From a virus: a stretch of 31,529 bases of DNA. The notes beneath the pieces are model-generated. The model was not told where the DNA came from. It saw nothing but the letters and a program-made list of their open reading frames with translations, and searched no databases. Position 1 is the first letter of the stretch. Each line of letters starts with the position of its first letter. A program made the position numbers and the translations under genes. Shown piece by piece: positions 1-31,529 of this stretch. Location of the stretch: positions 1 to 31,529 of IMG/VR virus record IMGVR_UViG_3300032116_000877; one strand, given 5' to 3'.

Positions 1-485
1 TCGAGTACGTCAAGGCGGTCTTGGCAAGCGGCGCCTCAACGGGGTTCAGCATCGGGTTCATCCCGCGTGCCTCGGAGATGGTGACCGTCAACGGCAAGCC
101 CGTCGAGCGGTTCACCGAGATTGAACTGCGCGAGGTTAGCATCACGCCGATGCCCGCCGTGCCGGGCGCTGAAATCGCGGCGGCTCGCGCTGATGAAATG
201 GAGACGGTCAACCCGGTTGACCAGTTGGAGGAGGAGGAGTCGCCCGAGCGCACGGACGATGAACTCCTGCTACTTGCCGCCCGTGCCGCGTTGGATGCGC
301 TATCCGACAAGGCGCGAGAGGCATTGCTGGACACGTACAAGCCCACGCCTACCATGACCGAGACGGCTTCGTCTGACGCCCCTGTGGTGTTGGATACGCC
401 CACCTCGACGGACAGCACGGCACGGTACGCCAAGATGGAGGACCGTATCAAGGCGGTGCGGTCATCGTTCGTCCTACCCAAGTAA
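1..485 (+). CDS. Prohead (capsid maturation) protease, C-terminal part
   Basis: The reading frame is open at the left edge (first whole codon at base 3) and stops with TAA at 483-485, so the N-terminal part is outside the window. The visible part carries GASTGFSIGF, which matches the S-x-GF segment holding the catalytic serine in HK97-type prohead proteases (S78 family). It is followed by EIELREVSITPMPAVPGAEI, the family's typical 'E-x-S-x-x-x-x-P-A' strand. About 95 residues of acidic, low-complexity tail follow, which could serve as an attached scaffold. In this family the protease cuts the scaffold or delta domain from the capsid protein during maturation. The capsid gene starts 15 bases downstream, which fits. 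The catalytic histidine is not in the window. Confidence 0.85.
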   Translation, partial: EYVKAVLASGASTGFSIGFIPRASEMVTVNGKPVERFTEIELREVSITPMPAVPGAEIAAARADEMETVNPVDQLEEEESPERTDDELLLLAARAALDALSDKAREALLDTYKPTPTMTETASSDAPVVLDTPTSTDSTARYAKMEDRIKAVRSSFVLPK

Positions 486-500
486 GAGAGACTGACTACC

Positions 501-1859
501 ATGAAGGCCCCACTTGTTTCCAAGAACCGTGCCGCGAACGAGTTTCGCGAGCAGGCTCACAAGCTCCGTTCGGAGTTGATGGACCCGACCGCCAGCTTCA
601 CGGCGGACGAAGTTGAGAAGCGTACTGCCGACATCCGCGCCCTTGAGATGCGGGCGCAGTCTGCCGCCGAGTTCACCGCTGACGCCGAGATTGCGCGTCA
701 GGGTGGCGACGAGGGGCTGACCCGGATGGACGTGAGCGGTGCCGAGCGCACCGAGTTCGCTGGCATGAAGGACGCGACCGAGCAGGTTCGCTCGGTTCTC
801 GTCAAGGCGTTCCCCTCCATCGGCTCGTATGTCCGCGCCGTGGCGAAGGGTCCGGCGAACGCGAAGGAGGCCGAGGCGCTTCGCACGGTCGATATGATGA
901 CCCGCACCATCACCGGCTCGACCAACGGTGGTGAGTTCCTCCTCCCGCTGACGCAGGTTCCCGAGATTTTCTCGGTGAGCAACGCCCAGCCGGGTCTGTT
1001 CCAGTACGCCCGGAGGTACAATGTCCCCGGACGGAGTTTGAGAATTCCGTATCTTCTGCAGGACGAGGGTACGTCCACCCTTAACCGCCCGATGGCGGGT
1101 AAGATTGCGAACGTCACCATCGTTGGCGAAGGCGCGACCAAGCCGGAGCGTGACCCGAACTTCGGTCAGCGTCTCCTCACGATGTACAAGTACGCCGCTG
1201 TCACCGAGTTCGGTGACGAACTTCTTGGCGATGACTTCACCGGCGAGCTTCCCGCCGAGGTGACTGCCGCGGTTGGCGGGCAGGTCATCAACAAGATTAA
1301 CGAAGACATCACCATCGACGGGACTGGCTCGAGCCAGCCGCTCGGCGGGTTCAACACCTCGAACACCGCTCTCCTCAAGGTCGTTCGTCAGACCGTCAAT
1401 GCGTTCACCGCTCGCGATGCGTTCCAGATGTACGAGCGTCACACGCACGGCCCGAACTCGGTGTGGATGATTTCCCGCCGCGTGCTGGCCCAGTTGTTCG
1501 CGATGCAGACCACGAACAACACGATGGTCACGTGGATTCCGAACCTCCGCGACAAGCCGCAGATGACCCTCCTCGGGTTGCCTGTGATTGTCACCGACCT
1601 CCTCCCGACGCTTGGGAACGAGGGCGATGTCGCGCTGGTGAACGGCGACTTCTACGCGATGGGTCTCCGTCAGGCCCTCACGGTCGAGTCCTCGATTCAC
1701 TACAAGTTCGCCAACGACATCACCACGTATCGGTTCGTCGCTCGCGCCGGGGGCATCCCGCTCCCGACCTCGACCTATGCCTACGCGATTGACTCGTCGG
1801 GCAACAAGGTTGACGAGCATAGCCCGTTCGTCGTGCTGGACAACACGGCCTCTGCGTAA
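501..1859 (+). CDS. Major capsid protein, HK97 fold
   Basis: This 452-residue protein has the usual layout of HK97-type (Phage_capsid family) major capsid proteins. Residues 1 to about 115 are charged and helical and look like a delta or scaffold domain. A linker around SIGSYVRAVAKG and MMTRTITGS follows, then GGEFLLPLTQVPEIF and the shell domain. GQVINKINEDITIDGTGSSQPLGG, AQLFAMQT and MTLLGLPVIVTDLLP are family-typical segments of the P-domain and A-domain. The position directly after the protease supports the call. The start ATG at 501 has only a weak GAGAG upstream. A strong hairpin lies 25 bases after the stop, which fits a very highly expressed gene partly insulated from its downstream neighbours. 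Confidence 0.95.
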   Translation: MKAPLVSKNRAANEFREQAHKLRSELMDPTASFTADEVEKRTADIRALEMRAQSAAEFTADAEIARQGGDEGLTRMDVSGAERTEFAGMKDATEQVRSVLVKAFPSIGSYVRAVAKGPANAKEAEALRTVDMMTRTITGSTNGGEFLLPLTQVPEIFSVSNAQPGLFQYARRYNVPGRSLRIPYLLQDEGTSTLNRPMAGKIANVTIVGEGATKPERDPNFGQRLLTMYKYAAVTEFGDELLGDDFTGELPAEVTAAVGGQVINKINEDITIDGTGSSQPLGGFNTSNTALLKVVRQTVNAFTARDAFQMYERHTHGPNSVWMISRRVLAQLFAMQTTNNTMVTWIPNLRDKPQMTLLGLPVIVTDLLPTLGNEGDVALVNGDFYAMGLRQALTVESSIHYKFANDITTYRFVARAGGIPLPTSTYAYAIDSSGNKVDEHSPFVVLDNTASA

Positions 1860-1884
1860 GCCGAGAGCCAAGCGGACAGTCGGT

Positions 1885-1910
1885 GCGGAGGGGGCCATCA
1901 CCCCCTCCGC
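1885..1910 (+). terminator. Perfect 10-bp GC hairpin after the capsid gene
   Basis: GCGGAGGGGG (1885-1894) and CCCCCTCCGC (1901-1910) are perfectly complementary around a 6-base loop, CCATCA. The hairpin lies between the capsid stop codon and the likely start of the next gene. It lacks a real T-tract (only TT follows), so it may act as a partial terminator, an RNA-stabilising 3' end for capsid mRNA, or both. The structure is directly visible; its role is inferred. Confidence 0.65.
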
Positions 1911-1929
1911 TTCGGCGCTTCCGCCAGAG

Positions 1930-3111
1930 ATGCTGGTGACCGTCCGTGTGAAGGCCCTAATCAACGGACAGGTCTTTCAGAAAGGGCAACAGGTGACGCT
2001 CCCTACGGCACAAGCCGAGGAGCTATTTAGCGGAGGGGTGGTGGCGTCTCGGGAGCAGATTGACCGCGTGTGGGCGAGTGTGGGCCGGGTACTATCTCCG
2101 GGTCTCATTGCCTCGCACTACACGGCAACGCCCTACGACCCGTCCGCGCTCAAGGTATTACAACTGACAGCCTACGACCCCGGCTCGGCGGTCTACCGCT
2201 ACCACTCGGCGGCGAACGTGGTACCGGGTGTGGTGTCGGCGCTGGTCCGCTTTGGGCATACGAACAAGCATTGCGACCTGCGTCAATGGGACACGGAGAT
2301 TGACGCGCAGACCATCCAGCTACTCTACGAGACAGCGGATGTCGTGCATAGCCACATGGACTACTGGGTCTTGCGGAACGAGCTACGCAAGGGAACCCGC
2401 GACGGCTTGATTCAGGCCCTGACCTACCACGGCTCGGTAGACCCCGGCAACATGGCAGGGTCGGTCAAGGTCAATGACGGCGGGAACGATGACCGGATGG
2501 ACGCCATCTGCTTTGGGGCGCGGCCCTATCATCACCGCCTCGGCATCAAGCATTGGCTTCCGATTCCGATGCCGGTCGCGGACTATCAGAAGATTGCGAA
2601 AGAGGAGACGGTCAAGTCCAAGACCTTCCGCGTGGCGCACAGCCCGACGATGCGGCGCATTAAGGGTACGCAGGAGTTTCTCAATGCGTGCGATTACCTC
2701 AAGATGCATCAGGGCATCGACATCGAGCCGGTGCTGATTGAGAACATGGAACACGGCGCGGCCCTGCGGCTCAAGGCGTCCTGCGATGCGGTGTTCGATA
2801 GCTTCTGGCTCGGGATGCAGGGGTCGGGCTTGGAGGGCGCGGCGATGGGCAAGGCGGTCATCGCGGGCGACCCCGAGGCGCAAAACGACTTGGTGAAGCT
2901 CGGCATTCCGGTGCCGTGGACGGTGGCAAACGATGGGCCGCAGTTGCGGGAGGTCTTGGCGAAACTGGTTCAAGACCGTAGCTTCTATGCGGCAGAAGTT
3001 GAGCGAGTGCATCAGTACGTTCGAACCTACCACGACTACCCGGTAGTGGGGCAGAAGTACGCAGACATCTTGACCGAGGCAAAGCGCAATGGCCCTCCCT
3101 ACCGTAAGTGA
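1930..3111 (+). CDS. Glycosyltransferase (GT-B, GT4-like) with an N-terminal phage structural-type domain
   Basis: The protein has 393 residues from ATG 1930. An in-frame reading continues upstream into the capsid gene, but 1930 is the first ATG after the hairpin; its ribosome site is poor. Residues 1 to about 40 (VRVKALINGQVFQKGQQVTL then AEELFSGGVVA) resemble the short 'R-x-L-x-nG-x-x-y-x-p-G' domain common in small phage head proteins. From about residue 60 the protein looks like a GT-B glycosyltransferase. It has an acceptor-side Rossmann half with ADVVHSHMDYW, then the donor half with FRVAHSPTMRRIKGTQEFLNA and GLEGAAMGKAVIAGD, where the E-x-x-x-MGKAVI stretch matches the sugar-nucleotide site of GT4 enzymes. 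Donor and acceptor are unknown. Sitting between capsid and connector genes, it could glycosylate virion proteins. It overlaps the next gene by 23 bases. Confidence 0.75.
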   Translation: MLVTVRVKALINGQVFQKGQQVTLPTAQAEELFSGGVVASREQIDRVWASVGRVLSPGLIASHYTATPYDPSALKVLQLTAYDPGSAVYRYHSAANVVPGVVSALVRFGHTNKHCDLRQWDTEIDAQTIQLLYETADVVHSHMDYWVLRNELRKGTRDGLIQALTYHGSVDPGNMAGSVKVNDGGNDDRMDAICFGARPYHHRLGIKHWLPIPMPVADYQKIAKEETVKSKTFRVAHSPTMRRIKGTQEFLNACDYLKMHQGIDIEPVLIENMEHGAALRLKASCDAVFDSFWLGMQGSGLEGAAMGKAVIAGDPEAQNDLVKLGIPVPWTVANDGPQLREVLAKLVQDRSFYAAEVERVHQYVRTYHDYPVVGQKYADILTEAKRNGPPYRK

Positions 3112-3655
3112 CCTGAAGTCCTACCTTCGCATCGAGAGCAACGCGGAGAACACGCTCTTGACGGCGCTCCTCGTTCGAGCGCAAGCCCAGCTTGAGGTCT
3201 GGACCGACGTTCCTGTCACGGCTGTCAATACCACGGCGGTTGACCGAGCCGACACGATTGACCCCCAGCCCTGCCTGTCGCTCATCTTCCCGAAGCGTCC
3301 TATTGGCACCACGGCAACCATCGTGGATTCGGAAGGCACGACCGTCCCGGCGACCGACTACACCATCAACCAGTCCTCGGGCGTTATTTACGCCAATGCG
3401 GGGTACTCATTCCCCTACGGCCCCTACACCATTACCACCTCCTGCGGACTGTCTCTGCGGGGCGATTACGCGCAAATAGAGCCGGTTCTGTCGCAATGCA
3501 TCATCGACTTGGCGGCGGACCTGTATCAAAAGCGGACCCCGCACGCCTCGACCGAGACGGCGGCGGGTACGTCAATCAGTTGGGATGTCTCGCGGGATAC
3601 GGCGGCTCGCGTCCTCAAGGTGTTGCGGACCTTTAAGCTCGCGGTGGCTGGCTAA
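3089..3655 (+). CDS. Head-tail connector (HK97 gp6-like adaptor)
   Basis: This 188-residue protein begins MALPTVSDLKSYLRIESNAE followed by LLTALLVRAQAQLEVWTDV. This is the 'L..lK.yLri...dD..l..li..A...ie..t' N-terminus of HK97 gp6 / DNA-packaging connector proteins. The middle is a beta-rich segment (FPKRPIGTTATIVDSEG, TDYTINQSSGVIYAN). The C-terminal helical part, EPVLSQCIIDLAADLYQKRT, also fits the family. Such adaptors form a ring below the portal. The gene starts inside the glycosyltransferase gene and ends in a TAATG overlap with the head-closure gene, so the neck genes are translationally coupled. Confidence 0.8.
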   Translation: MALPTVSDLKSYLRIESNAENTLLTALLVRAQAQLEVWTDVPVTAVNTTAVDRADTIDPQPCLSLIFPKRPIGTTATIVDSEGTTVPATDYTINQSSGVIYANAGYSFPYGPYTITTSCGLSLRGDYAQIEPVLSQCIIDLAADLYQKRTPHASTETAAGTSISWDVSRDTAARVLKVLRTFKLAVAG

Positions 3656-4098
3656 TGTACGTCGCCCCCGGCCTCCTTGACACGCGCCTCACGTTCTATC
3701 GGCGGGACCAGAACGGCGGGGACGGCTTTGCTCGGTCAGTCTATGTCAAGACCGGCACGTATTGGGGGCGGCTCGATGCGACCGCCCAGCGGCAGAATAT
3801 CGGGGGCGCCCCGATGTCGCACTCGGACATCCGCACGACCCTTGCCGCCACGGTCGGGGATTACGTCGAGGTCGATACCTTCGGGCTGGTCAAGCAAGAG
3901 GGAGACGAGACCCTGTATTACATCCGGGGCGTGGTGGCGATGCGGCAGTTGCAGGGTCAGCGGATTGACCTTGAGGCCATTGACCCGTCCTCGTACAACA
4001 CGTTCACGATTTACGACCCCGCTGAAGTGACGGATGGCGAACATCTGTTGCTCGGAGCGACCGCATTCTCCACGGCCTTTGATGAGGCGTTCGACTAA
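3655..4098 (+). CDS. Head closure / head-tail joining protein (SPP1 gp16-like)
   Basis: The product has 147 residues. It opens with GLLDTRLTFYRRDQNGGDGFARSVYV, the first strands typical of the small beta-barrel head-closure family ('G.l..ri.f.r......d..G.....w'). YWGRLDATAQRQNI and DYVEVDTFGLVKQEGDETLYYIRGVV then provide the expected barrel strands. These proteins form the ring that stoppers the connector after packaging. The C-terminal 30 residues (YDPAEVTDGEHLLLGATAFS) extend past the usual family core. Start and stop overlap both neighbours by one base (TAATG). Confidence 0.7.
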   Translation: MYVAPGLLDTRLTFYRRDQNGGDGFARSVYVKTGTYWGRLDATAQRQNIGGAPMSHSDIRTTLAATVGDYVEVDTFGLVKQEGDETLYYIRGVVAMRQLQGQRIDLEAIDPSSYNTFTIYDPAEVTDGEHLLLGATAFSTAFDEAFD

Positions 4099-4643
4099 TG
4101 ACACAGAACCCGAAGGTTCTCTCGGCGCTTCTAGCGCAACTCCCTGACAACACCACCGGTGACATTAGTGCCGAGGACATCCGTGACGTGGTGGTCAGTC
4201 TGTTTCCTAGCCGTGGGCAGTTGGACCTGACGGCCTCGGCCCAGACCACGTTTGCCTCTACAAACGTCTACTACAAGCTGGCTGGCACGACGGCGCTTGA
4301 TACCTCGCTCGGGCAAGACGGCTTCTCGCAAGTTTCTAACAACGAAATGCGGGCGACCAAAGCGGTTAATCAGGTCTTGCTTGTCACGGCGAATGTCGAG
4401 CTAGTCTGCGCGTCGAACAATAAGTCCTATGGCATTACCATTGCCAAGAACGGCACGCCACTCTCAAACGTCCACGTTTCGGCTATTCTGTCGGACTCAA
4501 ACGAGGGTTACGGGTTCTCCGTGACGGCGCTTATTCCGACGGCACAGAACGACACCATCTCTATTTACATCCGCAACGAGACCGACACCACCGCAGTCAC
4601 CGCAACATCGCTGGCGCTATCTGCCATCGGGTTCATTCGCTAA
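4098..4643 (+). CDS. Beta-rich virion protein candidate (unknown)
   Basis: The product has 181 residues and no assigned family. The first 45 residues contain DNTTGDISAEDIRDVVVSLFP, a short helical segment often seen at the start of phage receptor or decoration proteins. The remainder is rich in Ser, Thr, Val and Asn with alternating hydrophobic residues (NQVLLVTANVELVCASNNKSYGITIAKNG, FSVTALIPTAQNDTISIYIRN). This pattern resembles a jelly-roll of the phage-fibre-head or TNF-like type. Its place between head-closure and tail-completion genes suggests a head decoration or fibre protein. That is inference from position and composition. Confidence 0.55.
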   Translation: MTQNPKVLSALLAQLPDNTTGDISAEDIRDVVVSLFPSRGQLDLTASAQTTFASTNVYYKLAGTTALDTSLGQDGFSQVSNNEMRATKAVNQVLLVTANVELVCASNNKSYGITIAKNGTPLSNVHVSAILSDSNEGYGFSVTALIPTAQNDTISIYIRNETDTTAVTATSLALSAIGFIR

Positions 4644-4873
4644 TGGACGCTCGCCTTATCTGCGGTCAGGACGTTCGGCGGTCAGGCTTCTGGCCTACCG
4701 ACGAGGCGCGGATTGAGGCGTTCATCCAACGGTTTGGCGGGGTGCTAGAGGCCGCGCCGGTGGGCGATGCGGCGGTCATGTTGCGCTGGACGCAAGACGA
4801 AAAGGTTCGCGTGGCGACCGGCATTACGGCGCGTGAGGCGTTGCGGAAGCTCCGCTCCGAGGTTGAGGCGTGA
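4643..4873 (+). CDS. Small hypothetical protein, 76 aa
   Basis: A 76-residue protein (MDARLICGQDVRRSGFWPTD...) that I do not recognise. It reads as a mixed alpha-beta fold with one short helix (EARIEAFIQRFGGVLEA), a strand pair (AAVMLRWTQDEKVRVATG) and a final helix (TAREALRKLRSEV). It starts at TAATG with the upstream gene and ends in a GTGA overlap with the repeat protein, so it is very probably translated. It could be a virion accessory or an assembly factor for the repeat protein next to it. Confidence 0.6.
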   Translation: MDARLICGQDVRRSGFWPTDEARIEAFIQRFGGVLEAAPVGDAAVMLRWTQDEKVRVATGITAREALRKLRSEVEA

Positions 4874-5946
4874 GCAGTTTTGACCGCATTCTGCTTGAGG
4901 ATGGCGATGACATCCTCTTGGAGAGCGGAGCCTACCTTCGGTTAGAGATTGCGCCTGACAGTATCGCCTCTACCTATACCGCGTCCGCCGAAGCGTACGG
5001 CGATGCGACGGTGGCGCAATTACTGACTGCCGCGCTTGACGGCTCTGCCGAGGCGTATGGCGACTTGGTGGTGGTGCAGACGCTCTCTGGGTCGCTGACC
5101 GGAGACGCGGAAGCCTTTAGCGACTTCGTGGTCGTGTCAGAGGTGGTGCTGACAATTACGGCGGCTGGTGAAGCCTATGCCGACTTCGTGGCGGCGCAGG
5201 AACTATTGGCGGCGGTCGTTGGTGAGGCCGAAGCCTTTGGCGATGCCAGCGTAGACCAGTTGCTCACCGGCACGGCTGACGGAAGCGCAGAAGCCTATGG
5301 GGACGCGGCGATTGACCAATTGATTACTGGCGACCTGACCGGCAATGCCGAGGCGTCAAGCGACCTTGCGCTGGTGCAGAGCCTATTGGCAGACTTGACA
5401 GCAAGTGCCGAAGCCGAGCAGACGATGGCGGTGGAGCAGATGCTCGAAGCCGCCCTGACTGCCAGCGGGGAAGCCTACGGCGACCTGACGGCTAACCAGC
5501 TATTGATAGGTACGCTGACTGGAAGCGCCGAGGCGAGCCAAGCCGCCGCCCTCGAACTGCTCATCTCGGCGGTATTGACCGGTAGTGCCGAGGCGTTTGG
5601 GGACGGGGAACTGCGCGAGGCCATCTTTGCCGCCATTACCGCGTCAGCCGAGGAGTCCTTTGCCGGGGTCGGGGTGCAGGTGCTTCCTGCTACGATTACC
5701 GCGTCGGCTGAAGCGTCGGCGGACAACTGGCAGATGAGCTATCAGGTGGTGTCGGTGCGCGGGGTTGCTTATGATTACTCTGGTGTGTATGCGCCGGTGA
5801 TGGATTGGTCGAGCGACTATGCAATGGTCGCAGAGCAATCGAGGGCATACGCTCCGGTGATGGATGTGTCAACGGATTATACGTGGATTGAGGACCGCTC
5901 AATGCCGTATAGCCCGGCGCAAGACTTCTCGCAGGGGTATCCGTAA
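4870..5946 (+). CDS. Virion-type protein made of thirteen 20-residue repeats
   Basis: This 358-residue protein starts with GTG overlapping the previous stop (GTGA). Residues 4-26 read FDRILLEDGDDILLESGAYL, a short motif also present in the tail-tip protein at 10969. Residues 37-296 are thirteen consecutive repeats of exactly 20 residues, consensus (T/D)(A/G)SAEAYGD followed by a hydrophobic, Gln-containing stretch such as LVVVQTLSGSL. The C-terminus keeps a 20-residue period with another consensus, YAPVMD-S-DY, seen three times. There is no signal peptide or membrane helix. The regular period suggests a solenoid or a stacked fibre shaft, and the gene's position between neck and tail genes suggests a virion part such as a whisker, collar fibre or decoration. 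The function is unknown. Confidence 0.7.
   Translation: MSSFDRILLEDGDDILLESGAYLRLEIAPDSIASTYTASAEAYGDATVAQLLTAALDGSAEAYGDLVVVQTLSGSLTGDAEAFSDFVVVSEVVLTITAAGEAYADFVAAQELLAAVVGEAEAFGDASVDQLLTGTADGSAEAYGDAAIDQLITGDLTGNAEASSDLALVQSLLADLTASAEAEQTMAVEQMLEAALTASGEAYGDLTANQLLIGTLTGSAEASQAAALELLISAVLTGSAEAFGDGELREAIFAAITASAEESFAGVGVQVLPATITASAEASADNWQMSYQVVSVRGVAYDYSGVYAPVMDWSSDYAMVAEQSRAYAPVMDVSTDYTWIEDRSMPYSPAQDFSQGYP
4978..5757 (+). repeat. Thirteen in-frame 60-bp degenerate tandem repeats
   Basis: Each unit is 60 bases (20 codons) with no change of phase over 780 bases. The units are clearly diverged in DNA while the SAEA core stays recognisable in almost all of them. This argues for selection on protein repeats rather than a recent slippage expansion. 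Confidence 0.85.
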
Positions 5947-6329
5947 TGACGGTGACAAATACCAGTACGGTCAACAAGGCCATCCATCCGAACAACGCCT
6001 ATTTGGTGCGGAGCAAAATCACGTTCTACAACTCAACCTCGAACACCTTTGTTCCGTGGACGGGTTTGGCGAACGTGTCGGTGACCTTCTACGAGGACGC
6101 GCTTGGCACCCAGACCATCGCGGGCTTAAGCGGTCTTGGCATGGCAGAGGTCACCAATACCGGCGTGTATTACGTGGTAGTTCCTGCCGCAAATACCGCC
6201 ATTCTCGGCACTAGCTATAACGGCGCGACGGTCTACCAGATTGTCACGGGTGGGACCAATAACGCCATCAAGGTTGTCACACCCCTTCTTGTCACACAGC
6301 CGCGCTATGCGCAACCCGGAGCAGAATAA
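5946..6329 (+). CDS. Beta-sandwich virion protein candidate
   Basis: The product has 127 residues. It is rich in Thr, Val, Asn and Tyr, with alternating strands: KITFYNSTSNTF, ANVSVTFYEDALGTQTIAGLSG, GVYYVVVPAA and ATVYQIVTGG. The order 'component strand, short edge, GMAEVTNTGVYYVVVPA' resembles an immunoglobulin-like or carboxypeptidase-regulatory-like sandwich, as found decorating phage heads and tails. I cannot assign a family. It is coupled to both neighbours by TAATG overlaps and sits among virion genes, so a structural role is likely. Confidence 0.5.
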   Translation: MTVTNTSTVNKAIHPNNAYLVRSKITFYNSTSNTFVPWTGLANVSVTFYEDALGTQTIAGLSGLGMAEVTNTGVYYVVVPAANTAILGTSYNGATVYQIVTGGTNNAIKVVTPLLVTQPRYAQPGAE

Positions 6330-6745
6330 TGGCAAAGTCAACTGGCTGGACTAACGCGGTTCGCAACCTGATGGCTGATGCCATTGACGGCGAATACAAC
6401 GATGGCTACCTCCGCATCTACGACGGGGCGCGTCCCGCGACCCCTGCGACGGCGGTGACCACGCAGGTGCTTCTCGCGGAGCTTCGCTTCCCGAACCCTG
6501 CCGCCGCGTCCGTGACGAACGGCGTCATCACCTTCGGCACCATCTCGCCTGACACTTCCGCCAATGCGACTGGCGTGGCGGCGTGGGCGCGGTGCCTCAA
6601 GTCAGACGGCACCACCGCCATCTGCGACCTCAACGTCGGCACCTCCGACGCCAATATCATCGTGGCAACCACGGCGATTTCGGCGGGCGTGCAGGTCTCG
6701 GTGACGAGCGCGACGGTCACGGTGGCGGCAACCTCGGCGCTCTAA
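6329..6745 (+). CDS. Conserved phage structural protein ('LRIYDG' family)
   Basis: This 138-residue protein matches a common but functionally vague phage family. A short N-terminal helix (WTNAVRNLMADAID) is followed by GYLRIYDGARPATPATAV and TTQVLLAELRFPNPA. Then come GVITFGTISPDTSANATGVAAW, KSDGTTAICDLNVGTSDANI and a closing strand VQVSVTSATVTV. Homologues usually lie in neck, tail or decoration modules. The segment reads as one beta-domain. No catalytic motif is visible. Both ends overlap neighbours by one base. Confidence 0.6.
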   Translation: MAKSTGWTNAVRNLMADAIDGEYNDGYLRIYDGARPATPATAVTTQVLLAELRFPNPAAASVTNGVITFGTISPDTSANATGVAAWARCLKSDGTTAICDLNVGTSDANIIVATTAISAGVQVSVTSATVTVAATSAL

Positions 6746-7251
6746 TGACCGTTAAAGTCACGGACCTCTCGCCGCAGTTCCTGAAGCAGTATCGAGATGC
6801 CTCGCGGATGGCGCTCGATGCGGCGGCGGCATTGTACGAGGGGAACGTGAAGAAGCGGTTCTTCAAGGGCTACTATACCAGCCAAGCCTTCCGCTCGACG
6901 GCGCAAATCGTTCAGCACGTCCAGCGGGACGAGCCGACGTTTGGAGGGAATGGCTGGTATGCGAAGGTCGGTATTCCTGATGGGATTATGGCAAAGCCCA
7001 AGTCCAAGAAGGGGCAACGCAAGTTCTTCCGTAAACTGGCGCGGAGTACGGGAATGCCAGCGACCGTGGGAATGATTGCGCTGGCGTGGGAAGTTGGGCA
7101 TCGCAACATCTTCCGGCGTATCAATGGTGTGCCGCAATGGTCGCACGTTCCCATTTTCAAGCCGGTTGCTATTCAGTCGATGCAAGCGATGATTGACACC
7201 TACAACCGCGTCCTGAACCGCTATATCGAGCGCGGGAGGCCCGTCCGATGA
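6745..7251 (+). CDS. Neck / tail completion protein (HK97 gp10-like)
   Basis: I chose the ATG at 6745 (TAATG overlap) because the longer reading begins inside the preceding gene. The 168-residue product starts with a helix (LSPQFLKQYRDASRMALDAAAALYEGNVKKRFF), a feature of gp10-like proteins that sit at the top of the tail. It continues with a basic strand region (IAKPKSKKGQRKFFRKLARS), AWEVGHRNIF and a C-terminal helix. The 'EvGhrni/pqPfl.pA' type ending (SHVPIFKPVAIQSMQAMI) supports the family. It is directly followed by the tail terminator gene, as expected. Confidence 0.6.
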   Translation: MTVKVTDLSPQFLKQYRDASRMALDAAAALYEGNVKKRFFKGYYTSQAFRSTAQIVQHVQRDEPTFGGNGWYAKVGIPDGIMAKPKSKKGQRKFFRKLARSTGMPATVGMIALAWEVGHRNIFRRINGVPQWSHVPIFKPVAIQSMQAMIDTYNRVLNRYIERGRPVR

Positions 7252-7742
7252 GTAAGCCACGGTTTGCCACGAAGGGCGCGATTGTCACGCCCTCGACGGC
7301 CTCGACGGTCCAGATTTACAGCACGCTTCGGCGGGCATTGCTTGACTATGTATCGTCGGACAACCAGACGCTCGCGCAGTTCGTCGGGGACCGCATCTAC
7401 GTGCGGGCGCAACCCGAGCCGGCGCAGTTCCCGTATATCTCAATGCTGATGGACCGCACTAGCTTGCCCGCCTTTAACGGCTATCGAGAGACGGTGTTGC
7501 TTGAGGTGCAATGTATTGGCAAGCCGGAGAGCCAGTTGCCGCTCGTTGAGACGGCGATGGACATCGTGGACCAATGCCTGACGGCCTATTCGGACCCGGC
7601 CTCGGGGCTAATGGTGGGACGGTCGCGCACGCGGCAGACCATCCCACAAATGACCGACCCGGCAGACTCGTCCGTGGTCGGGGTTATTGGCACCTACGAG
7701 TTCTTCCTCTGGCCCCGTGTGTTAACTGTTCGAGCGAATTAG
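7248..7742 (+). CDS. Tail terminator / completion protein (gpU or DUF3168-like)
   Basis: The product has 164 residues with an ATGA start overlap. After about 20 N-terminal residues, YSTLRRALLDYVSSDNQTLAQFVGDRIYVRAQPEPAQFPYISM is the classic opening of the tail-terminator family: a helix, then 'i..rI....p...a.fPYi'. GYRETVLLEVQCIGKPESQLPLVETAMDIVDQCL supplies the expected strand and helix. The family forms a hexameric ring that ends tail-tube growth and joins the head. The next gene is the tail tube protein after a 34-base gap. Confidence 0.75.
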   Translation: MSKPRFATKGAIVTPSTASTVQIYSTLRRALLDYVSSDNQTLAQFVGDRIYVRAQPEPAQFPYISMLMDRTSLPAFNGYRETVLLEVQCIGKPESQLPLVETAMDIVDQCLTAYSDPASGLMVGRSRTRQTIPQMTDPADSSVVGVIGTYEFFLWPRVLTVRAN

Positions 7743-7776
7743 ATTCCACCCCACCACCCATCCGTAGGATAGGACA

Positions 7777-8358
7777 ATGACTGCTCCGCTGACTGGCTAC
7801 ACTTCCTCCCTTCCGAGCGATGTTCTGCTCGACTCTGGCGTCCTGTATGTCGGAGCCACCGTGTTCGGCGCCTTCGCTGGTGGCCTCAAGTTCGACCCCG
7901 GCGTGACCTACCGTGCGGCAGACTTCGACGGCAAGCGGTCGCCTGTCAAGGGTCTTGACCGCGTGACGATGCGGATGCCGAAGATTTCCGGCACCTGCAT
8001 CCAGCTTTCGACTACCAACGTCGGACAAATTGAGCCGGGTGCGGCGACTGCCGTGACGGGCGCGTGGACGGCCTCGACCTCCTACGCTCCCAAGTCGGCG
8101 GGCCAGTTGCTCGTTTCGGGCGACTACCTCTCCGACGTGCGGTGCATCTGGCAACGCGGCGGGGCCACCTCGTCGGCTGGGAGCTATGTGCAGGTTCGCT
8201 TCCCGTCGGCGCTTTGCACCAAGTACGACATCACCGGACAGGACGGGGCGGAGATTGCGATTGCGCTTGAGATTGAGGCGCGTCTTGACCCCACCCTCTC
8301 GGGCTTTACGGCGATTGGCTCGGCTCCGTTCCGCATCGAATACCTCACCTCGGTCTGA
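7777..8358 (+). CDS. Major tail tube protein
   Basis: The product has 193 residues. The start at 7777 has an AGGA ribosome site (TAGGATAGGACA). The sequence is beta-rich: LDSGVLYVGATVFGAFAGGLKFDPG, FDGKRSPVKGLDRVTMRMPKISGTCIQL, and a late EIAIALEIEARLDP. The KGLDR...P.i.G..iel pattern is common in siphovirus tube proteins, where it forms the two-sheet barrel that hexamerises. Its position between the tail terminator and the frameshifted chaperone pair is the standard one. It stands apart from its neighbours in having its own ribosome site and a short intergenic gap, in keeping with high expression. Confidence 0.8.
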   Translation: MTAPLTGYTSSLPSDVLLDSGVLYVGATVFGAFAGGLKFDPGVTYRAADFDGKRSPVKGLDRVTMRMPKISGTCIQLSTTNVGQIEPGAATAVTGAWTASTSYAPKSAGQLLVSGDYLSDVRCIWQRGGATSSAGSYVQVRFPSALCTKYDITGQDGAEIAIALEIEARLDPTLSGFTAIGSAPFRIEYLTSV

Positions 8359-8367
8359 TAAGGACAG

Positions 8368-8676
8368 ATGATTAACCTCGACGAGTTGGTGAACCCGGCA
8401 CGCCTACCGCGTGTGACGCTGTTCGGACGAGAGATTGTTGTGCGCCCCCTGACCGGGGCGTCCGCGCATAAAATCGCCGCGCTGTCCACGCAGGACGGCG
8501 CTGGCGATGCGATGCTCGGAGCGTTACTGGAAGTTGTGCGGTCCAGTTGCCCGGACCTCACCGACAAGGAAGTGGAAGCCCTGACCGTGGACCAGATTGC
8601 CGCGCTTATTCAGTTGAGCCGCAATCAGGTGTCCGAGGTCGAGGCAATGCTCGCGGAGCGGTCGGAAAAAAACTGA
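8368..8676 (+). CDS. Tail assembly chaperone, short form (lambda gpG-like)
   Basis: The product has 102 residues, starting at ATG 8368 with a good AAGGA site. It is a small mainly helical protein (PLTGASAHKIAAL, DAMLGALLEVVRSSC, KEVEALTVDQIAALIQLSRNQVSEVEAML) ending SEKN-stop. It lies between tail tube and tape measure and ends on a slippery heptamer, as lambda gpG does. Chaperones of this kind coat the tape measure before tube polymerisation. Most ribosomes should stop here; a fraction shift to make the longer form. Confidence 0.85.
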   Translation: MINLDELVNPARLPRVTLFGREIVVRPLTGASAHKIAALSTQDGAGDAMLGALLEVVRSSCPDLTDKEVEALTVDQIAALIQLSRNQVSEVEAMLAERSEKN

Positions 8677-9044
8677 CCGAGGCGACGGGTCACACCGTCG
8701 CCGTGCCGTGGGACGCCGAGCAGTTTGTTAGGCGGGTGGTGGTGGAGGTGTCGCGGGAAACGGGGCAACCCGTCCGCGTGGTAGCGGGGGAATCGTTTGC
8801 GATAACGCTCTGGATGTGGGCGGAGTTGCGAGCGATGGCGAAGGAAGCGACGGTCGAGCGGATGGGGGAGCGGACGGATTTGGCAGGGCAGGTTGCCATT
8901 GCGTTCCATCAGCCACAAGACTTGCAGAAGATGGAGATGCGGTACCTGAAGGCGGCGGGGCAGTTGTCGCAGATGTTTGACCAGACGCGGGAGCGGCTGA
9001 CGGCCCTGTCTCAACGGATGGCGAAAGCCGTCGTACAGGAGTAA
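8368..9044 (+). CDS. Tail assembly chaperone, -1 frameshift fusion (gpG-T-like)
   Basis: A shift of -1 after AAC at 8671-8673 continues translation at CTG 8673 (L-T-E-A-T-G-H...) to the stop at 9042-9044. This gives about 225 residues: 102 shared plus 123 new. The T part contains WDAEQFVRRVVVEVSRETGQ, ITLWMWAELRAMAKEA and a final helical stretch (DLQKMEMRYLKAAGQLSQMFDQTRERL). No well-placed independent start for the T part is visible; its open reading extends back over the G gene. The fused form would bridge the tape measure and the tube subunit. Confidence 0.8.
8667..8702 (+). promoter_or_regulatory. Programmed -1 ribosomal frameshift signal
   Basis: The heptamer AAAAAAC at 8667-8673 reads A AAA AAC in the G frame, the strongest bacterial -1 slippery class. 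The zero-frame stop TGA follows at once (8674-8676). After a 7-base spacer (8674-8680), GGCGACGG (8681-8688) and CCGTCGCC (8695-8702) form a perfect 8-bp stem with loop GTCACA. Slippery site, spacer and stem all have textbook geometry. Confidence 0.9.
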
Positions 9045-9047
9045 GCA

Positions 9048-10526
9048 ATGCGGGTCTTTTCCGTTGAGATGCTGGTCAAGGAAGAAGGCGCGGCAGTAGT
9101 CGAAGCCGCGCTCAAGCGTCTCAAGAAAGAGACGCAGGATGTTGCCGCCGAGTTCAAGAAAACTAGCGGAGCCGCTGGCGACTTTGGCAGACAATCACAG
9201 ACGGCTGGTGGCAACGCACAAATCGCTGGTGACCGAGCGGCAAAGGCGGCGATTGGCTTTGCGGCTGTGGGCAACAGCTTGGCCCGCACCGGCTCCATCA
9301 CGGCAGATATGGGGACGCGTATTGTCGAGGCGGGTTCGCAGATTTCGGTGATGTTCGGCCCGACTGGACTTGCCGTAGCCGCCTTGCTTGGATTCGCGAG
9401 TGCCGCCATTACCTCGTTTATACGGGCTGGCAACGAAGCAAAGAAGATGGCGGAGGACGCGCAGAAGGCGCTTCGCGAGATGGTACTGGCTGGCGATGTG
9501 GCGCAGATTACCAAGCGGTTGCGGGATGTGCAGGACGGCTTGCTCGACCTGACCTCTGGCGAGTTTGTCGGCGGCTTGGATGACTTGCGAAAGCAGTACG
9601 CCGCGCTCAACACGGAAATCCTCAACAACGCGGCGGCTGACACCAATCGCCGTCGCACCGTGCAGGAGATTGAACAGGCCAAGCAACGCATCCGTCAGCT
9701 TGATGAGCTTCGCAATAGGATTGCGGCACTTGAGGCACAGGAGCGGTCGCTGTTGCGGGCGCGTGAGTTGGCTGGTCGTTTCGGCACGGCTGGTGGTGGT
9801 GCTGGTGCTGGCGCTGGAGTTGTGGGTCAGGGACGTCCGTTGGGTGCGCTTCCGGGTGCAGGCGCAGGAATCACCGGAGTCGGTCGTGCGCCCTTTGACT
9901 TGGGCGCGATTCAGGCCGCTATACCAAAGGCAACAGGTATCGTCCTGACGGAAGCCCAGCAAGCCTCATTGGACCTTGCCAACAATATGCGGCAGACGTT
10001 CCAAGATTCTGTTGGGGCGGCAATGGTCGGTGGCATTGTCGGCGGTATTCAACAGGCCGTGGCATCTGGTAGTATCGGTGAGGGATTCAAGGCGCTTACG
10101 TCGATGATGCTGGCTGGTTTGGGTGATGCGATGGTGCGGTTTGGTATCGCCTCGGAAGCCTTTTCTGGGCTGATGACTACCATCATGACCTCGCTCGCCT
10201 CCTTGCTTCCGGGTGGCGCGTTGGTCGCATCGCTGGCAATGATTGGTATTGGCGCGGCGTTGGGTGGCGTAGCGCGTGGGATGTTTGGCGGACAGGCTGG
10301 TGGCGGAGCGGGTAGCATTGCCAGCTTTGGCGGTGGGATGGGTGGATTGGGCGGAAGCTTGCCGACCACGCAACTCATCTTTGGGCAGACCTCCGCGACT
10401 ACGGCGGCGGGAATGCAACCGCGTCAATCGATGAACGTGACGGTGATTGGCCCCAATGACCCGTCAGCCCAGCGAGCGATTCAGGAACTGATGACGAAGG
10501 CAGAGAGCCGTGGGAGGATTGGCTAA
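9048..10526 (+). CDS. Tail tape measure protein
   Basis: The product has 492 residues. It starts at ATG 9048 behind AGGAG. The N-terminal 150 residues are helical and Ala-rich (AAVVEAALKRLKKETQDVAAEF). A hydrophobic segment follows (GPTGLAVAALLGFASAAITSFI), then a long coiled region (RRRTVQEIEQAKQRIRQLDELRNRI, AALEAQERSLLRARELAGRF). A Gly-rich stretch and a second hydrophobic block (GGALVASLAMIGIGAALGGV) lie near the C-terminus. This plan and the position after the chaperones identify a tape measure. At roughly 0.15 nm per residue the tail would be about 75 nm, shorter than lambda's. This estimate is inference. Confidence 0.85.
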   Translation: MRVFSVEMLVKEEGAAVVEAALKRLKKETQDVAAEFKKTSGAAGDFGRQSQTAGGNAQIAGDRAAKAAIGFAAVGNSLARTGSITADMGTRIVEAGSQISVMFGPTGLAVAALLGFASAAITSFIRAGNEAKKMAEDAQKALREMVLAGDVAQITKRLRDVQDGLLDLTSGEFVGGLDDLRKQYAALNTEILNNAAADTNRRRTVQEIEQAKQRIRQLDELRNRIAALEAQERSLLRARELAGRFGTAGGGAGAGAGVVGQGRPLGALPGAGAGITGVGRAPFDLGAIQAAIPKATGIVLTEAQQASLDLANNMRQTFQDSVGAAMVGGIVGGIQQAVASGSIGEGFKALTSMMLAGLGDAMVRFGIASEAFSGLMTTIMTSLASLLPGGALVASLAMIGIGAALGGVARGMFGGQAGGGAGSIASFGGGMGGLGGSLPTTQLIFGQTSATTAAGMQPRQSMNVTVIGPNDPSAQRAIQELMTKAESRGRIG

Positions 10527-10969
10527 TGGCAACGATTACGTTTACCGATGGCACCGGAGCGGCGACGCTCGATAACAGTACGACAGGCATCAGCACGGGA
10601 GTCGGCTCGCGGTTCGCGGACTGGACCCCGTTCCAACGTCCAATCGGCCCTCGCGTTCCTGCGCTTGGCACGGGGCGTCCGTATCAGTTCCGCTTCCGCA
10701 CCGACTACGGCGCGAGCTTTATGATGACGGACATCCCGAACACCAGCATGGCGACGATGCTCCGCTGTCAGGAATGGTTACTTCGCGGCGAGGCCGTGAC
10801 GGTCAACACGGGGGACGCGGCAAGCAGAAGCTACACGACCTGCTATCTCGCGCCTGACGGGGACGTGACCATCACGTTGCAGGACAAGAACCTGTTGCTT
10901 TACTCTATGTCGTTCACGCTGATTAATGGGGCCGCGAGCCCCTCCGCGATGCTCTGCCTCTACGACTGA
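10526..10969 (+). CDS. Small tail protein, possibly distal tail component
   Basis: The product has 147 residues. It contains PFQRPIGPRVPALGTGRPYQF, MATMLRCQEWLLRGEAVTVNTGD and DGDVTITLQDKNLLLYSMSFTLIN. The last segment looks like the final strands of a beta-sandwich used in tail-end assembly proteins. The slot between tape measure and tail-tip gene is where distal tail or tip-attachment proteins usually lie, but I cannot match it to a named family. Both ends overlap neighbours by a single base. Confidence 0.5.
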   Translation: MATITFTDGTGAATLDNSTTGISTGVGSRFADWTPFQRPIGPRVPALGTGRPYQFRFRTDYGASFMMTDIPNTSMATMLRCQEWLLRGEAVTVNTGDAASRSYTTCYLAPDGDVTITLQDKNLLLYSMSFTLINGAASPSAMLCLYD

Positions 10970-13900
10970 TGCCGACCCAAGCCTACCGCCTGACCATCAA
11001 GTCCGCTGACGGGCTGACCGATACGCTCGTCATTACCTCCCTGCGCGGAGGCACCAACCCCTATATCGCCGCCGTTCCAAATGGAGACGGGCAGGAAGTT
11101 GACCTGCTGACCGGGGCGGTGCGTACTGGTGCCTACGTGGTCGAGGTGGTCGATGTCGTGACGGGAACAGACACGACCGGCACCCTGCGTCTTGTTACTA
11201 GCCAAATCTACGACGGCACGGACCAGTTCTTGTTGCTAGAAAACGGCGACAAGATTCTGTTGGAGAACGGCGACCCGATTGAGCTAGAGGCAAACAATGC
11301 CGAGTTCGGTCGTCCGCACTTGCTGTCGCGCAAGGCGTTCTTGGAGATGTCCTCGGACGGCGGCTCTAATTGGACGGTCTGGCAAGCTGGTTACCTGACG
11401 AGCGTGCGGCAGATTGACGCCATCCGGTACGCCTTTACCATCAGCAATACGCGCCGTGTCGAGCAGACCAAGCAAATCTTCACGTGGTCAACGACGGCAG
11501 AGCGTGACGAGTTCCCACAACGCGGGTGCGTGTTTGGCGGTCCTATCATCGACGGGTTCGGGGTCGGCGGTGACAAGACCATCGATTCGCGGGGATGGGA
11601 GTTTCAGTTCTTGGGAACGAGCGGGTCGGCGGCGGCTCCCAAGCAAGGTGATGTTCTGGCCTTTGAGTATCAGGCGGGTTACTTCGCGCCAAGCTGGGAA
11701 CGCAAGAAGGTGCCGGGACCGGGACAAGCGACGAACTTTTACAACAACATCCTTCCGTACCGCGAACTGTTGCCCGGTGACAAGTCGCTAGTCGGCAGTA
11801 CGTTCAATCCGCTTAATACGGCAGATGTCGTGCCAGCCTATCCACGTTTAGTGGCGGTGGTGGAGAACGGCGCCGATACGTTCTATGGCTCTATTCGGAT
11901 GCTGTTTAGCAATGTCGGCAACCCATTGCAACCGCCAGCGGGTGGAGCGCAGGTCGACCGATGGCCTTTCCAATCTGGCGGCTTAAGTTCGCGTCTCTTT
12001 GTTACGCTTGATGCGTATGACCCTGACGATGTGACGGCACCGTGGCCCGCGTTGCCGTCGGTCAATACGGTAGTGCGGGTTCGTGCCGTGGCGCGGCAGG
12101 TGGACGAGACCTCGCCGCTCTACATCGACCTGCACCCAGTTGAGATTGCCGAGAAGCTGTATGAGCTTATCAACGTTCCGGTCGATTCCGGGTCTGTCGG
12201 AACGGCTATTGCAAACATTGGACCCAACACGCGGTTAGCCTTGCGGGTGACCGAGCCGCAGACAATGGCAGAGTTTATGGAGTCTGCCTTGTTTGGCCCG
12301 TTTGGGTTCGCGGCTCGCACCAACGGAAGCAACGAGATTGAGTTCTTCACCACGCGCCAGTTGGAAGCAAGCGCCCCGACGCTGACCATCGCGGACGCCG
12401 ATGTGGTGGGAGACAACCCGCCGCCCATCTTCGACCTTGACGAAGCCACGGTAGTAACGAGCTTTGTCGTGGAGCAACAGACGTTCAGCCGCTGGGCCGA
12501 GGTCGATGGCAATAACGAGACGCCACCAGCCGACGGCATTCGTGTAACCAAGCAAGCGGTCCAGATTGAAAACGCCGACACCAGCACATTCTCGACGCGA
12601 GTAATCGAGTATCGCTTGCCGGGGATGGTGCATGATGTGTCGAGCTTCGTGCCAAACCTTCAGCAGTTCGTGGTCGGCATTGCACGGGAAGGGTTTGACC
12701 GATTTGGGCGTGGCGCACCGTCGATGGATGTGCAGGTGCTACGGACTTCGGCGGCGGCGGCGGCGGAAGTTGGGGACTTGGTGTACCTCAACGTTGGCTA
12801 CTACCCCAACAAGAACTACCGCATCGGGGAGTCCACGGTCGGCCCTCGCGTGGCGCAGGTAGTCCGACGTGACGAGAAGCCCGAAGGACCGATGTTTAAG
12901 CTGGTAGACGCTGGCGTCTACAATCAACCCGCCATCGCGCCGACCATCACCATTGCGGGCAGTACGGCAGACCCACGCCGCATTGCCGAGTTTACGATTA
13001 CCAACGCGCCCGCTCTCAACAATGCGGCAGATTTGTCGGTGGCTGTTGAGTGGGCCACAGGTGCGTCGGCCCCTGCCGGTAGCGCACACGGCGTCACGTT
13101 CACTCGCTATGCCGCGCTGAACATCCCGACGGGGGCGGTGCAATTGCCGCCGGTCACGCCCGGCACGACGGTCTACGTCCGCGCCAGAACGGAACAGGCT
13201 GGATTGTTTCCGAGCCTCTGGACGAACTGGCAGAGCGTGACGCTTTCCGCGTGGTCGGCTCCGTCGAGCGTTACGGTGTCGAGCATCACCAACGGGTCGG
13301 CGGTCGTGTCGTGGTCGCTTGGCGGCAACACGACGGATACGGTCGATGTGTTTGTGGCACCGGGTTCCGTGGCTCCGAGTAGCTGGCAGGGCTACCGCAT
13401 CAACTCGCTGTCGGCTGGCACGACCTCCACGACGCTCACCAACCTAGCCCCGTCTGCCAATTACATCGTGGGCGTGGCGTTCCGCGATATTGTCGCAGAT
13501 ACCCGTGGCACCGTGGCGACGGCGACCTTTAGCACGATTGGTACTACCAGCGGTACTGCTCCGCGTCCCGCCGGGTTTGCCATCATTCAGGGCGTGGCAG
13601 ATGCCAACCTGCCGCAAGGCGTGGCGCTTGCGCTGTGGTCGGCGGCAGGAGCGGACCAAATCGTTATCGAACGTGCGCCAAATAGTGCTGGTCTGCCGGG
13701 GACGTATGCGGCAATCGCTACCGTCGCCGCCGAAACCGAGACATATGTTGACTATCTGCCTCGAGATGGTACGACGTATTGGTATCGCATTAAGCACACA
13801 CGGTCAGGCCAAGCGGACTCTGGCTATATGCCAGAGTTTGAGGTGGGGTTAGTTACTTATTACGGCTTGAGTGCTGTGGCAACTGGGGTACCGAATACTC

Positions 13901-16257
13901 TCATTCGGCCCGAGCCAAATGCCGCGCAACTGACGCCATTCACGATTGCGGACAACCAGTTCACGCCCGCTATGAATATCGGCGTGGAGTACGATGATTC
14001 GCAAAATCGCATTAGCTATTACGAGTACCGCACGCGCACTCGCACCGGAACATCGTGGGGTGCGTGGTCGGCATTTAGCAAAATTGAAAAGTCCACCTAT
14101 GCTTTGATTCGTACTGGGGCATTTAGCGTTATCGAAGGTCAACCGACAGCAAAAACCGTGCGGCAGATGGAATGGCGCGTCTATGGGTCTGACACGTTTG
14201 GCACCATCGGCTACATCGGCACGGGCATCTCGGAGTATCCGCAAAATTATGGGACCAACGCGCCCATCATCACGCAAACAAGAGCGTTCTTTGATTCAAG
14301 CAATCAAAAGTATACGGTGTTCTGGCGGTACTATTTTCAGCTAGGCAACAACCAGCTAGACGAAGATGGCGCGTTGAATAGAAAACAGACGTTCACCACG
14401 GAGGTTGTGGCGGCGTCCGTGCGCGACCAGAATGGGAATCTGGCAACTAACGTAGTGACAAGCGGCGTCAAGAGCGGCACCTACGGCTGGACCGCCACGT
14501 GGGATTCGACGCCGACCCAGCAATGGACGTATGAGGTCCGCGTCAATGCCACCCAACCGAGCCTCTATCAGCTTCAGTATCAAGACACGAATAAGCTCGA
14601 TGAGGAGTTTATTGCGGTCACGCAAGGGCAGACCTTTACGGGTCCGTCAAGAGCGGTGGATGCCAACTTTATCTATGCTGGCGACTATGGCGTGGAGGAT
14701 AATCCCTCAAACACCAACGCCGCGTATGTGACTGGGCAGACGCAGAAACTCCAAGCGGTGCTGGATATTGCGGCCCAGCAACGGCGCATCCTGTATTGCG
14801 GGGGCTTGCGGATTAAGGTCAACGGGCCGCTCTACATGACGGGTTCTGGGTTGCTCTTTGACGCGACGCGAAACGATGACGGGCCGGGGCTGTATGTGCT
14901 GACCAACGGTTCGGCTGGCACCGGCTACACAGTCCTCACGACCTGTGCCTCGTATGGCCCTGTGGTCAAGGGGTCTATCATCAATGTGTTTGACTGCAAG
15001 ATTCAGGCGGACGGGAGCTTGGGCGGTCGGGCGACGGTCAATGGCATCAAGTTCTTCAACCCGCAACTTTCGACGATTCAGAACGTCCGCGCCTCGAAAC
15101 TCAATGGGACCGGCGTGGAGATTGATGAGGTGTTCGACTCCGTATTCACGACCATCTCTGTTGAGGAGTGCGGCAACAGTTCGAGCTATGCGATGCGGTG
15201 CGCGGCGACCTCTGGCACCAGCAACGAAACGCACATCCAGCGACTTCAAGTCGAGCTATCGGTGGAGCGGGCCATCTATATCGATATGCTGGCAAGCATC
15301 GTGGATAACATTCACAGCGAGCGAGCAGACGTAGACCTGACGCCATCAAGCGGTTCATGGGCGCCGACATGGGTGCTGTCTGGTGCGCGGTCGCACTTCA
15401 ATCAAGGACGCTTTGATGCCTCGATTGGGACGCAGAATGGACGGTTAGTGGTTGAGGGAGAGAACTGCGTCTACACCGCCATCATGACCGAGCCAAACGT
15501 GCAAGTCGATATGGACGGCTTAAGCAACGCCGGTATCGTCCTGACCTCGCCTAACATCACGCACATCGGACGCATGAAGTCTGGCAATGATGGGCGTGTG
15601 CAAATCATCGGCGGACAAATTGATGAACTGGAAATGGCTATTAGCCCTAGCACAAAGGCTCCCGCATTCTTGGCGCAAGGCACGAACATTGGCTTATTGC
15701 TGATGGGCAACTGTGGCAACCCGGCCTTGCCAGAACAAGTTGTCTTTACGGAATGCGAGATTGACGAGATTCGCGCCAGTTCGACCCTTGCCGCCGCCAC
15801 CTTCCGTGGATGCACCGTAGGCAATTGGGTGACCAATAACACGGATTACGGGTATTGCTATGTCGTGGAGAATGACTGCCGGATTACATCTTCGGGAACA
15901 TTCAAGGTCGATGGCGGATTGATTATACGAGATTCACGGATTACGGCTGATGTTGAGCTAGGCGGCGGTTCAACCATCATTGCTAATAATCTGATGGTCG
16001 ATGGCGACTTGACGCAGTTGGGCAGTCCGCCAACGCATAGCTCAATCTTTGACGCGGCCTGTACGGTGACGGGAACGCAGGTCGGGTTTGATGCCGCGCC
16101 GGGCGATGGGCCATCGATAACGGTTGCACAGCCATCGAATTACTGGCACGTAAACCAGCGGCACTTTAATTTGGACCCGACCGTCGGCAACCCGAAGTCG
16201 TGGGTCTGCACCGTGGCGGGCGACCCCGGTACTTGGACCTCGGAGGGTAATCTCTAG
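10969..16257 (+). CDS. Giant tail-tip protein: hub, fibronectin III domains and beta-helix tailspike
   Basis: The product has 1762 residues. Residues 1-110 form a beta-rich start with the motif LLLENGDKILLENGDPIELE (about 86-105). Residues about 110-650 look like a baseplate-hub or gpJ-type core (TRLALRVTEPQTMAEFMES, EIEFFTTRQLEAS, VIEYRLPG, VAQVVRRDEKPEGPMFKLVDAG). Three fibronectin-III-like domains follow at roughly 654-755, 763-862 (APSSVTVSSITNGSAVVSWS) and 865-965. From about 1229, DYGVEDNPSNTNAA then KLQAVLDIAAQ opens a pectate-lyase-type right-handed beta-helix. It ends near 1720 with the common phage-spike tail 'H-F-N-x-x-P...W-x-C-x-x-A-G-x-P-G-T-W'. Hub and receptor-binding spike are therefore on one chain. 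Likely roles are host recognition and possibly polysaccharide cleavage; no catalytic residues can be assigned by eye. Confidence 0.8.
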   Translation: MPTQAYRLTIKSADGLTDTLVITSLRGGTNPYIAAVPNGDGQEVDLLTGAVRTGAYVVEVVDVVTGTDTTGTLRLVTSQIYDGTDQFLLLENGDKILLENGDPIELEANNAEFGRPHLLSRKAFLEMSSDGGSNWTVWQAGYLTSVRQIDAIRYAFTISNTRRVEQTKQIFTWSTTAERDEFPQRGCVFGGPIIDGFGVGGDKTIDSRGWEFQFLGTSGSAAAPKQGDVLAFEYQAGYFAPSWERKKVPGPGQATNFYNNILPYRELLPGDKSLVGSTFNPLNTADVVPAYPRLVAVVENGADTFYGSIRMLFSNVGNPLQPPAGGAQVDRWPFQSGGLSSRLFVTLDAYDPDDVTAPWPALPSVNTVVRVRAVARQVDETSPLYIDLHPVEIAEKLYELINVPVDSGSVGTAIANIGPNTRLALRVTEPQTMAEFMESALFGPFGFAARTNGSNEIEFFTTRQLEASAPTLTIADADVVGDNPPPIFDLDEATVVTSFVVEQQTFSRWAEVDGNNETPPADGIRVTKQAVQIENADTSTFSTRVIEYRLPGMVHDVSSFVPNLQQFVVGIAREGFDRFGRGAPSMDVQVLRTSAAAAAEVGDLVYLNVGYYPNKNYRIGESTVGPRVAQVVRRDEKPEGPMFKLVDAGVYNQPAIAPTITIAGSTADPRRIAEFTITNAPALNNAADLSVAVEWATGASAPAGSAHGVTFTRYAALNIPTGAVQLPPVTPGTTVYVRARTEQAGLFPSLWTNWQSVTLSAWSAPSSVTVSSITNGSAVVSWSLGGNTTDTVDVFVAPGSVAPSSWQGYRINSLSAGTTSTTLTNLAPSANYIVGVAFRDIVADTRGTVATATFSTIGTTSGTAPRPAGFAIIQGVADANLPQGVALALWSAAGADQIVIERAPNSAGLPGTYAAIATVAAETETYVDYLPRDGTTYWYRIKHTRSGQADSGYMPEFEVGLVTYYGLSAVATGVPNTLIRPEPNAAQLTPFTIADNQFTPAMNIGVEYDDSQNRISYYEYRTRTRTGTSWGAWSAFSKIEKSTYALIRTGAFSVIEGQPTAKTVRQMEWRVYGSDTFGTIGYIGTGISEYPQNYGTNAPIITQTRAFFDSSNQKYTVFWRYYFQLGNNQLDEDGALNRKQTFTTEVVAASVRDQNGNLATNVVTSGVKSGTYGWTATWDSTPTQQWTYEVRVNATQPSLYQLQYQDTNKLDEEFIAVTQGQTFTGPSRAVDANFIYAGDYGVEDNPSNTNAAYVTGQTQKLQAVLDIAAQQRRILYCGGLRIKVNGPLYMTGSGLLFDATRNDDGPGLYVLTNGSAGTGYTVLTTCASYGPVVKGSIINVFDCKIQADGSLGGRATVNGIKFFNPQLSTIQNVRASKLNGTGVEIDEVFDSVFTTISVEECGNSSSYAMRCAATSGTSNETHIQRLQVELSVERAIYIDMLASIVDNIHSERADVDLTPSSGSWAPTWVLSGARSHFNQGRFDASIGTQNGRLVVEGENCVYTAIMTEPNVQVDMDGLSNAGIVLTSPNITHIGRMKSGNDGRVQIIGGQIDELEMAISPSTKAPAFLAQGTNIGLLLMGNCGNPALPEQVVFTECEIDEIRASSTLAAATFRGCTVGNWVTNNTDYGYCYVVENDCRITSSGTFKVDGGLIIRDSRITADVELGGGSTIIANNLMVDGDLTQLGSPPTHSSIFDAACTVTGTQVGFDAAPGDGPSITVAQPSNYWHVNQRHFNLDPTVGNPKSWVCTVAGDPGTWTSEGNL

Positions 16258-17372
16258 TGCGGCTACATCTGCTCGGTATCCCTCATACCGTCACGACCAA
16301 AGCCTTCGCGCATTGCGCGTTTACCCAGAAGGTCTACAAGTTCTCGCGGATGATGGTGCCTCTGGGCTATGAGGTGATTCACTACGGCGTTGAAGGCTCT
16401 GATTCTGGCGCCTCGGAGGACGTGGTGGTGATGGGGCAGGAGGAGCATCAGCGGCTCCTCGGGCATCCCTACAACCACGACAAGACCGCCTTCTACGGCA
16501 ATGACGCACAAGCCGACTCGGAGGTCTACCGCCAATGGAACCTCTACGCCCGCGACGAACTCAAGGCGAGGGTCGAGCCGGGCGACTGCATTCTGCTTCC
16601 CTTTGGTCACGCGCACGCGCCAGCCATCCGCGACCTGCCCAACCTTAAGGCAGGGGCATCGGCGGTCGAGTCGGGCATTGGGTACTTCGACACGCTTCTG
16701 CCGTGGCGCATCTACGAGTCCGAGGCGGTGCGGCACGGGTGCATGGCGAAGGAGGGGCGGGCTGGGGTGCATAGCTCCTCGGCGCGGCTTGAGTTCGTGG
16801 TGCCGAACTCGTATGACGTAGACGAGTGGTCCGAGGGTCCGGGCGGGGAGGCGGTCGTGTTCTTGGGGCGGCTGACCGAGGGCAAGGGCGTCCCGCTCAT
16901 CTTGGAGTTGGCTAGGCTCCGGCCTGACGTGCCGTTCATCTTGGCGGGGCAAGGCGACCTGACGCAGTTCGGGGACATCCCTACCAACGTGGAGTACGTC
17001 GGGGCGCTCAACGAGGAGCGGGCGGCGTACTTGGGCAACGCTCGGGCCATCATCGCCCCCTCGCACTACATCGAACCGTTCTGCGGGACGGTCGTGGAAG
17101 CGGCCCTCTGCGGCACCCCAGCCATCACGTCGAGCTTCGGGGCGTTCACGGAGACGGTCGCGCAGGACCGGACGGGGTTCCGCTGTCAGACCACGCGGCA
17201 GTACCTCGATGCCATCGACGCGGTGGCGGGCTTGAACCGCAAGGACGTTCGCGCCAGAGCCAGACGGCTGTACGGATTACGCTCGGTTGGGCGGGCCTAC
17301 GATGCGGCGTTCCGCGTCATTGAGGAGCGGACGAAGGCGGGAGCGTTCCCGACGATGGGCTGGAACTCTTGA
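16257..17372 (+). CDS. Glycosyltransferase, GT4 family
   Basis: The product has 371 residues. It begins at GTG overlapping the tail-tip stop. N-terminal half: MRLHLLGIPHTVTTKAFAHC, then the VPLGYEVIHYGVEGSD Rossmann strand. C-terminal half: EAVVFLGRLTEGKGVPLILELA, the GT4 donor loop; FILAGQGDLTQF; and EPFCGTVVEAALCGTPAITS, which contains the E-x7-E sugar-nucleotide motif. FVVPNSYDVDEW is the usual pre-donor hinge. It transfers a sugar from a nucleotide donor to an unknown acceptor. Its place beside the tailspike suggests modification of virion protein, or changes to host surface glycans. It is the second GT4-like gene in the virion block. Confidence 0.85.
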   Translation: MRLHLLGIPHTVTTKAFAHCAFTQKVYKFSRMMVPLGYEVIHYGVEGSDSGASEDVVVMGQEEHQRLLGHPYNHDKTAFYGNDAQADSEVYRQWNLYARDELKARVEPGDCILLPFGHAHAPAIRDLPNLKAGASAVESGIGYFDTLLPWRIYESEAVRHGCMAKEGRAGVHSSSARLEFVVPNSYDVDEWSEGPGGEAVVFLGRLTEGKGVPLILELARLRPDVPFILAGQGDLTQFGDIPTNVEYVGALNEERAAYLGNARAIIAPSHYIEPFCGTVVEAALCGTPAITSSFGAFTETVAQDRTGFRCQTTRQYLDAIDAVAGLNRKDVRARARRLYGLRSVGRAYDAAFRVIEERTKAGAFPTMGWNS

Positions 17373-17413
17373 CCGCTGTGTATATTTATGCAGACCCTTT
17401 GCAGGAGTAGCCG

Positions 17414-17695
17414 ATGGACCGTTCCGAACTGATGCTTCTTATCGCTGGCTTCACCGGTTCTGTGATTAGCGTGTTAAGCAAAAAGACGAACAGCTTGCGG
17501 GACTCCCTGCTTGCCATCTTTGCGGGGACGGGTTCGGCCTACTTCCTAACCCCGCTGATGTTCTCGGTGACGGGGATAGAGGCTAGCCCCAACACGCAGT
17601 CTGCGATGGCCTTCTTGCTTGGCGTGTTGGGTATGCGGACGGTGGACCTGATTGTCCAGAAGCTCTTTCCGGATAGCAAGGGCGTCAATCTCTAA
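17414..17695 (+). CDS. Holin-like membrane protein
   Basis: The product has 93 residues, starting at ATG 17414 after a GCAGGAG site. Three hydrophobic helices can be placed at roughly 7-22, 33-52 and 62-83, with a charged loop (KKTNSLRD) between the first two and a charged C-terminus (FPDSKGVNL). Size, topology and location immediately upstream of the amidase fit a class I holin, which opens the inner membrane at lysis. The 41-base gap upstream contains TATATT at 17381-17386, a possible -10 element without a convincing -35. Confidence 0.65.
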   Translation: MDRSELMLLIAGFTGSVISVLSKKTNSLRDSLLAIFAGTGSAYFLTPLMFSVTGIEASPNTQSAMAFLLGVLGMRTVDLIVQKLFPDSKGVNL

Positions 17696-18153
17696 TGCCT
17701 CGCGTGGACAGCCCGAACCACTCCGCCCGCCCGAATGAGGCGCGGCCTCGGGTCATTGTCCTCCACGCGACCGGCCCCGGTGCCTTACGCGGCATCCTCG
17801 ACTGGATAAAAACATCGGGGAGCAAGGTCAGCTACCACGGCCTGATTGCCTCTGACGGGACGTATTACAGCGTAGTCAGCCCCGAGCGAGCCGCGTGGCA
17901 CGCTGGGGTCTCGGAATGGGGCGGGGTCCAGAACATCAACGGCATCTCGCTTGGCCTTGCCTTTGTCAATCCGAATGACGGCGTGACGCCGCTGACCCCC
18001 CAACAGATAGCCATTGCCAAAGGCGTCATCCAGTATTGGCGGCAGAACTACCCGATTGAGGCGGTGACCACGCACGCCGCCGTCGCTACCCCGAAGGGTC
18101 GCAAGACCGACCCCGAGAACGTGCCGAACTTCCGTCTGTTTGACTTCGCGTGA
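17695..18153 (+). CDS. Endolysin, N-acetylmuramoyl-L-alanine amidase (amidase_2 type)
   Basis: This 152-residue protein is about the length of T7 lysozyme. The zinc-ligand pattern is visible. RVIVLHAT gives His24, VTTHAAV gives His127, and GRKTDPE supplies Asp139 as the third ligand with Lys137 near the active site. SYHGLI and RAAWHAGV are standard amidase_2 motifs. It cleaves the bond between muramic acid and the peptide stem. There is no signal peptide, so export depends on the holin upstream. It overlaps the next gene by four bases (GTGA). Confidence 0.9.
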   Translation: MPRVDSPNHSARPNEARPRVIVLHATGPGALRGILDWIKTSGSKVSYHGLIASDGTYYSVVSPERAAWHAGVSEWGGVQNINGISLGLAFVNPNDGVTPLTPQQIAIAKGVIQYWRQNYPIEAVTTHAAVATPKGRKTDPENVPNFRLFDFA

Positions 18154-18698
18154 CCGATGACCGCTTGTTTACGCTCGCGCTCATCGCCATAGCGGTCGGG
18201 CTATTCCTACTCCCCTCGGGCGGGGAAACCGCGTCAGACGCCCGTATAGCGCAATTGGAGGCCACGGTGGAGGACTTGCAGGCGCAGGTAGACAACGCTC
18301 GGCGGGCCTCTGATAAGGCCGCGCAGACGGTGCAGGTCAAGCGGAACGCCGTCAGGACGCCCGACTTTCGGTTGTCGGTGGACTCGGCAATGATGCTGGC
18401 GGTTGATAGTTCCGCGACCATCAAGCAACTGCGGGTGGCGCTTGTCAAAACGGTGGAGGAGGCCGAGGCGTATCAGCGTCAGGTCTTGCGCTATCAAGAG
18501 TCCGTTGACAGCTTATTGATAGCGCACGTGCAAGAGCGGCAAGCGGTTACCGTGCAGGTTGACACGTTGACCGCGTTGGCGCAGGCGCGTGGGTCGATGC
18601 GGTGTGCCATCTGGGGTGTGCCGTGTCCCAACCGAACGACCGCGTTCCTGTTAGGCGTGGGGTCGGCCCTTCTCTTGGCAGTCGCGGTGGCATTCTAG
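18150..18698 (+). CDS. Membrane-anchored coiled-coil protein, i-spanin-like
   Basis: The product has 182 residues and starts with GTG. Residues about 5-24 form an N-terminal membrane helix (LFTLALIAIAVGLFLLP). Heptad-rich coiled coil follows (ARIAQLEATVEDLQAQVDNARRAS, and TIKQLRVALVKTVEEAEAYQRQVLRYQESVD), as in Rz-type inner-membrane spanins. Position after the endolysin supports that role, which is to fuse inner and outer membranes at the end of lysis. It is unusual in having a second hydrophobic helix at the C-terminus (TTAFLLGVGSALLLAVAVAF), preceded by two cysteines. An i-spanin normally ends in a periplasmic domain, so this may be a different membrane-remodelling design. Confidence 0.55.
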   Translation: MTDDRLFTLALIAIAVGLFLLPSGGETASDARIAQLEATVEDLQAQVDNARRASDKAAQTVQVKRNAVRTPDFRLSVDSAMMLAVDSSATIKQLRVALVKTVEEAEAYQRQVLRYQESVDSLLIAHVQERQAVTVQVDTLTALAQARGSMRCAIWGVPCPNRTTAFLLGVGSALLLAVAVAF

Positions 18699-18710
18699 GA
18701 GATGCCCACG

Positions 18711-18935
18711 ATGCCGAATTGTATTCGCGTGATTTGCCCCGACTGCGGTGGCACCTCGACTGACGCCCATTTCCCGGCCTGTGGGTGGTGCTTGGATGGG
18801 GGGTTCGTCGATGTTGACCGCAACGATGACGGCTCCGTTCCATTGCTTCATCCGGATGGACGGATGATTCATCTCTGGACTCCCCCGACTTCCCCCTTCG
18901 ATGCCATTACGCCGCGACCATATCGGGTGGTCTAG
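18711..18935 (+). CDS. Small zinc-ribbon-like protein
   Basis: The product has 74 residues from ATG 18711. That codon is preferred over ATG 18702 because AGGAG (18697-18701) touches 18702 but is well spaced for 18711. The first half carries CPDCGG and CGWCLDGG, two Cys-x2-Cys knuckles that should bind one zinc ion. The rest is unremarkable (VDVDRNDDGSVPLLHPDGRMIHLW). Such short zinc ribbons are common in phage early regions. The function is unknown. Its last 35 bases overlap the start of the phosphoesterase gene. Confidence 0.6.
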   Translation: MPNCIRVICPDCGGTSTDAHFPACGWCLDGGFVDVDRNDDGSVPLLHPDGRMIHLWTPPTSPFDAITPRPYRVV

Positions 18936-20229
18936 ACAGGAGTTAGCGCGTTGTGCCGCGTTGACCGCGCAGGGGTACAGCGCGGAGGATGCGGCGAAGC
19001 GTCTCAACGCGGAGTTCCACGACGGCAAGGTTGTGCGCGGCGAAGCGTCAATCAAAATGGTGCGGCAAAAGAACGGCTGGAAAGTCGGTCCAAAGCCCAA
19101 GACGCCGTTGCCTGATGTGCCGGGGAAGGAGACCGAGCAGGAGGTTCAGCACTCCGCGAGCGAGGCGGGCATTGAGGCTAGAGCCAACGGCAAGCGCATC
19201 AAAACGGTGGAGGACTTGCTCGCACACATCGGCGCCGACCTGACCAAGTTTGAGGTCGCGGAAAGTCAGGCAACCAAGTACGAGGTGGCGACGAAAGACC
19301 CCGCAACGGGCAAGGTCAGCACGACCGAACTGCACCGCGTGTTCGTTAAGCTCAAGCCAAAGGCCGGGCCGAACGTGCTGGAGGCGGTCGAGGCGCTGAT
19401 TGCTGGTGCCTACGCCAAGCGCAAGCCGATAGTCCCGCGACGCATTACTACGTCCGGTCGCACGGAAATGCTACAGGCGCTGGTGTTGGCGGACCCGCAC
19501 ATCGGCAAATATGCGTGGGGCAAGGAGACAGGCTGGGAGGATTACGACATCACTATTGCCACGCGGCTGATTCGCGAGTCGGTTGCCGAGCTACTGGATA
19601 CGAAGCAACCTGCTGGCAAGCTGGCCCTCTGGTGTTTGGGCGACCTGTTGCACTACGACACGCCGCACGGTACGACCACCAAAGGCACGCCGCTGGACCG
19701 CGACGGGCGGGTCGAGAAGATGCTCGAGGAAGCCGTCTCGACGCTCTGCGATGTCATATCTGACATGAGCCAGCGGACCACTACCGAGGTCGTGCTAGTG
19801 CCGGGCAATCACGATGCGGTGATGACCGTGGCGTTGCGGCAGATTCTGTCGGCGGAGTTCCGAGGCCACCCGAACGTCACCATAAACACAACCAATACCA
19901 CCCGTAAATACGTCACGCACGGGCGGTGCCTGATTGGGTTGACGCACGGCGACAAGGCACAGAAACACTTGGGCGAGTTGATGGCGTTAGAGGCGCGGGA
20001 GCATTGGGGTCAGACCCTATTGCGTGAGGTACATCACGGGCATCGGCACAGCGAAGCGGCGGTCACCACGGTTGGCGGCGTGACAATACGTCAGCACCCA
20101 GCCCTCTGCCCGCCCGACGGGTGGCACGCCTCCGAGGGCTACGTTGGCGCACCGCGAGCGATGGACTCCTACACCTACCACGCCGACGGCTATCTTGTAG
20201 GCATGACACGCGCCACGGTGAAGCCCTAA
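18901..20229 (+). CDS. Metallophosphoesterase with N-terminal helix-turn-helix
   Basis: The product has 442 residues. The N-terminal 60 residues (WSRQELARCAALTAQGYSAEDAAKRLNAEF ... KMVRQKNGW) resemble the helix-turn-helix used by phage packaging or sigma-like proteins. From about 190 the calcineurin-like phosphoesterase motifs appear in order: ADPHIG (Asp198, His200), LGDLLHY (Asp248), PGNHD (Asn303, His304, Asp305), THGD (His349) and HGHRH (His381, His383). This is a complete two-metal site. Substrates in this fold include nucleic acids, phosphoproteins and cyclic nucleotides; here it is unknown. A role in DNA processing or in removing a host second messenger is possible. The only plausible ATG, 18901, lies inside the previous gene, implying coupled translation. 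Confidence 0.8.
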   Translation: MPLRRDHIGWSRQELARCAALTAQGYSAEDAAKRLNAEFHDGKVVRGEASIKMVRQKNGWKVGPKPKTPLPDVPGKETEQEVQHSASEAGIEARANGKRIKTVEDLLAHIGADLTKFEVAESQATKYEVATKDPATGKVSTTELHRVFVKLKPKAGPNVLEAVEALIAGAYAKRKPIVPRRITTSGRTEMLQALVLADPHIGKYAWGKETGWEDYDITIATRLIRESVAELLDTKQPAGKLALWCLGDLLHYDTPHGTTTKGTPLDRDGRVEKMLEEAVSTLCDVISDMSQRTTTEVVLVPGNHDAVMTVALRQILSAEFRGHPNVTINTTNTTRKYVTHGRCLIGLTHGDKAQKHLGELMALEAREHWGQTLLREVHHGHRHSEAAVTTVGGVTIRQHPALCPPDGWHASEGYVGAPRAMDSYTYHADGYLVGMTRATVKP

Positions 20230-20453
20230 TGGAGCGGCCTGTCTGCCGCGACTGGTCGCCTATCCCCTGCCCTGAACGCAAGGCGGCTCGGGACCGGGGC
20301 GAGATTGGCTATCTCTGGGGTATTGGTTGGATATGGTGGAAGTCAAAGGACGTAACCCAGCCGTGGGTCAAGTGTCCGTGGTGCGACGGGTATCTGCCGT
20401 CGATGGAGAAGATTGTGCGGAACGGCGTCCTTTACGGGTGGCCCGATGACTAG
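20229..20453 (+). CDS. Small hypothetical protein with a CPWC motif
   Basis: The product has 74 residues from the TAATG start. It has a basic, Trp-rich middle (GYLWGIGWIWWKSKD) and KCPWCDGY, a Cys-x2-Cys pair that could hold half of a zinc site together with the N-terminal PVCRDWSPIPCPE cysteines. The pattern resembles short phage zinc-finger proteins. I do not recognise a family. It overlaps the next gene by eight bases. Confidence 0.5.
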   Translation: MERPVCRDWSPIPCPERKAARDRGEIGYLWGIGWIWWKSKDVTQPWVKCPWCDGYLPSMEKIVRNGVLYGWPDD

Positions 20454-20733
20454 GCGCAAGTCAAACCCGTTCACGAACCGCAAGGCCACGGTCTCGGTCC
20501 ATCGGAACGGCCTGTCCATTGAGATTGCTGATGTTGCGGCAACGGACTCTGGGGCGGTGGCAAAAGAGCTACTCGATATGGTGCGGACGTTGGTTCAGGC
20601 TGGGTACGAGGAGCTAATCGTCGATGCCGGTTCTCTGCACGGCGGCGGGTTCGAGACGCCAGAGGAGGAGGACTTGGAGGACTGGCGAATGCCACCCGAG
20701 GCCAAGCGAAAACGCATAGGCTTCACGGCTTGA
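20446..20733 (+). CDS. Hypothetical acidic-tailed protein, 95 aa
   Basis: ATG 20446 lies eight bases inside the preceding gene. The N-terminus is basic (MTRRKSNPFTNRKATVSVHRNG). A strand (SIEIADVAAT) and a helix (AVAKELLDMVRTLVQAGYEELI) follow, then an acidic tail (ETPEEEDLEDWRMPPEAKRK). No family is recognised. It ends the transcription block before a 147-base gap that contains an RNA-like structure. Confidence 0.5.
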   Translation: MTRRKSNPFTNRKATVSVHRNGLSIEIADVAATDSGAVAKELLDMVRTLVQAGYEELIVDAGSLHGGGFETPEEEDLEDWRMPPEAKRKRIGFTA

Positions 20734-20798
20734 CGTAGCGGGAGATTGCATTAGATTGGTCTGTGCGGTGTAGAGGCATCGCATAAGCAGTAACAATC

Positions 20799-20865
20799 GA
20801 AGCCCGACCTATTTCCGATGCCAAAGGCGTAAGCCAATGGACCTCTCTCGGGAAAGGCGGGCTTC
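20799..20865 (+). ncRNA. Candidate structured RNA or attenuator upstream of the 20881 gene
   Basis: GAAGCCCG (20799-20806) pairs perfectly with CGGGCTTC (20858-20865). Inside, TTTCCGA (20812-20818) pairs with TCGGGAAA (20848-20855) with one bulged G. CCA (20821-20823) pairs with TGG (20838-20840). After a symmetric AA/AA internal loop, GGC-GTAA-GCC (20826-20835) ends in a GNRA-class tetraloop. A short T-rich stretch (CTTGTTTG) follows the outer stem, so the outer stem could double as a terminator. It lies 15 bases before the next start codon. Possible roles are attenuator, cis-regulatory leader or processing site. I cannot match it to a known class. Confidence 0.5.
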
Positions 20866-20880
20866 CTTGTTTGTAGGCGT

Positions 20881-21345
20881 ATGGCAGTCATCGTACTGAA
20901 CAACGGCGAGATGACGGTAGCGGCGACCCTTGCCACCTTGCGGCAGGGCGTGAACCGGGAAGTTGGTATTGCAAATCAGAAGGCTGGAAAGCAAGACCCG
21001 ATTACGACGGAGTTAGTCGGGCTGTATGCGGAGTTGGCCTTCTCGCGCTGGGCCAATGTCGCGGCGGACCTCTCGACGCATCTCCGCCGAGGCAGTTATG
21101 ACGCGACCTACTTGGGCTACACGGTCGATGTCAAAGGCACGCGGAGCAAGACCAGCCCGCTCTACCTCGACACCCGGCCTGACAAACGCCCCGACATCTA
21201 CGTGCTGGTGCAGGTCGAGTACGCCACCTGTACGTTCGTCGGCTGGATATTTCGCGAGCAAGTCTGTGAGGTCACGGGCGAGTTAGAGCCGAAGGTAGTC
21301 GAGCGGGCCGACCTGTACGCGATGGAGGCGCTGACGCAACTCTAA
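20881..21345 (+). CDS. PD-(D/E)XK nuclease-like protein
   Basis: The product has 154 residues. VGLYAELAFSRW (Glu51), GSYDATYLGYTVDVKGTRS (Asp74, Asp83, Lys85) and PDIYVLVQVE form the E ... D-x8-D-V-K arrangement of the PD-(D/E)XK nuclease core, followed by the usual buried strand. This fold includes restriction enzymes, resolvases and phage repair nucleases. The length is close to a bare catalytic core, with no obvious DNA-binding extension. The gene follows an RNA-like leader and has no clear Shine-Dalgarno sequence. It could degrade host DNA or resolve phage DNA; the substrate is not known. Confidence 0.55.
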   Translation: MAVIVLNNGEMTVAATLATLRQGVNREVGIANQKAGKQDPITTELVGLYAELAFSRWANVAADLSTHLRRGSYDATYLGYTVDVKGTRSKTSPLYLDTRPDKRPDIYVLVQVEYATCTFVGWIFREQVCEVTGELEPKVVERADLYAMEALTQL

Positions 21346-21737
21346 CGCAGGAACAGCGGGCCTACTCTCGGTCTCCCGCTGGTCAGTCGTTCGGACGGCT
21401 GACAATCAATCCTGACCGTGCCTGTCGCCCCCGATGAAAACAAATCCACGCGCTGTCAGCCTACAACGTGGTCGGTCGTTTTGGGGAGTCGATGGGGAGC
21501 TACACGGGGTGATGACGGCCCCGCAGGTCACCGGTCGAAGGGGTTCTACCTGTGCCGGGGTAGACACGCAGACCGCCCCACCGTCAGCCTTCCGCCCACC
21601 ATCTGTCCCCATCCCGCCTTACGACCGGGAATGGCCCCGGCATATCCGATATTGCACCGCGTCACGCCTTTGCGTATCGTTCTACCGCAAGCTCCCCGCT
21701 CTCCGTGTCGGGGGATACTGAAGCCTCGGGACTTGCC
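21346..21737 (+). other. Intergenic stretch without a convincing gene
   Basis: About 390 bases lie between the nuclease gene and a terminator. Two open readings exist (from 21418 and from 21434) but both are Pro/Arg/Ser-rich, lack ribosome sites and overlap each other in different frames, so I do not call genes. What is visible is structure. GTCAGTCGT and ACGGCTGAC (21382-21403) form a 9-bp stem with one wobble and a TCGG tetraloop. AGCGGG (21355-21360) can pair with CCCGCT (21375-21380). A CCCCCGA near 21429 is complementary to TCGGGGG near 21709. It may be a long untranslated RNA ending at the terminator, a replication origin, or a decayed gene. Confidence 0.4.
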
Positions 21738-21775
21738 AAGCCCGTCACTCCTGACCGAGTGGCGGGTTTGTTTTT
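21738..21775 (+). terminator. Rho-independent terminator
   Basis: AAGCCCGTCACT (21738-21749) pairs with AGTGGCGGGTTT (21758-21769), 12 pairs including two wobbles, around an 8-base loop CCTGACCG. GTTTTT follows at once. The T-tract lies on the + strand side only. It closes the upstream transcription unit a few bases before the promoter that begins the next one. Confidence 0.85.
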
Positions 21776-21778
21776 GAG

Positions 21779-21813
21779 GGCTATTGACAGACTTCCGGTA
21801 TTGGCATTACTCT
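21779..21813 (+). promoter_or_regulatory. Sigma-70-type phage promoter
   Basis: TTGACA (21784-21789) is a perfect -35 inside the 14-mer GGCTATTGACAGAC. A fair -10, TACTCT (21808-21813), follows with an 18-base spacer. The only other copy of the 14-mer is at 25367-25380, also around a -35. The promoter sits between a terminator and the gene at 21842, whose CGGAG ribosome site lies about 10 bases before ATG. Recognition by host RNA polymerase is inferred. Confidence 0.65.
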
Positions 21814-21841
21814 ATTGGCACCCCCCTCACACGGAGACCCT

Positions 21842-22087
21842 ATGGAAACGGTCGGTTGCCCCACGTGCGGTTTGCCAATGCAGGTGAGCGTCTACTACTC
21901 GCCGCCTGACCCGTCGGTCGGTTTGTCGCATGACTACGAGGTCTATATCGAGGAGGCCGAGTGCGACCACGAACTGACCGACAAGCAACACGAAGAACTC
22001 TTTGAAGAACTCTGGGACCGCAAAGAGGAAGCCAAAGCCGCGCACTACGAGGATGACCGCTACGCCCGAGGCTACGATGACCTCTGA
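21842..22087 (+). CDS. Small acidic zinc-knuckle protein, first gene of an operon
   Basis: The product has 81 residues from ATG 21842, with CGGAG upstream. It starts METVGCPTCGLPMQ, a Cys-x2-Cys knuckle, and a later AECDHELTDKQ may supply further ligands. The second half is a strongly acidic helix (HEELFEELWDRKEEAKAAHYEDDRYARGYDDL). It is the first gene after the promoter at 21784, so it is likely to be expressed early. Small acidic early phage proteins often bind and inhibit host enzymes or mimic DNA. That role here is only a suggestion. Confidence 0.65.
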   Translation: METVGCPTCGLPMQVSVYYSPPDPSVGLSHDYEVYIEEAECDHELTDKQHEELFEELWDRKEEAKAAHYEDDRYARGYDDL

Positions 22088-22349
22088 CCGAGTGAACGTG
22101 GTGCTGGCGCAGGTCGAGGGCTTCCGCCAGCGGCTCCACGACTTGCAACGCGAGATGGACCCGCTGATGGACGAGTACGAGAACCTGAAGTCCATCAACA
22201 ACCGCGACGATGAGCGGTTGCACGATGCGCTGGCGATGGTCTGGAATGCATGGTGGGATATATCCGACACGGTAGGCTATTTACGGGCGGCACAACGCCG
22301 CCTCCGCGACGAGGACGGCATCCTCGCAGACGTTGAGACGGAGAGATAG
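22077..22349 (+). CDS. Coiled-coil hypothetical protein, 90 aa
   Basis: ATG 22077 lies 11 bases inside the preceding gene. The product is almost wholly helical: VNVVLAQVEGFRQRLHDLQREMDPLMDEYENLK, then DDERLHDALAMVWNAWWDISDTVGYLRAAQRRL. Two antiparallel helices or a dimer are likely. No family is recognised. It is co-transcribed with the SSB-like gene immediately downstream. Confidence 0.6.
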   Translation: MTSDRVNVVLAQVEGFRQRLHDLQREMDPLMDEYENLKSINNRDDERLHDALAMVWNAWWDISDTVGYLRAAQRRLRDEDGILADVETER

Positions 22350-22352
22350 ACG

Positions 22353-22997
22353 ATGGCGATTTTGAAGCTGGTCAACGAAGGTGACGCACACACGATGACC
22401 GTCACCGAGTGCAAGACCGTCACAGGCAACTACGGCGAGCAGGTGCTGTTCTCCGACGGCTCCGACACGCTGTACCTTCCCAAGCAGTCCGCTGACCGTC
22501 AGCTAGAGCGTCTGGGGCTAGATGAGTCGAGCGTGGTGGGGATGAATGTGACCTTCAGCCGCGACCCGAACCCGAAGAAGGGGGCCAAGCCGTACTGGGG
22601 CATCAGCTACGCAGGGACCGAACCCGCCCAGCCCAAGCCGTCGGCTCGCGTGGAACCCGCCAAGCCAGCCGCCAGCGGTGCCGTCCAGCCGCGCCGAGAT
22701 GCGATTCTGGCGAACTATCTGATGCTCTGGGATGCGGTGGCTGGGCATCTGGCGCAGACCTCGCAGAAGTACGGCTACGGCCTCGACGCGGCGGCAATTC
22801 AGGCCGCGACCGCAACCGTCTGGATTAGCTGGAAGGACAAGGGCATCCAGCCCGACGGCCTCGCGGAAGCCAAGCCAGCGGAGAAGGCACCCGAGGTCAA
22901 GATGCCAGCCCCGAGCGGCAAGCGCGTCCCGCCGCCTGACTTCAGCAAGATTCCGCCGCCAGACGATAACGACATGGACGATTCGCTTCCGTTCTGA
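22353..22997 (+). CDS. Single-stranded DNA-binding protein-like
   Basis: The product has 214 residues. Residues 1 to about 90 are beta-rich with the look of an OB fold (AILKLVNEGDAHTMTVTECKTVTGNYGEQVLF, VVGMNVTFSRDP, PYWGISYAG). A Pro/Ala/Lys linker separates a helical block (ILANYLMLWDAVAGHLAQTSQKYGYG, IQAATATVWISWKDKG). The C-terminus is Pro-rich and ends DDNDMDDSLPF, closely matching the acidic SSB tip (DDDIPF-type) that recruits replication and repair proteins. It probably coats single-stranded DNA during phage replication or recombination. The helical insertion is unusual for a standard SSB. Fold assignment is by pattern only. Confidence 0.6.
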   Translation: MAILKLVNEGDAHTMTVTECKTVTGNYGEQVLFSDGSDTLYLPKQSADRQLERLGLDESSVVGMNVTFSRDPNPKKGAKPYWGISYAGTEPAQPKPSARVEPAKPAASGAVQPRRDAILANYLMLWDAVAGHLAQTSQKYGYGLDAAAIQAATATVWISWKDKGIQPDGLAEAKPAEKAPEVKMPAPSGKRVPPPDFSKIPPPDDNDMDDSLPF

Positions 22998-22999
22998 CG

Positions 23000-23206
23000 A
23001 TGAAGCGCATCCGAGCAGACCACGAATGGTACGAGTTGCGGGGGGCCAGAGTACGTGTCTCCCGCGAGACTCGGGACTGCGATATGCAGGACCACGACGG
23101 CGATTGGCGCGGGGCGATACAGCCGGGTGATACCTATGCGTGGATGTCGCACGGGCTGAACGTTTGCGCTCAACACTTTGACGCGGAGGATGTGGTCGAT
23201 GGATGA
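23000..23206 (+). CDS. Hypothetical protein, 68 aa
   Basis: The product has 68 residues and begins two bases after the SSB-like stop. It is mostly beta by appearance: EWYELRGARVRVSRETRD, GDWRGAIQPGDTYAWMSHGLNVCAQHFDAEDVV. The final 'H-x-x-x-x-C-x-x-H-F' could contribute metal ligands. A similar layout occurs in small phage proteins that carry a 'W....C..H' ending. The function is unknown. It overlaps the winged-helix gene by eight bases. Confidence 0.5.
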   Translation: MKRIRADHEWYELRGARVRVSRETRDCDMQDHDGDWRGAIQPGDTYAWMSHGLNVCAQHFDAEDVVDG

Positions 23207-23609
23207 AGTCGAACTGGATATGGCGCGGCGCCGTCAGCCCATCAGCTTCGGGCTATTTGACATTCAGGAAAAGGCCAGAGCCTCGGACCCTGCCTCCTCG
23301 CACAACGCGGCAGACGCTATCCTGCCGCGCTCGGGGACCGCAAAGGCCAGACTGCTCGAGGCGCACTACGTCCACTCCGAGGGGCTAACCGACCGAGAGG
23401 CGGCAGAGTGGGCGGGACTCAACCTGCGGTCGGAGTACGCCACGCGCTGTTCGGAGTTGGTGCGGTCTGGCTTGCTGTGCGATACGGACGAGACGCGCCA
23501 AGACCCTGACACGAAGGCCGACCGCATGGTCCGCCGCATTACCGCGAAGGGTGAGCAGTTGATGGCCCGTGAACCCCAACCTGCCCGACTGGGCCGGAGT
23601 GCCATATGA
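23199..23609 (+). CDS. Winged-helix DNA-binding protein
   Basis: The product has 136 residues from ATG 23199, which overlaps the previous gene by eight bases. RSGTAKARLLEAHYVHSEGLTDREAAEWAG gives the first helices. LNLRSEYATRCSELVRSGLLCDTDETR gives the recognition helix and wing, followed by a hydrophobic strand (DRMVRRITAKGEQLM). This is the common phage winged-helix pattern of MarR/PadR-like proteins found next to SSB and nuclease genes. It could act in transcription control or in loading replication proteins. Confidence 0.65.
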   Translation: MDEVELDMARRRQPISFGLFDIQEKARASDPASSHNAADAILPRSGTAKARLLEAHYVHSEGLTDREAAEWAGLNLRSEYATRCSELVRSGLLCDTDETRQDPDTKADRMVRRITAKGEQLMAREPQPARLGRSAI

Positions 23610-23782
23610 AGCGATGCAAGGAGGAAGACCGCAAGACCATCGCGGATTTGCAAGTTGACGAGCCGACGGTTGAGTGGCGCGACCAGTTCCGAGGAAACCG
23701 CATAGAGCATCGCTTTTACCCGCACCACTACGCACGGGTGCTGGTTGCCAAAGGCACGCGGCAGGGGTGGTCGCATGACTGA
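23606..23782 (+). CDS. Very small hypothetical protein, 58 aa
   Basis: ATG 23606 overlaps the previous stop by four bases (ATGA), and the gene overlaps the next one by eight. The product is basic with a Trp/His-rich middle (MKRCKEEDRKTIADLQVDEP, RNRIEHRFYPHHYARVLVAKG). Tight coupling on both sides and absence of any alternative reading make it a likely real gene. No family is recognised. Confidence 0.5.
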   Translation: MKRCKEEDRKTIADLQVDEPTVEWRDQFRGNRIEHRFYPHHYARVLVAKGTRQGWSHD

Positions 23783-24350
23783 CCCGATGTTCTTTGAATA
23801 TCGCGGCGTGCCGGTGCATCAGAATGGCTACGTGGCAGATGTCTTCCGGGCGCTGTTCCGCACGTTCAAGCCCGTCAAGGTGCTAGAGATTGGCACGGCA
23901 GATGGTGGGCTGACCATCCTGATTCGCGACTTGCTTGACGAGGCTGGCTTGAAGGCGACGGACCTCTGGACCTGTGACCCGGCGGTAAGAGACAGGCCTC
24001 ACCTCATGCAACCCGGCATCATGTATTACGGCGTGGACGCGCTGAACTCAACGGTGTTGGAGTACCACGTCAAGTACGCGGAAGGCCCTGCCCTTGTCCT
24101 CTGCGACGGAGGGAACAAGCCCGCCGAGTTCAACCGCTATGCCAAGTTCCTGCGGTCAGGCGATGTCATCATGGCGCACGATTACGCACCGACGCACGAC
24201 TATTTCTACAATCAGATGCACGGCACGCATTGGAACTGGTGGGAGATACAAGACTCCGAGATTGCCGACGCCTGTGCGCGATACAAGCTAGAGCCGTTTA
24301 TGCAAGACGAGTTTCAGAGGGTGGCGTGGGCGTGTCGGAGGAAGGCGTGA
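23775..24350 (+). CDS. Class I SAM-dependent methyltransferase-like protein
   Basis: The product has 191 residues from ATG 23775. PVKVLEIGTADGGLTILIRD is motif I of the Rossmann methyltransferase fold (E-x-G-x-x-x-G). LWTCDPA is the acidic end of strand 2. GPALVLCDGGNKPAEF and GDVIMAHDYAPTHDY are motifs around strands 4 and 5. The overall pattern, with a D-G-G and a late H-D, is close to the cephalosporin-hydroxylase / TylF-like group, whose members modify small molecules or sugars. DNA methylation is less likely, because no DPPY- or PCQ-type motif is present. Partner genes could be the glycosyltransferases. Confidence 0.65.
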   Translation: MTDPMFFEYRGVPVHQNGYVADVFRALFRTFKPVKVLEIGTADGGLTILIRDLLDEAGLKATDLWTCDPAVRDRPHLMQPGIMYYGVDALNSTVLEYHVKYAEGPALVLCDGGNKPAEFNRYAKFLRSGDVIMAHDYAPTHDYFYNQMHGTHWNWWEIQDSEIADACARYKLEPFMQDEFQRVAWACRRKA

Positions 24351-24715
24351 AGCGGACCCCGCTCAAGCGCAAGACGCGCCTGACCAGCAACGCCAAGCCA
24401 AAGGCACGGAAGCGCATCAAGGCCAAGCCGCGCTCGGGCATTGAGTTTCAGCGAGTGTATGGGTCCAAGCGTCGGGTCGAGTTCATCAACAGCTTGCCCT
24501 GTATGGTCTGTGCCAAGCGCCCGAGCGAGAACGCGCATATCAAGTCGGGCGGCATGGGGCGCAAGGCGGACTACCGCGAAATCATCCCGCTCTGTCCGTC
24601 GTGCCACCGCAAACAACATCAGCACGGCTGGAAGGCGTTAGGGCTGGACCCGCATATGCTTGAAGGGATGGCCTACAACACCCAATGGCTCTGGGCCACG
24701 CGGACGGACGGCTAA
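24347..24715 (+). CDS. HNH-type nuclease-like protein
   Basis: The product has 122 residues from a GTGA start overlap. The first 35 residues are very basic (KRTPLKRKTRLTSNAKPKARKR), fitting DNA binding. CMVC (Cys52, Cys55), SENAHIKSGG (His64), LCPSCHRKQHQHG (Cys83, Cys86, His87, His91, His93) resemble the zinc-bearing HNH variants of phage recombination or RecA-stimulated nucleases (DUF968/Ref-like). It probably nicks or cleaves DNA during recombination. The exact family is not certain. Confidence 0.6.
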   Translation: MKRTPLKRKTRLTSNAKPKARKRIKAKPRSGIEFQRVYGSKRRVEFINSLPCMVCAKRPSENAHIKSGGMGRKADYREIIPLCPSCHRKQHQHGWKALGLDPHMLEGMAYNTQWLWATRTDG

Positions 24716-24761
24716 TGGGCAACAGGCTACCAGTTAGGCCGTTCATCCCTGCATAACCGGT

Positions 24762-25088
24762 ATGCATATGCCAGTTAGCTTTGACACCTTTTGCAAGGCC
24801 AAGCGTCTCCCGATACCCGTGGCGGAGTATCGGTTCCACCCGACCCGCAAATGGCGGATGGACTGGGCGTGGCCCGACCAGAGGGTCGCGCTTGAGATTG
24901 ACGGCGGGGTCTGGGTACGCGGGGCGCACGGGCGCGGGACCGGCATTGTGCGGGACCAAGAGAAGGGGCGGGAGGCGGCGGCATTGGGCTGGCGCATCCT
25001 GCGTTGTCAACCGAAGGAACTCTTTACCGCGTCCGTTATTGACGCACTCACCCGCGCCCTCAAGTGGCGCATCACGGAGGACGAATGA
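24762..25088 (+). CDS. Endonuclease-like protein (DUF559/Vsr-type PD-(D/E)XK)
   Basis: The product has 108 residues. ATG 24762 and ATG 24768 are both possible starts and neither has a strong ribosome site. YRFHPTRKWRMDWAWP (Asp34), VALEIDGGVW (Glu45, Asp47), DQEKGREAAALGWRILR and LFTASVI match the D ... E-x-D core and the helix of the short DUF559/very-short-patch-repair-like endonucleases that phages often carry. It may be a Holliday-junction or repair nuclease. The start region holds the palindrome GCATATGC (24764-24771), seen again at 24652 and 25319. Confidence 0.65.
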   Translation: MHMPVSFDTFCKAKRLPIPVAEYRFHPTRKWRMDWAWPDQRVALEIDGGVWVRGAHGRGTGIVRDQEKGREAAALGWRILRCQPKELFTASVIDALTRALKWRITEDE

Positions 25089-25354
25089 CCGAAGGACCGA
25101 TGACTATCTCACAGGCGGCGGAAGCGTTGGGACTCTCGCGGCAACTGATTCATGCGTGGGTCAAGAAGGGCAAGTTCAATGCGGTGCGAACGATGACCAA
25201 GCGCGGCGTTTGGCTTATCCCGCGATATGAAGTGCAGAAACTCCTCGGCTCACCGGAGTTGGCGTACTCCCTCCGTCGGCGCGGGTTGTTGCTGGGTAAA
25301 CCCAAGCGCAAGCCAGATGCATATGCAACGGATATGCAACCCGTTGCTGGGTAG
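25085..25354 (+). CDS. Helix-turn-helix protein, excisionase / MerR-like
   Basis: The product has 89 residues from an ATGA overlap. MTISQAAEALGLSRQLIHAWVKKGKFNAVRTMTKRGVWLIPRYEVQKLL is the standard excisionase-type DNA-binding domain: two helices, a wing (GVWLIPRYEV) and a helix. A basic tail, RRRGLLLGKPKRKPDA, follows. In the absence of an integrase it is likelier to be a transcription regulator than a recombination factor. The gene ends directly ahead of a promoter, and its last codons contain two near-direct copies of ATATGCAAC, which could be its operators (inference). Confidence 0.75.
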   Translation: MTEGPMTISQAAEALGLSRQLIHAWVKKGKFNAVRTMTKRGVWLIPRYEVQKLLGSPELAYSLRRRGLLLGKPKRKPDAYATDMQPVAG

Positions 25355-25366
25355 GGGTTTAGGTAT

Positions 25367-25399
25367 GGCTATTGACAGACAGGCAAAGGGCTGTATGTT
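25367..25399 (+). promoter_or_regulatory. Promoter for the large RNA element
   Basis: TTGACA (25372-25377) lies inside the 14-mer GGCTATTGACAGAC, identical to the copy at 21779. TATGTT (25394-25399) follows with a 16-base spacer. The expected start is about base 25406, one base ahead of the first stem of the RNA described next. Both the perfect repeat and the fit to the RNA boundary make this a strong promoter call. Confidence 0.7.
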
Positions 25400-25406
25400 T
25401 ATTGGC

Positions 25407-25675
25407 GTAGGGCGTGCTTGAGGGGAGAGACAGAAATCCGAGAGGTGGGAAAGCGGACGCGCAGACCGGAGCCTAAAACCGAGTGCCGAACTGAACCACA
25501 GCACAATGTGCGAACTGGTCCTCTTTAATGGGATAGGCGAAGTCTAGGGCAAACGATTACGCGGAAACGGTACGTACAGCGTGGGTAGGCCGACAAATGA
25601 ACCACGACAAGGCGAGTAGCCGACAACGGGCCGCACCGAAGCCTCGGAGACAGAAACCCCTCAAGCACGACCTAC
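25407..25675 (+). ncRNA. Candidate large structured RNA, about 270 nt
   Basis: The ends pair. GTAGG (25407-25411) pairs with CCTAC (25671-25675). After one G-A mismatch, CGTGCTTGAGGGG (25413-25425) pairs perfectly with CCCCTCAAGCACG (25657-25669), giving 18 pairs. Then comes an internal loop in which both strands carry GACAGAAA (25429-25436 and 25649-25656), then TCCGAG (25437-25442) with CTCGGA (25643-25648). Further in, GGT/ACC and GCGG/CCGC pairs continue. A side arm runs from GCCTA (25471) to TAGGC (25538) with apex GCAC-AAT-GTGC (25501-25511), and ACGC/GCGT pair at 25559/25579. The promoter start site coincides with the 5' end. It may be a free RNA, a leader of the gene at 25702, or a processed transcript. 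No known class (tmRNA, RNase P, 6S, intron) fits by eye. Confidence 0.55.
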
Positions 25676-25701
25676 AACTTACCCCGACACGGAGAATCCA
25701 G

Positions 25702-25896
25702 ATGACCTACGGCTACATCGCTCGCGCTATGCTCAAGAAGCACGGCCTTCGCTTGGCTCGCGTCAAGATTGGCGCTCGGGCGTTCCGCTATGAGTACGTC
25801 TTGCCCGCCATCAAGGGCGGCTACGATGCGCACGACATCGCCCGCGCTACGCTCTGGCACTCGGTCAACCGCGCCCTCGACCGGGTTCCCGAATGA
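25702..25896 (+). CDS. Small basic hypothetical protein, 64 aa
   Basis: I chose ATG 25702 because CGGAGA lies 7 bases upstream and the sequence from there looks protein-like. An in-frame ATG at 25597 would add 35 residues, but it has no ribosome site, lies inside the predicted RNA structure and uses unlike codons. The product is basic with strands and helices (MTYGYIARAMLKKHGLRLARVKIGARAFRYEYVL). No family is recognised. The start choice is uncertain. Confidence 0.55.
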   Translation: MTYGYIARAMLKKHGLRLARVKIGARAFRYEYVLPAIKGGYDAHDIARATLWHSVNRALDRVPE

Positions 25897-26306
25897 CCGA
25901 GTGGTACCTGATTGACAACGAAGGCAACATTACGCGGACGGCCTATGCCCGGACCAAACGGGAGGCCGCGCAGGTCTTTGGCGGACGACCGGGGACGGTC
26001 ATTTCGGCCTTGTCGTGGAAGCACGACTACCACCGGTGGGCGCCGGTACGCACGGTCACCTCGGACAAGGTGCAGGTGCAAGAGCGGACGGGCGGACCCA
26101 AGTTGTCTGCGGGGTTGCTTGGCACGGCACACGCGGCACAACGTCTTGGCATTACGGCGCGGCGGTTACGGCATATCACCGAACGCCTTGCAATTCAGCC
26201 CGAGCGAGTTGCGTATGGGTCGCGGGAGATTTATGCCTATACGGTCTCGCAGGTCGAAGCAATTCGTCAGCGTATCACCTCATCTTTCGGAGGCACAGAT
26301 GATTGA
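25893..26306 (+). CDS. DNA-binding protein with MerR-like helix-turn-helix
   Basis: The product has 137 residues and an ATGA overlap. The N-terminal 55 residues form a beta-rich domain (WYLIDNEGNITRTAYARTKREAAQVF, VISALSWKHDYHRW) of unknown family. From about 75, GLLGTAHAAQRLGITARRLRHITERLAIQPERVAYGSREIYAYTVSQVEAIR is a MerR/excisionase-type helix-turn-helix with wing. It may regulate the neighbouring promoter or package or replicate DNA. Confidence 0.6.
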   Translation: MTEWYLIDNEGNITRTAYARTKREAAQVFGGRPGTVISALSWKHDYHRWAPVRTVTSDKVQVQERTGGPKLSAGLLGTAHAAQRLGITARRLRHITERLAIQPERVAYGSREIYAYTVSQVEAIRQRITSSFGGTDD

Positions 26307-26490
26307 GACGGTACTTATCGCAGGGATTGTTGGCGCGGCGGTCGGCGTTATCGTTGCCAAGCTCTACGTTGCCAGCCAAGTAGAGGACCGGTACACGGAC
26401 GCTTACGAGGAAGGCTGGTCTAACGGTTACGATGTCGGGCTTCGGGCCGAGCGGCCCAAGCGGACGCGAAAGCCAAAGGAGGACCAATGA
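26299..26490 (+). CDS. Small single-pass membrane protein
   Basis: The product has 63 residues. GGAGG is well placed before ATG 26299. Residues about 4-25 are hydrophobic (VLIAGIVGAAVGVIVAKLYVA), giving one membrane helix. The cytoplasmic part has YTDAYEEGWSNGYDVGL, a repeat of 'Y/W-x-x-(A/G)-Y' type, and a basic end. Such small phage membrane proteins can act in superinfection exclusion or membrane remodelling. The role here is not known. Confidence 0.65.
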   Translation: MIETVLIAGIVGAAVGVIVAKLYVASQVEDRYTDAYEEGWSNGYDVGLRAERPKRTRKPKEDQ

Positions 26491-26606
26491 TAATCCGTTG
26501 CCCGGTCTGCGACGATGGACGGACGGACCTTGCCGCCATCAAGACCCACAACATCCTCTGCGCCGAGTTTGGCGAGCGGTCCTACCCGGCGCCGGTCTAT
26601 GCGTAA
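26487..26606 (+). CDS. Mini zinc-finger protein, 39 aa
   Basis: ATG 26487 follows AAAGGAGG, the best ribosome site of this block, and overlaps the previous stop by four bases. The protein reads MIIRCPVCDDGRTDLAAIKT then HNILCAEFG. Cys5, Cys8, His21 and Cys25 form a C-x2-C-x12-H-x3-C zinc site. The very small size and strong translation signal suggest a real regulatory or host-inhibiting peptide; the function is unknown. Confidence 0.6.
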   Translation: MIIRCPVCDDGRTDLAAIKTHNILCAEFGERSYPAPVYA

Positions 26607-26724
26607 GTCACTCGACATCGCCGCGACGGTTGCCCTGCTCCTCTGCACGATTCCGCTCGTTCTCTTGCTTGCTCTCACGCGCATCCCAGCGAACTACCTG
26701 AAGCGACGGAACTATGGCAGGTGA
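26599..26724 (+). CDS. Mini membrane protein, 41 aa
   Basis: ATG 26599 lies eight bases inside the preceding gene. The product is one hydrophobic helix (LDIAATVALLLCTIPLVLLLALTRIP) with basic ends (MRKS and LKRRNYGR), fitting a single-pass inner-membrane peptide. It could be a second small holin or antiholin, or an exclusion peptide, but nothing beyond the topology supports a function. Confidence 0.55.
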   Translation: MRKSLDIAATVALLLCTIPLVLLLALTRIPANYLKRRNYGR

Positions 26725-26881
26725 CTTTGACATCGGCCCAGCCGACTACGAGGCAGATATGAGCGAGAACGGCAAAGGCGATAGCCCTCGGCCTATTGTC
26801 ATTGACGCGGAGACGTACAAGAAGAACTGGGAGCAGACGTTCCCGAAGCCGCCCGAGACGTTGGGAGACCCCGAGGAATGA
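26714..26881 (+). CDS. Small acidic hypothetical protein, 55 aa
   Basis: ATG 26714 overlaps the previous gene by 11 bases and the next by four (ATGA). The product is acidic and hydrophilic (GDFDIGPADYEADMSENGKGD, VIDAETYKKNWEQTFPKPPE). No cysteine pairs or membrane segment are seen. I call it because both overlaps are of the type used throughout this genome. Confidence 0.45.
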   Translation: MAGDFDIGPADYEADMSENGKGDSPRPIVIDAETYKKNWEQTFPKPPETLGDPEE

Positions 26882-27504
26882 CAATCCGCGCCTCGGTCCT
26901 CATCGCCTCACATCGTCAGCAGTTCCTCCCGCGAGCGATTGCCTCGGTGTTCGCCCAGACGTTGCCAAAGCACGAACTCCAACTGCTTGTCAACTACTCC
27001 GCCGAACCCGCGCTGTTCCTGACCAACTGGAACGACCTCTGCTCCATTGCCAAAGGCGAGTACGTCTGCATCTTGGGCGACGATGACACGATGGAACCCG
27101 CGTATATCCAAACTTGTATATCGGCTCTTGACGCATCAGGCGCGGACATCGCCTACACGAACGTGCAAGGCATCGACGCGCACGGCTACAAGACCGGCAT
27201 CTACGAACCACCCTCCGTCATCACGCTCGAGACGATGCGCGGCGGCAACAAGATATGGTCTAGCTCCATCGTCAGGCGCGAGCTTTGGCAACGCATCGGC
27301 GGCTACGATATGCCCATCCCCTACGTCCACGACTACGACTTCTGGGTGCGTTGCTTGCAAGCCGGTGCCAAGACGGAATACGTCCCCATCATCGGTTGGA
27401 ACCACTACGCACACAACGAAGGCCGCGTCACCACGACCTCTGACAAGACGGAAGCGTGGGCCGCGTTCGATGCCAAGCACCCCGGCTTCCGATTGACGCG
27501 CTGA
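26878..27504 (+). CDS. Glycosyltransferase family 2
   Basis: This 208-residue protein shows the GT-A pattern. RASVLIASHRQQFLPRAIASVFAQTL is the first strand and helix of GT2 enzymes. EYVCILGDDDTMEPAYI carries the metal-binding D-D-D. GNKIWSSSIVRRELWQRIGGY and PYVHDYDFWVRCLQ supply the acceptor-side E/D-D region (H-D-Y-D-F-W). The protein is short and has no membrane helices, so it is a soluble enzyme. The third glycosyltransferase in the window, it differs in fold from the other two. Its acceptor could be DNA bases, virion protein or host glycan. Confidence 0.85.
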   Translation: MTIRASVLIASHRQQFLPRAIASVFAQTLPKHELQLLVNYSAEPALFLTNWNDLCSIAKGEYVCILGDDDTMEPAYIQTCISALDASGADIAYTNVQGIDAHGYKTGIYEPPSVITLETMRGGNKIWSSSIVRRELWQRIGGYDMPIPYVHDYDFWVRCLQAGAKTEYVPIIGWNHYAHNEGRVTTTSDKTEAWAAFDAKHPGFRLTR

Positions 27505-27527
27505 CGCGTTATAGTAACTTTGATAAT

Positions 27528-27812
27528 ATGCCATTCCCGAAAGGACAGCCCAGACCGCCCAACGCGGGACGCAAGAAAGGCACGCCCAACAAGGCGACCA
27601 AGACCATCCGCGAGGCGTGGATTGAGGCGTTTAATCTCGTCAACGAAGCCATCCCGTTGCACGAATGGGGCGCACAGAACCCCGAGAAGTTCTACCCGCT
27701 CGCCACCAAGCTCATCCCGATTGACGTGACCTCTGGCGACAAGCCGCTCGCCCCATCCTCTATTCGCGTAGAACTGGTAGCCGCCAATGCCGATGCCGAC
27801 CCCGAATCCTGA
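27528..27812 (+). CDS. terS: Small terminase subunit-like protein
   Basis: The product has 94 residues. ATG 27528 has no Shine-Dalgarno but is preceded by an AT-rich TTTGATAAT. GRKKGTPNKATKTIREAWIEAFNLVNEA is the usual 'GR.KG..NK.t...re.i..af' N-terminus of phage small terminase and related proteins. PEKFYPLATKLIPIDV matches the 'P..fl.l..kllP' helix that follows. It should recognise the packaging start site and recruit the large subunit. It precedes the large terminase by one small gene, in the normal order. It is short for the family. Confidence 0.65.
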   Translation: MPFPKGQPRPPNAGRKKGTPNKATKTIREAWIEAFNLVNEAIPLHEWGAQNPEKFYPLATKLIPIDVTSGDKPLAPSSIRVELVAANADADPES

Positions 27813-27954
27813 CGAAAGCAAGGACGACTTCATCGCTCGGTGCCTTGCCAACCCGACGATGAACAGCGAGTACCCTGACAATGCGCAACGCTACGCGGTC
27901 TGCCAAGCGCAATGGTCGGAGAACCGCGAAGGCAAGTTCAGCCCCAAAGTGTGA
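27787..27954 (+). CDS. Small protein with phage 'F-x-x-C ... Y-P-D ... A-x-C ... W' motif
   Basis: The product has 55 residues. ATG 27787 (or 27793) lies within the small terminase gene. DDFIARCLANPTMNSEYPDN and AQRYAVCQAQW form a pattern frequently found as a short domain in phage head proteins such as protease, portal or scaffold (F-x-x-R-C ... Y-P-D ... Q-R-x-A-V-C-x-x-Q-W). The two cysteines could form a disulphide or metal site. Here it stands as a free-standing protein between terminase subunits. It overlaps the large terminase start by four bases. Confidence 0.6.
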   Translation: MPMPTPNPDESKDDFIARCLANPTMNSEYPDNAQRYAVCQAQWSENREGKFSPKV

Positions 27955-29150
27955 CGGCCCTCCACGTCCCAACCCCCAAAGCGTTTGGGTTCCTTTACAC
28001 GCCAACCCTCGGGGGCGTCCGCTACCGCGTGGCCTTTGGCGGTCGAGGCTCTGCCAAGTCATGGCAGTTCGCCCGCGCCTTGCTCGTCCACGGCCTGTCC
28101 CAGCCCCTCCGCATCCTCTGTGCGCGTGAGTACCAAGCGAGCATCCGAGACTCGGTGCATCGGGTCTTGGCTGACCAAGTGACGCGGCTAGAGCTTGACA
28201 ACTTCTACACCGTGCAAGAGTCGGCTATCCTCGGAGCCAATGGGACCGAGTTCTTGTTCAAAGGCCTTCGGCGCGACATCTCTCAAATCAAATCGACGGA
28301 AGGCATCGACCTCTGCTGGGTCGAGGAAGCCGAAGCGGTCTCGGACTCAAGCTGGCGCACGCTGATTCCCACTATCCGCAAGAATGGCTCGGAGATTTGG
28401 GTGACGTTTAACCCAGCCCTTGAATCGGACGCGACCTACCAACGGTTCATTGCCAACCCACCAGAGCGTTCGGTTATCCGTAAAGTCTCGTACACAGATA
28501 ACCCGTGGTTCCCCGAGGTCTTAAAGCTCGAAGCCGACTCGCTCCTCAAGGCCGACCCCGAAGCTCACGCGCACGTCTGGGGCGGTCAGCCGTGGTCCCG
28601 GTCGGACGCGCAGGTCTTGTCAGGCAAGTGGCGCGTGATGGATTTTGAGCCGGGTGCCAATTGGCAGGGACCGTACTTCGGCGCGGACTGGGGCTTTGCG
28701 CGGGACGCAACGGCCCTTGTCAAGTGCTATACCTACGACAACACGCTCTACATAGCGGAGGAGGCGGGCGGTATCCAATTGGATACAGATGACACGGCAC
28801 GCGCCTTTGACACGGTATCCGACTCACGTAAGTACGTCATCCGTGCTGACTCTGCTCGGCCCGAGACTATCGCGGAGATGAAGAAGCGGGGCTTCCGTAC
28901 CGAGGCCGCGCCCAAGTGGTCGGGGTCCGTGCAGGACGGTATTCAGCACCTGCGCTCCTATCAGTCCATTGTCATCCACCCACGGTGCAGACGCGCTATT
29001 GAGGAGGCGCGGCTCTGGCGATACAAGACGGACGCTCGCACCGACGAGGTATTGCCTCATCTGGTGTCGGGCAACGACCACGTTTGGGACGCGGTGCGGT
29101 ATGCGTTATCCCCGCTTATCAAGAAGGGGCCGTCGGTGTTTGTGGTGTAA
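27951..29150 (+). CDS. terL: Large terminase subunit (ATPase and nuclease)
   Basis: I chose GTG 27951, four bases inside the previous gene, giving 399 residues. FGGRGSAKSW (about residues 29-38) is the Walker A loop. LCWVEEAEAV contains the Walker B acidic pair (Glu125 and Glu126 near the strand end). TFNPALESDATYQRF is coupling motif III. In the nuclease half, GADWGFARDAT (Asp246) and DSARPETIAEMKKRG are RNase-H-like acidic positions, and GNDHVWDAVRYAL closes the site with further Asp residues. This is a complete phage_terminase_3-type motor that packages DNA into proheads. Confidence 0.95.
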   Translation: MTALHVPTPKAFGFLYTPTLGGVRYRVAFGGRGSAKSWQFARALLVHGLSQPLRILCAREYQASIRDSVHRVLADQVTRLELDNFYTVQESAILGANGTEFLFKGLRRDISQIKSTEGIDLCWVEEAEAVSDSSWRTLIPTIRKNGSEIWVTFNPALESDATYQRFIANPPERSVIRKVSYTDNPWFPEVLKLEADSLLKADPEAHAHVWGGQPWSRSDAQVLSGKWRVMDFEPGANWQGPYFGADWGFARDATALVKCYTYDNTLYIAEEAGGIQLDTDDTARAFDTVSDSRKYVIRADSARPETIAEMKKRGFRTEAAPKWSGSVQDGIQHLRSYQSIVIHPRCRRAIEEARLWRYKTDARTDEVLPHLVSGNDHVWDAVRYALSPLIKKGPSVFVV

Positions 29151-29173
29151 GGGGTTGCGCGGTTGCTTGCTTT

Positions 29174-29208
29174 CGCGTTAGTGTTGTGCGTGGCAGACTC
29201 CTAACGCG
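29174..29208 (+). repeat. 8-bp inverted repeat between terminase and portal genes
   Basis: CGCGTTAG (29174-29181) and CTAACGCG (29201-29208) are perfectly complementary with a 19-base interval (TGTTGTGCGTGGCAGACTC). They lie in a 68-base gap and end 10 bases before the likely portal start. It could be a hairpin that lowers terminase read-through, a translational element of the portal, or a small-terminase binding or packaging site. Confidence 0.55.
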
Positions 29209-29218
29209 GGGCCATCAT

Positions 29219-31529
29219 TTGTCAGAACGCAAGTCCTTACTGTTGCGCGTCAGCGATGCGCTACGCGCCTTGTCAGGGAGCGGTGAGTCGACCCGCTCGA
29301 TTATGCCGGTAACGTATCCCAACTTTCCTAACGGCATACAGCAGATGCAGTTGGTCCGTACAGCGGACCCGAGCGAATATCGCCGCGACGGGCGCACCAT
29401 CCGCGTGCAGGGCTTCAACGCGCACCCCGTCGTTCATGCGTGCATCCGCGTGGTGGCTGACATCGTGGCGTCCGTGCCGCTGGTCGTGCTGAAGGAGAAG
29501 GGGAACTACGAGTCCCGCGTGGGCGAGGACAACCCGCTTCAGAAGCTCCTTGACTACCCCGGCCCTCGGTTCACAGCCCGTCAGTTCCGCGCCAAGTTCG
29601 CGGTGGACTACTTGGGCTACGGCAATGCGTTCTTCGTGATGGAGCGCCCGAGCGAGAACCGTCCGCCGGTTGCGCTTCGACCGGTCAATGCCGAGTCGAT
29701 GCAACAAGTCTGGATTGATACCGAGGGCGACCCGCGCCGGTACGACTACGCGAACTGGGCGGGCATCATCGTCAATGTGCTGACCGAAGATATGCTCCAC
29801 TTCCGCGACTTGGAGATGGGGCGTCCGTTTGAGGCCGACGTGTTCGGCTACCCGCGTGGGGCGACCGCCATCGGCTCCATCTTGGCGGACAACGAGGCGA
29901 CCTCGTATGTGCGGCAGGTGGTCACGAACGACGGCACCCCGACCTTCGCGGTCATCATGTCGGACGAGGCCACGACCGAAGACGCGGTGGCGATGCAGGA
30001 CCGCTACACGGCTCGCGTGGTGGACCGTGGCAAGCGAGGCGTCCCGGCCTTCTTTGGCGCGGTCAAGGACATTAAGCCGCTCGGCTTCACGCTGTCCGAC
30101 CTCGAGTTCCCTGACCTTCGCCGGGTCTCGCGTGAGGACATCTGCGCGGCGTTCGGCGTAGACCCGCGCATGATTGGTATTGGCTCGGCATCGAGCGATG
30201 GCGGGCTATCTGGCATTCAGTACGCTGAAGCCCGTGCGCGTCTCGTTCAGCATACCATCGAGCCGTTGTTCTCGGCCTTCGAGGACGAACTCAACCATTG
30301 GCTCGCGCCCGAGTTTGGCGATGTCTGGGTCACCTACGACCACGACATCCTGCGCGACTTGGTGGAGAACGACACCGAGACCTCGACCCGCGTGCGGGCC
30401 GAGTTCGACGCGGGGCTTCGGACGTGGGAGGAGAGCCGCCGGGCCATCAAGCTCTCGCCGCTCCCCGAGCCGACGGACAGCTTGCTCAAGGTGATGGGGC
30501 GCGACCTCATCCCTGCCGCCGTCGCGGTCATCGACCCGTCCGCTATCATGGACGAGCCGCCTGCAACAGACAACGAGACGCCCGACATAGCGCCAGATGC
30601 TATCAATGCATTGCCGCCATCTTCAGTTGAGGTTGCGTCTGCCGACGTTCAGGGTGCCGCACTCAATGGCGCACAGGTCACTTCTCTCGTCTCTATGCTC
30701 ACGCAGTTGGCGACCAATCAGTTGCCAGCCGAGACGGTTGAGGCGCTTATAAAGGCGGCGTTCCCGCTAGTGCCTGATGCGCTTATCCAGCAGATGTTGA
30801 GCGGGATGTCTGGCTTCACGCCAGCGACACCAGTTGCCGAGACGCCAGCCCCACGCCGCAAGGCCAAGCATCTCATCCGTACCTTTGCCGAGGATGCGCT
30901 CAACGGTGAGCAGGTTGAGGCTCTGATGGACCTACTTGATGAGCTAGTAGAGAAGGAACTTCCTCGCCCGACCGTTGAGGCGCTGATTCAGGCCGCGTTC
31001 CCGAAGATGGACCGTGAGCTTATCAAGCAGATGCTCGACGGACTCGAAGGCTTCGAGGAGCCGGAAGAAGAGGAAGAGCCGGAGATGCCAGAGGGCGAGA
31101 TGCCCGAGGCTCCCGAGGACGAGGAACTGATGCGAAAGCGGGCCATCTGGGAGCGGGCCAACGCCGAACTCGACCGCACCGAGCAGACCTACAAGGCGAC
31201 TGCCGAGGCGCTGTTCCGGGCCGAGCGCCCGAAGGTCACCAAGTCCATTAGCACGGCCCCGAGCTTTGAGGAGGCACGCAAGCGGGTCCGTGCGGCCTAT
31301 ACGCCGGGCGGGGCGTTAGAGGAGAACTGGCGCGAGTCCTTCACGCCCCTCGTCTCCAAGAGCTATGCCTTCGGCGCGACCGAGGTGGCAGGAGTTGGGG
31401 CGGACCTTGCCGCCGATACGGTCGAGGCAGGGCTGGCGGGGCGGTCGGTGCAAAGCGTCCGTGAGGCTATCCGCAAGCGCACCGAGCGCCTGTCCAAGCT
31501 GATTGGCGACACCACCGCGAAGGAAGTGT
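29219..31529 (+). CDS. Portal protein with C-terminal extension (open at the right edge)
   Basis: The frame is open from TTG 29219 to the end of the window, at least 770 residues. The TTG start is uncertain; GTG 29186 is also possible. Early segments include NAHPVVHACIRVVADIVASVPLVVL, NPLQKLLDYPGPRFTARQFRAKFAVDYLGYGNAFFVM and LHFRDLEMGRPFE, which identify an HK97-type portal (Phage_portal family). GVDPRMIGIGSASSDGGLSGIQYAEARARLVQHTIEPLF is the crown-proximal helix block. After about residue 440 the chain has an Asp/Glu/Pro-rich extension with two 53-residue modules, then a helical region (RERLSKLIGDTT-like) resembling MuF-type head morphogenesis proteins. The portal ring is the DNA gateway and terminase dock. 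Confidence 0.85.
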   Translation, partial: MSERKSLLLRVSDALRALSGSGESTRSIMPVTYPNFPNGIQQMQLVRTADPSEYRRDGRTIRVQGFNAHPVVHACIRVVADIVASVPLVVLKEKGNYESRVGEDNPLQKLLDYPGPRFTARQFRAKFAVDYLGYGNAFFVMERPSENRPPVALRPVNAESMQQVWIDTEGDPRRYDYANWAGIIVNVLTEDMLHFRDLEMGRPFEADVFGYPRGATAIGSILADNEATSYVRQVVTNDGTPTFAVIMSDEATTEDAVAMQDRYTARVVDRGKRGVPAFFGAVKDIKPLGFTLSDLEFPDLRRVSREDICAAFGVDPRMIGIGSASSDGGLSGIQYAEARARLVQHTIEPLFSAFEDELNHWLAPEFGDVWVTYDHDILRDLVENDTETSTRVRAEFDAGLRTWEESRRAIKLSPLPEPTDSLLKVMGRDLIPAAVAVIDPSAIMDEPPATDNETPDIAPDAINALPPSSVEVASADVQGAALNGAQVTSLVSMLTQLATNQLPAETVEALIKAAFPLVPDALIQQMLSGMSGFTPATPVAETPAPRRKAKHLIRTFAEDALNGEQVEALMDLLDELVEKELPRPTVEALIQAAFPKMDRELIKQMLDGLEGFEEPEEEEEPEMPEGEMPEAPEDEELMRKRAIWERANAELDRTEQTYKATAEALFRAERPKVTKSISTAPSFEEARKRVRAAYTPGGALEENWRESFTPLVSKSYAFGATEVAGVGADLAADTVEAGLAGRSVQSVREAIRKRTERLSKLIGDTTAKEV
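30659..31054 (+). repeat. Two 53-residue modules inside the portal extension
   Basis: Bases 30659-30817 and 30896-31054 each encode 53 residues with 29 identities. They share ALNG-Q-V at the start, LP-x-x-TVEALI-x-AAFP in the middle and LI-x-QML-x-G-x-x-GF at the end. The single-copy form of this module is common at the C-terminus of phage portal or MuF-type proteins. Here it is duplicated with a 26-residue spacer. Confidence 0.75.

What the first reader, a model, noticed from the sequence alone, without database searches (positions are those of the whole stretch)
25367..25701. A promoter followed by a large RNA fold closed by an 18-bp stem
Sequence shows: TTGACA-16-TATGTT, then, starting within a base of the expected transcript start, GTAGG-(G/A mismatch)-CGTGCTTGAGGGG whose exact complement returns about 245 bases later. 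Inside the stem is an internal loop with the same GACAGAAA on both strands, then a second helix and an inner arm. The element occupies a gap with no gene, in a genome that otherwise wastes no space. Inference: a dedicated phage RNA of about 270 nt, either free or a long leader controlling the gene at 25702. I cannot match it to a known RNA class.
Basis: partly seen in the sequence, partly recalled or inferred. Interest (0 to 1): 0.78.

Follow-up and report, generated by a model that had tools for sequence, protein, structure and literature searches.

The report
Orphan RNA in phage cargo slot
In one lake phage, the spot just after an early promoter where its relatives carry small protein genes (or nothing) instead holds a roughly 270-base non-coding stretch that would fold into a long-stemmed RNA and has no known relative.

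Summary
A promoter (TTGACA-16-TATGTT) is followed, at the expected transcript start, by an 18-of-19 stem (25407-25425/25657-25675) that no local shuffle approached. A 6-bp second helix also holds. The deeper "inner arm" is weak, and the interior folds no better than shuffles. The stretch is non-coding and matches no Rfam family, no phage or plasmid record, and none of about 1,400 genomes sampled.

Related viral contigs (about 30) show what the place is: a variable slot between a conserved promoter and the gene at 25702. Relatives carry small, mostly orphan protein genes there, and two carry nothing. Only this virus (window and L007, identical) has the RNA-like element. With no homologue, covariation cannot be tested.

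The two GACAGAAA copies directly flank the 6-bp inverted repeat, as 8-bp target-site duplications would flank a 212-bp insertion into a leader hairpin.

Best explanation: a structured RNA cassette at the 5' end of the early transcript (0.45). Rivals: MITE-like insertion (0.28), cis-acting leader (0.17), non-functional remnant (0.10). A riboswitch or attenuator is disfavoured because the ribosome-binding site stays open and there is no terminator.

The parts
25064..25354 (+). upstream HTH_17/MerR-like regulator gene, left border of the slot
   Evidence: Pfam HTH_17 E 2.6e-10; conserved in relatives at the same place
25372..25399 (+). promoter TTGACA-16-TATGTT
   Evidence: consensus scan; same -35 with 16-17 nt spacing and a -10-like hexamer upstream of the 25702 homologue in 32 other relative loci, many near-duplicates
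25407..25425 (+). 5' arm of outer stem P1, starting at the expected transcript start
   Evidence: 18 of 19 pairs with 25657-25675; 0 of 3000 shuffles
25429..25436 (+). GACAGAAA copy 1 (internal-loop strand, or left target-site duplication)
25437..25648 (+). 212-nt interior bounded by TCCGAG/CTCGGA (helix P2, or terminal inverted repeats of an insertion)
   Evidence: pair probability 0.97; nested repeat pattern; AT skew highest in the window for the 231-nt stretch 25426-25656
25625..25636 (+). AACGGGCCGCAC, identical to the 5' half of the inter-cassette hairpin of close relatives
25649..25656 (+). GACAGAAA copy 2 (internal-loop strand, or right target-site duplication)
25657..25675 (+). 3' arm of outer stem P1
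25681..25695 (+). conserved ACCCCGACACGGAGA leader with ribosome-binding site, unpaired or weakly paired in the prediction
   Evidence: repeated before cargo genes and before the 25702 gene in close relatives; unpaired in the fold (apart from a 3-bp hairpin)
25702..25896 (+). 64-aa protein of unknown function, right border of the slot
   Evidence: 87-100% identical in 12 other contigs

Best explanation
A roughly 270-nt structured non-coding RNA cassette occupies the variable slot that close relatives use for small, mostly orphan proteins. SHOWN: the slot, the conserved promoter, the absence of coding, the 18-bp stem starting at the expected +1, the second helix, the extreme A-over-T composition, and absence from all relatives held. 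INFERRED: it is transcribed early; the stem buries the 5' end and both protects and delimits the RNA; the 3' end is made by processing, or the RNA stays attached as the leader of the 25702 operon. Because the slot carries variable accessory genes under the same promoter, the most likely job is of the same kind as theirs, taken to be host takeover or counter-defence, done here by an RNA (for example a decoy that binds a host protein) rather than by a protein. The target is unknown.
For: Promoter and slot are conserved in relatives; the filled slots of the others carry protein cargo and two are empty, L175/L086 and L203. The slot here is about one cassette long (302 nt versus 285-300 nt for one-gene slots of the nearest relatives) and has no sense ORF. 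Stem: 0 of 3000 shuffles. Interior A 32.5%, T 11.3%, the highest AT skew of all 231-nt stretches of the window; slot cargoes in relatives have skews of -0.07 to 0.22, and comparable skews elsewhere in relatives lie mostly in long open frames. A-rich, U-poor sequence suits a structured RNA with unpaired A (general knowledge). The element is present, letter for letter, in a second assembly, L007.
Against: No homologue, so no covariation at all. Interior fold z = +0.23. No terminator to end a free RNA. The twin 8-nt repeats and the 6-bp inverted repeat are explained at least as well by an insertion. The function of the protein cargoes is itself unknown. No expression data.
Confidence: 0.45

Rival explanations
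1. A 212-bp non-autonomous, MITE-like element (25437-25648) inserted into the loop of a leader hairpin and duplicated 8 bp (GACAGAAA). The 'internal loop' is the target-site duplication and the 'second helix' the terminal inverted repeats.
For: GACAGAAA|TCCGAG...CTCGGA|GACAGAAA is the only such nesting in the window; 0 of 4000 local shuffles and 7 hits in 60 whole-window shuffles. Taking out the insert and one repeat leaves a perfect leader hairpin (-35.8 kcal/mol), and several relatives have a smaller hairpin at that point of the leader. Identical loop strands are otherwise unexplained.
Against: Inverted repeats of only 6 bp. No second copy in phage or plasmid records, held relatives or about 1,400 sampled genomes. 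The interior holds the clade's own 12-mer AACGGGCCGCAC, odd for a foreign element.
Confidence: 0.28
2. A cis-acting leader: the 18-bp stem at the 5' end stabilises the early mRNA or tunes the 25702 operon; the interior has no role of its own.
For: Stem starts at the expected +1 and lies directly upstream of the operon with no terminator between. Leaders of several relatives carry a 5' hairpin at the same position, with a paired change GTCGGC/GCCGAC to GTCGGG/CCCGAC in L188.
Against: A hairpin of under 20 nt does for the relatives; 231 extra nt are not needed. The ribosome-binding site is open, so there is no visible switch. The nearest relative L086 works with a 36-nt leader.
Confidence: 0.17
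3. A non-functional remnant: a decayed or rearranged cargo cassette whose stem is a by-product of rearrangement.
For: About the length of one cassette and holding half of the inter-cassette hairpin. Interior folds no better than chance.
Against: No six-frame similarity to any cargo; extreme strand-specific composition is not that of the cargo genes.
Confidence: 0.1

Closest known systems
GOLLD and ROOL RNAs (PMC12286853)
   Same: Structured non-coding RNAs carried by phages and prophages; function unknown.
   Different: Those are larger (many GOLLD exceed 800 nt), defined by covariation, often near tRNA islands and present in Rfam. This one is about 270 nt, has no Rfam match, no tRNA in the window and no homologue.
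Racr RNA anti-CRISPRs (PMC10651486)
   Same: A phage accessory function carried by an RNA instead of a protein (if our reading is right).
   Different: Racrs mimic CRISPR repeats as solitary repeat units. This element is far longer and closed by an 18-bp stem; likeness to a host CRISPR repeat was not tested because the host is unknown.
Stable RNAs C and D of phage T4 (from memory)
   Same: Small phage RNAs of unknown function.
   Different: Shorter and in a tRNA cluster (memory only); compared only through the phage-record BLAST, which found nothing significant.
Prokaryotic MITEs (reviewed in PMC10969869)
   Same: Short non-coding stretch with terminal inverted repeats and a flanking direct repeat.
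   Different: Terminal repeats of only 6 bp; no second copy and no parent transposon found.

Membership tests
Any Rfam 15 family (RNase P, tmRNA, 6S, group I/II introns, GOLLD, ROOL, riboswitches) | score at or above the family's gathering threshold | tested here: not met
   no hit on the window at gathering; at E up to 10 with lax filters only a chance 12.7-bit UCA1 hit outside the element
Conserved structured RNA family | homologues with compensatory changes in the helices | tested here: inconclusive
   only identical copies exist; no homologue in relatives
Riboswitch or attenuator leader | expression platform: sequestered ribosome-binding site or terminator | tested here: not met
   GGAGA 25691-25695 not held by the stem; no terminator-like site in the slot
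MITE | terminal inverted repeats flanked by a target-site duplication | tested here: inconclusive
   form present (TCCGAG/CTCGGA flanked by GACAGAAA; 0 of 4000 local shuffles), but the repeats are short and also fit an RNA helix and loop; the empty relatives differ too much in the leader to show a clean unoccupied target
MITE | further copies, or a parent transposon with the same ends | tested here: not met
   no copy in phages, plasmids or sampled genomes; host unknown, so the search is incomplete
Racr | resemblance to a CRISPR repeat of the host | not tested
   host unknown

The most novel reading that the evidence does not exclude
A trans-acting phage RNA of a new family has taken the place of a protein in an early accessory-gene slot and does the same kind of work (counter-defence or host takeover) as a stem-closed decoy RNA.
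Probability: 0.22. Interest if true: 0.75.

Novelty: new variant of a known kind. Interest (0 to 1): 0.42.

Why it matters
If it acts as an RNA, it shows that a phage accessory slot normally filled by small proteins can be filled by a non-coding RNA. Protein-based surveys of such slots would miss this, so catalogues of counter-defence would be incomplete. If it is an insertion, it is a worked example of how an insertion into a leader hairpin's loop can look like a large new RNA, a caution for RNA discovery from single sequences.

Tried and rejected
RNase P resemblance (GAGGGGAG..GAAA and ACAGAAACCC pieces) was considered by eye and dropped: the helices here are nested, unlike P2/P4, and there was no Rfam score even with lax filters. 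Group I/II intron: no Rfam score. K-turn reading of the internal loop: the GA steps are not in the required places (by eye). Coding: no sense ORF and no six-frame similarity. Homologue hunts: twin-GACAGAAA patterns in the viral and genome collections gave only the virus itself and chance hits (checked). The covariance model R1, built from identical sequences, found only the identical copies among relatives. AT skew as evidence was checked against relatives: such skews also occur elsewhere, mostly in long open frames, so it counts only together with the lack of coding.

Full report
What is there. The stem pairs 18 of 19 positions, a value not reached in 3000 local dinucleotide shuffles whose best was 16. 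The second helix of 6 bp is predicted at 0.97 probability, while the inner arm reaches about 0.6. Folded without the stem, the interior is no more stable than its shuffles (z = +0.23). The supported structure is therefore the outer stem, the twin-repeat joint and the 6-bp helix, not a large elaborate fold.

Non-coding. No sense ORF fills the gap. Six-frame translations resemble nothing in the held loci. The ATG at 25597 opens a frame that runs into the gene at 25702, but in relatives homology begins around 25702, behind a conserved GGAGA. Interior composition is A 32.5%, T 11.3%, the highest AT skew of all 231-nt stretches in the window.

Where it sits. The terminase large subunit, the 64-aa protein at 25702 and the protein at 24762 brought in related IMG/VR contigs. 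In 32 relative loci other than L007, many of them near-duplicates, a promoter lies upstream of the 25702 homologue and the space between is a slot. L086/L175, whose 25702 protein is 100% identical, has a 36-nt leader and no insert; L203 is also empty. Flagged cargo frames in the others run from 58 to 269 aa; of five sampled cargo proteins, none had a PHROG match better than E 0.06. L189 and L193 were not flagged by the script's ribosome-binding-site filter, but their leaders run into a start codon and sequence like that of L204's cargo. L112's slot was not assigned a promoter by the script but by eye holds a small frame. Only the window and L007, identical over 7174 bases, carry the RNA-like element.

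Orphan status. No Rfam family. No significant match in phage or plasmid records (a 23-nt Streptomyces phage hit at E 3 is chance). With the covariance model, no match beyond the identical copies in 84 held sources, 32 whole viral contigs and 404 genomes. No BLAST match of the 212-bp interior in 981 further genomes. The host is unknown, so genome sampling was blind, and metagenome contigs could not be scanned.

The second reading. GACAGAAA|TCCGAG...CTCGGA|GACAGAAA is the form of an 8-bp target-site duplication around 6-bp terminal inverted repeats. It is the only such nesting in the window and absent from 4000 local shuffles, though 7 hits arose in 60 whole-window shuffles. Without the insert and one repeat, the leader is a perfect hairpin, and several relatives begin their transcript with a smaller hairpin at the same point. 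Against it: no second copy, very short ends, and inside the insert the 12-mer AACGGGCCGCAC that in close relatives forms the 5' half of the hairpin closing a cassette. That last fact suggests the interior grew at least partly from the phage's own slot.

Mechanism. Shown: slot, promoter, non-coding, stem. Inferred: early transcription, protection of the 5' end by the stem, and a role like that of the protein cargo, whose own function is unknown. The open ribosome-binding site and lack of a terminator speak against a riboswitch or attenuator. The probabilities given for the explanations are judgments, not computed.

Noticed in passing
window 25318-25340: TGCATATGCAACGGATATGCAAC at the end of the HTH gene; the ATATGCA pair recurs at the same place in relatives, including some distant ones (L040, L019). 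Possibly an operator of the HTH protein (inference).
   Followed up: partly
window 21737-21842: Second copy of the promoter context (GGCTATTGACAGAC, 21779-21792) followed by a short leader with ACACGGAGA and a gene start at ATG 21842; a terminator-like hairpin with a T run lies just upstream at 21737-21770.
   Followed up: partly
L087, L090, L092, L096 and distant relatives, between cargo and the next gene: A repeated inter-cassette hairpin (AACGGGCCGCACGGCGCGGCCC; in distant relatives CGGGCCGCGTGGTGCGGCCC) separates cargo from the next gene and is followed by the same ribosome-binding-site leader. It may mark cassette borders or serve recombination.
   Followed up: partly
leaders of L188-L209 after the promoter: A hairpin GTCGGCAATGACGCCGAC sits at the expected transcript start in many distant relatives; L188 has GTCGGG..CCCGAC instead, a paired change.
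   Followed up: partly
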